In this document: piece after piece, positions 1 to 64,000 of the stretch
Numbering within the stretch: the first letter of the stretch is position 1
Layout of the letters: every line of letters begins with the position of its first letter
Notes under the pieces: generated by a model
The model's database searches: none
Seen by the model: the letters and a program-made list of their open reading frames with translations, nothing else
Told to the model about the DNA's origin: nothing
NCBI GenBank assembly: GCA_003556225.1
Contig: PWRN01000019.1
Span: 2,501 to 66,500 of the forward strand
DNA from: Syntrophomonadaceae bacterium
GTDB lineage: Bacteria; Bacillota; Dethiobacteria; DTU022; UBA8154
Length of the DNA stretch: 64,000 bases
Direction: 5' to 3'
Program-made: the position numbers and the translations under genes

Positions 1-294
<294 letters not shown>

Positions 295-424
295 TTATAC
301 AGCATGGAGGGTATGAAAGCAACAATTTGCTTTTAAAAACGTTAATCAAAGCAAACAGGCCGAGCAAAATGGTTTTTTTCGCCATCACAGTTGTGTTATA
401 ATATCTTTTATAGGGGGGAATCGC

Positions 425-3295
425 ATGACAGGAAAATCTAAGAACAACTCTCCAAAAAAGCAAGCGAAAAAGGCTTCCAGCGCTACACGAATTTATCGAA
501 ATAATGCTGCTGCAAATATGGATCAGCGGGTGAATAAGCCGACCGGCAGTAAGACGGCGGCAAATCATAAATCCAACAAAACAACCAGAAAAAAGAATGT
601 CAGCAAGCCGGTGATCAAAGCGCTAAAAATTGCCTTGATGCTCCTGGTCTTTTCCGTGATCGTCGTGGGAGCCGGGGCATTGAGCATTGTTTATTCTTAC
701 GTAAAAGATACGCCTGAGTTTAATCCAGGGGACCTGCGTCCGTCGGTAACCTCTTATGTTTTCGATCGGAACGGGGTGGAACTGGCAGGTTTATACGATG
801 AGCAAAACCGCGTCGAAGTGTCCCTGGAGAGAATTCCCGAGCATGTGATCCATGCCTTCATCGCCATCGAGGACGAGCGGTTTTACGATCATTACGGCGT
901 CGACCCTACGGCCATAGCACGGGCTTTTGTGATCAACTTGAGGCAAGGGGACTGGACGGAGCAGGGCGGCAGCACGATCACACAGCAGCTGATCAAAAAC
1001 GCCTTCCTCACCCCCGAAAAAACTTTTCGCAGGAAGATCCAGGAGGCCTGGCTTTCTTTAAAAATGGAGAGGCAGTATTCCAAGAGCGAGATCCTGGAAA
1101 TCTACCTAAACCAGATCTACTTTGCCCACGGGGCGTACGGGATCGAAGCGGCCGCCAACGTTTACTTTAACAAAAGCATGGAAGACTTGACCGTGGCCGA
1201 GGCGGCCATGCTGGCCGGCATCCCCCGCTCGCCTAACTATTACTCCCCCTACAAGAACCCGGAAATCGCCCGGCAAAGGCAGGGCCTGGTTTTAAGCAAG
1301 ATGCAGGAATTGGACTTCATCAGCAGCGCCCAATTTCAGCAGGCCAGAAACACCGAGCTCACTTTTGCCGAACCCCCATCCCGGGAGTACCCCTATCCTT
1401 ACTTTGTGGATTATGTCCTGCACCATGAACTGATCAGGATCTTGACGAATATGCCGGAATATGAAAGCCGCGAAGAGGCCTACGAGGTCATCTATAATGC
1501 CGGCTTGCGGGTTTACACAACCCTGGATACCGAAGCGCAGCAAATCACCGAAGATATCCTAAACGATGAGAGTCTTTACCCGCAGCAAACGATCCGGGTC
1601 GACATGACAAAGTTAAAAAACCTGCTGGCGGATCATAATTACTCCAGCTACCCTGAAGAAGTGATGCAAGAGGATGGCGTCCCCCAACCCCAGTCGGCCG
1701 CTGTCGTTGCCAACCCGGTCACGGGAGAGGTTTTCGCCATGGTAGGCGGCAGGGAATACAGTGAATACAACCAGGATTTGCGGTATCTAAGCCGCCGGCA
1801 ACCCGGCTCAGCAACAAAACCCATTTTCTCTTACGCGCCGGCCTTTGAAGAAGGTCTCATGACGCCGGGCACTGCAATCGATGATGCACCCTTTGCCCGG
1901 GGCAGCTGGGGACCCGAAAACTTCGACAGGCGTTTTCGCGGCCTGGTGACCGTGCGGGAGGCCCTGGTTCGTTCTTTGAATGTCCCCGCTGTCAGGGCCT
2001 TTGACGAAATTACCCCCCAGGTTGGCCTCCAGTACGCTGAGCGGCTGGGGATCTCGACACTGCATCCCGATGACTATCACCTGGCAACGGCCATCGGGGG
2101 GATGACCCACGGGATCACAGCCTTTGATATGGCGCAAGCATTTGGCGTGCTGGCCAACCAGGGAATTAAAACAAAACTCCACACCGTGAAGCGGATTGAA
2201 GACCCGTCGGGCCAGGCACTTTACGAGTATCACCGCGATCCCGATGATGTGTTGTCCCCGCAGACCGCATACCTGATAACAGACATCCTCAAGGACGTCG
2301 TGCAAAGCGGCACGGCGGCCAGGTTGAGCGTCGGCCGACCCATCGCGGCAAAAACCGGGACCACCAGCGACAACCGTGATGCCTACCTGGTGGCCTATAC
2401 GCCTGATTTGGTCGTATCCTTCTGGATGGGGCACGATATCCAGACTCTAGGGCGAATACAAGGCGGCAGCGGTTCTACAATCGTATTCATGAATGAAATC
2501 ATCACCCGGCTCATGAAGGATAAGCCTGCCCTCGATTTTGAACGACCTCCTGGGATCAGCGGTCCCGTCAGTATCTGCAGTAAGTCTGGCCTGAGGCCCG
2601 GTGAACACTGTCCTGATGAGGCCATCGTTAGTGAGTTGTTCCCCACGAATCTGCTGCCCCAGGATACCTGTGAGGTGCATATTGAAATGGAAGTCTGCGC
2701 TGTCAGCGGTCTCCTTCCCGGGGATTACTGCCCGGAACAAGAAATCGAAACCCGGGTCTTCCTGAATCGACCCAAATTTGAAGTAACCGATGAACGCTGG
2801 CGAGGTGGCGCCGGTCGTGGGCCCGAGGATGCTGGATTAAGGCCTCCCACTGAGCCGTGTGATATTCACACCCAACCTGCCCCACGGCCTTCAGATTTCA
2901 CGGCATACCTTCTCCATAACCCTCCACGCGCTCACCTCTGGTGGAACAGGGACCTGGATATTGCCGAGTACCGGGTCTACAGGAGAGCGGACGGAGAAGA
3001 GGATTTCGCTCAGCTGGCCACGCTGCCCGGTTCAAGCAACCAGTTCTTGGACGATGACCTGGAAGTGAACACGGTTTATACCTATCACCTGGTCGCGATC
3101 AACACCCAGGGGGTCCGCTCTGAACCGGCTGTATTAAGCTTGCAGATCCCTGCAAGAACCGAAGAGGATCGTTCCAGGGGAGAAGACCGTCAACCTCCAG
3201 GCGACAGTGGATCCGAGGAGGAGCAACCATCCCCCGGAGAAGACGATGATGAAGACGATGATGAAGACGACGATGAAGCGTCAGGACAATCCTGA
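425..3295 (+). CDS. Penicillin-binding protein 1A (transglycosylase/transpeptidase) with C-terminal FN3-like region and acidic tail
   Basis: 956 aa; N-terminal TM, GT51 motifs (EDERFYDHYGVDPTAIARA, GGSTITQQLIKN), transpeptidase motifs (SATKP, KTGTT). Confidence 0.93.
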   Translation: MTGKSKNNSPKKQAKKASSATRIYRNNAAANMDQRVNKPTGSKTAANHKSNKTTRKKNVSKPVIKALKIALMLLVFSVIVVGAGALSIVYSYVKDTPEFNPGDLRPSVTSYVFDRNGVELAGLYDEQNRVEVSLERIPEHVIHAFIAIEDERFYDHYGVDPTAIARAFVINLRQGDWTEQGGSTITQQLIKNAFLTPEKTFRRKIQEAWLSLKMERQYSKSEILEIYLNQIYFAHGAYGIEAAANVYFNKSMEDLTVAEAAMLAGIPRSPNYYSPYKNPEIARQRQGLVLSKMQELDFISSAQFQQARNTELTFAEPPSREYPYPYFVDYVLHHELIRILTNMPEYESREEAYEVIYNAGLRVYTTLDTEAQQITEDILNDESLYPQQTIRVDMTKLKNLLADHNYSSYPEEVMQEDGVPQPQSAAVVANPVTGEVFAMVGGREYSEYNQDLRYLSRRQPGSATKPIFSYAPAFEEGLMTPGTAIDDAPFARGSWGPENFDRRFRGLVTVREALVRSLNVPAVRAFDEITPQVGLQYAERLGISTLHPDDYHLATAIGGMTHGITAFDMAQAFGVLANQGIKTKLHTVKRIEDPSGQALYEYHRDPDDVLSPQTAYLITDILKDVVQSGTAARLSVGRPIAAKTGTTSDNRDAYLVAYTPDLVVSFWMGHDIQTLGRIQGGSGSTIVFMNEIITRLMKDKPALDFERPPGISGPVSICSKSGLRPGEHCPDEAIVSELFPTNLLPQDTCEVHIEMEVCAVSGLLPGDYCPEQEIETRVFLNRPKFEVTDERWRGGAGRGPEDAGLRPPTEPCDIHTQPAPRPSDFTAYLLHNPPRAHLWWNRDLDIAEYRVYRRADGEEDFAQLATLPGSSNQFLDDDLEVNTVYTYHLVAINTQGVRSEPAVLSLQIPARTEEDRSRGEDRQPPGDSGSEEEQPSPGEDDDEDDDEDDDEASGQS

Positions 3296-3301
3296 CGCTT
3301 C
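3275..3301. repeat. 12-bp perfect inverted repeat overlapping the PBP1A stop codon
   Basis: GAAGCGTCAGGA-caa-TCCTGACGCTTC; no clear U-tract, so terminator function is uncertain. Confidence 0.5.
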
Positions 3302-3376
3302 CACTTCCAGCAAATCTCCGATCAAACCCGGGGCAGTGGAAGCCAGCAGATCTATTTCATGTTATATGGCTGGCTG

Positions 3377-5815
3377 TTATCGCTTTTGCGCATCCGGGTG
3401 CAATATAACAACCGTAACCCCGCTGCCCCCTTCGTCCTCTTCACCCAGGCGGTAGTGACCGCCCCGGTCCCAGCTTTCGAGGTACTGATGGACCCCCTGA
3501 CGCAGCCGCCCTGTCCCTTTGCCGTGAATGATCACGACAGCATCCAAACCCGCCAATAAGGAATCATCTAAATGTTTTTCCAACCGGGAGAGCGCCTCTT
3601 CCAGCGTTAATCCCCTCAGGTCAATATGCGGTTTCGTGCTGGCGCTTTTTTGCCAGAGTAAAGCTCCTGCACCGCTTTTTTCTGAAGTCTTCCCGGGCCC
3701 AGGGTCTTTTTCGTTTGCATGCTTTGTGCCGGCCGTTTTTTCCATTCCCAGGTCTTCAAGGGTCGTGTTAATCTTTAAGACACCGACCTGTACCTGGATA
3801 TCTTCTGCGGAAGCGAGGCGTGTAACCTCTCCCCGGGTGCGCAAGCTCTTAATGAATACAGGGCTCCCTTTTTCGAGTTCATCAAAATTCACCGGATCAT
3901 ATTCCGCGGTTTCCCGGTCCTCTCTTTGCAAGGACACATCCAGCTGGTCATGAAGGGCTTTCAGCTGTCTCCTGGAATCTTCGATCATGGAAGAATGTTT
4001 TTTCTTCTCTTTTTCTTTTTCTGCAAGCTGTATGCTGCGCAGCGCTTCTGAAGCTTTCACCTGTGCTTCTCGCAAGATGGCCTTGGCTTCCTGCCTCGCC
4101 TGGTTCAGGTATTCTTTTCTTTTTGATTTAAGCTCTGCCCATTCCTTTGCGCTATCTTCCAAGCGTTTTTCCAGCAACCTTTTCTTGTCTTCAAGGGTCT
4201 GTGCATTCACAGACATTTTTTTTCTCTCTTCCACCAGCCCGCTGACCGCTTGCTCCAGGTCCAGGAACTCCTTTTTCATAAATGAACGGGCACTCTCCAC
4301 GAGGCCTTCTGAAAGACCCAGCTGCCTGGCTATGATCAGGGCGTTGCTCTGGCCGGGAATACCAATTAAGAGGCGGAATGTGGGCGCCAGGGAATGAGGA
4401 TCGAATTCCATCGACGCATTTTCCATGCCGGCCCTCATGTGCGCAAATACTTTCAAATCATTAATATGGGTAGTTGCAATGGTTCTTGTATCGAATAGGT
4501 GCAGGTAGTCCAGGATAGCCATGGCCAGGGCCGAGCCTTCCTGCGGATCTGTCCCCGCTCCTAATTCATCGAGTAAAATCAAGAGGGGACCCCGCTGTTT
4601 TTCCAACCCGTGAATAATGGGGATAATATTTGACATGTGCCCGGAGAAAGTGCTGAGGGACTGCTCGATATCCTGCTCATCACCGATATCAGCCCAGACG
4701 GCTTGATAAACGCCCATGCTGGTGCCAGCTTCTGCAGGAAGATGCAGGCCACTTTGAAACATGAGGGCAAACAGCCCGATCGTCTTCAAGGTAACCGTCT
4801 TGCCCCCGGTATTGGGCCCGGTTATTACGAGGGTTTTAAAATCTTTCCCAATACGCACGTCGATGGGAACAACTTCATTTTCCGGGATCAAGGGGTGGCG
4901 TCCCTGGGATATTTCCAGGTTCCCTGCGGGATCCATGGTTGGTTCCATTCCCTTGTAAGATTGGCTTAAATATCCCCGCGCCATGATAAAATCCAGCTCC
5001 GCATAACCGTAATAATTATTTTCTAGGGCCTCATCGTGGGCACTGATGAAGAAGGTCAGTTTCCGCAAAATGCGCTCGATTTCTTCTTCAATTTTTCCGC
5101 CCACTTCCCGCAGCTTATTATTCAGCTCCAGCACGGGAAAAGGCTCAACGAAAAGCGTCATGCCGCTGGATGACTGGTCATGTACAATACCCGGGATATG
5201 ATGCCGGAACTCCTGCTTCAGCGGTAAAACATAGCGGTTCTGTCGAACGGTGATGATCCGGTCTTGCAAATATTTGCCGTAACCGGGGGACTGGACATAT
5301 GAATCAAGGGTTTTCCTGATTTTTTCTTGTAAAGCTCTTTCCTGCTTTTTCAAGGAAGACAGGAGAGGGGTGGCCTGGTCCTTAACTTCACCGTGGGTGG
5401 ATATCGCCTGGTCAATGGCTGCAACTACCTGCGGGAGCACTGTCAGCGCGCTTACTTTTCTCCACAGTCGTGGGTAGATCTCCTCCACCCCCTCCTCTTT
5501 GAGAAAGGCGGGCTTCAACTGATGGATCGTTTTTAAGAAGCCCCCCACCTCTCGCAATTCAGCAGCAGTCAGCAGGCTGCCTTTGCGAGCCCTTTTTGCG
5601 TACTGCAGGATGTCTTGGCAGGCGTTAATCGTAAGTTTACCCCGCTGCAGCGCTTTGAGCCCTTCTGTTGTTTCCGCCTGGAGCTCAGCGATCCTCTGCG
5701 GATCATGCAAGGGTTCCAGGCGCTTTGCTTCTTCTAAACCCAGGGGTGTTGTTGGATATTTACACAGGCGCTCTATGATTTTTTCAAATTCCAGTTGTTG
5801 GGCAATTTTCTGCAT
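3377..5815 (-). CDS. mutS2: Endonuclease MutS2 (MutS ATPase + Smr domain)
   Basis: 812 aa; Walker A TGPNTGGKTVTLKT, C-terminal Smr motif IDLRGLTLEEAL ... VVIIHGKGTGRLRQGV. Confidence 0.95.
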   Translation of the reverse strand: MQKIAQQLEFEKIIERLCKYPTTPLGLEEAKRLEPLHDPQRIAELQAETTEGLKALQRGKLTINACQDILQYAKRARKGSLLTAAELREVGGFLKTIHQLKPAFLKEEGVEEIYPRLWRKVSALTVLPQVVAAIDQAISTHGEVKDQATPLLSSLKKQERALQEKIRKTLDSYVQSPGYGKYLQDRIITVRQNRYVLPLKQEFRHHIPGIVHDQSSSGMTLFVEPFPVLELNNKLREVGGKIEEEIERILRKLTFFISAHDEALENNYYGYAELDFIMARGYLSQSYKGMEPTMDPAGNLEISQGRHPLIPENEVVPIDVRIGKDFKTLVITGPNTGGKTVTLKTIGLFALMFQSGLHLPAEAGTSMGVYQAVWADIGDEQDIEQSLSTFSGHMSNIIPIIHGLEKQRGPLLILLDELGAGTDPQEGSALAMAILDYLHLFDTRTIATTHINDLKVFAHMRAGMENASMEFDPHSLAPTFRLLIGIPGQSNALIIARQLGLSEGLVESARSFMKKEFLDLEQAVSGLVEERKKMSVNAQTLEDKKRLLEKRLEDSAKEWAELKSKRKEYLNQARQEAKAILREAQVKASEALRSIQLAEKEKEKKKHSSMIEDSRRQLKALHDQLDVSLQREDRETAEYDPVNFDELEKGSPVFIKSLRTRGEVTRLASAEDIQVQVGVLKINTTLEDLGMEKTAGTKHANEKDPGPGKTSEKSGAGALLWQKSASTKPHIDLRGLTLEEALSRLEKHLDDSLLAGLDAVVIIHGKGTGRLRQGVHQYLESWDRGGHYRLGEEDEGGSGVTVVILHPDAQKR

Positions 5816-5822
5816 GCCATCA

Positions 5823-6413
5823 TCACCTCATGCGGGAAACGAAGGGATTATCCCGCAAAAAAAATCGCCAGGGCTTCTCCTTCCCCCTGGAAATGCCAAT
5901 TCTCCCAGAAATACCGATTGCAGCCGTTTCAATCTCTCGATATGCAGCAATAAACAAGGGAGGTTCAAGAATCGACAAACCGTTTTCCGATCTGCCAATT
6001 CCCAGGGCAGCGCACAGTTTTCCCGGGCCGCTGGTCAGGTTATTAATTTGATGATGCTTGCCCCTTCTCTTGTGCATGGTCTCCATGCCCTCCACAGGCT
6101 CAAGCGCGCGAATCAAGACCGCTTCAGCCCGTCCTACCCTGTTTGTCACCACATTAAAGCAATAATGGTTCCCATAGATAAAATATACATAAGCCCTCCC
6201 CGGGGGACCAAACATCACCGCGTTCCTGTTTGTTTTTCCCCGCCAGGCATGACAGGAAGGGTCACCCTCGGCGGAATAAGCTTCCGTTTCCACGATCATT
6301 CCCGATGTCCTACCTCCCTCTGAACAGTGCACCAGCAGCCTCCCCAGGAGTCCTTTTGCCACAGATAGCACATCCGCTTCATAAAAATCTCGACTTACGA
6401 TCCTGTCTTGCAC
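5823..6413 (-). CDS. DNA-3-methyladenine glycosylase (MPG/AAG family)
   Basis: 196 aa; IVETEAYSAEGDPSCHAWRGKTNRNAVMFGPPGRAYVYFIYGNHYCFNVVT. Confidence 0.93.
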   Translation of the reverse strand: MQDRIVSRDFYEADVLSVAKGLLGRLLVHCSEGGRTSGMIVETEAYSAEGDPSCHAWRGKTNRNAVMFGPPGRAYVYFIYGNHYCFNVVTNRVGRAEAVLIRALEPVEGMETMHKRRGKHHQINNLTSGPGKLCAALGIGRSENGLSILEPPLFIAAYREIETAAIGISGRIGISRGKEKPWRFFLRDNPFVSRMR

Positions 6414-6460
6414 GTCTCTATTTCTCTCTTTCCAGGCAGTAGATTGGGATGCCAGCAGAT

Positions 6461-7024
6461 TTAAGGAAGCAGTCCCAGGCTCTCCACAATCCAGCCGACA
6501 ATCAACTGGAACAAAAAAGCCATGTAATGACTCGATAAGGCGAATATTGCCGACGATTCAAGGGCATGGACCCAGAAATCCGTTTCAAACAGCGAGATTA
6601 AGCCCAGGGCCACGAAGACGATCACAATTCCTTTTATTGCCCCCAAAAAGGCCCCTGAGAGGGCGTTAACCGGACCAACCAGGGGGATCTTATTGACTAA
6701 CTTTAACCTGCCTGTCAAAAATGAAAGGAGAAAGGAAATCACCAGAAATGCCATCAGAAAAGCAATGATATTTAAGAGAACCTGGACAAGCCAGACAGGC
6801 GTATCTCCATTTTCTTCCAAGTTTATGAAGATTTCCTGCAGCTGGAAGGATGAATCCAGGAAGCCAATGACGGTTTCAGTTGCTGAAAGGGAGAAGTATA
6901 ATGCAACAAAAAAGATGGCAAGGCCGATGACCTGCTGCACCAAACCCTGCCTGATCCCTTTATACAGACTGAAAATAAACAGAAACATAAGCACATAATC
7001 TAACCAATTCATCAAACTACTCAC
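6461..7024 (-). CDS. CvpA family membrane protein
   Basis: 187 aa hydrophobic; MNWLDYVLMFLFIFSLYKGIRQGLVQQVIG typical of CvpA; next to zapA. Confidence 0.85.
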   Translation of the reverse strand: MSSLMNWLDYVLMFLFIFSLYKGIRQGLVQQVIGLAIFFVALYFSLSATETVIGFLDSSFQLQEIFINLEENGDTPVWLVQVLLNIIAFLMAFLVISFLLSFLTGRLKLVNKIPLVGPVNALSGAFLGAIKGIVIVFVALGLISLFETDFWVHALESSAIFALSSHYMAFLFQLIVGWIVESLGLLP

Positions 7025-7295
7025 CTGTTTTGTTTTGTGCCTTCTTGCTCTTTTTCCGGTTGGACTTTTTTTCCCTTTCGTGCTCCAGGAGGTCGCTGGC
7101 CAGGTTCAACGAAGCCAGAACAGCGATCTTCTGCAGGCTCATGGTAGGGTGTTTTTCAGCAAGTTCCTCCATCATTTGGTTTACATGTTCCCCAACTTCC
7201 AGCATGTGCTCCGGAGGCGTTGAACTCCGCAAAACGTACTCTTCCCCCATGATCTTGAGGATAATCCGCTTTTTTTGTTGATCGTCCTTCGGCAT
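7017..7295 (-). CDS. zapA: Cell division protein ZapA
   Basis: 92 aa; KRIILKIMGEEYVLRSSTPPEHMLEVGEHVNQMMEEL; synteny with pheT and cvpA. Confidence 0.88.
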   Translation of the reverse strand: MPKDDQQKKRIILKIMGEEYVLRSSTPPEHMLEVGEHVNQMMEELAEKHPTMSLQKIAVLASLNLASDLLEHEREKKSNRKKSKKAQNKTGE

Positions 7296-7375
7296 TTTTG
7301 CTCACCCACCGGCAACTTCCTGATTTGTCCTTTACTGTATTCGCTGATCAGGGTATAAATTCCTTCCCGAACCTG

Positions 7376-9814
7376 TTATTGTCTTCTTAATACAGCGCCG
7401 TGCTTCCGCTGCAGTACAGCTTCCAGGTCTGCCATGACCTGATCAACCTCATGGTCCTGCAGGGTCTTTTCCGGGTGACGAAACGTATAAGCAAAGGCGA
7501 GGCTGATCTGACCTTCTGGGATTTGCTGTCCCTGGTATACATCGAATAAAACAGTCTTTTCAAGCCATTCACCCGCCTGCTCCTCGATGGTCGTGATGAT
7601 CTCCTCGGAACAAACAGAGCCGGGAACGATGTAAGCCGCATCCCGCAATACCGCCGGATAGCGAGGAAGCGCTTTGAATGGCAAGGACAACGCGGCATGC
7701 CCGTAGAGCGGCTCGAGGAATACTTCGGCCACGTAAACTTCCTGTCTAAATTCGAAGCTATCCTGCAACCGTGGATGCAACGCTCCCAGCAGACCCAGCT
7801 CTTCCCCCGCGACGAGCAGCCGCGCGCCCCGGGTTGGATGGAGAAAGGGCACTTGCGCTGGTTCCCAGCTGCATACCGTTATACCGATCCGGCGCAGAAA
7901 CATCTCCAGTATGCCTTTAAGATAATAAAAATCAACCGGCCGGGCATTCTTTTGCCAGTGATCCGGCCCGGTGTTGCCGGTCACGGCCACAGAGAGCATT
8001 TCGATTTCCCGGGGGAGGTCACCCTTTGCGGGAGCCGGGAAGAATACGGCCCCTTGTTCAAAAAGAAACTGATTATGTGCCTGACGGTTGAAATTATACT
8101 GCAGCGTTTTCAACATGTTGGGCAGCAATGTCGTTCGCATGACTTCCTGGTCTTCGGTCAGCGGATTCTTCAAGCTGACAGCATTTCTGCGGTAGTCGCC
8201 CGCCTCCAAATGGATTGCATCGAACATGCGGGGATTCATGAAAGAGAAGGTGATAATTTCTTGTAAGCCGCAGGAAACCAGGGTCTCTGTCATCCTGGAA
8301 AGAACCCGTTTTTGCCAGGAAGGCCTTCCGACTGTAATGACCCCCTGGGGAAGTGTCGTTGGGATCGTGTCATACCCTTTCAGCCGGGCGATCTCTTCCA
8401 CCAGGTCCACTTCCAGGGTAATATCCTGTCGAAAAGAAGGCACCTGGAAATTTATTTTTCCCCGGGTTTGACCTTCTATTCCCGGCTCCGCTTGACCATT
8501 TAACACCCTGAGGCCGAGTTTTTCCAGGATACGTTTTATTTCACCTTCACTCACCGCGTAACCCAGTTGTTTTTCTACTTCACCAGCGTGAAATCCGATC
8601 TCCACGGGAACCCAGGGATCCGGGTAGAGATCAATCATGCCCCGGGAAACATTCCCGCCCGCTGTGAGCTGCATGAGCTGAACGGCCCGGTCTTGAGCGT
8701 AAATGATCCCTTCCCGGTCGATTCCTTTTTCGAACCGCTGGGAAGCATCCGAAGGCAAGTTGAACTTACGGGCCGTTTTCCGCACATTAACCGGATCAAA
8801 GCTGGCCGCTTCCAGCAGGATGTGTTTCGTATCAGCCGTGATCTCTGTGTTTTCTCCCCCCATGACCCCGGCCAATCCGATGCTTTCTGAAGAATCAGCA
8901 ATGACAAGCACCTCCGGATCCAACTGCCTTTCTATTCCGTCGAGGGTAGTCAGCCTTTCACCTTCTTGCGCCCGCCTCACCTTCACGACCCCGCCTTTAA
9001 TTTTTTCCATGTCAAAAGCGTGCATGGGTTGACCCGTCTCCCACATCACATAATTGGTGGCATCAACAATATTGTTAATGGGTCGAATTCCAGCGGCAAG
9101 GAGTTTTAATTGAACATTCAGTGGCGAAGGGCCCACCTGGACATTTTTTATTTCCCGGGCTGTATAACGGTGGCAGAGTGACGGCTCTTCAATTTCTATC
9201 GAGGCCGCGATGGCTGTGCCACCCTCCATCAAGTTTAACGCGGGACGCATTATATTGCCGCCTTTTATCGCGGCCACCTCCCGGGCCACGCCGAATAATC
9301 CCAGGCAGTCGGCGCGATTTGGCGTCAATTCCAGCTCCAGGACCGGCTGATCGAGGAACAAAATATCGCTTAACCGATCCCCGGCCTGGCATTTATCCTG
9401 GATGATTAAAACGCCGGGGTTGTCCTGGGCCAGATCCAGCTCAAGCTCTGCAGCAGAAAGGATCATGCCCTGGGATATAACGCCCTTGATCGTTATTTCT
9501 TCCATGATTTGTCCGCCAGGCAGCCGGGAACCCGGTAGGGCCACGGCCACGTGATCCCCCTCGCGGATATTCCAGGCTCCACAGACGACCTGTTTCCTTT
9601 GAAATCCGCAGTCCACCTGCACCAGCTGCAGGTTTTCCGCCGTAGGATGCGGCGACAGCTCTTTTACCTGTCCAACAAGAATGGTTTCGTCAACAGGCGC
9701 GAAACAGGCTATGGCTCCGACCTCAACGCCGGACATGGTTAGACAGTCCGCCAGCTCTTCCGGGGTCTGCGAGATAGAAATGTATTCCTTTAACCACTGG
9801 TAGGGCACTTTCAT
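7376..9814 (-). CDS. pheT: Phenylalanyl-tRNA synthetase beta subunit
   Basis: 812 aa; MKVPYQWLKEYI start, tRNA-binding, B3/B4 and B5 domains, FDX-ACB-like C-terminus. Confidence 0.97.
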   Translation of the reverse strand: MKVPYQWLKEYISISQTPEELADCLTMSGVEVGAIACFAPVDETILVGQVKELSPHPTAENLQLVQVDCGFQRKQVVCGAWNIREGDHVAVALPGSRLPGGQIMEEITIKGVISQGMILSAAELELDLAQDNPGVLIIQDKCQAGDRLSDILFLDQPVLELELTPNRADCLGLFGVAREVAAIKGGNIMRPALNLMEGGTAIAASIEIEEPSLCHRYTAREIKNVQVGPSPLNVQLKLLAAGIRPINNIVDATNYVMWETGQPMHAFDMEKIKGGVVKVRRAQEGERLTTLDGIERQLDPEVLVIADSSESIGLAGVMGGENTEITADTKHILLEAASFDPVNVRKTARKFNLPSDASQRFEKGIDREGIIYAQDRAVQLMQLTAGGNVSRGMIDLYPDPWVPVEIGFHAGEVEKQLGYAVSEGEIKRILEKLGLRVLNGQAEPGIEGQTRGKINFQVPSFRQDITLEVDLVEEIARLKGYDTIPTTLPQGVITVGRPSWQKRVLSRMTETLVSCGLQEIITFSFMNPRMFDAIHLEAGDYRRNAVSLKNPLTEDQEVMRTTLLPNMLKTLQYNFNRQAHNQFLFEQGAVFFPAPAKGDLPREIEMLSVAVTGNTGPDHWQKNARPVDFYYLKGILEMFLRRIGITVCSWEPAQVPFLHPTRGARLLVAGEELGLLGALHPRLQDSFEFRQEVYVAEVFLEPLYGHAALSLPFKALPRYPAVLRDAAYIVPGSVCSEEIITTIEEQAGEWLEKTVLFDVYQGQQIPEGQISLAFAYTFRHPEKTLQDHEVDQVMADLEAVLQRKHGAVLRRQ

Positions 9815-9850
9815 CGATTAACCCATCCTTTCTTCAGCGTAGTCGCCCGT

Positions 9851-10873
9851 TTAATACTGCTCCAGCATACGCAGATCATTATGATAAAACAACCGGATAT
9901 CATCAATGCCATACTTGAGCATGGCGATGCGTTCAACCCCCATGCCAAAGGCATACCCGGTCACCTCTTTCGGGTCGTATCCCGACATTTCCAGGACCCT
10001 GGGGTGCACCATCCCCGATCCCAGAATCTCCAACCAGCCGGTTTCGCTGCAAACCCGGCAGCCCCGGCCATCACAGATGATGCATGAAATATCCACTTCT
10101 GCGCTGGGCTCCGTAAAAGGGAAGAAGCTGGGACGCAGCCTGATTTCACGGTCCCCGCCAAACATTTCCCGGACAAAGAGCAGCAGGGTGCCCTTCAGGT
10201 CGGCCATGGAGATATGCTTGTCCACGGCAAGGCCTTCTACCTGGTGGAACATCGGTGAATGCGTCACGTCATCGTCCCTGCGGTACACTTTCCCCGGGGC
10301 AATAATTCGCACGGGCAGTTCTCCCTGCATGGCTTCCATGGTGCGGATCTGTACCGGTGAAGTATGCGTCCGCAGCAGAATATCGCTGCTGATATAATAA
10401 GAGTCCTGCATATCCCTGGCCGGGTGTTCCCGGGGGATATTTAAGGCCTCAAAATTGTAATAGTCGTATTCAATATCCGGACCTTCAGCAATTTTAAACC
10501 CCATGCTCGAAAAAATTTCCTCTATTTCCAGGAGTACAACCTGCAGAGGGTGGCGGCGGCCCATGGCGAAAGGAAAACCCGGGAGGGTAACGTCGATCCG
10601 CTCAGCATCCCAGCGCGCTGCAATCGCACTGCTTTTGATGGCTTCCTGCTTTTCTGCCAGCAGCTGCTCCGCCCTCTTTTTTAGCTTGTTTAGCTTTTGA
10701 CCCACCTGCGGCCTTTCTTCGGCAGGAACTCCTCCCAGGGAGCGCATTAAGGTGGTCAAACGCCCCTTTTTACCCAGGAATTTAATCCGTATTTGTTCAA
10801 GGCTTTCCTGGGTATGAGCCCCTGCGATCTCTGCTTCCAGGTCTTCTTGAACCCTTGCAATCTCATCCAGCAT
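9851..10873 (-). CDS. pheS: Phenylalanyl-tRNA synthetase alpha subunit
   Basis: 340 aa; [43 protein letters not shown]. Confidence 0.97.
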
Positions 10874-10884
10874 GATTTCGCCTC

Positions 10885-11165
10885 CTCCGTGAAAATGAAC
10901 AAAAAAGTAAAAACTTTCGAACCGAAACGGGACGAAAGTTTTTCCGCGGTACCACCCGAGTTAGCCCGGGAACCGGGCTCTCCTCATGAATTCGATAACG
11001 GGATAGCCGAAACGACCTACTCGCTAAGCATCGCTTACTTTCAGTCGATAGCTCCAGGGTGAAATTCAGCCAACTCCCGGGGAAAGCTCGCAGCCTGTGG
11101 CTTTCCTCTCTGTTCTCATACCAGACAGGTTATCGGCTTACTTTGCCCTTTCACAGCCTCTAACG
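10885..11165 (-). promoter_or_regulatory. T-box leader upstream of pheST (likely Phe-specific, TTC specifier)
   Basis: Reverse strand has the T-box GGGTGGTACCGCGG, GAATTTCACC specifier context, and a terminator aaaaactttcg...cgaaagttttt followed by a T-run. Confidence 0.9.
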
Positions 11166-11167
11166 TA

Positions 11168-11257
11168 TTATTGAGATAACAGATGTTTATAAATCAGGTA
11201 AGCGGTAACGGAACCGGTACTCTCAAAAAGTCTCCAGAAAAATTCGGCGGTCAGCAT
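11168..11257 (-). CDS. YqzL-like small protein (29 aa)
   Basis: MLTAEFFWRLFESTGSVTAYLIYKHLLSQ resembles YqzL-type peptides; AAAGGGG Shine-Dalgarno 7 nt upstream of ATG; the longer track ORF (to 11413) is probably over-extended. Confidence 0.65.
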   Translation of the reverse strand: MLTAEFFWRLFESTGSVTAYLIYKHLLSQ

Positions 11258-11363
11258 GGTATGACCCCTTTCATCAATTTTTCTTGGATCCAGGTAGATT
11301 ATAGCACAAGCCTGCTTAAAAGACAATGTACGAACGGGTGAGTGTTTTGTGATCAATTGCTTC

Positions 11364-12155
11364 TCAGAAACTCCCCTGCCGTACTTTTTCAAAGATAAAT
11401 ACAGCAGCGGCAACGGCAGCGTTTAGCGAGGCAATTTTCCCTTGTAAGGGAATTTTCGCGAAAATATCGACAGATTCCAGCAAAGGACGGCTGATCCCTT
11501 TATTCTCATTTCCGATGATCAAGGCCGTGGGGATTTGAAAGTTCACCTGGGAAAACAAGCAGGCGCCTTCCGGATCTGCAGCAACCACCTGCAAGCGGTG
11601 CGCCCGGCGGATCTCCTTCCAGGCGCTGTAATCTTGATCGTGAACCAGGGGCAGGTAGAAAACGCCTCCCATGCTGGCTCGCAGGGCTTTCGGGTTAAAG
11701 GGATCGACCGTCCCTGGCAATAGAACCAAGCCGTCTACGTTGGCTGCGGCGGCCGTGCGAATAATGGTCCCGAGGTTTCCGGGATCCTGGATGGCATCCA
11801 AAACAAGACAAAAAGATTCCTGTTCAAGTCGGATATTTTGCTGGAGTTCCGGGGCGACGGCAATGGCCCCTAGACCCTGTGGGTTCTCCGTTTGGGACAA
11901 GGCTTGAAAAACCTGGCCTTCGACAGGAATCCGGTTGGCTTTTTCGAGCTGTTCAAGTAAAAGCCTGTTCCTGGCAAGCTTAAGAAAGTCGTCGGTATAA
12001 AGGACCGTTTTTATCTTTATGCCTGCCCGATATGCTTCGTTAACCAGGTGATATCCTTCCAGCACGATAAGCCCGTGTTTAAGCCGGTACTTGCGACGAC
12101 CCAACAGCCGGTAGAGCTTGATCGCCTGGTTTTTAAAGGCCGCGGCGCCCGTCAT
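11364..12155 (-). CDS. TrmH/SpoU family RNA 2'-O-methyltransferase
   Basis: 263 aa; LVLDAIQDPGNLGTIIRTAAAANVDGLVLL, ALIIGNENKGIS, IPLQGKIASLNAAVAAAVFIFE. Confidence 0.92.
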   Translation of the reverse strand: MTGAAAFKNQAIKLYRLLGRRKYRLKHGLIVLEGYHLVNEAYRAGIKIKTVLYTDDFLKLARNRLLLEQLEKANRIPVEGQVFQALSQTENPQGLGAIAVAPELQQNIRLEQESFCLVLDAIQDPGNLGTIIRTAAAANVDGLVLLPGTVDPFNPKALRASMGGVFYLPLVHDQDYSAWKEIRRAHRLQVVAADPEGACLFSQVNFQIPTALIIGNENKGISRPLLESVDIFAKIPLQGKIASLNAAVAAAVFIFEKVRQGSF

Positions 12156-12211
12156 GCATACAGCCCACTTTCTTTTCCAAGGATGGATACAAGGCCTCTG
12201 CAGCGCGAACG

Positions 12212-12236
12212 TAAAAAAAGACCTTGTGCAGGTCTC
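12212..12236 (-). terminator. Rho-independent terminator of the infC-rpmI-rplT operon
   Basis: Reverse strand GACCTgcacaAGGTCTTTTTTTA just downstream of rplT. Confidence 0.8.
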
Positions 12237-12252
12237 TCTTTACTTGCCCATG

Positions 12253-12603
12253 CTACTGCTGCCTTGCTACTTCGACCAGCCTGCTGAAAGCGCCCGGATC
12301 GTTGATGGCCAGATCAGCCAGCATTTTGCGATTGATTTCCACGCCGGCTTTTTTTAAGCCGCCCATAAATTGGCTGTAAGATACGCCGTTATCCCGGGCT
12401 GCTGCATTAATTCGGGCGATCCAGAGCTTGCGAAAATCTCTTTTCCTCACCTTCCGATCCCGGTAGGCATAGGATAAAGATTTCATCACCTGCTGATTGG
12501 CCACCTTAAAGGATTTACTCTTGATACCAAAGTAGCCCTTGGCAAGTTTAAGAATTTTCTTTCTTCGTCTTCTTGTACTAACACTGTTTTTAACTCTTGG
12601 CAT
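12253..12603 (-). CDS. rplT: 50S ribosomal protein L20
   Basis: 116 aa; [26 protein letters not shown]. Confidence 0.98.
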
Positions 12604-12628
12604 CGTTAAATCACCTCTTCACGAATAA

Positions 12629-12826
12629 TCATTTATAGGGGAGCAGCTGGGCTACTCTTTTCATGTCATGTTTATGCACCAGCGTAGAACCGCGTAATTT
12701 ACGCTTTCTCTTGGGGGATTTTTTTTCCAGTAGATGGCTGTGATAGGCGTGGAAGCGCTTAATTTTCCCCGTCTTCGTCTTTTTAAAGCGTTTTGCCGCG
12801 CCGCGATGGGTCTTCATTTTGGGCAT
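12629..12826 (-). CDS. rpmI: 50S ribosomal protein L35
   Basis: 65 aa; [46 protein letters not shown]. Confidence 0.98.
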
Positions 12827-12867
12827 GGTCGTTCCTCCTTATTCCTGGTCTGCTTCGTCCTGCAGGA

Positions 12868-13374
12868 CTACTTCGGGGCCAAAATCATGATCATATTTCT
12901 GCCTTCAAGCTTGGGAGGCCTTTCCACGACACTCACCTCGCTGAGTTCTTCCGCCATTTGAAGACAGAGCTTTTTGCCAAGTTCAGGGTGAGTAATTTGC
13001 CGTCCTCGAAAGATCACAGAGACTTTTACTTTATCCCCGGCACTGAGAAAACGCAAGCCGTTACGCACCTTTACCTGGAGATCATGTTCTTCGATATTGG
13101 GACGCATCTTAATTTCTTTCACGGTAATGGAGCGCTGTTTCTTTCGAGCTTCCTTTTCCCGCTTGCTTTGTTCGTACTTGTACTTGCCAAAGTCCATGAT
13201 GCGGCAAACCGGGGGTTTGGCTTGAGGGGCAACATTTACCAGGTCCAGGTTCTTTTCCCTGGCCAGCTTCAACGCATCTTCCAGCTGCATGATTCCCAGC
13301 TGCTCACCCTCTGTGCCAACAACCCTGACATCCTTGGCCCTGATTTTGTTGTTAACCAACAATTCCTTGCTAAT
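12868..13374 (-). CDS. infC: Translation initiation factor IF-3 (probable AUU start)
   Basis: ISKELLVNNKIRAKDVRVVGTEGEQLGIM...; GGAGGTGGATTTAAG-ATT, so ATT at 13374 is the likely non-canonical start; the track ORF to 13479 runs into the leader. Confidence 0.92.
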   Translation of the reverse strand: MSKELLVNNKIRAKDVRVVGTEGEQLGIMQLEDALKLAREKNLDLVNVAPQAKPPVCRIMDFGKYKYEQSKREKEARKKQRSITVKEIKMRPNIEEHDLQVKVRNGLRFLSAGDKVKVSVIFRGRQITHPELGKKLCLQMAEELSEVSVVERPPKLEGRNMIMILAPK

Positions 13375-13384
13375 CTTAAATCCA

Positions 13385-13515
13385 CCTCCTGAATTTGTAA
13401 ATAAAAAAAGCAGGATCACGGCCCCTGCTAAGTCTACTAACCTTTTTCTACCCTGGGAACAGCGCTCATCGCGTTTCAAGGTGAGAAGCTGGGGCTTCTA
13501 CTTGTTGTCTCTCTA
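13385..13515 (-). promoter_or_regulatory. L20-type ribosomal protein leader / attenuator upstream of infC
   Basis: Reverse strand agaagccccagcttctcacc ... AGCAGGGGCCGTGATCCTGCTTTTTTTA: structured leader with intrinsic terminator before infC. Confidence 0.8.
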
Positions 13516-13569
13516 GAAATATACCACATTGCCTCCCGCCCGTCAATCAAAAGCGCCGGGCCTTTGGGG

Positions 13570-15513
13570 TTAATTTGCTTTTACCTGTATTTTTTCTTTC
13601 AGGTCGTGCAAGAAGGACTCCAGCGCACTGAGGCCCAGGTCGCCTTCCTGGCGGTGACGCACGGCCACGGTATTCGTTTCCTCTTCTTTGTCCCCTGTAA
13701 CCAGCATATAAGGCACTTTTTTCACCTGGGCCTCCCTGATTTTGAAACCGACTTTTTCATTTCGGTCGTCCAGTTCAACCCTGATCCCTTCTTCCCAAAG
13801 CCGCTGGAAAACGGCGCGGGCGTACTCCTGGTGTCTTTCGGTAATGGGAACGATTACTACCTGCACGGGAGCCAGCCAGATCGGAAAAGCCCCGGCATAG
13901 TGTTCAATCAGCAGGGCAAAAAATCGCTCCATCGCCCCGTAAACCACGCGGTGGATCATGGCCGGGCGATGCTTCTGGCCATCGGGGCCGATATACGTCA
14001 GGTCAAACTTTTCGGGCATCTGGAAGTCCAACTGGATCGTCCCGCACTGCCAGGTGCGACCCAGGCAATCTTCCAGGTGAAAATCTATTTTCGGCCCATA
14101 AAAAGCCCCGTCGCCCTCGTTCACGGTAAAGGTAATTTCCTTCTTTATTAAGACGGTTTCCAGGGCACGGGTCGCTTTCTCCCACATTGCCTCGCTGCCC
14201 ATGGATTTTTCCGGACGGGTGCTGAGCTCAACATGGTACTTGAACCCGAATACCTGGTAAAAGTGATCCACCAGGTCGATCACCTTTTCCACTTCGTCTT
14301 CAATCTGCTCGGGAAGCATGAAGATATGGGCATCATCCTGGGTAAAACTGCGGACGCGCATCAAGCCGTGGAGCGTCCCTGATTTTTCATGTCGATGCAC
14401 CAACCCCATTTCGGCCACGCGCAGCGGAAAATCCCGATAACTGTGCATACCCATTTTGTAGACCAACATCGAGCCCGGGCAGTTCATGGGTTTGATTGCA
14501 AAGTCCTGCTCGTCAATGCGAGTGAAATACATGTTCTCCTGGTAATGATCCCAGTGCCCCGATTGCTCCCAGAGGCTCCGGTTTAGCACGATGGGTGTTT
14601 CCACCTCGTGGTACCCCGCCTTGCGATGCTCATCCCGCCAAAAATTTTCCAGTTCACGTCGAATCACCATCCCCTTGGGGTGATAAAAGGGAAATCCCGG
14701 CCCCTCATCATGGAAGCTAAACAAATCCAACTCGCGGCCGATTTTCCGGTGGTCGCGCTTGCGCGCTTCTTCCATGCGCTGCAGGTATTCTTCAAGCATC
14801 TTTTTCTTCGGGAAAGCGGTGCCGTAGATACGCTGCAGCATGGGCTTGTTTTCATCTCCACGCCAGTACGCCCCGGCCAGGCTGAGCAATTTAAACGCTT
14901 TCAACTGCCCTGTCGAAGCAAGGTGAGGGCCTGTGCATAAGTCCATAAATTCACCCTGTCGGTAGAAACTGATCTGCTCGTTTTCATCCAGTTCCGAAAT
15001 CAGTTCATACTTAAAGTCTTCATTGTGCTGCCGGCAGTATTCCAGCGCTTCGTCCCGGGTCATTTCGATTCGCTGGATGGGCAAATTTTCCTCCACGATC
15101 TCTTTCATTTGCTTTTCGATTTTTTCCAGTTCCTCCAGCGTAAGGGGCTGCTCAAACTGGAAATCATAATAAAATCCGTCTTTAATGGAAGGACCGATCC
15201 CCAGGCGGGCATCATAGAGCCTTTTCACCGCTTGAGCCATCACATGGCTGGCCGTGTGGCGATAAACATCCGGCCCTTCGCTGTCATCAAAGGTAATCAC
15301 GTCAAGGGATACATCTTAGTCAACCGGATGTGTCAAATCTACTTTTTTCCCATTAATTCTGGCTGCCAGGGCTTCCTTTTGAAGTTTCTTGCTAACCTCT
15401 CCCAAAAGCTCATGAATAGTTGTCCCCCGGCGGACCTGCTTTGTTCCAAAGCCGAAGATATGAGCATTAACCAGTTTTTGGTCTGATTGATCCGTGCCTG
15501 TCATTTCCGTCAT
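13570..15513 (-). CDS. thrS: Threonyl-tRNA synthetase, interrupted by in-frame TAA at 15316-15318 (catalytic part 13570-15300; TGS fragment 15316-15513)
   Basis: Catalytic ORF has ThrRS motifs (MNCPGSMLVYK, RVRSFTQDDAHIF); upstream ORF in the same frame MTEMTG...VNAHIFGFGTKQVRRGTTIHELL...ARINGKKVDLTHPVD* continues after TAA as DVSLDVITFDDSEGPDVYRHTASH. Confidence 0.85.
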
Positions 15514-15627
15514 GGTTGCGACCTCCCTTCTTTCTGTATCATAATTCTTCCCTCCTACCCTGTCAAGGGATAGGCCCGGGCGGCCCCCATAAAAAAAACC
15601 CTGCATAACACAGGGTAAGTCTGACAA

Positions 15628-15702
15628 TGGTGGGTCCTGTGTGGATCGAACACACGGCCTCTTCCGCGTCAAGGAAGCGCTCTCCCACTGAGCTAAGGAC
15701 CC
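15628..15702 (-). tRNA. tRNA-Val (GAC anticodon)
   Basis: Reverse strand GGGTCCTTAGCTCAGTGGGAGAGCGCTTCCTTGACGCGGAAGAGGCCGTGTGTTCGATCCACACAGGACCCACCA. Confidence 0.95.
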
Positions 15703-15811
15703 TTCATTAGTAGGATTATTGTAACAAAGAAAGAGGGAAAAAGCAATAGGTAAAAAGCTTTCCCTTTGACAAAGGCCAGAAGAACCGTGAGTTAATGCCC
15801 GGTAGGGCAGT

Positions 15812-16072
15812 TTACAATATTCCTTCCGATTTTATCCTCCCCCGCCCGGTCATCCGTTTCCAGAAGCCGCGGATCGGCTTTTTGTTAGTAAGAAATTCAT
15901 GGCCCAGCTTGCGGCGACTGCTAAACTCATAGCCCCGGGCCCGGGTCCGGTCGCTGGAAAGAAGGAGCAGCATCACTGCGCCCAAAACCAGGAAAAAGCC
16001 GGCTCCGGCCAGGAGCATCAACTGTCCAGTTATGGCCTGGTGGCCTTGTAGAAGAATCAATTGCTCAGACAT
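15812..16072 (-). CDS. Small membrane protein, hypothetical
   Basis: MSEQLILLQGHQAITGQLMLLAGAGFFLVLGAVMLLLLSSDRTR...; GGGGGT SD upstream of ATG; one TM. Confidence 0.55.
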   Translation of the reverse strand: MSEQLILLQGHQAITGQLMLLAGAGFFLVLGAVMLLLLSSDRTRARGYEFSSRRKLGHEFLTNKKPIRGFWKRMTGRGRIKSEGIL

Positions 16073-16196
16073 GGCAGCTACCCCCTTTTTCACCTGGTGT
16101 TAAGACTATTTTACCACAGCGGCCCTTATCCGCATGGCACCAGGGCGCTATTTTGCCTGGTTAATTTGGAGTATTCTGCCATGGTTTATTCTGCAG

Positions 16197-16414
16197 CTAA
16201 TCGCCCTGGCCGATGACTTGATGTCCCTTTTTTTCTAATTCTTCAACTACCCGATCCCTGTGGTCAGTCTTCAAGTGCATCACGAGATTGGCTTTACCCC
16301 CGGCGGCGTGGTTCACGACAATGCTAATGATAAAAATGCCCAGGGACCCGATCAGAGAAGCGACTTTTCCCAAAAAAGCTCGGGGACTCCAAGGGATTAC
16401 GTGGAAATTTGCAT
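16197..16414 (-). pseudogene. ACT-domain protein remnant with apparent frameshift
   Basis: Reverse strand VIPWSPRAFLGKVASLIGSLGIFIISIVVNHAAGGKANLVMHLKTDHRDRVVEELEKKGHQVIGQGD*; the nearby ATG (MQIST*) is in another frame. Confidence 0.55.
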
Positions 16415-16481
16415 TCTCTCAAGAACATCCAAATGCAATACCGAACAAAACTAAACCCCGAGGATATCGGGGTTTATAAGC

Positions 16482-16572
16482 TGGTGCCGGAGACCAGAAT
16501 CGAACTGGTACGGGCATCTGTATGCCCGAGGGATTTTAAGTCCCTTGCGTCTGCCTGTTCCGCCACTCCGGC
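16482..16572 (-). tRNA. tRNA-Leu (TAA anticodon)
   Basis: Reverse strand GCCGGAGTGGCGGAACAGGCAGACGCAAGGGACTTAAAATCCCTCGGGC...GCCGGCACCA-type class II tRNA. Confidence 0.95.
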
Positions 16573-16597
16573 AGCAAAAAGCATTAAAATATAAAAA

Positions 16598-16671
16598 TGG
16601 AGGCGACACCCGGATTCGAACCGGGGATGGAGGATTTGCAGTCCTCTGCCTTGCCACTTGGCTATGTCGCC
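16598..16671 (-). tRNA. tRNA-Cys (GCA anticodon)
   Basis: Reverse strand GGCGACATAGCCAAGTGGCAAGGCAGAGGACTGCAAATCCTCC...TGTCGCCTCCA. Confidence 0.95.
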
Positions 16672-16679
16672 TCGGAAAA

Positions 16680-16754
16680 TGGAGCGGAAGACGGGATTTG
16701 AACCCGCGACCCTCGCCTTGGCAAGGCGATGCTCTACCGCTGAGCTACTCCCGC
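16680..16754 (-). tRNA. tRNA-Gly (GCC anticodon)
   Basis: Reverse strand GCGGGAGTAGCTCAGCGGTAGAGCATCGCCTTGCCAAGGCGAGGGTCGCGGG...TCCA. Confidence 0.95.
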
Positions 16755-16769
16755 ATGATTCTTTTTAGT

Positions 16770-16845
<76 letters not shown>

Positions 16846-16857
16846 AAAATAATAAAG

Positions 16858-16935
16858 TGGCGGAGCCGACGGGATTTGAACCCGCGATCTCCGGCTTGAC
16901 AGGCCGGCATGTTTACCAGGCTACACCACGGCTCC
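16858..16935 (-). tRNA. tRNA-Asp (GTC anticodon)
   Basis: Reverse strand GGAGCCGTGGTGTAGCCTGGTAAACATGCCGGCCTGTCAAGCCGGAGATCGCGGGTTC...CCA. Confidence 0.95.
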
Positions 16936-17033
16936 ACCGTGCGCATGATCAGTATACACAAAAACCATGGAAAAGTCAACCACGGGCAACACAAACAAAA
17001 TTCCTTTGTCCCGTCATTTTTCTGCCAGGGCCG

Positions 17034-17672
17034 TTAGGCTTCCTCTTTCTCTTGGGTGGCATAATAAATCAAACTCTGCAGCTCAATGCTCAAGTCCACG
17101 TTATGAACGTGGATATGTTCCGGCACTTCCAGCTTGGCTGTGGTTAAATTGAAGATCACATTAATCCCGTTCTTAATAATCGGCTCAACAGCGTTTTGGG
17201 CATGAGTTGCTGGCACCGTCAGTATAGCGACTTTCACGCGGTATTCAGCCGCCACTTCGGGCAGCCTGGAAAGCGGCATGATTTCTACACCCAGGATTTC
17301 CCCCCCGATGATTTCCGGGTCGATATCAAAAATTGCCACGACATTGACATAGGGATTTTTCCTGATATTGTGCCGGGCCAGGGCGATCCCCAGGTGGCCG
17401 GACCCCACCACGATGATATTCGTTTGCTCGTTCAGCCCGATAATTTCCAGGATCTTTTCACGCAAAACACTCGTATTGTACCCGGTCCCCCGGGTTCCAA
17501 AGGCACCGAAATACGCCAGGTCCTTCCTGATTTGCTCCGCGGTAAACCCCGTAACTTCGCTGAGTTCCCGGGATGAGATAATTTCAATGTCATTTCTGAT
17601 CATGTTATCCAAAATGCGCACGTACACCGGCAGGCGTCTGATTACAGACTTTGGAGCATCTCTATCTGGCAT
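17034..17672 (-). CDS. rex: Redox-sensing transcriptional repressor Rex
   Basis: 212 aa; VIRRLPVYVRILDNM, SSRELSEVTGFTAEQIRKDLAYFGAFGTRGTGYN, GSGHLGIAL. Confidence 0.95.
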   Translation of the reverse strand: MPDRDAPKSVIRRLPVYVRILDNMIRNDIEIISSRELSEVTGFTAEQIRKDLAYFGAFGTRGTGYNTSVLREKILEIIGLNEQTNIIVVGSGHLGIALARHNIRKNPYVNVVAIFDIDPEIIGGEILGVEIMPLSRLPEVAAEYRVKVAILTVPATHAQNAVEPIIKNGINVIFNLTTAKLEVPEHIHVHNVDLSIELQSLIYYATQEKEEA

Positions 17673-17689
17673 CTCTTACCCTCCCGAAT

Positions 17690-18202
17690 TCACTTTACAA
17701 AACCTGTTTCTTGCAAAAGTTCAATTATACCGGGGATTTCATCTCGAGAATAAACGGGTGCAACTCCCGCAGCCCAGCTTCTCGCTTCACGGCTTTCTTG
17801 CCGGTTGCAAATCACGGCCAGCAGTTCGTTCTGCTTGATCGAGATGTTTTCCATCGCAGGGGACCAAATCACAACTTTTGGAAAAGACCAGCCTTTATAG
17901 CCTTCAAGGATCACGCAGTCGACATCTCCCAGGAAAGGGATGATTGCTGCGGGGTGGGTATCCTCTTCCGTGCGCCGGAAAATGGTCAGGCGACTGGGCG
18001 AAGATAGCACCACGGCAGGGCTTCCAGCGTTCCAAAAGTTCGACGTATCGCTGCCCTCCCTGTCAACCTCCCCGTGATCGTCAGGATCGTGTTTGATCAC
18101 AGCAACACGATAATCCAAAGCCTGGAGTTCTTTGATTAGATCTGCCACGAAGGTAGTTTTTCCTGTTTTACTGAAACCGATCACGGAAATCATGGGTATC
18201 AT
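17690..18202 (-). CDS. mobB: Molybdopterin-guanine dinucleotide biosynthesis protein B
   Basis: 170 aa; ISVIGFSKTGKTTFVADLIKEL, IKHDPDDHGEVDREGSDT, VILEGYKGWSFPKVVIW. Confidence 0.88.
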   Translation of the reverse strand: MIPMISVIGFSKTGKTTFVADLIKELQALDYRVAVIKHDPDDHGEVDREGSDTSNFWNAGSPAVVLSSPSRLTIFRRTEEDTHPAAIIPFLGDVDCVILEGYKGWSFPKVVIWSPAMENISIKQNELLAVICNRQESREARSWAAGVAPVYSRDEIPGIIELLQETGFVK

Positions 18203-18282
18203 CCGCGCAATCCCCCATCGGTGAGTATTGTTCGATGAGTCATATTGATCATATCATAGATACAGCCAAAAATGTAGAAACT

Positions 18283-19257
18283 CTATTCTTCTACCCGGCT
18301 CCAGATTAACTGCAAGATTAACTGCAGGTTGCGTCGTGCCTCTTTTGAGGGTACCTGGCCCGCAAAACACCTGGCTTGATTCAGATATTGTTCGGCCCGG
18401 TATAAGGCGTACTCTAGACCACGGTTGATCTTTATCTGGTCCAACAAGTTTGCAATACTGTCTTCATCATTCCGATTGTTGCTCATCCACTTGATCATCA
18501 GTTCTTTGTTGGAAGGGGCTTGCAGGACATAGATAAGCGGGAGGGTCACGACTCCGTTCTTCAAATCATTAAAATGGTCCTTACCTGTTCTGCTGTTCAA
18601 GTCTTTGAAGTCAATCATATCATCAATAATCTGAAAAGCCATGCCCAGGTTCAAGCCGAAATGATACAGGGGCATTTGAAGATCTTCCGGGCACTCAGAC
18701 GTTAAACAGCCGGCAAGACAGCAGGAAGCCATGAATTCTGCTGTTTTTTGATTGATCCGATCAAGGTATTCCTCTTCTGTCAAATAGAGATTAAAGGCGT
18801 CCGTCTGCTGCTTCAACTCACCCAGGGACATTCTTTCGACAACGCGGGAAAATAGTTGAATGATCTCGAGATTGCCTACAGATGTTAACATGGAAAACGC
18901 TTTAGAAAATAAGTAGTCTCCAAGTAAAACAGCAATTTTATTTCCTTCACTACTGTTGACCGTTGGCAAACTCCGACGTAACGCGGCTCGATCCACAACA
19001 TCATCGTGCAATAATGTCGCCATGTGGATAAGCTCCAGGCTCGCAGCCAGGGGGATCAGTTCTGAAACATCATCCCCATGGGTTTTTGCACTGGCCAAAA
19101 AAAGTGCAGGCCGCAATTTTTTGCCTTGACCATCGAGCAAGAATGGTTGAGACGGCTGATAATGGGAGAGCAGTTCTTCTTCCACGGTTTTCTTTATTTC
19201 TGCATTTACGTGTGCGATTTCTGGGATAATCACAGATAATTCTTGTTGTAGCGGCAA
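18283..19257 (-). CDS. Polyprenyl synthetase (heptaprenyl diphosphate synthase component II-like)
   Basis: 324 aa; LLHDDVVDRAALRR and IIDDMIDF aspartate-rich motifs. Confidence 0.92.
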   Translation of the reverse strand: MPLQQELSVIIPEIAHVNAEIKKTVEEELLSHYQPSQPFLLDGQGKKLRPALFLASAKTHGDDVSELIPLAASLELIHMATLLHDDVVDRAALRRSLPTVNSSEGNKIAVLLGDYLFSKAFSMLTSVGNLEIIQLFSRVVERMSLGELKQQTDAFNLYLTEEEYLDRINQKTAEFMASCCLAGCLTSECPEDLQMPLYHFGLNLGMAFQIIDDMIDFKDLNSRTGKDHFNDLKNGVVTLPLIYVLQAPSNKELMIKWMSNNRNDEDSIANLLDQIKINRGLEYALYRAEQYLNQARCFAGQVPSKEARRNLQLILQLIWSRVEE

Positions 19258-19327
19258 AAAGCATCACCCTGTTCGCTTTTTTTCATGTTCACAGAAGCAC
19301 GGCGTTTCTTGATGCTCACCAAATAAA

Positions 19328-19894
19328 TCAGAAATGCCTTTCGATAACCACCAGCGAGGGCGGGAGGTTGGCCTGGTTGATCATCTGATAATGCAGTGCC
19401 GTGTAACGCTGCTGGTCGAGCCGGGAGCAAAAGTCCAGCACGGCTTCTTTTTCTTCGTAACCTCCGGCATGGCCGGCATAGACAACCAGGGTCACAATGC
19501 CACCCGGCTGAAGTTTTTCAAGGAGGACCGCCAAGGCTTTCACGGTCGTTTCCGGCAGCGTGGTCAGATGATGATCGCCGCCCGGTAGATAGCCCAGGTT
19601 AAACATGGCAGCGGAAATCGATCCCTGGATGTATGCTTCTGCATGTTCATGGCTGTTTAGCACGAAACGAACCCGCTCTTCCAGGCCTGCTGCGGCTAAC
19701 TGTTTCCTGGTCTGATCCAGCGCTGCTTGCTGGATGTCGAAGGCAATTACCTGCCCTCTCTCCCCCACGAGCCGGGCCAAGAACACCGTATCATGACCAT
19801 TACCGGCCGTGGCATCAACGGCCAATCCCCCCTCCAGGGAGCAGCGAAGGATATGGGTTCGAGCCGCCATCAGCGGTTTTTCAACTGCTGCCAA
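19328..19894 (-). CDS. Class I SAM-dependent methyltransferase (putative rRNA methylase, YtqB-like)
   Basis: 188 aa; VDATAGNGHDTVFLARLVGERGQVIAFDIQ, NLGYLPGGDH. Confidence 0.88.
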   Translation of the reverse strand: MAAVEKPLMAARTHILRCSLEGGLAVDATAGNGHDTVFLARLVGERGQVIAFDIQQAALDQTRKQLAAAGLEERVRFVLNSHEHAEAYIQGSISAAMFNLGYLPGGDHHLTTLPETTVKALAVLLEKLQPGGIVTLVVYAGHAGGYEEKEAVLDFCSRLDQQRYTALHYQMINQANLPPSLVVIERHF

Positions 19895-19961
19895 CAGGCA
19901 CCCCTCCCGGGAAATTCCAAGCTAAGAAACGATCAATCAGCACACCCTGCAAACCTGCCTG

Positions 19962-20555
19962 TTACTCAGTCAATTGATACCCTTTGAGGAGTTTGGCAAA
20001 ATCCAGGATAAGCCGAAACTCTTTCTCGTTACACTGGCATAACACCCGCAGGGCAGACTGAACCTGCGGTTCCATGAGCAAAGCCCTGATCTCCGGTGTC
20101 AGCAGGGAGAGCAGTTGCTGCAGTTCCTCTTCATCGGCAATAAAATAACAGGGTGATATTTCCAGGGCCTGGGCTATTTTTTCAATGGTTTGTAAGGAAG
20201 GCTGGACCTTGCCCTGTTCCAGCTGCCCAATGAGACCCGGTGAGAGTCCGGCTTTCCTGGCCAGCTGCACCCGGTTTAAACCGTGCTCTTCCCGAACTCG
20301 AAAGAACTTCGCGGCCAGGTCATTTTCGGTCGACGCTGCACCAGGCCTGGAGGGCTCATCCGGGCTGTTGATCAGTTTGCGGGTTGAGACATTCAAGCTT
20401 CGGGCTATTTTTTCGATCGTTTTCAAGGAAGGCCGCTTGCTCCCCCGTTCAATTTCACTCAAATACGAAGCTGAAATGCCCGCTTTTTGGGCCAAATAGG
20501 ACAAGGAATAGTTTCTTTCACGGCGCAGCAGCCGTACATGATTCCCGTTAAACAT
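19962..20555 (-). CDS. XRE-family regulator with two tandem HTH domains
   Basis: 197 aa; LRRERNYSLSYLAQKAGISASYLSEIERGSKRPSLKTIEKIARSL and VREEHGLNRVQLARKAGLSPGLIGQLEQGKVQPSLQTIEKIAQAL. Confidence 0.9.
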   Translation of the reverse strand: MFNGNHVRLLRRERNYSLSYLAQKAGISASYLSEIERGSKRPSLKTIEKIARSLNVSTRKLINSPDEPSRPGAASTENDLAAKFFRVREEHGLNRVQLARKAGLSPGLIGQLEQGKVQPSLQTIEKIAQALEISPCYFIADEEELQQLLSLLTPEIRALLMEPQVQSALRVLCQCNEKEFRLILDFAKLLKGYQLTE

Positions 20556-20576
20556 CCCTTCACCTTCCGGAAGAGG

Positions 20577-20858
20577 TTAATAGTAATCCTTGCTCACATG
20601 AAGAACCTGCACTCTTCCATCCTGCTCCACGAAATCCACGATTTTCCCGATGATTCTTTCCAGGTGATGTGTTTCGTTGCTCACGGCAGCCAGGCCGATC
20701 TCCGCCCTGCGTTGGGCCTCCAGGTGTCCGATCTCCGCAATCGATATGTTGAAGCGGTGCTGCAGCCTTTCGATGATGCTGCGCACAACCTGTCTTTTTT
20801 CTTTCAGTGAACATCCTTCCAGGAGTAAAAATTCAATCCTGCATATCCCCACAAACAT
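20577..20858 (-). CDS. DUF503 (YlxP-like) family protein
   Basis: 93 aa; VGICRIEFLLLEGCSLKEKRQVVRSIIERLQHRFNISIAEIGH. Confidence 0.88.
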   Translation of the reverse strand: MFVGICRIEFLLLEGCSLKEKRQVVRSIIERLQHRFNISIAEIGHLEAQRRAEIGLAAVSNETHHLERIIGKIVDFVEQDGRVQVLHVSKDYY

Positions 20859-20962
20859 TTCTTTTCAGGCCGAGGCGCTGTTTGCGCAAAACACAATCTA
20901 AGCAGCGCTGCCGCCTTCCTCCTTCACATCAAGATGCAGATCAAACCATTGAGCAGGCGAAA

Positions 20963-21793
20963 TTATTTGACTTGATTTGCTTGAAGCTGCCCGAGGATGG
21001 ATAGCTCCAGGCCATCGGTGGCCGCCAAAACGCGCACGCCGGTTTTTTCTTCGATCCGGGCGGCTAAAAGATGGGGGTTATGCTGCAGCATCGTCATCCC
21101 AAAATGGGTTAGCACAGCGGCCCTGGGTCGGATAGCCTCGATCAATGCCAGGGCCTGGGAAAAGTTCAAATGATAAATTTTATACGCACTGGGGCTGGTA
21201 TCCTGGTATATCACGACATTGAGGACCAGCAAATCCGTGCCCTTGTAGCAGTCAATGAGCTCATCAAAATAGGCCGTGTCCGCAATGATAGAAATCGTCC
21301 CGTAGGGCAAGCTGAATCTCAGGCCGTAAGTCTCTACGGAGTGATGATGAGCCACCGGGGTGCTTAACGAAAAGGTGTTGAAAGAAAAGGTTTTCCCCAC
21401 CTCGAGGTAGTCCAGTTCATCAACATAGGCCCGCACATACTGCTGAATCACGGGATCAGCGACCTCAACGGCATCCCTGGGCGCCAGGACAAACCCCCTG
21501 CGGTCCCTCCCCCCATTGGTCATGGCCTCGATCATAACGTTGATATCGTTGGAGTGGTCCAGGTGCCTGTGCGTCAAAATAATGCCATCCAGGGCGGGGG
21601 GATGCAGCCTGGGCTGTGCGGCAAGACAGCGCAGGAGCGACCCGGGTCCTGGATCAATGAGCAGCTGCTTTTCGCCCAGGCGCAACCAGGTGCCCCCCGA
21701 GGCTCTCAACTGCCTGGCCACGACAAAGCGTGCCCCGGCCGTGCCCAGGAAGGTCATGGTATCTTGAGTGTGATGATTGAAAGCACAATTCAT
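20963..21793 (-). CDS. MBL-fold metallo-hydrolase (RNase Z-like beta-lactamase fold)
   Basis: 276 aa; LIDPGPGSLL, ILTHRHLDHSNDINVM, AAVLTHFGMTML. Confidence 0.88.
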   Translation of the reverse strand: MNCAFNHHTQDTMTFLGTAGARFVVARQLRASGGTWLRLGEKQLLIDPGPGSLLRCLAAQPRLHPPALDGIILTHRHLDHSNDINVMIEAMTNGGRDRRGFVLAPRDAVEVADPVIQQYVRAYVDELDYLEVGKTFSFNTFSLSTPVAHHHSVETYGLRFSLPYGTISIIADTAYFDELIDCYKGTDLLVLNVVIYQDTSPSAYKIYHLNFSQALALIEAIRPRAAVLTHFGMTMLQHNPHLLAARIEEKTGVRVLAATDGLELSILGQLQANQVK

Positions 21794-21971
21794 ATCTCGT
21801 CGTATGTCCTCAAGGCGGCAGCCTGCAGACAGGCCCCGTAGATAGGATCAATGGCTCCCTCTAATCATACCATAAAAATGAAAAAAGGGAAGCTACAGCG
21901 GTGGTGGAAGAGCATCCAGGCATAAACAAGGCTTTTTCCCGCCATGAGAGGCTGTACCTGAAACCGAAAAT

Positions 21972-22001
21972 GGGGCTGCCTGGAATCAATCCGGCAGCCC
22001 C
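21972..22001 (-). terminator. Terminator-like hairpin downstream of the molybdoenzyme operon
   Basis: GGGGCTGCC-N12-GGCAGCCCC. Confidence 0.6.
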
Positions 22002-22027
22002 GCCTTCGCATTACGTTGCTTTAGTGC

Positions 22028-22768
22028 TTACGCTTTCGTTCCTTCTTCTTTCTCCCTGCTGATTTCTTCCAGCCTGTTTTTAACCACCCTGTAGCCGATG
22101 CCGCCAATCGCTGCGGCCACCGCGAGGCTGCCGTAGGAACCCAGGGCGCGCCAGCCGATAGAGCTCAGGGTAAATCCTTCCGCTACCAGGTCATAAACAT
22201 CGTAATCCTCGTCAATGAGGATCAGCACCCCGGTATCTTCCTTGCCGTAGAGGTGCGCCTTGTCATGGCCGGCCGCTTGCAGGTCACTGACCCGGCTTTC
22301 CCCGGCGGCGATCAAGTCCTCCCGTTCTCCAAAGAGAATGGCTCCCACCGGGCAGGCTTCCGCGCAGTAGGTGGACTTGCCCTCGACTACGCGAAACGCG
22401 CAGAAACTGCACTTTTCTGAGTTGTTGTCGTCTTCCGGATCCAGCACGGGCACATCAAAGGGGCAGGCGGTCACGCAGGCCCCGCAGCCGATGCAGGTCT
22501 CCTTGTCGATCTCCACCATGCCTCCGTTTTCCCCTTCCACGTGCCAGATGGCGTCCACGGGGCATATTTCCTCACAGGCCGCCACAAAACAGTGCATACA
22601 GGCATGTTTCTTGTAGCGCAGCTTAACATTGGGGAAGGAACCGCTCTCATATTTTTTCATTTCCGTGCGCAGCACTCCGAACGACGCTTCGTATTTTCCC
22701 TTGCATTCCACGGTGCAAGCGCCACAGCCGATGCACTTGGTCTGGTCGATCAACATTGCATATTTCAC
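22028..22768 (-). CDS. 4Fe-4S ferredoxin-type electron-transfer subunit (DmsB/PsrB-like) with C-terminal TM segment
   Basis: 246 aa; four Cys motifs (CIGCGACTVECK, CMHCFVAACEEICP, CIGCGACVTACP, CSFCAFRVVEGKSTYCAEACP); C-terminal LGSYGSLAVAAAIGGIGYRVV. Confidence 0.9.
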   Translation of the reverse strand: MKYAMLIDQTKCIGCGACTVECKGKYEASFGVLRTEMKKYESGSFPNVKLRYKKHACMHCFVAACEEICPVDAIWHVEGENGGMVEIDKETCIGCGACVTACPFDVPVLDPEDDNNSEKCSFCAFRVVEGKSTYCAEACPVGAILFGEREDLIAAGESRVSDLQAAGHDKAHLYGKEDTGVLILIDEDYDVYDLVAEGFTLSSIGWRALGSYGSLAVAAAIGGIGYRVVKNRLEEISREKEEGTKA

Positions 22769-22786
22769 TTGGTTTAACCCCCTTTA

Positions 22787-25132
22787 CTAAGCCTTATAGA
22801 CGTTTACACAAAAGTCCTGCATCTGCGAGCCCGCACCGGGGCACTTGCTGTTGACCATTTCCTCCACGGTCAGGGTGGGAATGAGATCCCCCTCGTTGGC
22901 CCCCTGGTTAAAGGCCACGGTCAGCTCCCTGGACCAGTGTCCGAAGCCGTGCTCCACGCACACGCAGTCCGGACGAATGCCCTGGATCACCTCGGCCTGC
23001 AGGGTAACCTGGTTGGCCTGGGACTCTACCACGACTTCATCCCCGTCTTCAATGCCCAGGTTTGCGGCCGCTTCTGCGTTGATGATCAGCTTGTTGGTTC
23101 CCTGGGCCTGCATCATCAGCTCGTTGTTCTGGGTCTGCGACATCTTGTGCATGGGCGGACGGCTGATGATCATGTAGAAGGGGTATTCATCGGTAGGCTC
23201 CGCTTTTTTGGGTTCCCAGTAGGGCAGCGGGTCGTAGTTGTTATTTTCCAGCACCGGTGAGTACAGTTCGATTTTGCCGCTCTCGGTGCCCCACTCTTCC
23301 CTGCCCTGGAAGGGTTTCTCATCGCTCCACATGCCGTTTTCGCTGTTCTGCAGTTCCTCCCAGGAAGAACCCAGGGCCTTGAGCCGCTCATCGTTGAACG
23401 TCCCACCGCTGACCCCTTCGAAATACTCGCCATAGCCCATGGCGTTGGCAAGACCCGTGATGACACCGCCGTAGCCGCGGGTATCGTAGAGGGGATCAAC
23501 CACCGGTTCGCGCAGGGCGAGCTGCGGATAAAAGGCATGATAAACACGATCGCCGAACCCGGATGTCTCCAGGTAGTAGGGCTCGGGGAAAACCACGTCG
23601 GCCATCTGCACCATCTCCGAGGGCCAGACATCGACCACGGCGACGAAGTCCATCGTCTTCAATGCTTCCACGAAGCGGGGAGCATTGGGGAAGGCCAGGA
23701 CGTTGTGCTTGCGGAATAAGGCCGCTTTCAGGCGGTAGGGCTCCCCGGCCAGCTGGGCCTCGGGAAAGGTGGAAAAATCTCCCCTTCTCGTCGGGCCGAT
23801 GATGGGGTGCTTTTCAAATCCATCTACCCGTTCCGTTGTCGCAAGTTCTGGGAAATCCGGCGGTGGGAACACATCGTTGAAGCCCGGCATGCTGGCGGTG
23901 CGTCCGATAATCTGCCCGCCTTCCCGGTCCATGGCTCCGACCAGGGAATTCAGGATTACGGTGCAAAACGCTACCCTCCAGGAGTTCTGGTAGTTGGGTC
24001 CGCCGGCATCCCGCTTGTGGTTCGGGATCAAGGCGGGCTTGGTGGTGGCGAATTCCCGCGCCACCCGTTCGATGGTTTCTGCCGGGACTTCCGTAATTTC
24101 CGAGGCCCACTCCGGGGTGTAGTCCTGCACGGCGTCCCGCAGCTGCTCCAGTCCGGTGGTATTGTTGTCCACAAAGTCTTGATCGTACAGTTCCTCGTTG
24201 ATGATCGTGCGGATCATGGCCAGCATGAAAGCCAGGTCGGTGCCCGGCTTAATGGGGATCCATTCCCCGCCCAGGGAACCGGTAATGGTCAGGCGCGGGT
24301 CGACGTAAACTACCTTGGCTCCGTTGGAAACGGCCTTGACGTACTCCCGGGCCGACATGTTCTTGGCCTTGGAAGGCTGGTCCCAACCGAAAGAGAGCAG
24401 ATACTTGGCCCTGCCCACGTCCAGCATAAAGGGACGGTTGCCCGTGCCCACCGCGGCCCGCCACACGGCGGTATACGTGGTAAAACAGGTGCTGTGGTGC
24501 TGGATATGGTTGGGCGTGCCAATGGCGTCCCGCAAGCGGTTCATCCAGTCATGCCCCCGGGAGAAAAAGCCCAGGGCCTGGGGGCCGCCCTCCTCGATAG
24601 CCTGGTTAAAGGCTTCTGCGGTCAATTCAAAGGCCTCGTCCCAGTCGATCTTTACCCAGCCGGGATCCACGCCGGGACCCTTTTCGGGGTTGGTGCGCTT
24701 CATGGGATGCTTCAACCTGTCGGGATCATAAAGGTCCTTGAGGGCGGAATAACCCTTCACGCACAGGTGGCCTTCGGCTACCTGGCAAGCGGGGTTACCG
24801 CGAATCCTCCAGGCCTTGTCGTCGGCAACGTCGACAATCATGCCGCAGTTGGCGCTGCAGATCCCGCAAAAGTTGAACTTGGTCGCGGTAATTTCAGGCT
24901 CCACGGACTTTAATTCAAATGCGACATCGACCGGCGGCTCGTCAGGGGGATCATCTACGACAGGCTCCTCCACGTCGGGCTGGCATCCGGCCAGCAGGAA
25001 GTTGCTGGCGGCACCGGCAGCAACCGCGGCTCCTGAAGCCATCAAAAACGAACGTCTACTAAATTTCCACTTGTCTTTTTTTGCCACTGTTTGTAAACCT
25101 GGCCCTGCTGCAAAGAAATGTTGAACGATCAT
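22787..25132 (-). CDS. Molybdopterin-dependent oxidoreductase, DMSO-reductase superfamily (PsrA/PhsA-like), Tat signal + lipobox
   Basis: RRSFLMASGAAVAAGAASNFLLAGC signal; 4Fe-4S motif CGICSANCGMIVDV...GHLCVKG; probable Mo-ligand Cys in HHSTCFTTY; ATG at 25132 preferred over the track start at 25168. Confidence 0.9.
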   Translation of the reverse strand: MIVQHFFAAGPGLQTVAKKDKWKFSRRSFLMASGAAVAAGAASNFLLAGCQPDVEEPVVDDPPDEPPVDVAFELKSVEPEITATKFNFCGICSANCGMIVDVADDKAWRIRGNPACQVAEGHLCVKGYSALKDLYDPDRLKHPMKRTNPEKGPGVDPGWVKIDWDEAFELTAEAFNQAIEEGGPQALGFFSRGHDWMNRLRDAIGTPNHIQHHSTCFTTYTAVWRAAVGTGNRPFMLDVGRAKYLLSFGWDQPSKAKNMSAREYVKAVSNGAKVVYVDPRLTITGSLGGEWIPIKPGTDLAFMLAMIRTIINEELYDQDFVDNNTTGLEQLRDAVQDYTPEWASEITEVPAETIERVAREFATTKPALIPNHKRDAGGPNYQNSWRVAFCTVILNSLVGAMDREGGQIIGRTASMPGFNDVFPPPDFPELATTERVDGFEKHPIIGPTRRGDFSTFPEAQLAGEPYRLKAALFRKHNVLAFPNAPRFVEALKTMDFVAVVDVWPSEMVQMADVVFPEPYYLETSGFGDRVYHAFYPQLALREPVVDPLYDTRGYGGVITGLANAMGYGEYFEGVSGGTFNDERLKALGSSWEELQNSENGMWSDEKPFQGREEWGTESGKIELYSPVLENNNYDPLPYWEPKKAEPTDEYPFYMIISRPPMHKMSQTQNNELMMQAQGTNKLIINAEAAANLGIEDGDEVVVESQANQVTLQAEVIQGIRPDCVCVEHGFGHWSRELTVAFNQGANEGDLIPTLTVEEMVNSKCPGAGSQMQDFCVNVYKA

Positions 25133-25189
25133 GCGTTCATCCACCTTCTTTTCGAGCCAGGTCTGCACCTCCTTTCTTCAAAACCGTGA

Positions 25190-25897
25190 TTATGAGTTTC
25201 CAAATTCTACTTCCTCTAACATCCATAAATCAGCCTGCACAAATTCCCGGGTCAGCGCGGCAACGGCTTGATAAAACTCGTGCCTGCTTTTCTGTTCCAT
25301 GTCGCGGCTGAAGTCAGGAACCCACCGGTTCAAGTGATCCTGTAAAAATGTCCGCTGGATCTCCAATAAGCCTTCCCGTTCTTCAACAGGCGCTTCCTCC
25401 TGCGCCGCGTTGGATAACAAGAAAGCAAACGTCGCCATGAATCCCAGCTCCACGGCGATGTGGTCTTCCGGGTGCATCTCCGCTTTATCCTTGGCAATCC
25501 CGATCTTGCGGAAGAAAGCCCGCACCTCTTCCCAGGGCTTATCCATGAGCAGCTTTTTCTTCCCCCGGTAGAGGGATTCAAAGGGATACACGCCGTGGGG
25601 TGTCAAGAACAAAAAGGCAAACTCTTTTCTCAGCTCTAGCTGAGTAGCTTCCTGCATCTCCTGCGGGACGTTGTGGCTGAGATACTTTTCCAGCTGCCCC
25701 AGGGAAGACTGGATCTGTTCTTTTCGCTCTGCGGGAAGGCAGTCAAGCAAGGTTTCAAGGGAAGAACGGTTCTCGCTTTTCCACAAAGCGTCAACGCGCT
25801 CCAGGGATATTTCATCCTTGTAGACTGCGGACAGAAAGCTATAGAGGTCCCCCCTTCCTTCACTTTTTATCCACTGGATTCTCTGATTGGCTAGCAA
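25190..25897 (-). CDS. TorD/DmsD-like molecular chaperone
   Basis: 235 aa; EFAFLFLTPHGVYPFESLYRGKKKLLMDKPWEEVRAFFRKIGI ... PEDHIAVELGFMATF. Confidence 0.85.
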   Translation of the reverse strand: MLANQRIQWIKSEGRGDLYSFLSAVYKDEISLERVDALWKSENRSSLETLLDCLPAERKEQIQSSLGQLEKYLSHNVPQEMQEATQLELRKEFAFLFLTPHGVYPFESLYRGKKKLLMDKPWEEVRAFFRKIGIAKDKAEMHPEDHIAVELGFMATFAFLLSNAAQEEAPVEEREGLLEIQRTFLQDHLNRWVPDFSRDMEQKSRHEFYQAVAALTREFVQADLWMLEEVEFGNS

Positions 25898-26033
25898 AAT
25901 GATCTGACCCTTCCCCCTTTTAGATGTTTTCCATCTCCATCAATGCGCTGGGTGCTGGATACTTCACCTCCTTCAGGCATCTAAACAGCAGTTAATCCCA
26001 CTGATGTCCTAGGATACCCCTAACATGCAGAAA

Positions 26034-26054
26034 AGTATACTGTTTCAGTATACT
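26034..26054. promoter_or_regulatory. Palindromic operator candidate upstream of the torD-like gene
   Basis: AGTATAC-tgtttca-GTATACT, with a further AGTAT half-site about 6 nt on. Confidence 0.5.
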
Positions 26055-26384
26055 CCCAAAAGTATTGCTGTGCTGGCTGTGCTGTTTCAAATGATTTCGC
26101 TGCAGAAACATCAAAGCACACCGTTTCCGCGATAAAACCTTGCTCTCTTTCCATCCTCAGCATAAGCGAAGAATTATTCTTTTTCATTAGTGAATATTAT
26201 AATAAAAAACCCGCCCCTTGTGTGAAAAGCCGTTGACAAACAATTCGCAACAATTAAGCAGGATATGCGGTGATTATCGGCTTTATCAGGTTTGATGGAT
26301 GCGTTTACTGATAAATAATCTTAATAAGCATTAGCAATATAAATTACCTGAAAGCAAGAGACTATTGGATGTTCTTTTTCTGGA

Positions 26385-27692
26385 TTAGACAACGAGAAAT
26401 CTGAGCAGCACCTTCCCTCCCACGTAGGCTCCCAGGAGCGTAAATATTCCAAAAACCCAACCATGCACCGAAAAGGATGGGATCGCGCTAAAAAATGCGC
26501 CGATGTTGCACCCCAGGGCCAGCCGCGCGCCGTATCCCATCAAAAACCCCCCGACCAGGGCCGCGATAACAAAGCGCCCCGATTTCCACTTGCGCAGCCG
26601 AAACTCTCCCGCGGCCAGGGAAGCAAGCAAGGAGCCTGCAATAATCGCCATAAAATGATAAACCATGGGGCTGTGGAGAAATTGCATCGCGGTTGGATCG
26701 GCCAGTAAACTTTTTCCCTCGCGCGCTTCCAGCAGCAGGATATTTTGGAAATAATACCAGCTTTCCGGGGATAATCCCAGCCCCTGACTCACCCATGCGG
26801 AAAAGTACGTGATCCCACTGGTGATCGCCCAGGGAGATCCCCAGAGGGAAAACAGCGCCGTGTTCAGGGTCGCCAGCAGGATGGCCCCCAAAACGTAGGG
26901 CCAGGGCTTCTTGAAAAAAACCTGGTAAAGGCTTTTCGGCTGCTTTTCTGGCCCGGGATGAGGGTTTGCAGGAGAACGCACCAGGCTGCGGGGGCTTTGC
27001 GCCAGCTTCACGATACTTGCTTTCGTGGTCTTCCAGCCCCGTTCATGACCGAGGGCCCAGAGATAAATGGCTCCCAGGACAATGAGCTGGAGCGCAATGG
27101 CCAGCGGCCAACCGAAGATTGCGGGAATAAAAAGGGCCTGGGCCCTGCTGCCAAATGCAGTCATCCACCAGCCGAGGTGATAAGCGCCGACGGATGAACC
27201 CACCAGGAACCCCAACATGGCCACCCACTGCATCAAGTAGCCTTCTCCCATACGCATCAGCATGCCCGTGGCGCATCCACCGGCAATGACCATGCCAAAT
27301 CCAAAGAGCAGCGCACCGGCCATCGTAAAAATGCCCACGGCTTTCACTTTACCCATGCTTGCGAGCAGCGCTGTCCCCGGGGTGAGGATCTCCAAGAATA
27401 GAAACCCGCAGGTACCTACGATCAAGCCGATCACCAGCGCCCGGGTTATCGCCGTATTGCCGATTAGGAAAATGTCACGAAAGGCTGCAGCAAAGCAAAA
27501 CCTGGAGCGCTGCAGCACAAACCCAAAGAGGAGGCCGAAGAACCAAAGGTATGCCGTAGTTGTCGCATAATTGAGCAAAAAAACGATCAGGCCGAGATTG
27601 AGGAGCAGAAAAGCCCATCCCCAGTTCACCTGCACGGATAGTTTTTGCGCCTGGCCCAGTGCGGCGATTCGTCCTTGGTAACCCGGCTTCAT
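26385..27692 (-). CDS. YeeE/YedE family (putative thiosulfate/sulfur-compound) transporter
   Basis: 435 aa polytopic; FGFVLQRSRFCFAAAFRDIFL, GGCATGMLMRMGEGYLMQW, GGFLMGYGARLALGCNIGAFFSAIPSFSVHGWVF. Confidence 0.92.
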   Translation of the reverse strand: MKPGYQGRIAALGQAQKLSVQVNWGWAFLLLNLGLIVFLLNYATTTAYLWFFGLLFGFVLQRSRFCFAAAFRDIFLIGNTAITRALVIGLIVGTCGFLFLEILTPGTALLASMGKVKAVGIFTMAGALLFGFGMVIAGGCATGMLMRMGEGYLMQWVAMLGFLVGSSVGAYHLGWWMTAFGSRAQALFIPAIFGWPLAIALQLIVLGAIYLWALGHERGWKTTKASIVKLAQSPRSLVRSPANPHPGPEKQPKSLYQVFFKKPWPYVLGAILLATLNTALFSLWGSPWAITSGITYFSAWVSQGLGLSPESWYYFQNILLLEAREGKSLLADPTAMQFLHSPMVYHFMAIIAGSLLASLAAGEFRLRKWKSGRFVIAALVGGFLMGYGARLALGCNIGAFFSAIPSFSVHGWVFGIFTLLGAYVGGKVLLRFLVV

Positions 27693-27952
27693 TTTTGATC
27701 CCCCAATGGTCCATCGTAATAACCCTTTTGCATTACGATAATTATAACTTATCTTAAGCGATAAAACAATTCCGTTGATCCATAGCCAGAGAATTGCTTT
27801 TTTTCTCTACTTTACCGCATGAAGAAGCAGTGGTATAATAAATGCTAATGATGCAGCCATCGAGCATAATTCGCTCATTTCGCCAGCAGTTTCACGGCCG
27901 TTACCCAGCTTGCCTTCAGCGAACGGCGGAAAGGGAGAAGGGACCAACCTCG

Positions 27953-28879
27953 ATGAACTTAAACCACTTACAGGCCTTTTGCCTGGTTGTAAAAACCGGG
28001 AGCATTACCAAGGCAGCAAAAAAACTGCACATCAGCCAGCCCGCATTGAGCCTGCAGATTCAAGACCTGGAGAACAACCTGCAAACGATCCTCCTGGAGC
28101 GGAGCAATAAAGGGGTTAAGCCCACCGAGATGGGCGAGTTGGTCTTTAGTTACGGCAATAAGATTCTGAACCTGAAAGAGAACATGCAAAAAGAGATCGA
28201 GAGTTACAGCAATGCCACCATGGAAGAGTTGGGTGTAGGCGCTTCCAGCACGTTAGGCAATTTCGCCCTTCCCTGCAGCGTCTATATCTTTAAAGAAAAT
28301 TTTCCCCAGCATGATATTTTCCTGGATATTTCCAAGACCAAAACCGTGGTAGACAAACTGCTGGAAGGAACCATTGAAATCGGTGTGATAGAAGGGCCCC
28401 TGATTAATTCCTTAAAAGAGTTGATCCTGAGTGAGGGCCTCAAAGTAAAGAAAATTGCCCAGGATGAGCTTACGTTAATCGCTCCCTACAACGAACAATG
28501 GCAGAATACGACTGAAATATCCAGGGAAGAACTTTTTCAATTGAAATTTGTCCTCATGGATGAGGGAAGCGGCATACGAGAAACTATTGAAGAGACCTTG
28601 CAGGAAAAAGACATCTTGATGGGCCAGCTCAATATCGCCCTGGAGTTAAACAGCATCAATGCGATTGTATCGGCGGTGGCTGCAGAAAAAGGGGTCTCGT
28701 TTCTTCCCAAGATGGCCTTACGCAGAGAGCTCAGGCACCGCACCTTAAAAGCCGTCAAGGTGCAGGGCATAACCTTTCCCCACAGCATTTACCTCATCTA
28801 CCATCAAAGCAATATTAAACCCGGCCTATCTGCAAATTTTTTAAATTTTTTAGCCTCCAAGGACCGGGGATTTTGTTAA
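27953..28879 (+). CDS. LysR-family transcriptional regulator
   Basis: MNLNHLQAFCLVVKTGSITKAAKKLHISQPALSLQIQDLENNLQTILLER; start trimmed from the track ORF (27842). Confidence 0.92.
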   Translation: MNLNHLQAFCLVVKTGSITKAAKKLHISQPALSLQIQDLENNLQTILLERSNKGVKPTEMGELVFSYGNKILNLKENMQKEIESYSNATMEELGVGASSTLGNFALPCSVYIFKENFPQHDIFLDISKTKTVVDKLLEGTIEIGVIEGPLINSLKELILSEGLKVKKIAQDELTLIAPYNEQWQNTTEISREELFQLKFVLMDEGSGIRETIEETLQEKDILMGQLNIALELNSINAIVSAVAAEKGVSFLPKMALRRELRHRTLKAVKVQGITFPHSIYLIYHQSNIKPGLSANFLNFLASKDRGFC

Positions 28880-28911
28880 ACCTACCCCTCAGTTCATGAA
28901 GATAAAACATT

Positions 28912-28940
28912 AAAAATGAAGGCCTAAAAGCCTTCATTTT
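28912..28940. terminator. Bidirectional terminator between lysR and tusA
   Basis: AATGAAGGCctaaaaGCCTTCATTTTTT with A/T tracts on both sides. Confidence 0.85.
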
Positions 28941-29161
28941 TTCGTGATCTCGATTTGCCAGATTCCTTCTTCAACTTCCGTGATCTTGCAGGGGTAAGAC
29001 AGCTTCTTTTCGAAATGTCCGGTCACACTTTGAATCGAACAGCTGTGATCCGTTTCCAGGATCACACATTCGCCCGCCTTGATCTTTTTCAGCATCTTTT
29101 CCGCCCGTATGATCGGGATGGGACACATCTCCCCCAGGGCATCGATAAAGTGTTCCATCAA
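28934..29161 (-). CDS. TusA/SirA-family sulfurtransferase-like protein
   Basis: 75 aa; IDALGEMCPIPIIRAEKMLKKIKAGECVILETDHSCSIQSV. Confidence 0.9.
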   Translation of the reverse strand: MMEHFIDALGEMCPIPIIRAEKMLKKIKAGECVILETDHSCSIQSVTGHFEKKLSYPCKITEVEEGIWQIEITKK

Positions 29162-29296
29162 CCCGGCCTCCCCGGTCGTGTTCTAAAGCGACTCTTGTAA
29201 GTTTGATCTGCAAATCGGGAGCACTACATATACTTAAACGCAAGTTAAGGATTTTGTCAACAGGTATGATTTTCCTTGTTCCAGGGAAAACTAAAC

Positions 29297-29329
29297 CTGG
29301 AGAAGGCCTGCCAGGCAGGCCTTCTCCAG
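29297..29329 (-). terminator. Strong hairpin terminator downstream of enoyl-CoA hydratase
   Basis: CTGGAGAAGGCCTGCC-a-GGCAGGCCTTCTCCAG, then TTTAG on the minus strand. Confidence 0.7.
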
Positions 29330-29359
29330 ATGAAGCCTTTTCTTAAATAAGCGGAATTC

Positions 29360-30145
29360 CTACTTGTGCTTGAGATTCGCCTGCCGTTTTTCCAGAAACG
29401 CGTTTACGCCCTCCGTAACATCCTCTGTTTGGAATACCCGGTCAAAGAGATCTTGTTCGACTTTCAAGCCTTCGGCCTGGGTCATGTTCACGCCCCGGTT
29501 AACCGTTTCTTTAATCAACCTGATGGCAGCCCCGGCCCGGGAAGCCAAAAGATTGGCGTACTCCTTACTGGAGGATAGCACTTCTTCGTGGGAAACAACC
29601 TTGTTCACCAGGCCAATTCTCCATGCTTCTTCTGCGGAGAGCGGGTCGCCGGAATACATGATTTCTTTCGCCTTGGATGGTCCTACGAGCCGAGGGAGCC
29701 TTTGTGTCCCTCCGCCTCCGGGGAAAAGGGCCAGTTTAATCTCCGGCAGACCCAGCATTGCTTTTTCGGAAGCGATGCGGATGTCAAAGGCCAAAGCCAG
29801 CTCCAATCCCCCGCCCAGGGTAAAACCGTTAATCGCCGCAATAGTTGGCATGGGCAGATCCTCCAGGTACTGGAGAACACCGTGGAGCAAGTTGGTAAAA
29901 GGATAGGTTGACCCGGGCACACCGATAAATCCAGGAAATTCTTTGATATCTGCTCCGGCCATGAATGCTTTCTCTCCTGCGCCCGTGAGAACCAGGGCGC
30001 GGCATTCCGGGTTTTCATTAATCTCCTGCAGGCACTCCATCAACTCCGCAGCAACCTTGGAACTCATCACATTCATTGGAGGATTGTCGTTTACGACAAA
30101 GGCAATATTCCCTTCTTGGGTCCAGTTGACAAAATCTCTAGCCAT
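29360..30145 (-). CDS. Enoyl-CoA hydratase/isomerase family protein
   Basis: MARDFVNWTQEGNIAFVVNDNPPMNVMSSKV ... AFMAGADIKEF ... AAINGFTLGGGLELALAFDIRIASEKAMLGLPEIKLALFPGGGGTQRLPRLVG. Confidence 0.93.
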   Translation of the reverse strand: MARDFVNWTQEGNIAFVVNDNPPMNVMSSKVAAELMECLQEINENPECRALVLTGAGEKAFMAGADIKEFPGFIGVPGSTYPFTNLLHGVLQYLEDLPMPTIAAINGFTLGGGLELALAFDIRIASEKAMLGLPEIKLALFPGGGGTQRLPRLVGPSKAKEIMYSGDPLSAEEAWRIGLVNKVVSHEEVLSSSKEYANLLASRAGAAIRLIKETVNRGVNMTQAEGLKVEQDLFDRVFQTEDVTEGVNAFLEKRQANLKHK

Positions 30146-30162
30146 GATCACGGCCCCTTTCT

Positions 30163-30428
30163 TTATTGGTATTCGTAAAATCCTTTACCCGTTTTTCGAC
30201 CGAAGTGACCGGCTCTAACGAGTTTTCTCAGCAAGGTGCAGGCCCTGTACTTAGAGTCCCCTGTTTCTTTGTGCAGGGTATCGATAACCATCAGTAATGT
30301 GTCCAGGCCAACCAGGTCTGCCAGGGCCAATCATTCAAAAGAACATCGAAACCTGCCTGTGCAGCCACCTGGGCAATACCGCTGCCCATTAACCCTGCTC
30401 CCACGACTCCAATTTTATTTAATGCCAT
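30163..30428 (-). pseudogene. 3-hydroxyacyl-CoA (3-hydroxybutyryl-CoA) dehydrogenase remnant, internally deleted and frameshifted
   Basis: Reverse strand N-terminus [31 protein letters not shown] joined to C-terminal [53 protein letters not shown] in another frame. Confidence 0.85.
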
Positions 30429-30704
30429 CACATACCCTCTCCCCGGATTCCATTTAAGATAAGTTCATTTCCACGATAAAACCCCGTGAGGCCCAAGGTT
30501 TTCCCAATATGATCCAACCGACCTGCCCCGCTACCTCAGAAACCACCCCCATCAAAGCGAAATCAAAACTTTTCCTCTTTTCAATATTCTACAAAACCTT
30601 CTTTTTCCCTGCCAGCGATAAGACACTTGACTGCTTCGGGTTATTGATTTTTGTCCGGGTCTGTGCTATATTAATCAACAGCAACGCCTTTTGGAAGCGA
30701 ACAT

Positions 30705-30789
30705 GTCGGGGTGGCGGAATAGGCAGACGCGCACGGTTGAGGGCCGTGTGGTTAACACCATGTGGGTTCGACTCCCATCCCCGACACCA
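30705..30789 (+). tRNA. tRNA-Leu (GAG anticodon)
   Basis: GTCGGGGTGGCGGAATAGGCAGACGCGCACGGTTGAGGGCCGTGTGGTTAACACCATGTGGGTTCGACTCCCATCCCCGACACCA. Confidence 0.95.
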
Positions 30790-30818
30790 GGAATTTATTC
30801 CCAAAAAAGAGCTGGCAG

Positions 30819-31475
30819 TCACTTGCCAGCTCTTTCCATTACACAGAGATTCTTGGAGTCGATCATTAACACGCGAAAACCCAGCCTGTCAGCGAGCACC
30901 TCAAAGGTTTGAGGCTGGAAAAAGGAAATATGGGTAGGGTCATGCCTGTACCACCAGTTCTTAAATGCGCTGGCTTCCCCGGGGTGAAAAAGGGTCATAA
31001 CGGCCAGGATCCCGCATGGGTTTAGGTGATCCCTGAGCAGCCTTGCCGTTTCCAGCGGATCTTTGAGGTGCTCAAAGACTTCGGTAGCCGTGATCAGGTC
31101 ATAGCTCTTCTGCTCGCAGATCGTTTCCGGGTAAAAATAGGGATCGTAAATATCGACTTCGAACCCCCTCCGCTTGAGCAATTCGGCCAAAACGGGGCCT
31201 GGACCGCAGCCAAAATCCAAGACTCGCTTGATCCGTTCCTGGTAGGGAAGAATGGTTTTACTGATGAACGCTTCAAACATATTGACATAGCCTTCGTTTT
31301 CCAGGGTGTTGTTATGCTGCTTGTAGAGAGCGATCTCCTTTTCGGGAGAAACAATCTCTTTCTCATCAATAAAGATATATTGGCACCTGCTGCAGTGGAA
31401 ATAAAAGATTTTAAATTTTTCATCCCAGAGGGGCCTCGCCCCTGCTGCACAAATTTTACAGCGCCTTGTTTCCAC
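30819..31475 (-). CDS. Class I SAM-dependent methyltransferase with N-terminal Cys-rich (zinc-ribbon-like) segment
   Basis: 218 aa; CKICAAGARPLW...FHCSRCQYIF then VLDFGCGPGPVLAELLKRRGFEVDIYDPYF, ITATEVFEHLKDP. Confidence 0.88.
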   Translation of the reverse strand: METRRCKICAAGARPLWDEKFKIFYFHCSRCQYIFIDEKEIVSPEKEIALYKQHNNTLENEGYVNMFEAFISKTILPYQERIKRVLDFGCGPGPVLAELLKRRGFEVDIYDPYFYPETICEQKSYDLITATEVFEHLKDPLETARLLRDHLNPCGILAVMTLFHPGEASAFKNWWYRHDPTHISFFQPQTFEVLADRLGFRVLMIDSKNLCVMERAGK

Positions 31476-31631
31476 CCCACGTCCCCCTTACACGAACAAA
31501 AAAATAATTGGAATGAGCGACCCGGCAGCGAAACCCGGCGCCCTTTTCCAATCTGCACACTTCCCGGGTTCCGTACTGAACCCGGCAAACCTCTTCTCCA
31601 TGCTATGAGGAGCGCAAGATAAACAAGAACC

Positions 31632-32759
31632 TTAGCGCAAATGTTCGTTTAAAGAGAAGCTCCGAAAAATGTTTTCCTTCAATCTCACCAGGAAAGATGC
31701 CGGCTGAATTTCCTTTTTTACGGACTCTTCGCCCGCCAGAAGCTCGGCAATTTCAAAAAAGTTGCGGGCTGCTTCATGCCGGGGGTGCTTCAGGATAAAC
31801 GGTTCCTGCTTCTTGATTGAACGCAAAACCGCCTTGCTGTTGGGTATATGACCCAAAAATTCGACATGAACATCCAGAAACTGCCGGGAAGCGGAGTTGA
31901 TGGCTGTCCAGATTAAATGCGCTTCATCTGATTTTTCCGTTTTGTTCACAACGAGCTTCAAGCGGCTTTTGATCTCGAAGAAAGCCAGCACCTTGATCAG
32001 GGCATAAACATCCATGATCACGTGGGGTTCCGGGGAAGCCACCAAGACAATTTCGTCTGCTGCCATTAAAAAATTCGTCACATTGCGGGAAACCCCCGCC
32101 CCGGTATCCAGCAAAAGGAAGTCCGCCATGTTGTTCAAGTTGTTAAAAGCAGCGATGAGACGGCTAAATTGCCATTCTTTCAGGTTTGCCAGGTTTTGTA
32201 AACCCGAGCCGCCCGGCACCAGCAGTACTCCTTCCGGCCCTTTGACCAGGATATCCTCAATTTCCTTTTCCCCTTTGAGGATGTGGTTCAGGTTATACGG
32301 CGCCTCCAGGTTAAGCAGGGTATCGATATCCGCCGTTCCCAAATCGGCATCGATCAAGCAGCATTTTTTCCCCAGGAGTTGGAGACCCAGGGCAACGTTG
32401 ATGATCACCGTGCTCTTTCCCACCCCGCCTTTTCCGCTGCTGAAGGCGATCACGCGAACGCCTGCTTTTTTATTCCCTTTTCCACGGGAAATCGCACCCG
32501 GCCTGGCGATGGTTAGCGTGCGCAAACCCCGAAAATTCCTGTCCAGCACTTCCGTCGTAAATTTACGATCACTGCCTTGTAAGAATTCGATGTCGATAAT
32601 GGTGCTGATCGGCAGGGGAACAAAACGCTTCCCGTCTTCGGGCATGGCGATAATCCAGGAATTTTCGCCGCGGGTTAACACTCTGGTGAGGTAAGGACCT
32701 TTATAAATGGGATTATGAGGGATGATCCGAATTTCCTGCTCGTTATCTTCAACTCTCAA
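31632..32759 (-). CDS. MinD/FlhG-type ParA ATPase with N-terminal PilZN/YcgR-N-like domain
   Basis: 375 aa; deviant Walker A SSGKGGVGKST, LIDADLGTADIDTLL; N-terminal ~100 aa IIPHNPIYKGPYLTRVLTRGENSWIIAMPEDGKRFVPL... Confidence 0.85.
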   Translation of the reverse strand: MRVEDNEQEIRIIPHNPIYKGPYLTRVLTRGENSWIIAMPEDGKRFVPLPISTIIDIEFLQGSDRKFTTEVLDRNFRGLRTLTIARPGAISRGKGNKKAGVRVIAFSSGKGGVGKSTVIINVALGLQLLGKKCCLIDADLGTADIDTLLNLEAPYNLNHILKGEKEIEDILVKGPEGVLLVPGGSGLQNLANLKEWQFSRLIAAFNNLNNMADFLLLDTGAGVSRNVTNFLMAADEIVLVASPEPHVIMDVYALIKVLAFFEIKSRLKLVVNKTEKSDEAHLIWTAINSASRQFLDVHVEFLGHIPNSKAVLRSIKKQEPFILKHPRHEAARNFFEIAELLAGEESVKKEIQPASFLVRLKENIFRSFSLNEHLR

Positions 32760-32868
32760 ATTTCATTTTCTTCCTCTCCCAATTTCTACGTATACATTTC
32801 CATAGAAGGGCCTTTTTTTCCTGTTATTTTAAAAGAATTATCAACAAATTTTTCTTCAACCAAAAAAA

Positions 32869-32976
32869 GGAAGCCCGCCTCCGTGTGATCAAGCGCTCCT
32901 AGAACCTTAACGGTTTCAATCTCGAGGCAGCCGATCTCTTGATGCCCGCTCGTGGCGGCCTGCTAGGAAGGCTTCC
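32869..32976. other. Structured, terminator-flanked ~108-nt element (orientation undetermined)
   Basis: Outer pair GGAAGCC/GGCTTCC, nested CGCC/GGCG, ATCAAG/CTTGAT, AACC/GGTT; A-run on the left and T-run on the right. Confidence 0.4.
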
Positions 32977-33130
32977 CTTCTTTTTTTTGCTTTTGCAGTT
33001 TTTCCAGCTCTAATTCTAAGTCTTCCAGTTCCTGGACCTGGGCCGGCTTAACCGAGTGAAAAGGCCAGCGTTTTTTTACGTCCTCTATTTTTCGAGCAAG
33101 CTCTTCCATGCGCTCGTCTATGGACGCCAT
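32963..33130 (-). CDS. Small coiled-coil-like hypothetical protein (55 aa)
   Basis: MASIDERMEELARKIEDVKKRWPFHSVKPAQVQELEDLELELEKLQKQKKEGKPS*, preceded by AAGGAGGTG SD; absent from the ORF track. Confidence 0.7.
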   Translation of the reverse strand: MASIDERMEELARKIEDVKKRWPFHSVKPAQVQELEDLELELEKLQKQKKEGKPS

Positions 33131-33289
33131 AGCGTTCACACCTCCTTGTCGGCGCTGTGCAGGCGCTGCTTTGCTGTAGATTAAATGCCCAGTTTCACCG
33201 GGATGGTTCCTATGAAAGTTTTTGATGTTTTACGATTCATGGCATGATAGAATAAAAAACAAGAACATAGACGGGAAGGATGAAGAGCC

Positions 33290-33757
33290 ATGAATTCATT
33301 TACGGAAACTTACGCTGATGTCCTGTACCTCTTGCAAAAAGAAAAGCTCTGTTCTCTGGCAACCAGTTATGGCGATAACCCCCATGTTTGCCTGATGAAT
33401 TTTACGTACCTGGTAGAAGAGGACCTGATTATTCTCAGCAGCCGCACGAATACAACCAAGGTGCTCCACATGGAAAAAAATCCTTCTGTGGCCCTATTGT
33501 TGTACAGCCTGGGAGGGCAAGGCGAAGAATCAAAGAGCTGTACCCTCTATGGAAAAGCAACCATTCTGCCCGCGGAAAACGATCGTTTTTACCGGGAAGC
33601 CCATCACAAAAATCATCCTGCCATGGGCACCTTCATTACGGGTGAAAACATCTCTATTATTATCGTACGCATTGAACATGCGGCCTTATCTGATCAGGCA
33701 GACCATGTCCAAACCTGGTCTGCCGCCCCAAATTTCAAACATGATTCCTCAACATGA
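33290..33757 (+). CDS. Pyridoxamine 5'-phosphate oxidase-like FMN-binding protein
   Basis: 155 aa; KEKLCSLATSYGDNPHVCLMNFTYLVEEDLIILSSRTNTTKVLHMEKNPSVALLLYS. Confidence 0.82.
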   Translation: MNSFTETYADVLYLLQKEKLCSLATSYGDNPHVCLMNFTYLVEEDLIILSSRTNTTKVLHMEKNPSVALLLYSLGGQGEESKSCTLYGKATILPAENDRFYREAHHKNHPAMGTFITGENISIIIVRIEHAALSDQADHVQTWSAAPNFKHDSST

Positions 33758-34685
33758 GTTCCGCGGGATGGGGCGCCAGGTAGAATTGATTCTTCAAGTA
33801 AGAAACGTCATATTTGCGCACATAATGATTGACCAGGGTTAAAGGCACCGTGAGCGGCACCATGGATTTGCCGTATTCTCCGATAACCTCGAGCAGTTCA
33901 GCTTTTTCATCATGGGTCAGTTCCTCTTTGAAGTAGCCCATGATGTGGTGCAGAACATTTTTATTTTTTTTCACCGTAGAAAAAACCGACAGGGCTTCCA
34001 TGAATCGTTCTTCATATATCGCGAGAAGCTGATCTCCTGGTTTTTTCTTCCCTTCTGCGACCAGCTTGCCCAGGGCTGTGTAGTGTTGGGGGCTGTGGGC
34101 CATGATCAGCAATTTTTGTCGGGTATGGAAGCGAATCAGCTTTTTATAATCCGGTTTGTCTTGCAAAAAATCCTTCCACCGCCTGTAGCTAAAGACCCTC
34201 TCGATAAAATTTTCCCGTAAAAGGGCGTCATGCAGCCGACCTTCCTCCTCTACGGGAAGATGGGGATAATGTTTGACCACGGCTGCGGCGAAAAGGCCCC
34301 TGCCGTTCTTCTGCGCGTGACCGGAAGGGTGATAGAGTTTTACCCGATAAAGGCCAGAACTCGGAGAAGCACGCTTAAAAATAAACCCGCAGAGATCTTC
34401 ATTTTCCAGCTCAACCACTTTGCTGGCACAGAACTCTTTCATTTGAGCCGAATGATCAACCCCCGTGCGGTTGGTCACCAGTTGAGGGTCATCCGCATCT
34501 CCGATCAGCCGCATGGCTTCACGGGGCACGGGTAAACCGCACTCCACTTCAGGGCAAACCGGCACAAACCGAAAGTAACGGCCCAGGATGTCCGTCACAT
34601 AGCGGTCACGCTTATGGCCACCGTCGTAGCGGACCGGGTTACCCAGCAAACAGGAACTTACGCCCACGGAAATCAGTGAATTCAT
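33735..34685 (-). CDS. DUF523-DUF1722 fusion protein (YbbK/YbgA-type)
   Basis: 316 aa; VGVSSCLLGNPVRYDGGHKRD, CPEVECGLPVPREAMRL; C-terminal DUF1722-like LIRFHTRQKLLIMAHSPQHYTALGKLVA. Confidence 0.88.
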   Translation of the reverse strand: MNSLISVGVSSCLLGNPVRYDGGHKRDRYVTDILGRYFRFVPVCPEVECGLPVPREAMRLIGDADDPQLVTNRTGVDHSAQMKEFCASKVVELENEDLCGFIFKRASPSSGLYRVKLYHPSGHAQKNGRGLFAAAVVKHYPHLPVEEEGRLHDALLRENFIERVFSYRRWKDFLQDKPDYKKLIRFHTRQKLLIMAHSPQHYTALGKLVAEGKKKPGDQLLAIYEERFMEALSVFSTVKKNKNVLHHIMGYFKEELTHDEKAELLEVIGEYGKSMVPLTVPLTLVNHYVRKYDVSYLKNQFYLAPHPAELMLRNHV

Positions 34686-34705
34686 TATATCCCACCTTTG
34701 CTTTC

Positions 34706-35524
34706 TTATCTGTTGATGAACTTTTGCCAGATACCCGGCTTAAAGTTCGCCTGGTCAAGCACTTTTTTGGCCTCCTTGTAACCTGCTTCGATCAGCTCCC
34801 CAGTCTTATCCAGCTCCCAGAAGCCCGCTTCCCCCAGGTCCGGAGCAAGATAGTATTTCGAGAGTTTACTGTCTTGCGCATCTCTTTCCCTCGCCATGAG
34901 ATAAATGGAACGGTAGATGATATCAAAGATATTCTCCGGTACTCCAGTCCTGTCTTCATGGGCATTCAGGTCCACAGCAATAATCGTTTTTATGCCCTGG
35001 TCAACCAGGGGGCGGCACGGTAAATTCTGCAGCACGCCTCCATCCACCAGGGTTAATCCGTCTCTTTCAACGGGAGCAAAAATGCCGGGAATGGCACAGC
35101 TGGCCATGAGGGCCGAGATTAAATCTCCCTTCTTCATGTGTACGACGCGGCCGTTTTCTATGTCGACACCTACGGCAATAAACGGTTTTTCCAGCTCAGT
35201 GAAAGTTTTGTTTCCCAGGTATTTTTCTATGATTTTTGCCAGAAACTCCGTATTGATAAATCCCTTGCGCGGCAAACCAACACTGGTCATATATCGAATG
35301 ATGCTTTTCCAGTTGATCTCATTGGCAATGGCTTCGATTTTCTCCGAGCCCAGCCCTGCAGCATAAAGCGCACCCACCAGTGAGCCTGCACTGGTCCCCG
35401 CGATACATTGCACGGGGACCTTTTTTTCTTCCAGGTACTTGATCACACCGATATGCGCCATTCCCCGGGCTGCCCCGCCGCTCAGTGCCAGGCCGATCTT
35501 CATGAAAGTAGCCTCCCTGGACAT
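34706..35524 (-). CDS. Patatin-like phospholipase family protein
   Basis: 272 aa; GLALSGGAARGMAHIGVIKYLEE, IAGTSAGSLVGALYAAG, LVDGGVLQNLP. Confidence 0.93.
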   Translation of the reverse strand: MSREATFMKIGLALSGGAARGMAHIGVIKYLEEKKVPVQCIAGTSAGSLVGALYAAGLGSEKIEAIANEINWKSIIRYMTSVGLPRKGFINTEFLAKIIEKYLGNKTFTELEKPFIAVGVDIENGRVVHMKKGDLISALMASCAIPGIFAPVERDGLTLVDGGVLQNLPCRPLVDQGIKTIIAVDLNAHEDRTGVPENIFDIIYRSIYLMARERDAQDSKLSKYYLAPDLGEAGFWELDKTGELIEAGYKEAKKVLDQANFKPGIWQKFINR

Positions 35525-35850
35525 TATTTCCTTTGCTGCTTAACGGTTTCCTTTCCTCACGGCTTTCACCTGGTAATTTCCCTCATTATAGCAGAAAATG
35601 GCGAAAAGGTTGAGCCAGGGTTTGCTCCGAACCACCGCTCCTTCCCCAATGATTTACTCATGGCCTCTCCTGTTTCTCGGCGCTTCCTCGACTGACCAAA
35701 ATAAATTTTTCCCGTTAGCAGGATATTTTCACTGTTTGGAGAATTGTTTAAGCTGTTGTTAAGCTTTCTTAACAATATTAATATCTGCTGCTGACCACTG
35801 CAGCCTTGTTAACTGTTACATAATATGTACATAATCTTGGAGGGAAGCGC

Positions 35851-36741
35851 GTGAAATCTTACATAGGGCTGGTGCTTCTTGTCGTCGCTTTGATCTGTTT
35901 CCCCGCTTATCCCGTGGCCGCCGCTGTTCTGGACATCGAGATCTTGATCGACGGAAAGGAATTTTCCTGTACCCCCGAACCTGTCCTGCGGGAAGGCCAT
36001 GTACTGATTCCCATGCGCGCTTTTTTCGAACTTATGGGGTTAAACGTGGAATGTCACGATGAGAGCCAGGTCGCCCTTGCCTACCGGGAAACCATGGATG
36101 TGCGTATTCCGGAAAATGGCGATCCACCCCTGATCAATGGTGAAGACCCGCCCCTGGATACCCCGGCGCGCATCATCGACAGCACTCTTTTTGTTCCCCT
36201 GCGTTTGGCCGCGGAAAGCATCGGTTTTCACGTCAGTTGGGACGGAAAGCAAAACGCCGTCATCCTGGAGGAAGGCACCTGCAACGGGGCAGGCTTTTTG
36301 GGCGTCGCTGCACAAACAGCTGAGAGAGAAGACAAATATAGTACCCCGGGGGTTAGCACCGGCAGCTTTATTTGGCCCCTGGAGGGTGGAGGCCGGATCA
36401 CCTCACCGTATGGCTGGCGTTCTGGAAGGTTCCACGCAGGCACGGATATCGGGGCTCCCTGGGGAACACCTGTTCTGGCTTCCGACGGTGGAACGGTGGT
36501 TTATTCCGGTTGGGACGGGGCATACGGGCGTTCAGTTGTGATCAAGCATGGGCGCTATTACTCGCGCTATGCCCACCATTCCAGCAACCTGGTCCGTGTA
36601 GGCGAACGGGTAGCTCAAGGCCAGGTGATTGGCCAGGTGGGCATCTCGGGTCGGGCCACCGGCCCACACCTGCACTTCGAAATCCGCACCGGGGGAATCT
36701 ACGGTCCCACACTCAACCCCATCAACTACATCAGCCGTTAA
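35851..36741 (+). CDS. M23 peptidase with N-terminal copper-amine-oxidase-N-like (stalk) domain, secreted
   Basis: 296 aa; signal peptide; IEILIDGKEFSCTPEPVLREGHVLIPMRAFFELMG; M23 motifs HAGTDIGAPWGTPVLASDGGTVV, ATGPHLHFEIRTGG; GTG start. Confidence 0.92.
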   Translation: MKSYIGLVLLVVALICFPAYPVAAAVLDIEILIDGKEFSCTPEPVLREGHVLIPMRAFFELMGLNVECHDESQVALAYRETMDVRIPENGDPPLINGEDPPLDTPARIIDSTLFVPLRLAAESIGFHVSWDGKQNAVILEEGTCNGAGFLGVAAQTAEREDKYSTPGVSTGSFIWPLEGGGRITSPYGWRSGRFHAGTDIGAPWGTPVLASDGGTVVYSGWDGAYGRSVVIKHGRYYSRYAHHSSNLVRVGERVAQGQVIGQVGISGRATGPHLHFEIRTGGIYGPTLNPINYISR

Positions 36742-36774
36742 ACCGGGCATGCAATGTCCGGTGCCAGGCTTCCC

Positions 36775-37644
36775 TCAATGCTGCGCCGTATCCTGCAAAA
36801 ATCCTTTGACCTGGCTAACCAGGGTTTCATAGTGATTCAAGACAATACTGTGGTGGTTGGCGCCGTCGACCTGGACAAAGCGGCTGCCTTCCGGCAGTTT
36901 CGAAATGAATTGTTTCCCTTTTCCAGGCGGCACCACGACCACGCTCTCCGAGCCGTACTGAAGACCTTCCGGCGCCTGCAGCAGCAGGGTGGGCACATCG
37001 ATCCTGGCCCCCAGTTCGTCCAGGCTTGCCGGTCTCTGCTGGAAAGGTATAGCGGCATGCCTGGGGGTTTTCGAGACAACGGACCCATCATCATGATGGC
37101 GCACATCATGCCAGTAATATCGCTCGATGTAATGATTCCAATGCCGGTGGTTGGGATTTTTTTTCATGAACTCCAGGTAGGTGTGCCAGCATGCAAAGAC
37201 GGTGCCCAGTATGTGCAGGCGTAGGGATAAGGCCTCTTCCAGGGCCCTGAGTTCTTCCTGGGCAAATTCTACCCCCCCATCAACCAGGACCAACCGGGAA
37301 AGATGTTCGGCATGCAGGCTGGCGAAAACAACTCCCACCATCGCTCCCAGGGAGTGCCCCATCAAGATCATTTGATCTAAACCGAGGACATCCGCCAGTT
37401 CCTTGAGATCCCGGGCATACTGCCACAGGTCATAGTAACCGGAAGCCGGTTTTCCACTTTCTCCGCGGCCACGCAGGTCCAGGGCGAGGACCCGGTAATC
37501 CTTGACCAGGCGTTCAGCCACAGCATCCCAGTAGCGGGCATTGGCAGTAAGGCCGTGAACCAGCAGGATAGTCTCTGGCCCGGAGCCACCAAAATCCACC
37601 ACGTGGAGATCGATGTCACTGATTTTCACCTTCAAATTTCTCAT
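36775..37644 (-). CDS. Alpha/beta hydrolase
   Basis: 289 aa; VHGLTANARYWDAVAERL, LDLRGRGESGKPASGYYDL, LMGHSLGAMVGVVFA. Confidence 0.92.
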   Translation of the reverse strand: MRNLKVKISDIDLHVVDFGGSGPETILLVHGLTANARYWDAVAERLVKDYRVLALDLRGRGESGKPASGYYDLWQYARDLKELADVLGLDQMILMGHSLGAMVGVVFASLHAEHLSRLVLVDGGVEFAQEELRALEEALSLRLHILGTVFACWHTYLEFMKKNPNHRHWNHYIERYYWHDVRHHDDGSVVSKTPRHAAIPFQQRPASLDELGARIDVPTLLLQAPEGLQYGSESVVVVPPGKGKQFISKLPEGSRFVQVDGANHHSIVLNHYETLVSQVKGFLQDTAQH

Positions 37645-37662
37645 CTGGCCTCTTACACTCCT

Positions 37663-38118
37663 TTACCTGCCGGGTTCCTTCGGAGAATAGTTCCGTTTCT
37701 CCTCTGTTTCACCGATGTTTTCTAACAGTTTTGCGCAATACTCGATGATTTCTCTGCGGCGAATAATCCCGATGAAGATATTGTTATCGTCCACCACGGG
37801 AACAAAGTTCTGATCCACGGCGAGGGAGAGCAAGTCCGATATTTTCGATCCGATCTGTACGGGCAGGTTTACCGTTTTCCTGGGAATATCTTTTAGATAC
37901 ACTTTTTCACTGCCTTCGAAAGTAAGCCCCGGGGTGTTCTTCAACTTCCAAAGCAGATCCCCCTCCGTCAAGGTCCCGGCATACTTTCCCTCTGCGTCGA
38001 TCAGCGGCAGCGCCGTGTAGTGGTGATGCTCCATCTTTTCCAGGGCCTGGCGCATGGTACACTTGAGCGGCAGGTAGACCACTTCTTTCTTGGGGATAAG
38101 AAAAAAAGCAATGTTCAT
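37663..38118 (-). CDS. CBS-domain protein
   Basis: MNIAFFLIPKKEVVYLPLKCTMRQALEKMEHHHYTALPLIDAEGKYAGTLTEGDLLW ... FVPVVDDNNIFIGIIRRREIIEY; GAGGGGG SD before ATG at 38118. Confidence 0.88.
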   Translation of the reverse strand: MNIAFFLIPKKEVVYLPLKCTMRQALEKMEHHHYTALPLIDAEGKYAGTLTEGDLLWKLKNTPGLTFEGSEKVYLKDIPRKTVNLPVQIGSKISDLLSLAVDQNFVPVVDDNNIFIGIIRRREIIEYCAKLLENIGETEEKRNYSPKEPGR

Positions 38119-38564
38119 GGGTAACCCCCTCTCCATGCAGGATGCATGATTATGATCTTTTCGGCTGTTAAAGGGCCGCAGCTTCACTTGTTCACGCTGC
38201 GGCAACCATGTTTTAATCAAGCAAAGTTGATTTCATCTTGCTCTTGATATGGTACATATTCGACAAAATTCCCGATGATTCCTTGAGAGCGCCGGGTGAA
38301 CAGTAAAAAAACGTGGGATATACCCTTCTCCATGGCGCCTTTTGCCACTATTACGATTCATGAAAAGCCGCAAGACAGGGCATTCCCAAAAAACCTTGCT
38401 TGAACATGCAAGCAAGATCCGCTATGATCAAGAGAAAAGCGGAAGAAGATCACCCTGGGCCTCCGCACATCGCCAAAAGCAGGGGGCCAGAGGCCGTTAA
38501 TGGATCCACCGCAGCGATGCAAAGTTATTCGTTTTCTGATCAAGATATGGAGGAGTGTTGGCGC

Positions 38565-39269
38565 TTGTATCATACACTGCTTTTTGACCTGGACGGCACG
38601 CTGCTCGAACTGGATATGCGCGTGTTTGTCCCGAAATACATTGAAGCCTTGAGCCGGCACTTCTCTTCCCTGGTCGAACCGGCGCGTTTTTCTGAAAACT
38701 TGCTCCAGGGTGTCAGGGCCATGGTTTTGAACAAGAACCCGCACTTGACCAATGAAGAGGTGTTTTTAGAGCATTTCCTGCAGAAACTGGAAATCTCCCG
38801 CGATGAATTAATGCCTCAGCTCAATGATTTTTACCATAATTCCTTCTGTGAGCTGGCAGTCTATGCCAAACGAAAGCCTTTGGCTCGTACCATTATGCAG
38901 CAGGTTTTTTTCAAACAATGCAATGTCGTGATTGCGACCAACCCTGTTTTTCCCCGGGCAGCGATCATGCACAGGCTCCGATGGGCAGGGGTAAACGATT
39001 TTTCCTACAGCCTGGTCACATCGTACGAAATTATGCATTACTGCAAACCGCACCCTGAATATTATGAAGAGATCCTCCAGGTGTTAAAGCTGCATCCCCG
39101 GGACTGCCTAATGATCGGCAATGACACGCGCGATGACCTGGTAGCGCAGAAAGCGGGGATCAAAACCTTCCTGGTCCATGATTTCCTTGTAGACCGGGGA
39201 GACCAGGCGCATCATGCAGATTATGAAGGAACCCTGGAAGACCTGCATGCATTCATCCAAAAACTCTAA
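38565..39269 (+). CDS. HAD-family hydrolase
   Basis: LYHTLLFDLDGTLLELDMRVFVPKYIEAL ... CLMIGNDTRDDLVAQKAGIKTFLV; GGAGGAG SD before TTG start. Confidence 0.85.
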   Translation: MYHTLLFDLDGTLLELDMRVFVPKYIEALSRHFSSLVEPARFSENLLQGVRAMVLNKNPHLTNEEVFLEHFLQKLEISRDELMPQLNDFYHNSFCELAVYAKRKPLARTIMQQVFFKQCNVVIATNPVFPRAAIMHRLRWAGVNDFSYSLVTSYEIMHYCKPHPEYYEEILQVLKLHPRDCLMIGNDTRDDLVAQKAGIKTFLVHDFLVDRGDQAHHADYEGTLEDLHAFIQKL

Positions 39270-39380
39270 ATATGATCCTGTAGACTGAAAAGAGATGGAG
39301 AGAACTCCACCTCTTTATGCCCGACTTATTGATTCCGCAGAGAGTCTTTTGTATGCGCTGCCAACCTGCATGCCGATGGT

Positions 39381-39740
39381 TTATTTCTCGTCACTTTTTC
39401 CCTTACAGTCCATCTTGGAGATAATATCCGGAACCATCTCAAAAAGCTTATCCAGCGAACCCCTGCTGGTCAGGGGAATCACGTTAACTGCTCCATCTTT
39501 AATCACGAGCATGGCATTGGGACTAATTTTGCATCCCAGTCCTCCCCCGGTGCCGGAACCATCGTTTCCTTTGTTGTCCTTCCCGGAACCCTCTCCTCCT
39601 CCAAGACCAAAAGTTACCGTGATCACGGGCACCATGGTAATGTCTCCTACCTGGAAAGGCTCTCCCACAACTGTTTCCGTTCGTAAAAACTTTTCCAGTT
39701 TTTCAAACATGGAATCCATCACACTCTTTGAACCTTCCAT
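39381..39740 (-). CDS. GerW/YtfJ family sporulation protein
   Basis: 119 aa; KFLRTETVVGEPFQVGDITMVPVITVTFGLGGGEG...GGGLGCKISPNAMLVIKDG. Confidence 0.92.
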   Translation of the reverse strand: MEGSKSVMDSMFEKLEKFLRTETVVGEPFQVGDITMVPVITVTFGLGGGEGSGKDNKGNDGSGTGGGLGCKISPNAMLVIKDGAVNVIPLTSRGSLDKLFEMVPDIISKMDCKGKSDEK

Positions 39741-39796
39741 GACATCCCACTCCCTTTTTAATTTGCTCCCTGTAAGTCTAGACTCGGAAAAAAGAA

Positions 39797-40465
39797 CTAA
39801 GTTGCATATCCCGGAGTTTTTTTACGCTTCCTCATCATTTTCAGCAGGCGCAGGGTATTTCTGGAGAATAAAAACCGCAGCAAGCAGGCCAGCAGGGCCA
39901 AACCCGTAAAATGCCCCCCTGCCGAGGCCTGCAGATCAAAACCGGTTTCTTGCCAGTCAGGCTGCAGTTCAATGGAAACCCTGGTGCACATATGCCGAAG
40001 GCTGTGTTCCAGGGCAGCCACCCAGCCTGTCAGGTGAGGCTCATCAAAACCGTACGTTCCTTGCAGTGAAAACTTCCTGGGGCGGATGACCCACAAGAGC
40101 TCTTTAAGCAGTGTCAGCAGGTGTCTTCGTAAAGCTTGATCAAAAACTAGCCGCACAATTTCCCCTGGAGAAGGACCTGCAGAGCGGTCTTCTTCTTCCT
40201 CTTTTTCTTCTTTTTTGGATCGCGCTTTCTCCAACCATTGAGGCTTCCAGGAAAATCCCAGGAACTTAAGTTCCAGGCTCACCTCCTCTCTTGCTGTGTA
40301 ATGAACCACGACCCCGAGAATAGAAACCCGGGCAACCTCTGCAGCGAGCACGAGGCGCTCCCGGTACGTAATGGAAAAACTGTATCGATACGTGCCCAGG
40401 ACGATCATACCGCCCAACAGCAGCACTCCGCAGCAAACCAGCAGCACATATACCAGAATTGACAT
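39797..40465 (-). CDS. DUF2953 domain-containing protein
   Basis: 222 aa; TM N-terminus, partner of ytfJ in sporeformers. Confidence 0.75.
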   Translation of the reverse strand: MSILVYVLLVCCGVLLLGGMIVLGTYRYSFSITYRERLVLAAEVARVSILGVVVHYTAREEVSLELKFLGFSWKPQWLEKARSKKEEKEEEEDRSAGPSPGEIVRLVFDQALRRHLLTLLKELLWVIRPRKFSLQGTYGFDEPHLTGWVAALEHSLRHMCTRVSIELQPDWQETGFDLQASAGGHFTGLALLACLLRFLFSRNTLRLLKMMRKRKKTPGYAT

Positions 40466-40679
40466 CTCTTAGCCTCCCGCTCCCCGAACCGGGAAGAATC
40501 GATGCGCAAACACAATAGTTCTCAAAATTAAGCGGATTCGATAGTTTGGTGGCAGCTTGTGGATCGCTTTCATGATCAGATCATATCTATTCCGATAAAC
40601 AATCATGTTTTCCGTCTGCTCACTCGAGGCCAGGGTGTTTATGAGCCGCTCACTCTGCCATAAATTTTACGAAGTATCT

Positions 40680-42125
40680 TTAGAGCAGCGGGGAAAGCAA
40701 CCTGGCCCCGGATTCCTTGAACCTTGCATAGACCGGCCTGCGGAAATAATCATCCGCAACCACCGCGATGCTGTGTGCCATGTCCACCCTGAAATCTGCT
40801 TCCATCTGCCTGGCGATCACTTCGTCGTAGATAAACGCGTTGATTTCAAAGCTGTAGTAAAAACTGCGCATGTCCATGTTTGCCGTGCCGATTACAGCCA
40901 GGTAACCGTCGACCGTTAAGGTTTTTGCATGCATAAACCCTTTCTGGTAGAGGTAAATCTCTACCCCCGCCTTGAGCAGTTCCGTAAAATACGACCGGCT
41001 GGCCCAGTAGACGATTCGATGATCCGGTTTCCCCGGAAAGACGATCTTGACATCAATGCCGCCGAGGGCGGCTGCTTTCAGGGCCGTGGCAATACTGTCA
41101 TCTAAAATGAGATAAGGCGTGGTGATATAAATGTGCTCCCGGGCCGTGGCGATAGCCGTAAAGTAGGCGTGATGAATGGCTTCCCAGTTCCCGTCAGGTC
41201 CGCTGGCCGCAATCTGCACCGGGATGTTGCCGACAAATGACCGTTCAGGGAAATAAGATTTATCGCCAAGCTGTTCCCCCGTTGTAAACTGCCAGTCACT
41301 GATAAACACGCCCTGCAAAACATCCAGGGCATCGCCCCGGATCTCCAGGTGCGTGTCCCGCCAGAAAGGAAAACGCTCCCCCCCGCTGATGTATTCATCC
41401 CCGACGTTCAGCCCTCCCAGGAAACCCACTTCGCCATCAACCAGGATGATTTTTCGGTGGTTACGATAATTCATCCAGGTGCTGGGAACAGGCAAGGTTA
41501 ACGGCATAAATTTCGCAAGATCAATGCCGGCTTCTCTCAGTTCACGAACGTACATTTTTCCGAGCTTTCGGCTCCCCAGGCCGTCAACAAGGAACCGAAT
41601 TTTTAGCCCTTCCTTTGCCTTTCGGATCAAAAGGTTTTTCAGTTCATGACCGGTTTCATCGTTCTTGACAATGAAGTATTCCAGGTGGATATAGTCACGG
41701 GCCCTGTCAATGGCATCGAAAACAGCTAAAAATTTTTCCGTGCCGTTCTTTAAGATCCTGCACTGGTTGTTCAGCGTAACATACGTGGGGCTGATCGCAG
41801 AAATGATCCGTGAAAGTCGTTTCTTTTCGCTCAGGGCAAGGTTGCTGTCGTGCATTAAATCATCGGCGCCGCGTGCTTTTTCCAGCTTCTCTTTTAATGC
41901 GGGGATATCGCCGTGGTTCATTTTCCAGAAGAACTTGTACCGGGAAGAGCTGCGCCCAAAAAAAAGGTAAAAAAGCAGGCCGACTACAGGGAGAAAGGCC
42001 AAAATAAAAAACCAGTAAAAGGTACGGTGAGGAGAGCGATTTTCAAAAAAAATGATGAGGCCAACCACGTATACGGCAAGGGTGAGCAGTACAGGGAAAA
42101 CCCCAACCAACCAGTCCGGCATCAC
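40680..42125 (-). CDS. Cardiolipin synthase (phospholipase D family)
   Basis: 481 aa; two HKD motifs NYRNHRKIILVDGEVGFLGG and MHAKTLTVDGYLAVIGTANMDMRSF. Confidence 0.94.
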   Translation of the reverse strand: MMPDWLVGVFPVLLTLAVYVVGLIIFFENRSPHRTFYWFFILAFLPVVGLLFYLFFGRSSSRYKFFWKMNHGDIPALKEKLEKARGADDLMHDSNLALSEKKRLSRIISAISPTYVTLNNQCRILKNGTEKFLAVFDAIDRARDYIHLEYFIVKNDETGHELKNLLIRKAKEGLKIRFLVDGLGSRKLGKMYVRELREAGIDLAKFMPLTLPVPSTWMNYRNHRKIILVDGEVGFLGGLNVGDEYISGGERFPFWRDTHLEIRGDALDVLQGVFISDWQFTTGEQLGDKSYFPERSFVGNIPVQIAASGPDGNWEAIHHAYFTAIATAREHIYITTPYLILDDSIATALKAAALGGIDVKIVFPGKPDHRIVYWASRSYFTELLKAGVEIYLYQKGFMHAKTLTVDGYLAVIGTANMDMRSFYYSFEINAFIYDEVIARQMEADFRVDMAHSIAVVADDYFRRPVYARFKESGARLLSPLL

Positions 42126-42194
42126 ATATCTCCTTTATGTTTCATGCTTTTTCCATCGCCGTATATATTCGGATCATTCCGCATCCTTTTACTA

Positions 42195-43043
42195 TTATCT
42201 ACAAGACATGGATAGTTTTTGCTGGAAAAGGGTTTGCATTTGGCCGGTTATTTCACCTGCGACAGCGCCGTTTAACGTGTGTCCGTCGATAGATAAAACC
42301 GGGGTAATTTCATCCACGGTACTGGTAATAAACAGCTCTGACGCCGTGGGGAGCTCCTCCAGGGTGACGAACCGTTCTTCCACGGGTATGCCTGCTTCAG
42401 CGGCCAGTTCGATGACCACGTTGCGAGTAATCCCCAATAAAATACGGTTAGACTCCGGAGCGGTAGTCAACTTATGGTCCAGCACGACGAACACATTGCT
42501 GCTGGCTCCTTCGGTGATCTCCTGCCCATGGACAAAAATGGCTTCATAGTATCCCTGGCTCCTGGCTTGCTGCTTGGCCAGCACGTTGGGCAGAAGGTTG
42601 AGAGATTTGATGTCGCAGTGGTTCCAGCGTTCATCGGGCAGGGTCAAGGCCGTCACGCCTATTTTGTTTTTCCGCAGCTGGTTTTCATTGACCTCACTGA
42701 CCTTCAGCAGGATCGTGGGTGCGGCCTCCAGGGGGAACTCGTGGGTGCGCGGTGCCGACCCGCGGGTAATTTGCATGTAGAGCTTCCCGTTGGCAATGCC
42801 GCTTTTCTGCAAGAGTTCATGACAAATGGTTTCGATGCGGCTGAGCTCATATGGAAGGGTGAGAAAGGTTTTCCGGGCGCTTCTTTCCAGGCGGGCCAAA
42901 TGCTGGCCGAGCTCGAAATAGTGGCCGTTGTAAATGCGTACAACTTCATAAATACCGTCGCCGAAGAGGAATCCCCTGTCTTCAATGGAAACCCTGGCTT
43001 CATCGCTCTTGTAATATTCACCGTTTAAAAATGTATCAAGCAC
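42195..43043 (-). CDS. Class IV aminotransferase (D-amino acid / branched-chain aminotransferase-like)
   Basis: VLDTFLNGEYYKSDEARVSIEDRGFLFGDGIYEVVRIYNG ... ITEGASSNVFVV; GTG start at 43043. Confidence 0.9.
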   Translation of the reverse strand: MLDTFLNGEYYKSDEARVSIEDRGFLFGDGIYEVVRIYNGHYFELGQHLARLERSARKTFLTLPYELSRIETICHELLQKSGIANGKLYMQITRGSAPRTHEFPLEAAPTILLKVSEVNENQLRKNKIGVTALTLPDERWNHCDIKSLNLLPNVLAKQQARSQGYYEAIFVHGQEITEGASSNVFVVLDHKLTTAPESNRILLGITRNVVIELAAEAGIPVEERFVTLEELPTASELFITSTVDEITPVLSIDGHTLNGAVAGEITGQMQTLFQQKLSMSCR

Positions 43044-43248
43044 AGGACATACCCCCGCTGCAAAGGATTTATTTCCTGATTGTATTTTCTTATTATAACA
43101 GAACAAGGTAAAAATGTGTCTTGTGTTCTCAGAAAATGTTTAAAGAATTCGTTTGACCCGGGAAGGAAAAAGAATTAAGATGAGAAGGGTCCTGTCAGGC
43201 AGTTAAAACCCTGATCATCCCCCATTGCGCTTTGAGGAGGACTTGCAG

Positions 43249-43686
43249 ATGCAAGAGTTTCTCGGTCCGCTGAAAATTGGTTTCATCAAAACCCTGAATC
43301 TCGCTGTGCTGCTGGCAAAAATCATTATTCCTGTGACTTTTTTTGTAACCGTGCTGGAAAATACAGGCTTGCTGCAGCACATCGCCCTGTTTTTCCATCC
43401 CGCCCTGGGCGTGTTAGGGCTTCCCGGGGAAGCGGCGCTCCCGCTTTTACTGGGATTTTTTATTAATATCTATGCCGCCATGGGTGCCATCGCCGTGCTC
43501 TCACTCTCCGGACAGGAAGTGACCGTAATCGCCCTGATTATTCTCACCAGCCATTCCCTTTTAATGGAAGCACCCGTTTTGAGCTTCACCGGTTTGGGGC
43601 CCCTGCGTTCGATACCCATGCGGATCGGCCTCGGACTGCTGATCGGTTTCTTGACCCATAGCGCCTATTCCCTGCTGGGAGGTTAA
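43249..43686 (+). CDS. Nucleoside-recognition (Gate) domain membrane protein
   Basis: MQEFLGPLKIGFIKTLNLAVLLAKIIIPVTFFVTVLENTGLLQHIA ... ; SD GAGGAGGA. Confidence 0.8.
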   Translation: MQEFLGPLKIGFIKTLNLAVLLAKIIIPVTFFVTVLENTGLLQHIALFFHPALGVLGLPGEAALPLLLGFFINIYAAMGAIAVLSLSGQEVTVIALIILTSHSLLMEAPVLSFTGLGPLRSIPMRIGLGLLIGFLTHSAYSLLGG

Positions 43687-43690
43687 GCCC

Positions 43691-44152
43691 TTGTCCGTGG
43701 GAACCTTGCTTCTTGATAGTTTCGTACAAAGCCTGCATACCCTGCTTTTCCTGATCTTGATCCTGCTGCCGATCATGGTTTTTATCGAATACATCCGGCA
43801 CTTTCAGTGGTTGGAGAAAATATCCTCTTCCTTTAGCTGGTTAACACGCCTGCTCACCTTATCCCCTCACGCTTCCTTGCCGTTAATCATCGGCCTCTTT
43901 ATCGGTCTTTTTTACGGGGCCGCGGTGATTATCGAATACGCCAGGGAGGGCCTGCTGAGTAAGCGGGACCTGTTTCTCCTGGGGATCTTTCTGGCGGTGA
44001 ACCACAGCATCGTTGAAGACAATCTTCTCTTAACCGCCCTGGGGGCAAACCTGGGTGTTTTGCTGGTCGTCCGCTTTATCGCAGCCCTGCTGATCACGCG
44101 GGCTGTAGCGTTGGTGATTGATCGAAAATCCCTGGCATCCAACCCCGACTAA
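43691..44152 (+). CDS. Nucleoside-recognition (Gate) domain membrane protein, second half of pair
   Basis: 153 aa polytopic; LILILLPIMVFIEYIRHFQWLEKI, LPLIIGLFIGLFYGAAVIIEYAREG. Confidence 0.78.
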   Translation: MSVGTLLLDSFVQSLHTLLFLILILLPIMVFIEYIRHFQWLEKISSSFSWLTRLLTLSPHASLPLIIGLFIGLFYGAAVIIEYAREGLLSKRDLFLLGIFLAVNHSIVEDNLLLTALGANLGVLLVVRFIAALLITRAVALVIDRKSLASNPD

Positions 44153-44279
44153 ACAGTCATCTTCCTCCTTGTCGGAACAATCATCCAGAACTGCGGGAGC
44201 AGCCCCGGGACTTTAACTGCTTGCTGCGTGAAAAGACGATTCACGCCAGCTCTTTTCCCCGTTCCAAACCGCATGCAGT

Positions 44280-45956
44280 TTAAAATAATCCCAGGTCGAA
44301 GAGATACACGGCGGCCAAACCCAGAAGCCCGGCCCCACAAGCATAGAGCAGGGCGGGGAGAATATTGCTGCGGATGATTTTTCCTTCTTGACCCAGGATG
44401 CCCGTAACGGCCGATGCCGCAACCACGTTATGGACAGCGATCATGTTCCCCACAGCGGCCCCCACCGCCTGCAGGCCCATGACAATGGTGCGAGACAGTC
44501 CCAGGTTATCTGCCACGCTGAATTGGAAACCCCCAAACAGTAAATTGGATACGGTAGCGGACCCGGAAATAAATGAACCCAGCACCCCGATAAAGGGTGA
44601 GAGAAAGGGCCATGCGCCCTGGACCAGCTGCGCGGCAAAAGCAGACAGGGTCAAAAGCATGCTGTCCAACCCACTGTGGTTTACACCGGACTGCACCAGG
44701 ATACGCACCATCCCCACGGCAAACACCAGGGCCACGGCTGCCGGGATCAGCTGCAAAACGGTTGTGGACCAGGCTTTCCGGGCCTGCTTTAAATCCATCT
44801 TATGCAGGAATACCGTGAGGATGGCCACCAGGATGAAGGGCATAATCCCCGGGATATAGAGGGGTTCCAGGGTATAGGATACGCCCGCGTGACCCAAAAT
44901 GGGCTGCCAGCTGATAGCCCAGGACCGCAGCAGTTCCTTGAGGCCGAATAACGGCAGGCGGGTCACAACCAGGATGAGGGCAATCAGGAGATAAGGAAGC
45001 CAGGCCTTCAAGAGAGACATGGAAAGGGTCGGTGCTGCCATATCTTCCCGGCGAACCGGACTCCCCCAGCCAATCCGCCAATCCTTCCCGTCAGGGTCTG
45101 GAAAGTCCCAGGTGGTCCGGGGCGTAAGAAAGCCTGTTTTGGCCGCCCAGATGACCACGGGCATCCCGAGAAGCGCCCCGATCACGGAAGGCAGTTCAGG
45201 CCCAAAAAACCAGGCGATCATAAAGCTGGGCACAGTAAAGGCCAGGCCGCTTAAAATGAGAAAAGGGGCTGCTTCCAGCCCTTCTCTCCAGGAGCGATTA
45301 CGCCCGAACAAATAAGTCATGATCATAATCGCCAGGAGCGGCAAGAAAGACCCGACCAGCACATGCACCGCGGCGGCACAGATTCCCACCTGGAACAGGA
45401 AGCCGGACATTTCCATCCCAGGGGGGAGCAAGCCGTCCACCGCGTTTTGCACACCGACAATCATGGGGGTTCCCACGGCACCAAAAGTCACCGAGGTGCT
45501 GTTAAAAATGAGGGCAATCATGGCTGAGGCCAGGGGTGGGAAACCGAGACCCATCAGCAGGGGTGCAGCAAGGGCGGCGGGTGATCCAAAGCCTGCCGCC
45601 CCCTCAATAAAGGAAACGAACATCCACCCGATGATCACAGCCTGGACGCGCCGGTCCGGGCTAATGCCGTAAAAACCCCTACTGATCACGGCCATGGCAC
45701 CGCTGTTTTTCAGCGTGTTGAGCAAAAGAATGGCCCCGAAAACAATGATCAATATATTTAAAGCGCCCAGCGCACCTTCTATCGTGGCTGCGGCGATGCG
45801 AGAAACCTCTACCTTCCAGATTCCCCAGGCCAGCAGCGCTGCCGTTACCCAGGTAACCGGCATGGCTCTCTTCGCTGGCCACATCAAGCCGGCCATCAGA
45901 AGGATGGTTAAGACCATCGGCGTGGACGCCAGCAGCGCTAAAACACCTGGGGACAT
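44280..45956 (-). CDS. L-lactate permease (LctP/LldP family)
   Basis: 558 aa; [65 protein letters not shown]. Confidence 0.94.
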
Positions 45957-45967
45957 CTGACCTCCTC

Positions 45968-47257
45968 CTACCGGGCGAGATAGGGTAGGGTCCCTCCACC
46001 GCGGGGCATGAAATACGCCGGCGGCAAAACACCATGTTTCTCCATGATGAATTGAAAACCCTGTTCCAAGGATTCTATGGGGATCATCCCCATGCTTCTT
46101 ACCTGCTCCCCAGGGAGGCTGCCTAAAACCAGCACGTCATAATTCTCTGCGATCACCGCGGTGTGGTAACCCATGTAACCCCCGATGGTAAAGCTTTCCC
46201 TGAGAGCGGACTCCCGGGCCGTATTGTCGGGATACTTCGAGAAAACCCGGGCAAAATCATCACTGCCCACACCTTCCCGGCTTTCGCTCAGGAGAAGCAT
46301 TGTTCCTCCCTTTTTCAGGGCAAAATGGGCGTTGTAAATGGTTTTATAGGTCTGGTAAAAATTGATATCCTTGGGATAGCCGCCACAGGAAACAATGATG
46401 GCTTCAGCTTGCTCCTCTATGGCCACGCCGCAGTGTTCGTCCACGAAGCGACAGCCGGCTGCATACGCCGTCAAGTAATTTCCGGCCACGACCTTGGAAA
46501 CCTGGTGTGTTTCTTCGTTGATGATCGAGTTTACCAGGAAATCAGGACCCACCATGCTGGCTCCCTGGACCATATCGTCACTGCAGGGGTTACCAATCAG
46601 CTTGCCCGCGCAGACCTCCGGGTTAATCCCCTGCCCGTCCCCCGGTAAAAAAGCCAGGGAGTGATTTTTCATGATGGTTTCGTACGCGGCTACTCCGGGA
46701 AGTAATGCCTTTTTGCCGCCCCCCCACCCGGCCAGGAAGTGATAGACGATCCCGCCGGTGAGGATCACCCGGTCTGCTTCCACGACCCTGCGGTTAATCA
46801 ATACCGGGGTACCGTATGTGGTCTTCCCCAGGTAGGTCATCTCGCTCGCTTCCCGGGCCTTGTGGTCAAAAACACGCACCCGCTGGTAGACGTCTTCGCC
46901 TACCAGGAGTTTATGCTCTTCCGGTGTTTGTTCCCGGTGATCCCCCGTCGCGGACAAAATCGTGATGTGACGATCGGCAATGCCCCCCCGGTTGAGCTCT
47001 GCTAAGATCGCGGGGAGCAGGACCTGGTGCCTCACCCAAAGACGGGTCATGTCACCGATCACGATACAGGCCGTTTCGCCTGGCTGCACGATTTCTGCCA
47101 GGAGGGCCGAATCAATGGGGGATAACAGGGCGTTTTCTACCAGGCTTGACTCCGACTCTGGAACGGAATATTTTTCCCCCTCGAGTATTTTTATCACTGC
47201 TTGATCCGGATACTCTACGGCAACCGCGGTATTTCCCAGCGGAAACTCGAACATCAT
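45968..47257 (-). CDS. LarA-family (nickel-pincer-cofactor-dependent) lactate racemase homologue
   Basis: 429 aa; [40 protein letters not shown]. Confidence 0.9.
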
Positions 47258-47310
47258 GATGATTCCCTCCCGTGAGCTAGAAAATCCTGTATTTTTGATT
47301 CTCTTGAGAA

Positions 47311-48774
47311 CTAATCCATATCGAAAATTTTACCGGGGTTTAAAACATTATGTGGATCAAGTGCGCGCTTGATGCTTTTCATCGCTTCAATTTCTGCGGC
47401 GTCCAAAACCAGGGGCAGGTATGGTTTTCTCTTATGACCTATGCCGTGTTCCCCGCTGATCGTCCCTCCGAGCTGACGGGTCGTCTTATAAAGCTCCTCC
47501 AGGACCCGGGGAAGCAATTCTTTCCAGTGTTCCATGGTATCTTCCGGTCGTTTTACGATGGTCGCATGAAGATTGCCGTCCCCGGCATGACCGTAACAGG
47601 GAATGATTACACCAAATGTTTCGGAGATACGCTGGAGTTCAGGGATCAAAGCGGGAATGCGGCTGACCGGCACCACGATATCCTCCAAACTCTGCACCGG
47701 ACTGATCGCCTTGAATGCCTCGGCCACGTGACGCCTCACTTTCCAAATTTTCTCCTGGTCCGCAGGTCCTTCAGCAACAAAGGCATCGATCGCACCGTGA
47801 TCCAGGCAGAGGTCCCCGATATCCAGGCATTGGTTTCGCACGCTCTCCATCTCGTTGCCGTCAAGCTCGATAATTAAAAACGCGCCGGCATTCTTATATT
47901 TTTCTTTCTTTTCTCCCAGAAATTCGCAGGAAGTTTCCAGGGAGAGGCGGTCCATGAATTCGATCCCCGTCGGGATGATGCGCATCTCTGTCATAATCAG
48001 CGGCACAACATCGATGGCGGCTTGCACATCTTCAAAGAGCGCCATCATATCGATCTTGGCTTTGGGCAGGGGGAGAAGCTTGACATAGATCTTGGTAAAA
48101 ATCCCCAGCGTTCCCTCGGAACCGACCATGAGCTGCACCATGTTATAGCCGGTGACATCTTTGGCCAACTTACCCCCAAATGTGGCGACTTCTCCCGTGG
48201 GCAACACCACTTCGAGCCCTAAGATATATCTGCCGGTCACGCCGTATTTTATTGCCCGACCGCCCCCGGCATTTTCTGCAACGTTCCCGCCAATGTAGCA
48301 CACTTCCAGGCTCATGGGGTATCCCGCAAAGAAAAGTCCGTCGTTTTGGACTTCGTTGTTGAACTCATTGGTAATAACCCCCGGTTCCAACACGGCAATG
48401 AGGTTTTCCTTGTCGATCTCGAGGATGCGGTTCATACGTTCCGTCGAAAGCAGGATCCCTCCCAGTGCCGGGACAGCCCCGCCGGAAAGACCGCTCCCGG
48501 CCCCCCGGGGAGTCACCGGGATCATCTCCCGGTTCGCCAGTTTAACGATCCGGGAAACATCCTCTGTACTGCCTGCGCGCACGACCACTTCAGGCATGTG
48601 GGCGTAATCTTTATCTGCCACCTCATCGTGGGAATACATTTCCATACGCTCCGGATCGTCAAGGAGAACATGCTCCTCTCCCACGATTTGCTTCAATTCA
48701 TCAATCACTTCCCGGCTTACTTTTTGATACCCTTTCATATCTGAACACCTCCTGCTTTGATTAAATTTATTCAC
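47311..48774 (-). CDS. FAD-binding oxidoreductase, GlcD/D-lactate dehydrogenase type
   Basis: 487 aa; VTPRGAGSGLSGGAVPALGGILLSTERMNRI, GGNVAENAGGGRAIKYGVTGRYILGLEVVLPTGEVATFGG; probable start at MKGYQKVSREVIDELKQIVGEEHVL. Confidence 0.93.
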   Translation of the reverse strand: MNKFNQSRRCSDMKGYQKVSREVIDELKQIVGEEHVLLDDPERMEMYSHDEVADKDYAHMPEVVVRAGSTEDVSRIVKLANREMIPVTPRGAGSGLSGGAVPALGGILLSTERMNRILEIDKENLIAVLEPGVITNEFNNEVQNDGLFFAGYPMSLEVCYIGGNVAENAGGGRAIKYGVTGRYILGLEVVLPTGEVATFGGKLAKDVTGYNMVQLMVGSEGTLGIFTKIYVKLLPLPKAKIDMMALFEDVQAAIDVVPLIMTEMRIIPTGIEFMDRLSLETSCEFLGEKKEKYKNAGAFLIIELDGNEMESVRNQCLDIGDLCLDHGAIDAFVAEGPADQEKIWKVRRHVAEAFKAISPVQSLEDIVVPVSRIPALIPELQRISETFGVIIPCYGHAGDGNLHATIVKRPEDTMEHWKELLPRVLEELYKTTRQLGGTISGEHGIGHKRKPYLPLVLDAAEIEAMKSIKRALDPHNVLNPGKIFDMD

Positions 48775-48813
48775 CGCCGCAGCGGTGAATCCCTGCCGCA
48801 GCGGTGAATCCCT
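48770..48813. repeat. Palindrome plus tandem 19-bp direct repeat upstream of the GlcD-type gene
   Basis: TTCACCGCcgcaGCGGTGAA; GCCGCAGCGGTGAATCCCT at 48776-48794 and 48795-48813. Confidence 0.8.
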
Positions 48814-48852
48814 CTAAATTTTCAAAAAAATAGAAGCTCCCGGAAAAAACCA

Positions 48853-48870
48853 TTGCGCCTGCAGGCGCAA
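48853..48870. promoter_or_regulatory. 18-bp perfect palindrome in divergent intergenic region
   Basis: TTGCGCCTGCAGGCGCAA. Confidence 0.5.
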
Positions 48871-48974
48871 ACAGATAAAATGATAACGATATCACTTGCC
48901 CGGGTAATAAACCACTTATAAGTAAAGCCTGGAGGCGACCAGCAGGAATCCTGACCGATCTCGGGGGGAACCAG

Positions 48975-49937
48975 ATGCCATTTCGTATTGTAGAGCGCAT
49001 TTATTCCAATGTTGAAGAACGACCCAGCTTGATGCTGGCAAATATCCACTGCGCGAGCAACATCGAAATCAACAAGAAAAAAATTGAAGCCATCGTAGAG
49101 CTGGCCCACAACCAGGGGATAAACATCCTTATTTTCCCCGAGTTCTGTATTACGGGCTACATTTGGGACACCGACAATGATCGAGAGGTAATCGATCATC
49201 TCATGGACGGTGAAACCGGCCGCTTAACCCCCTGGTTAAATGGGCTGCGCGACAGCTTAAACGACGATGGCAAGGGATTAGAGTATATTTTTCTAAACAA
49301 TGTCCGATTAAAAGGGGCAGACTTATTTAACTCCACCATGATTTTAAACCCCAACTACGATTACAACCAGGAGTCCTTAATCTATGACAAAATATTTATG
49401 CCTTACAACGAGCTGCGTTATTTTAACCGGGGATCGGATAAACGTTTGGCTATCGATACGAAATGGGGGCGTTTCGGCTTCCTCACCTGCTATGACCTGG
49501 CCTTTGTCGAACTGGCCCGGGAATATGCCTTTACTGACGACGTTGACGCCATTATTACGTTGTCTTCCTGGCGCTCGGAAGCGATTCGGGAATATCCCAA
49601 CATGAATATCCGCACAGACCACTATTACGGCTTTTTATGGAACTTGATGAACGCATCAAAAGCGGCCTACTGCCAGGTCTGGAGTATCGGGGTTAATGCC
49701 GTGGGCGCGCATGATATCAGCAACTCCCTCTTCTGGGGAGGCAGCGGCATTTGGGCCCCCTCGGGCTTACAGATTCTGCAGGCCTCCAACATGAAAGAAG
49801 AACTGCTGATCATTCGTAACCTGGATATCGCGGAACAAAAATTCAGGGAAAAAGACGAATTTGATTACCGCATCGATTTCCAGAATGTCTACAGAAAAAT
49901 GGAAGAAACCGGTCGTTATACCCGGTATCTTCCTTAA
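48975..49937 (+). CDS. Carbon-nitrogen hydrolase (nitrilase superfamily)
   Basis: 320 aa; NIEINKKKIEAIVELAHNQGINILIFPEFCITGY, FGFLTCYDLAFVELAREYA. Confidence 0.9.
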   Translation: MPFRIVERIYSNVEERPSLMLANIHCASNIEINKKKIEAIVELAHNQGINILIFPEFCITGYIWDTDNDREVIDHLMDGETGRLTPWLNGLRDSLNDDGKGLEYIFLNNVRLKGADLFNSTMILNPNYDYNQESLIYDKIFMPYNELRYFNRGSDKRLAIDTKWGRFGFLTCYDLAFVELAREYAFTDDVDAIITLSSWRSEAIREYPNMNIRTDHYYGFLWNLMNASKAAYCQVWSIGVNAVGAHDISNSLFWGGSGIWAPSGLQILQASNMKEELLIIRNLDIAEQKFREKDEFDYRIDFQNVYRKMEETGRYTRYLP

Positions 49938-49959
49938 AACTCATAATTTTAGCGCTTGC

Positions 49960-50445
49960 TCAGTGCAGGTCCTGGTCTTTTTGATCTCCTTCCCCGCTAT
50001 CCTTGGAAATAATGTCGTTGTAGTCATAGGTGAACTCAACCAGTCTCATGGCCATGTAGATGTTGACCTCACAGCGCAAAGCCAGGGCAATGGCATCGCT
50101 CGGCCTGGAATCAACGATCACAGGTTGTTCCTTGTGCTGAAAATAAAGCTCCGCATAATACGTGCTGTCCCGGATATCGGTGATGATCACTTTCTCCAGC
50201 TCTCCCCCCAGGCTCTCGCAGAAAGATTTAAGCAAATCATGGGTCAGCGGCCGGGGAGGTTTCTTCCCCTGCAAAACCATGGCAATAGACTGGGCTTCAA
50301 AGGGGCCGATGGCAATGGGCAGCACCTTTCTTTCTTCTTCATCCGTCAACAAAACCAGGAAACCGCCTCCCTGGTCAACGGTCACGGTTTTCACGTGCAT
50401 TTCGATCATTTTGGCCACCCCCTCTTTCGTCTGCTGATCTATCAT
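49960..50445 (-). CDS. Bifunctional nuclease / DUF151 family protein
   Basis: 161 aa; VLPIAIGPFEAQSIAMVLQGKKPPRPLTHDLLKSF, VDSRPSDAIALALR. Confidence 0.93.
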   Translation of the reverse strand: MIDQQTKEGVAKMIEMHVKTVTVDQGGGFLVLLTDEEERKVLPIAIGPFEAQSIAMVLQGKKPPRPLTHDLLKSFCESLGGELEKVIITDIRDSTYYAELYFQHKEQPVIVDSRPSDAIALALRCEVNIYMAMRLVEFTYDYNDIISKDSGEGDQKDQDLH

Positions 50446-50588
50446 AACATAATTATCAGAACACTTAAAGACGAAGGGATGATTATAATGAAAAGTGGTT
50501 AGGAAGTTGCGCCAGGCTTCTCCGCTGCTGCCTTGCTCAGGCTTTCCAGTTCAGGCAATGAAATAACGACCCGGAGGTATCGAGAGCC

Positions 50589-51347
50589 TTGTCTTTCTAT
50601 CAGCTACTGGCAAATCATTATGACGATATTTTTCCCTTGAATCCAGGAACGTTGACCTTCCTTTCCAAACAATTCAGGAAATCCGGTGGCACCCGCCTCC
50701 TGGACCTGGCCTGTGGGTCGGGCAGTTATACCCTGGCCTTGTCCCGGGAAGGATTCGACGTCACGGGCCTGGATCTGGATCGGGATATGATCCGGTTGGC
50801 CAAAGAGAAACGTTCTCGCCAGATGGGCAACGTTTCTCATCCCGCATTCATCCAGGGAGATATGCTGGAACTTTCCAGGCATTTTTCCCGAGAATTCGAG
50901 GGGGTTTTCTGTATTGGAAACTCCCTGGTTCACCTGGATTCGGAGATTAAACTAAAACAAGGCCTGGACGAGGCGGCAAAGATATTAAAAAACGGTGGTG
51001 CATTCATCGCCCAAGTTGTCAATTACGATCGAATCTTTCAGGATCAAATCGAAGAACTTCCTCCTATATCCGTTGCCGGCAAACCGATTGTCTTTCGCCG
51101 GTTTTACAGTTATGACGATCAAAAACATGTCATCCTCTTTACCGGGGAACTCGCCATCGAAGGCGAAGGAACGTTCCGGGAAACCGTTCCCCTGCTGCCC
51201 CTGACCCGGGAAAAACTCCACACCTTGCTCGGGCAAAGCGGATTTACCTCCTGCCGCTTCTGGGGATCATTCGATGGAGAAGCTTGGACTCTCGATACGC
51301 CTGCCACCATCGTGCACGCCACCTGTTCCGGGATCGCAGCCCGGTAA
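50589..51347 (+). CDS. Class I SAM-dependent methyltransferase
   Basis: 252 aa; LLANHYDDIFPLN, RLLDLACGSGSYTLALSREGFDVTGLDLD. Confidence 0.92.
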   Translation: MSFYQLLANHYDDIFPLNPGTLTFLSKQFRKSGGTRLLDLACGSGSYTLALSREGFDVTGLDLDRDMIRLAKEKRSRQMGNVSHPAFIQGDMLELSRHFSREFEGVFCIGNSLVHLDSEIKLKQGLDEAAKILKNGGAFIAQVVNYDRIFQDQIEELPPISVAGKPIVFRRFYSYDDQKHVILFTGELAIEGEGTFRETVPLLPLTREKLHTLLGQSGFTSCRFWGSFDGEAWTLDTPATIVHATCSGIAAR

Positions 51348-51483
51348 TGCTTCAACGCAGGAATCTATGCAAGTTTACAGTACAGCCTACGAAGCATCTT
51401 CAAACCTGCCTGTACATTAAAACCCGGGAGCGGGCACGCCTGGCCAACCCCCGGGCCTATCCATCTAATTGCCGGGCACCTGC

Positions 51484-51798
51484 TCAACCAAGCAGGGCCT
51501 GGAGTCTCAATGCCAGGGACATATCGCCCTTGATTTTTATTTTCCCGGTCATGAACGCCGTGGTGGCATTTAAACTGCCGTCGAGCAGCTGCTGGAAATC
51601 TTCCAGGGACATGGTCACGGTAATATGCGGCTCATCGCTTTGCCCGTCCACAAACGTCCCCTCACCATCCTGGACATCAATATAAAAATACCCCCCATCT
51701 TCCCCGGTCAGTTCGAACTGGTAGACCGCCGTAACTCCCTTCATCTTTTCGGGTTCGTATTTACCTTCGATAAATTTCATGATTTCTAAATAATTCAT
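51484..51798 (-). CDS. SCP2 sterol-binding domain protein
   Basis: 104 aa; VDGQSDEPHITVTMSLEDFQQLLDGSLNATTAFMTGKIKIKGDMSLALRLQALL. Confidence 0.92.
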   Translation of the reverse strand: MNYLEIMKFIEGKYEPEKMKGVTAVYQFELTGEDGGYFYIDVQDGEGTFVDGQSDEPHITVTMSLEDFQQLLDGSLNATTAFMTGKIKIKGDMSLALRLQALLG

Positions 51799-51953
51799 GT
51801 GCTTCCTCCTGTTTCATTTATTTAAGTTACTTTCCCTATCCAGGATGGCGAACAACTTCATTATAAAATAGAGACCGGGGGCTGTCAAAATAAACAGGTG
51901 ACAGATGATCAAGATGACACGCTTCCTTGCAGCAGGTGCCTTAAGAAATTCGG

Positions 51954-52544
51954 TCATTCACTGCCCTCACTTACCGCTCCCAGCTTAAATGACGCGATAA
52001 CCGACAAAGGTGGAAAGGCCGGGCTCCAAAGCTGTATTTTTTGGATGTCGCAGGTCAAGCTCAACGAAATATCTTGCAGCATGCGACAGGCTTCCTGGAA
52101 CTCTTCCCCGGTCAACTCCCTGCGGGCAAAAATCCGGTTGACCAGGCTGATGTGGAAATCCCAGTCCTGCATCGCTTGCGCTGAAATGCCATGCGTTTGC
52201 AGCAGTTCGTAGGTTTTACTAGTGATAGCTTCCAGCGCGGCATTCCGCTCTACGGAAAGATTCAAGGATTTATAAGGTGGAGCAAAGCAGCTGGCGCTGG
52301 TGATCGTGACCGGAAAGGGAACGGCCCTGGAAAAGAGCTCATCCAGCAGTCGGGCCGCCTTTTGAAGTTCCTGTTCATTTTCAGGGTAAATAATCCCCAC
52401 GGTGATATGCAGGGGCGGGTATGGCTTGTCATAGACGCCATAGCGCTCTGCCAGTTCCTGTTGAAAGATGGCAGCCCAATGCATCACTTCCCCCCGGGGC
52501 AGGGCAACCAGATAGTAAGCCTGATCTTTGATGCGCGAACTCAT
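51954..52544 (-). CDS. 2H phosphoesterase (2'-5' RNA ligase-like) family protein
   Basis: MSSRIKDQAYYLVALPRGEVMHWAA...; HxT/S-type motifs PPLHITVG and WDFHISLV. Confidence 0.8.
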   Translation of the reverse strand: MSSRIKDQAYYLVALPRGEVMHWAAIFQQELAERYGVYDKPYPPLHITVGIIYPENEQELQKAARLLDELFSRAVPFPVTITSASCFAPPYKSLNLSVERNAALEAITSKTYELLQTHGISAQAMQDWDFHISLVNRIFARRELTGEEFQEACRMLQDISLSLTCDIQKIQLWSPAFPPLSVIASFKLGAVSEGSE

Positions 52545-53344
52545 GGGATCCGTGATTCGCAGGGAACCGCTGTCTGGCATTTTCCACAGGCGCTGTACGG
52601 ATAACCAAAGGGTTCTCTTTCCTTTTTCAAGGGGTCTTGAACAAACAGGTATTCATAGCAAACCCGTTTATCCTTTCCATTTTCCGTAATCGCGCCGGAA
52701 GGACATCGATCCATGCATTCCCCGCAGGACCCATCAACCATCCAGGGGCAATTCTGGAAGGGGTCTTCATAAATTCGGGGCGTTGGTTCCAGTTCAAGCG
52801 TCGTGATCATGCTTCCAAACCGTCCAGCCATTCCTTTTGCCGTGATCATCCCCCGGTTCAAACTAAACGTACCCAACCCGGCCGCATAGGCCGCATGCCT
52901 TTCGGACCAGTTGCTGGATAAGCGCTGGTAATCGATCACCATGCTCTCTTCCAGCATGGGAGCCAGGGCTTTTTCTCCCTGGGCTTCCATGAGCCCGATC
53001 AGCATTTCCCTGAGCTTATTACTGAAAGCTTCTCCCCGGAACCGGGCATGCAACCACTCCATGGAAGCCTTGCTCCCGGCGTAGTTGGAAGACCGCACTT
53101 CCCGGGAAAAAGGAAGGTAATAAACCAGCACGGAAGCTGCGCCGGGAAGCCATTCCTGCGGCAGGCGAAACAAGTCTCCGGCAATATCCGCCTCTTTCAT
53201 TTGCACAAAAAGTGGGTCAGCCGCCGGGGCTACGCCGATCAGCGGGTGATCATAATAGCGCAACCTTCCCTGCAGCGTGTTATCCGGGTTCGCATCAACC
53301 TCCCTGGCAATCCTCTCTTGAAGCTCTTGACCGGTCATTTGCAT
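52541..53344 (-). CDS. 4Fe-4S double-cluster protein, QueG-like (epoxyqueuosine reductase homologue)
   Basis: 267 aa; CPWMVDGSCGECMDRCPSGAI ... CYEYL ... YSACGKCQTAVPCESRIP. Confidence 0.85.
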   Translation of the reverse strand: MQMTGQELQERIAREVDANPDNTLQGRLRYYDHPLIGVAPAADPLFVQMKEADIAGDLFRLPQEWLPGAASVLVYYLPFSREVRSSNYAGSKASMEWLHARFRGEAFSNKLREMLIGLMEAQGEKALAPMLEESMVIDYQRLSSNWSERHAAYAAGLGTFSLNRGMITAKGMAGRFGSMITTLELEPTPRIYEDPFQNCPWMVDGSCGECMDRCPSGAITENGKDKRVCYEYLFVQDPLKKEREPFGYPYSACGKCQTAVPCESRIP

Positions 53345-53561
53345 TTCACTCCTTTTTTACAGGTTCATTTTGCCTGCTCTTGCACTGTGAGTGCCACCCC
53401 TGCTTCTCCTCCAGCATGTATTCTATACGTTATTTCACGCGATTTTACCAGCAGCCCTGTCCTCTCATTATATCACAGCGATCTTTGAAAGATCAGGAAC
53501 TCTCTTCGAATTTTTGACCGCATGAATAGTCGAGGCGTGAAATAAGTCTGATAATTGTGCC

Positions 53562-53591
53562 TTGATCATTATTTTAAACTTATGCTACAAT
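53562..53591 (+). promoter_or_regulatory. Candidate sigma-A promoter for the CODH operon
   Basis: TTGATC-N18-TACAAT. Confidence 0.45.
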
Positions 53592-53662
53592 TTAATGGAG
53601 AAGTTTTACATCCTGTCCCGGATCTTCCAGCCAAGAGGTTGAATAATTTGTTCAAGGATAAA

Positions 53663-53816
53663 CATAAATGTATATATTCAGTAAAGGCGGAGTATGTCAG
53701 CCTTGGGGACGGTTTCAGCGTCACCGGAGCGCAGCGGAGGTCCGAAGGGAAGACGATGGAACCGTCCCCGGGGCGTTTAAAAAACACCTGCTTCACTGAA
53801 TATATACACATAAATG
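53663..53816. repeat. Long imperfect inverted repeat (MITE/REP-like or structured 5'UTR) upstream of cooF
   Basis: Outer arms TGTATATATTCAGT (53669-53682) / ACTGAATATATACA (53795-53808); inner arms GGGGACGGTT (53705-53714) / AACCGTCCCC (53760-53769). Confidence 0.8.
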
Positions 53817-53946
53817 GGGTGCAAATTAGACTGAATATTGCGATTGTTCGGGGGCTACCTTGTTTTGGTTGTTGTTCCATTTCCGTGAGACGGTGCGGTG
53901 ATCACCCAGGGGTTCGTGGACTATTTGAACAGGAGGAGGTACGTGC

Positions 53947-54567
53947 ATGAAAACGGTTTTTGTTCAACCGGAGCGGTGTGTTGGCTGCAAACAGTGTGAG
54001 GTTGCCTGTGCCGTAGAGCATTCAAAAAGTAAAAATCTCTTTGTGGCGGTGTTTGAGGAACCCAGACCCAGGCCGAGAATACACGTGGGTCCGGGGATTT
54101 ATTTAAACTCTTCCTTCCCCAATAAATGCCGCCACTGCGACCCCGCACCCTGTATGGCAGTTTGCCCTACGGGAGCCATTAAGAGGACCCCGGATGGGGA
54201 GATCGTGCTGATCGATGGAGAAAAATGTATTACCTGTGCCATGTGTGCGATGTTCTGTCCCTTTGATGTGATTCGCTACTACCCGTCTGCAGAAGCATTG
54301 AGAGGAAAACTGGTGGCCCTGAAATGTGATCACTGCCACGAAAGGCAGGAGAGAGGGCTTGAACCGGCCTGTGTGGAAATCTGCAAGGTGAACGCTCTTC
54401 TTTTCGGGGAGATTAATGAACTGGTGGGGAAAGCCAGCAGCCAGTTGGCCAGAGTTGTTTCCAGCGCTGCTGCCGCGGTGCCCCCGGAACCGTTAAAACT
54501 CCCTCCCCATTATGAAGCATGGCGCCAGTGGGGGGAAGAAGTTTCCAAATTGGATACTGAACGGTGA
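53947..54567 (+). CDS. cooF: CooF-like 4Fe-4S ferredoxin
   Basis: 206 aa; CVGCKQCEVACAVEHSKSKNL, CRHCDPAPCMAVCPTGAI, CITCAMCAMFCPFDVI, CDHCHERQERGLEPACVEIC; adjacent to cooS. Confidence 0.92.
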   Translation: MKTVFVQPERCVGCKQCEVACAVEHSKSKNLFVAVFEEPRPRPRIHVGPGIYLNSSFPNKCRHCDPAPCMAVCPTGAIKRTPDGEIVLIDGEKCITCAMCAMFCPFDVIRYYPSAEALRGKLVALKCDHCHERQERGLEPACVEICKVNALLFGEINELVGKASSQLARVVSSAAAAVPPEPLKLPPHYEAWRQWGEEVSKLDTER

Positions 54568-54614
54568 TTCCCCGTTGTCAATGAATCGCTTCTCGACATT
54601 TTTTTTGGAGGAGG

Positions 54615-56540
54615 ATGACCATGTCTGCAAAGTTTAACCAGCAGAGTGCTGCCGAAGACGCACAGCAAATCCTGCGGCGGGCAGGAGAAGAACAGGTGGA
54701 GACGGTTTGGGACCGCCTGGAGGCCCAAAAACCCCAGTGTGGCTACTGTTCCCTGGGGTTAAGTTGCAGGAACTGCGCGATGGGACCCTGCCGCATCGAC
54801 CCCTTCGGGGAAGGTCCTCAAAAGGGGGTCTGTGGAGCGGATGCCGACGTGATCGTTGCAAGAAACCTGGCCCGTACCATTGCGGCCGGAGCATCGGCCC
54901 ATTCCGATCACGGCCGGGATATTCTGGAGGCATTGTATCATGTAGGAATGGGTGAAACGGAGTCATATCGCATTGCCGATGTAGAGAAGCTTAAGCGGAT
55001 CGCCGGTGAATACGGGGTCTCAACGGAAGGGAAAGATCCCCGGGAAATTGCCCGGGCGCTGTCCTGGGAGATGATGGAGGATTTTGGCACACGCAAGGAA
55101 GTCCTCACTTTCGTGGGACGGGTTCCCCCTGCACGGCGGGAGCTTTGGAAAAAACTGGGCATCACTCCCCGCGGTATCGACCGCGAGAACGTGGAGACCC
55201 TGCACAGGACCCACATGGGGGTAGACAACGATTACGTGAATATTCTTCTGCATGCCATGCGCACCAGCCTTTCCGACGGTTGGGGCGGATCCATGGTCGC
55301 CACGGAGGTTTCCGACATTCTCTTTGGGACCCCCTCCCCGGTTTCCTCCCGGGCCAACCTGGGCGTGCTGAAACCTGATGAAGTAAACATTGCTCTCCAT
55401 GGCCACAACCCCATGCTTTCCGATGTCATTGTCCAGGCTGCCCAGGACCCAGAACTGCAGCAGCTGGCAAAGGAAAAAGGGGCGAAAGGGATTAACCTGG
55501 TGGGCCTCTGCTGTACCGGCAACGAACTACAGATGCGCCTTGGCATCCCCATGGCCGGCAATCACCTCATCCAGGAGCTAGTAATCATGACCGGCGCCCT
55601 GGAAGCCATGGTGGTGGATTACCAGTGTATCATGCCCTCGGTGGTTAACGTTGCCAAATGCTTCCACACACGCGTGATCTCTACTTTCGACAAAGCCAAA
55701 TTTACCGGGGCCACTCATATTCCCTTTGATCCACGACGGGGACTGGAGATCGGCAAGGAGATTGTGAGGAAGGGAGTAGAGAATTATCCCAATCGTCTCC
55801 AGGAACGGATCCGTATTCCCAATTCCCCCACCGAGATGATAGCCGGTTTTTCCGTGGAATCTATCGTAACCGCCCTCGGCGGAAGTCCGGAACCCCTGGT
55901 AGAAGCTATCAAGGCCGGCAAGATCCGGGGAGCGGCAGCCGTTGTGGGATGCAATAACCCTAAAATAAAGCATGATTATGGACATGTCACGCTGACCCGC
56001 CGCCTGATCGAGCATGATATCCTGGTAGTGGTAACAGGATGCAGCGCTGTTGCCAATGGTAAAGCCGGGCTGATGATGCCGGAGGCGGCAGGGCTGGCAG
56101 GGCCAGGGCTTAAAGAAGTATGTAAAGCCCTGGGTATCCCTCCTGTTCTCCACATGGGTTCATGCGTCGATAACACCCGGATCCTGGTCCTGGCCGCTGC
56201 CCTGGCCAATTTCCTGGGGACGGATATCCACACTCTACCTCTGGCAGGAGCAGCTCCAGAATGGTATTCGGAAAAGGCAGTCTCTATCGGGACGTACGTA
56301 GTTGCCTCGGGCATTTACACGGTTCTGGGGCTGCAGCCGGCTATTTTTGGCAGCCCTAACGTGGTCAACCTGCTGGCAAGTGGATTGGATGAAGTGGTAG
56401 GAGCGACCTTCGCGGTGGAGCCAGACCCGGAAAAGGCTGCCGTGCTGATCCGCAGGCACATTGAAAAGAAGAGGAAGGGTTTGAACCTGCCCTTTGTCGA
56501 GCCGGATCGGATCAACATGCCACAGCCGCCGCAGGCATAA
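54615..56540 (+). CDS. cooS: Anaerobic Ni-Fe carbon monoxide dehydrogenase catalytic subunit
   Basis: 641 aa; QCGYCSLGLSCRNCAMGPCRIDPFG...GVCG, LCCTGNELQMRLG, DYQCIMPSV, VVGCNNPK, VTGCSAVANGKAG, HMGSCVDNTR. Confidence 0.97.
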   Translation: MTMSAKFNQQSAAEDAQQILRRAGEEQVETVWDRLEAQKPQCGYCSLGLSCRNCAMGPCRIDPFGEGPQKGVCGADADVIVARNLARTIAAGASAHSDHGRDILEALYHVGMGETESYRIADVEKLKRIAGEYGVSTEGKDPREIARALSWEMMEDFGTRKEVLTFVGRVPPARRELWKKLGITPRGIDRENVETLHRTHMGVDNDYVNILLHAMRTSLSDGWGGSMVATEVSDILFGTPSPVSSRANLGVLKPDEVNIALHGHNPMLSDVIVQAAQDPELQQLAKEKGAKGINLVGLCCTGNELQMRLGIPMAGNHLIQELVIMTGALEAMVVDYQCIMPSVVNVAKCFHTRVISTFDKAKFTGATHIPFDPRRGLEIGKEIVRKGVENYPNRLQERIRIPNSPTEMIAGFSVESIVTALGGSPEPLVEAIKAGKIRGAAAVVGCNNPKIKHDYGHVTLTRRLIEHDILVVVTGCSAVANGKAGLMMPEAAGLAGPGLKEVCKALGIPPVLHMGSCVDNTRILVLAAALANFLGTDIHTLPLAGAAPEWYSEKAVSIGTYVVASGIYTVLGLQPAIFGSPNVVNLLASGLDEVVGATFAVEPDPEKAAVLIRRHIEKKRKGLNLPFVEPDRINMPQPPQA

Positions 56541-56566
56541 TCTCCGGGGTTACAAAGGAGGTTTTT

Positions 56567-57811
56567 ATGAATATCGTGATTATCGGTGCCGGTCCGGCCG
56601 GAGTCTCGGCAGCTGAGACTGTTCGGAAACATGACAGGCAGTGCCAGATCGTCATGTTAACCAGTGAACCATACCCCCCCTATTCTCCGCCGGCCCTGGC
56701 CGAATATTTTATCACCGGCCGCCCCGTCCATTTTTGGAAAGGTGAAGATCTGCCGGAACGCCTGCAGCTGGATTACCGCGCTGCCAACCGCGTGCTGGAG
56801 GTTCAGCCCGGCGAGCAGCGGCTGGTCCTGGATCAAGGCCGGGAACTCTTTTACGATCAGCTGGTCATTGCTTCCGGCGGCAGGCTTTATGCTCCCATCA
56901 GCGGCGCGGAAAAAGAAGGGATTCACAATTTTAAATCCCTGCAGGCCGGCACAGAACTCTTGGAAAAGGTGAGAAGCAAGCGCGTTAGCAGTGCGCTGAT
57001 CGTCGGCGCCGGTTTTATCGGAGTGGAAGTTGCCCTGCTGCTGCATGAGCTGGGTTTAGAGGTAACCATGCTGGTTCGTTCCCGGGTAATGCGCGGGATG
57101 CTGGATCCCGAAACATCCCAAAAAGTAGAGGGAATCCTGTTATCGCGGGGCATTGAGCTCAAGCGTGGCCTGGATGCCGACGCGACCGGTTTTGTTGGCG
57201 AACGGCAAGTTGAAGGCGTACAGATGCGTTCCGGTGCAGTGCTGAAGGCCGATATCTATGTCGCTGCCACGGGGTTAAAGCCCAACATTGAATTCCTGGA
57301 AGGTTCCGGCATTGCGACGAACTGGGGTATCCTGGTGAATGAGCATCTCCGCACGAGTTTCAACAATGTCTATGCGGCCGGCGATGTGGCTGAAGCCAGG
57401 GACCGGATTACGGGGCAGCATGTTGTTTACCCTAATTATCCCAATGCCGTGGAACAGGGTCGGATTGCAGGCTCTAACCTGCTCGGTCTCGACCAGGTCT
57501 ATGACGGAGCGGAAGCCATGAATAGCATGAAGCACCTGGGCTTGCCGGTGATCGCTGTGGGTTCCATGGAGGGAGAGGAATTACGGGCACAGCACGCAGA
57601 AAACCTGCGCAAGCTCTGGGTGAAGGACGGCCGGCTGGTGGGCTTTCGCCTGGTGGGTGACATCGGCTGCGCCGGGATATACTTGAGCCTAATGAGGAGG
57701 GCAGAGGATATTTCTACCGTCAAGGATGATCTGCTCGACTCCAACTTTGGTATGGGCTATCTAACAGGTCTGGCTTTGGACTCCAAGATGGGCCCGGCCG
57801 GCATGAAATGA
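56567..57811 (+). CDS. FAD-dependent pyridine nucleotide-disulfide-type oxidoreductase linked to CODH
   Basis: 414 aa; VIIGAGPAGVSAAETVR, ALIVGAGFIGVEVALLLHELGLEVTMLVR, VYAAGDVAEARD. Confidence 0.93.
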   Translation: MNIVIIGAGPAGVSAAETVRKHDRQCQIVMLTSEPYPPYSPPALAEYFITGRPVHFWKGEDLPERLQLDYRAANRVLEVQPGEQRLVLDQGRELFYDQLVIASGGRLYAPISGAEKEGIHNFKSLQAGTELLEKVRSKRVSSALIVGAGFIGVEVALLLHELGLEVTMLVRSRVMRGMLDPETSQKVEGILLSRGIELKRGLDADATGFVGERQVEGVQMRSGAVLKADIYVAATGLKPNIEFLEGSGIATNWGILVNEHLRTSFNNVYAAGDVAEARDRITGQHVVYPNYPNAVEQGRIAGSNLLGLDQVYDGAEAMNSMKHLGLPVIAVGSMEGEELRAQHAENLRKLWVKDGRLVGFRLVGDIGCAGIYLSLMRRAEDISTVKDDLLDSNFGMGYLTGLALDSKMGPAGMK

Positions 57812-57907
57812 GATAATGTGTATCGGCTGCAGATAAGCTGCTTTCCGCCATTGACGAGCGCAGGAAGGGTCTGGGCTTGAGTTAGTTGAAAAACCCGGAG
57901 CATGAGG

Positions 57908-57942
57908 AAAGCCATGGGGCGACTTACCGGCCCCATGGCTTT
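57908..57942. terminator. Bidirectional terminator-like hairpin between CODH operon and RlpA-type gene
   Basis: AAAGCCATGGGGC-N8-GGCCCCATGGCTTT. Confidence 0.75.
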
Positions 57943-57982
57943 GTTGTGCTCTCCTGCAACAGGTCCAACGGCTTACCCGGGT

Positions 57983-58960
57983 TCATTCGATCACAATTTT
58001 CAACTGGACCTGGCCAACCCCGATCGCCCGGGTCAGCCCGATCTCGTAAGCCGAACTGCGGGAAAGGTCAATGATGCGATCCGGATGCCGCACCTGGCAG
58101 GGGCCCCGGTCGTTGATCCGCACCCAGGTACTTTTACCCGTTTCCAGGAAGGTAGCTTCAACCATGGTGTTAAAGGGAAGGCTGGGATGTGCTGCGGTGC
58201 TGGCATATTTATCGTAGATTTCACCGTTGGCCGTTCTTCTGCCATGGAAAATCCCGCCATAAGAAGTGGCCTTGCCTTCAACGTAATAAACCAGCCGCGC
58301 CTTTTGCTCCAGCTGACGGCGGATTTCCTCGTTGATGCCTTTGACTCTTTCTAGTTCCTGGAAGGATTCAAAAAGCCCGTGGTTTTCCCGGTAATGGATG
58401 ATCTCTTGGGCCATCTGCTCATCGAGGCCTAGAAGCAGCAGTTCCCAAAACGTGGCTGTATTGACGTCCATTTTTTTATCTTGACGGTAATCTAAAAGAT
58501 CGACATGGCTGCTAACTGCTACAGGAAGATCCTCGTCACTGCTGGAGATCGCGATCGTCCGGGTGCGATCATTCCATGCCACGAAGCAGCCCAGCTGCTC
58601 CACCGTGGATCGAAGAGGCGCAAAAAGACGATTTTGTATTTTAAAAGCAGGAACTTCTGCCGCGGTAGTATATACGTCCTCTAAACAATCATCCTCTTCT
58701 GTGACAAAGATTATCTTTCGATCATCCTTCGCAGCCAACGCCACTTCGTTGTCCCCGTCCCAAATGATCTTCGCGTTCAGCGCCTCCATCAGGGGGCGAA
58801 CAGGTACAACTGCCTGGCCATCCTGGATAAAAGGTGGAAAACCCAGCCATACTTCTTCATCGTTCACGGTAATACCAATTTCCCCGGCAACGACAATTCC
58901 TGAAAAGGCCAGCAGGATGACCACGGCTATGGCAAAAACAACTGTTCTGTGCATCATCAA
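57983..58960 (-). CDS. Secreted protein with copper-amine-oxidase-N-like, helix-hairpin-helix and RlpA double-psi beta-barrel domains
   Basis: 325 aa; VTVNDEEVWLGFPPFIQDGQAVVPVRPLMEALNAKIIWDGD; MDVNTATFWELLLLGLDEQMAQEIIHYRENHGLFESFQEL; GKATSYGGIFHGRRTANGEIYDKYASTAAHPSLPFNT...VRINDRGP. Confidence 0.88.
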   Translation of the reverse strand: MMMHRTVVFAIAVVILLAFSGIVVAGEIGITVNDEEVWLGFPPFIQDGQAVVPVRPLMEALNAKIIWDGDNEVALAAKDDRKIIFVTEEDDCLEDVYTTAAEVPAFKIQNRLFAPLRSTVEQLGCFVAWNDRTRTIAISSSDEDLPVAVSSHVDLLDYRQDKKMDVNTATFWELLLLGLDEQMAQEIIHYRENHGLFESFQELERVKGINEEIRRQLEQKARLVYYVEGKATSYGGIFHGRRTANGEIYDKYASTAAHPSLPFNTMVEATFLETGKSTWVRINDRGPCQVRHPDRIIDLSRSSAYEIGLTRAIGVGQVQLKIVIE

Positions 58961-59223
58961 ATACTCCTTTCAAAAATTAAGGCTTCTTAACAAGTAGTGC
59001 TCCTGAACCACATTGCACGCTATTTTTTCATAAAAAACACGAAAAAAAAATATCCCAGAAACTAATTATACTAGAAAAAGAAAATAAAACCAAGAAAAAA
59101 AATTAAAACCCCCTAAAATAGGCGATCTCGAGACTCATAACATTTTATGGCCAAATGTTAAAATAATTAACAATTATCCTGCTCCGCGCAGAGAGATATA
59201 TTCCTCCATTCGGGGTAACATAA

Positions 59224-59254
59224 AGGCATCCTGCTGATCCAAAGGATGCCTGCA
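59224..59254 (-). terminator. Terminator downstream of rnpB
   Basis: Minus strand GGCATCCTTTGGATCAGCAGGATGCCTTTAT. Confidence 0.7.
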
Positions 59255-59266
59255 AAGTAGGATAAT

Positions 59267-59622
59267 GAGCAAACCTGTAAGCCGAGTTCTGTAACTCCCC
59301 ACGGGGAGCGGCAGCCATCTATCTAGGACACCAGTTGCCTGGCGCCTCCAGCGACTCATACCCGAGGGATTCAGCGGGCAACTTCATCTCCCTCCTATTC
59401 AGTCTTGCTCCGGGTGGGGTTTACCTAGCCAGCCGGTCACCCGGCCGCTGGTGCGCTTTTACCGCACCGTTGCACCCTTACCTTTTGCTGCGCAAAAGGC
59501 GGTTTATTTCTGTGGCACTTTCCTTAGGGTTGCCCCCACTGGGTGTTACCCAGCACCCTGCCCTGCGGAGCTCGGACTTTCCTCGAAAGTGCAAAACACT
59601 TCCGCGACTGCCCGGTTTACTC
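59267..59622 (-). ncRNA. rnpB: RNase P RNA (class A)
   Basis: Minus strand GAGTAAACCGGGCAGTCGCGG...GAGGAAAGTCCGAGCTCCGC...GGTAAACCCCACCCGGAGCAAGACTGAATAG...ACAGAACTCGGCTTACAGGTTTGCTC. Confidence 0.95.
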
Positions 59623-59796
59623 ATTGTCTTTACGAACCTTTTTTTCTACCCAAAGTTTAACATAATTCGCGCTTCCTGTCAAAATAAGCCGAAAATAAAG
59701 GGGAAAATCCCGACCGGGGAGAAATAAAAAGGTGATGTCCGCAAGCGTTTCGGACGAACCCCACTCATGGCCTTTTTACCTCGAGGAGGTAAGCGC

Positions 59797-61071
59797 ATGG
59801 TCGACATTGTTGGTGTTGTAGTCGAATATAATCCCTTTCACAACGGCCACCTTTACCACCTGACAAAAGCCCGGGAAGAAGTTCCAGGCGCCCATCTCAT
59901 TGCCGTGATGAGCGGTAATTGGACACAACGAGGAGAACCTGCTTTGATCAACAAGTGGGCCAGGACAGAAGCAGCACTGCAGTGCGGAATCGATATCATC
60001 GTTGAGCTTCCCGTGGTTTTCGCCGTGCAAAGCGCGGAAGGATTTGCCCGCGGCGCCGTGAAAACCCTGGAGGCGACAGGCATTGTGAATCACCTTTGCT
60101 TTGGCAGCGAAGCCGGTCAGCTGGAGCCCCTGCAAACGATCGCCAGCTACATGGAAGCCGAACCTCCCCCTTTTAAAAAAGAGCTGCAGCTCTCACTGAA
60201 AAAAGGTTTGTCCTATCCCGCAGCGCTGCACCGCGCGTTAAGCACCGTATCCAGGACAGGTAAGGACATGCCATTATCCGCAGAAACACTGGAAAACCTT
60301 TTCACTCCCAATAATATATTAGCCATTGAATACTTGAAAGCCCTCAAGAAAATTTCTTCGGAAATGATCCCCCTCACCATTAAGCGCCGCGGTGCGGGTT
60401 TCCATGATCTGCAAGCATCCGGGGATATTGCCAGCGCAACCGGGATTCGTCGTGCCCTTTTTAAAAAAGAGCTCGGCGTAGTGAATAAAACCGTTCCCCC
60501 TCCGTCCAGAGAGATCTTGTTTGAGGAAATTGCTGCCGGGAAAGGTCCGGTCCACGAAGAAAACTTCGCGGATGTCATTCTTTCTTTGCTGCGGCGCAGC
60601 AGTCCGGAAAAACTCGCGAGCCTCCCGGAGGTCATTGAGGGGATGGAGTCGCGCTTGAAAAAAGCCGCGTCTTCTCCGGATCTTCATTCTCTTTTTCAAG
60701 AATTGAAAACCAGGCGTTACACCCGGACGCGGCTGCAAAGGATCTTAATCTACTTGCTTCTTTCCCTGGACAAGGAGGCCTTGTCCTATTTTAACGAGGC
60801 AGGACCCCATTACCTGCGAGTGCTCGGTTTTTCCAGGCAGGGGAAAGATTTGCTGAGTCGCATAAAAACCCGGGCCTTTCTACCCCTGGTGACCCGTCCG
60901 GCACCTTTTATCAAAGATCCCTTAATTTCCCCCGGGGCGAAAAAAATGATGCACTACGATATCTTGGCCACGGACCTCTATGCCCTGGGGTACCCAAGCC
61001 CCCAGCAGAGAACCGGCGGAGAAGATTTTCGGCGTCCCGTAGTGAAGTTTGACCCCGCGGTTAATAGATAG
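59797..61071 (+). CDS. tmcAL: tRNA(Met) cytidine acetate ligase (YlbM/TmcAL)
   Basis: MVDIVGVVVEYNPFHNGHLYHLTKAREEVPGAHLIAVMSGNWTQRGEPALINKWART; GAGGAGG SD. Confidence 0.92.
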   Translation: MVDIVGVVVEYNPFHNGHLYHLTKAREEVPGAHLIAVMSGNWTQRGEPALINKWARTEAALQCGIDIIVELPVVFAVQSAEGFARGAVKTLEATGIVNHLCFGSEAGQLEPLQTIASYMEAEPPPFKKELQLSLKKGLSYPAALHRALSTVSRTGKDMPLSAETLENLFTPNNILAIEYLKALKKISSEMIPLTIKRRGAGFHDLQASGDIASATGIRRALFKKELGVVNKTVPPPSREILFEEIAAGKGPVHEENFADVILSLLRRSSPEKLASLPEVIEGMESRLKKAASSPDLHSLFQELKTRRYTRTRLQRILIYLLLSLDKEALSYFNEAGPHYLRVLGFSRQGKDLLSRIKTRAFLPLVTRPAPFIKDPLISPGAKKMMHYDILATDLYALGYPSPQQRTGGEDFRRPVVKFDPAVNR

Positions 61072-62110
61072 GAATAAACCGTAACCCGGGATAAAGGCCC
61101 AGCGTTATGTTTTGTGCTCTCACCTGGCCTGAAAGCGTTTTTAAGAAGACCAGGACTTCATCCAGGCTTTCAACCTCGATTATTTCCATGCTCCTGGCGG
61201 CTTGCAGGGCTTCCCGGTAGTTTTCTCTTGGAACCAGGAAGTAATCTGCCCCGGCTTGCTCAGCCGCTAAAACTTTCTGTTTTACCCCCCCTATACTTCC
61301 AATTTCCCCATTTAGGGTGATCATCCCGGTTCCCGCGATAAGGTAACCTCCTGTCAGGTTTTCCGGAACGAGGCGATCCAGTATTTCGAGAACGAACATG
61401 ACCCCGGCTGAAGGCCCGACAACGGGCCCGGTTTCAATGCTGATGCTGAGCGGCAGCAGGGGACGCCAATTCAGGGTTTTGACATAAACCCTCAGGGCCG
61501 CAAGGTCGGGCTGTTCAGGATTTGTCGCCGTGATCACTTCTGCTTCCACTTCTTCTCCTTCCCGGATGATTGATAACGTTACGGGTTCACCCACTCGCTT
61601 GTTTTGAATATGCCTGACCACTTCTTCAGCAAGGTGAACTTCTTCGCCATCCAAGCCCTTGATGATATCTCCCGGGAAAAGGATGTCCTGCGCCGGACTG
61701 TCCGGTATCAGTTCCACCACTTCCACGCCATCACTGGCAATCGGCACTTCATAGCCTGCCTTGCGCAGGGCAATAACCCGGGCCAGGTTCTGGCTGTCCT
61801 GCATCCAGCTCCTCATCAGTTCGTTATACTCTTCCCGGTCCATGCCGGGAGGGATGCTGCCGGATATGGGTCGAACATCAATGAAGGGGTGGAATACCCC
61901 GTAGAACATGCCCCACAAGTTGCCTTGCTGCTGGGTAACCGTAACCATTAAAAACTCTCCTTCTTCCTGCCGCGGCTCACCCTCCAACTCAATTAAACGA
62001 CCCAGGCCTTCCGTAGAACCGGGCTTCACGAGAAAATAACCCGGGCGAATATACGTTCCCAAAAGCGCGACAGCGATCAGGACCACGATGATCTTGACAA
62101 ACCGGGGCAT
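61061..62110 (-). CDS. PDZ + Lon-type (S16) serine protease, YlbL-like
   Basis: 349 aa; N-terminal TM, PDZ-like FPGDIIKGLDGEEVHLAEEVVRHI, Lon-like GPSAGVMFVLEILDRL, GGVKQKVLAAEQAGADYFLVP; synteny with tmcAL. Confidence 0.92.
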   Translation of the reverse strand: MPRFVKIIVVLIAVALLGTYIRPGYFLVKPGSTEGLGRLIELEGEPRQEEGEFLMVTVTQQQGNLWGMFYGVFHPFIDVRPISGSIPPGMDREEYNELMRSWMQDSQNLARVIALRKAGYEVPIASDGVEVVELIPDSPAQDILFPGDIIKGLDGEEVHLAEEVVRHIQNKRVGEPVTLSIIREGEEVEAEVITATNPEQPDLAALRVYVKTLNWRPLLPLSISIETGPVVGPSAGVMFVLEILDRLVPENLTGGYLIAGTGMITLNGEIGSIGGVKQKVLAAEQAGADYFLVPRENYREALQAARSMEIIEVESLDEVLVFLKTLSGQVRAQNITLGLYPGLRFIPIY

Positions 62111-62188
62111 CCAGGTTCCTCCTCTTTTCTGCAGTAAGGCCTCGGATAATCACCTTTTCGGCTGGAAAGTTTAGTCAGGTTCCGCTGC

Positions 62189-62372
62189 CGTTTCTCTGCT
62201 TGCTCTCAGCGAGCATCGGATTTGCCTGCATCAAAAGGTGCGCAGGGATTTCAGCAAGGCCGCCTCAATTTGTTTGAGCGAGCGTAGCGAGGGAGTTTTT
62301 GAGGCGGCCTGAAATCTCGAGCACCGCTACAAATTGTGTCGCAAATCCCGTGGCTGAGGCAAGCAGAGAAAC
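62189..62372. repeat. About 184-bp imperfect palindromic element
   Basis: Ends GTTTCTCTGCTTGC / GCAAGCAGAGAAAC; nested GGATTTGC / GCAAATCC; core GATTTCAG(caa)GGCCGCCTCAA / TTGAGGCGGCCTGAAATC. Confidence 0.8.
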
Positions 62373-62714
62373 AAGGACTTATACCTGAGTAACCTTGATC
62401 ACCAGGTAACCTTTTATGGCTATCATTTTAATATATCGGGGAGCATAAGAAAAGCATAATCTGCTCAAGAAGGATGCATGAGGCTCGCAGGAGACTCGGC
62501 TGTACTTCCTTGATGTGCAACCTCCTCTGCGCTTCAGTTTTCCAGGAATAACGCAGCGCAGCGATTTCCAACAGAACACGGCAACTGAAGAAATGAGCAT
62601 GGGCAGCACGAGGTATTTTGTTCATCGTAAAGAAGGAAGCACGGCGGGCATGTCGAATAAGTAATATACGGAATAATGAAAATATAGCTTGATTTCAAAT
62701 ATTTCTAACACCGT

Positions 62715-62945
62715 TTAACCTGGAGAGCGCTTCCGGAGCATGCAGTCGTTAAAAGCATCCATCTTCGCCTGCAGGGCAGTTCGAGATGTTCTTGGGCACG
62801 CCGTGCCACCAGTTGATGCTTCCCTGGAGATCCTGTTCATACAGGGCATTGAAGGGGTACTCTCGTCTTTGCAGACTGCTCCCCAGGTGCAAAGAACAGG
62901 GGAACAGCCCTTCATCTGCTGTAACCCCTGTTTTCCCTTTTAAGG
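62715..62945 (+). promoter_or_regulatory. Glycine-riboswitch-like leader with terminator upstream of gcvT
   Basis: CCCTGGAGATCCTGTTCATACAGGGCATTGAAGGGG...GTCTTTGCAGAC...CTCCCCAGGTGCAAAGAACAGGGG resembles glycine aptamer II; overlapping terminator CAGGGGAACAGC-N8-GCTGTAACCCCTGTTTTCCCTTTT. Confidence 0.5.
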
Positions 62946-62956
62946 AGTCAAAACTC

Positions 62957-64000
62957 ATGGATAATGTGTGCAGAACCCCTCTTTATGAAAAGCATCTCCA
63001 GCATCAAGCGAAAATGATCAACTTCCAAGGCTGGCTCTTACCGCTGCAGTACAATCGGATTAACCAGGAGGTGCAGGAAACCCGCAGGCGTGCTGCGCTT
63101 TTTGATGTGACACACATGGGCCGTTTGTCCATCGAAGGTGAAAGCGCCCTGGATTTTTTACAATCCATCGTAACCGCTAACCTCGACCGCCTGATCGATC
63201 GGCAGGCCGTGTATACCCTGATCTGCCGCGAAGACGGGGGCACCCTTGATGACATCCTGCTCTATCGCTTCCAGGCACATCAATACTTGATAATCACCAA
63301 CGCAGCAAATACTGTACGGGTCTATGACTGGTTGAACAGCAAGCGAACTAGGAACGTGCAGATCTTCAATCACTCCTCGGCACAGGCACAGCTGGCGCTC
63401 CAGGGTCCGCAAAGTCAACAGCTTTTAGAAGTACTTTCCAGGCGCAGCTTGAGCGACCTGCCGCGGTTTCGTTTCCAGCCCGAACTCTCTATCCAGGGGA
63501 TCCGCTGCCTGGTTTCCAGGACAGGCTATACGGGCGAGGATGGGTTCGAGCTGATTTGCCGGGCAGACCAGGCGTCCAGCCTCTGGGATCGGCTCGTGCC
63601 AGCTTCTGGTGGCAGCCCTCCCCCGGTCTTCCCCGCTGGTTTGGGAGCCCGGGACATCCTGCGCATTGAGGCAGGTTTCCCCCTCTATGGCAGCGAGCTG
63701 GATGAGGGCATCACGCCCCTGGAAGCCGGCTTAGCTAAATTTGTTGATCTAAAGGAAAAGATTCCGCCTTTCTATGGGCGGGAAGCGCTGCTGCAGCAGA
63801 AAAGAAGGGGTCTAACCCGGAAGTTGTGGGGGCTGATCATGCAGGACCGCGGGATTCCCCGTCCCGGCTACCCGGTGCGAAACGACGAGGGGGAGATTGG
63901 CCACATCACCAGCGGCTGCTATTCGCCCACGCTGGATCAATCGATCGCCATGGCCTTTCTGAACCCTCAACAGGCCTGGAAAGGCCGGGAGGTGGCTGTC
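62957..64000 (+). CDS. gcvT: Glycine cleavage system T protein (aminomethyltransferase), truncated by window edge
   Basis: MDNVCRTPLYEKHLQHQAKMINFQGWLLPLQYNRINQEVQETRRRAALFDVTHMGRLSIEGESALDFLQ ... SRTGYTGEDGFEL ... RLEAGFPLYGSELDEG-type; AAGGAG SD. Confidence 0.93.
   Translation, partial: MDNVCRTPLYEKHLQHQAKMINFQGWLLPLQYNRINQEVQETRRRAALFDVTHMGRLSIEGESALDFLQSIVTANLDRLIDRQAVYTLICREDGGTLDDILLYRFQAHQYLIITNAANTVRVYDWLNSKRTRNVQIFNHSSAQAQLALQGPQSQQLLEVLSRRSLSDLPRFRFQPELSIQGIRCLVSRTGYTGEDGFELICRADQASSLWDRLVPASGGSPPPVFPAGLGARDILRIEAGFPLYGSELDEGITPLEAGLAKFVDLKEKIPPFYGREALLQQKRRGLTRKLWGLIMQDRGIPRPGYPVRNDEGEIGHITSGCYSPTLDQSIAMAFLNPQQAWKGREVAV

Follow-up and report, generated by a model that had tools for sequence, protein, structure and literature searches.

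A MITE in the cooF leader of a Syntrophomonadaceae bacterium, most likely IS66-mobilised, with a hairpin cassette found between several kinds of ends

The cooF leader and its 138-bp insertion

The window, a 64,000-nucleotide stretch from the draft genome of a Syntrophomonadaceae bacterium, carries a carbon monoxide dehydrogenase gene cluster on its plus strand. A cooF-like gene for a 4Fe-4S protein (53947–54567) is followed by cooS, encoding the catalytic subunit of an anaerobic CO dehydrogenase (54615–56540; TIGR01702, 707 bits), and by a gene for an FAD/NAD-dependent oxidoreductase (56567–57811). Upstream of cooF, a promoter-like TTGATC-N18-TACAAT on the same strand (53562–53591), first proposed in an earlier note on this DNA, was the only sigma-70-like site in a scan of 53345–53960, where ~0.9 such sites are expected by chance. 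Its −35 hexamer, spacer, and −10 hexamer are identical in the aligned leader of a congener (G001). The gap of ~350 nt between this promoter and cooF is, as had been suggested, free of a convincing coding sequence: two open reading frames span it (131 aa on the plus strand and 103 aa on the minus strand), and a Pfam search of both matched no family. By eye, we also noticed a short motif, GCTACC, recurring in the cooF leaders of the window, G031, and G046. Elsewhere in the window, Rfam models matched a T-box leader (10925–11163), a tRNA cluster (15631–16935), and an RNase P RNA (59262–59623), all on the minus strand.

Within the gap, we found the nested inverted repeat that the earlier note described, with outer arms at 53669–53682 and 53795–53808 and inner arms at 53705–53714 and 53760–53769. 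The outer arms had been taken as 14 bp long, and 14 pairs are present; however, the outermost T/A pair is fortuitous and comes from a target-site duplication, leaving a perfect 13-bp terminal inverted repeat, GTATATATTCAGT (left, 53670–53682, plus strand; right, 53795–53807, minus strand). These repeats bound an unstranded element of 138 bp (53670–53807), and copies of the 8-bp target-site duplication ACATAAAT flank it on the plus strand (53662–53669 and 53808–53815). Contig C94 of G001 carries the same promoter, leader, and first 46 cooF codons in collinear order with a clean empty site. There, the sequence reads ...TTATACATAAATGGGGTGCAA..., with ACATAAAT in single copy, whereas the window reads AAACATAAAT + 138 bp + ACATAAATGGGGTGCAA, that is, ACATAAAT-[138 bp]-ACATAAAT. 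Therefore, the insertion consists of the 138-bp element plus one 8-bp duplicate.

The element is short and non-coding, with terminal inverted repeats, a target-site duplication, and an empty site, and it has multiple related copies elsewhere (17 bearing its core between a second kind of ends, mostly in G007, and left ends of its own kind with the core in G018). This is the profile of a miniature inverted-repeat transposable element (MITE). The mobile-repeat part of the original guess, a MITE/REP-type insertion, was thereby borne out, with further backing from the perfect 8-bp duplications around related copies and from larger elements with the same ends. Overall, we put the probability that this is a MITE inserted in the cooF leader, most likely mobilised by an IS66-type transposase, at roughly 0.93. 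In the species' own draft genome, GTATATATTCAGT is confined to the two termini of this element. Likewise, we found no second core-bearing MITE with both ends of this kind, and the window copy is the only one seen.

The MITE sits downstream of the promoter and upstream of the ribosome-binding site in the cooF operon. It lengthens the predicted leader from ~203 to ~349 nt and places a stable hairpin ~140 nt before cooF. As a 171-nt RNA, the leader hairpin has a predicted folding energy of −70.9 kcal/mol (z = −7.35), and 0 of 200 shuffled sequences folded as well. This stability, and the position with a conserved promoter on one side and the ribosome-binding site on the other, would suit a co-opted MITE, retained because its hairpin alters cooF expression through mRNA stability, translation, or read-through. 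We consider co-option unlikely, given that the element was seen at this site in one species only and bears no sign of selection. Nor does it look like an intrinsic terminator: a scan for a GC stem directly followed by a T-run found none at the MITE and two weak ones in other parts of the leader. Any effect of the MITE on cooF expression is probably modest.

Ends shared with IS66/DruA elements

In three genomes from sister genera (G007, G011, and G013), ends of the GTATATATTCAGT type also flank two genes, one for an IS66-family transposase and one for a DruA-domain protein. The clearest case, on contig C128 of G007, is a 2162-bp element with identical ends and perfect 8-bp duplications, TAAACAAT. 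Its open reading frames match DDE_Tnp_IS66 (1.8e-44) and DruA (3.6e-24), and the NCBIfam model for IS66 transposase scores above its cut-off. Two further end pairs were less clean, with an imperfect duplication on G007 contig C42 and no duplication in G011. Measured against the consensus of these insertion sequences, similarity of the window ends extends inward beyond the 13-bp repeats, to 53691 on the left (19/22 positions) and over 21/22 positions on the right. The 8-bp length of the duplication agrees with that made by IS66 elements captured in trap plasmids (PMC3281130 Table 2). Because the same ends bound larger elements encoding IS66 transposase and DruA, one of them with a perfect 8-bp duplication, the 138-bp element is best explained as a MITE belonging to an IS66-type element, whose transposase would have moved it in trans.

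In a Victivallales metagenome-assembled genome (JAOZMT01, L202–L208), eight MITEs of 142–144 bp have the same 13-bp ends around an unrelated interior, and 5/8 are flanked by perfect 8-bp duplications. A DruA-domain (PF14236) gene is also carried by IS66-family elements L161, L162, L163, L167, and L169 in G007, G011, and G013, with ends GTATATATTCAGTRAA; our literature search on DUF4338/DruA together with IS66 found no paper linking the two. Separately, 132 bp in front of another CooF-like gene (different family; L112, G028:C4:24182) there is an IS-type end, which may be a coincidence.

Another possibility is that a DDE transposase outside the IS66 family, which happens to share these ends, moved the MITE. 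Eight-bp duplications are known from several IS families (PMC3281130 Table 2), and we identified no intact autonomous element with these ends, as the IS66/DruA copies that we examined look broken or frameshifted. However, in three genera there are several loci where IS66/DruA genes lie between identical 13-bp ends, matching at 19–21 of 22 positions when extended, and we judge such a chance sharing improbable. We found no IS66 transposase in the species' own draft genome (90.6% complete). The 138-bp element may therefore be left without a partner today, unless that partner falls within a gap of the assembly.

The IS66 attribution places the element beside known MITEs of IS66-family insertion sequences, which are likewise short and non-coding, with terminal repeats like those of IS66 elements and an 8-bp target duplication. 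It differs in its particular ends, GTATATATTCAGT, and in that the related insertion sequence also has a DruA-domain gene. Moreover, its interior is a hairpin cassette rather than an internal deletion of the insertion sequence.

A conserved hairpin inside the element

The inner inverted repeat delimits an unstranded cassette of 75 bp (GGGGACGGTT...AACCGTCCCC; 53700–53774), with its left arm GGGGACGGTT on the plus strand (53705–53714) and its right arm AACCGTCCCC on the minus strand (53760–53769). Of 150 related genomes, 38 contain a match to this cassette, mostly restricted to query positions 45–121 and often lying at contig ends, as expected for repeats. Aligning 28 distinct copies gave a mean column identity of 84%, and 95.7% of the pairs in the structure are standard ones. 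Fifteen cells had changed on both sides, compared to 3.3 in shuffles that ignore relatedness, which supports a conserved structure but is not proof of it. The clearest compensatory pair, 24-44, occurs as A-T, T-A, and C-G. Several loop positions are conserved as strongly as the stems. In longer MITE copies (L135, L139, L141, L144, L154, and L164), the core loop contains a further, nested repeat (GGGGACATTC.../...GTGTGTCCCC).

The earlier note had raised the prospect of a structured regulatory RNA controlling CO metabolism, such as a riboswitch or an attenuator. The strong fold of the leader and the compensatory changes in the core would fit this idea, yet it found no support at the locus, and we regard it as highly improbable. 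Comparison with the leaders of other cooF genes, a check which that note had put forward, found both the motif and the ends absent from all six examined (G001, G003, G031, G062, G046, and G056), five of which are more distant than the congener G001. The longest perfect inverted repeats in these leaders were 7–8 bp, compared to 14 in the window. In addition, the uninterrupted leader of G001 had no excess structure relative to shuffles (z = +0.78), the core is found in many places across the 38 genomes, Rfam gave no match to 53555–53946 at gathering thresholds, and the element has no terminator-like site. As a mobile insertion missing from the closest relative, the leader hairpin is no inherent RNA switch, and the CO-specific reading is already largely refuted.

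One cassette between unlike ends

The same cassette occurs within MITEs that have three kinds of ends. The first (A-type), GTATATATTCAGT, encloses it in the window, and left ends of this type were also seen in G018. The second (B-type), GTAACTACTCAG, is related to the first and encloses it in 17 MITEs from six genomes, with 8-bp duplications that are perfect in 15 and match at 7/8 positions in 2. The third (C-type), YACTACAGCGAAA, encloses it in nine clear copies, of which six have perfect 4-bp duplications, five of these being TTAA or CTAG. Two of the C-type copies lie in the species' own genome, one on contig C64 (178 bp, TTAA) and one on contig C70 (179 bp, imperfect duplication), and the core was also present in most of a separate sample of C-type end pairs. 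Duplication length therefore differs by end type, at 8 bp in two and 4 bp (TTAA/CTAG) in one. For the B- and C-type ends, we found no transposase: no IS66/DruA genes lay beside B-type ends among 30 loci, and C-type ends among 30 loci yielded only MITE-sized pairs with no recurrent transposase. A 4-bp duplication is on record for an IS1182 element (PMC3281130), which offers only a lead for the C-type ends. The inner ~75 bp forms a conserved hairpin cassette in its own right, found within MITEs with several different ends.

The arms of the cassette point to a further set of repeats. GGGGACGGTT occurs 23 times in the species' own draft genome and 18 times in G001, compared to 4 copies of a reversed control in each, so the suggestion in the earlier note of a dispersed Firmicutes motif was right in substance. 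This 10-bp arm motif also marks repeats adjoining REP-associated transposase genes. Three of the G001 copies closely follow a gene for a REP-associated tyrosine transposase (L209, C131:1-1000; NF047646, 86.7 bits vs. a cut-off of 80), and their flanks resemble those of dispersed copies in the species' own genome. We found no RAYT or tyrosine transposase gene in the own draft genome, and none beside the core in the window. Across loci with such genes, an inverted GGGGAC[AG] adjoins 7/10 of the long type vs. 0/8 of the short type, a count that is indicative only, as only 18 of 30 loci could be parsed to a frame whose length agreed with the reported one, and at least one of these frames (L185) looks wrongly chosen.

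This arrangement resembles published TIRYT or atypical RAYT repeats (PMC3733652; subclass 2.1, PMC6006769), in which an inverted GGGGAC-type motif lies beside HTH-bearing tyrosine transposase genes and dimers are dispersed. However, the terminal repeats of TIRYTs have a common GGGGWSAS motif (PMC3733652), and the core reads GGGGACGG, one position off, with A expected at position 7. The core also differs in sitting inside DDE-type MITEs with target duplications. A second parallel is GTAG-15 of Anabaena variabilis, where REP dimers are nested in longer palindromes (PMC3733652) much as a REP-like palindrome lies within a larger palindrome here. Unlike GTAG-15, the outer palindrome of the window is a transposon end pair with a target duplication, and the same core lies within several kinds of ends.

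Despite the arm motif shared with repeats beside RAYT genes, a pure REP/REPIN insertion by a RAYT-type HuH transposase, with incidental outer arms, is very hard to credit: it is contradicted by the empty site, by the exact duplication of 8 bp, and by 13-bp ends that are the same as those of IS66-type elements, and the foot of the core hairpin is GCCTTGGGG rather than the GTAG/GTGG tetranucleotide of RAYT-associated REPs. RAYT-type HuH transposases are not known to generate duplications of their target.

Returning to a MITE with IS66-type ends, these results remove a false lead at the cooF locus, as the leader hairpin is an insertion missing from the congener and not a CO-responsive RNA. The insertion itself is ordinary, and the interest lies in why one hairpin cassette is common to MITEs with unlike ends. 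Tentatively, the ~75-bp hairpin could be a cassette that either spreads on its own or is needed for some function, and that was repeatedly captured by the ends of different DDE transposon families, some making 8-bp and others 4-bp duplications. Perhaps a single-strand transposase of the RAYT/TIRYT type inserts it, or its structure aids MITE transposition or host tolerance; we think such a cassette possible but doubtful. One conserved hairpin with compensatory changes, lying in MITEs with unlike ends and duplication lengths, suggests a capacity for modularity in bacterial MITEs, with a common interior and swappable ends. Such modular MITEs would link DDE-type MITEs with the REP/RAYT world.
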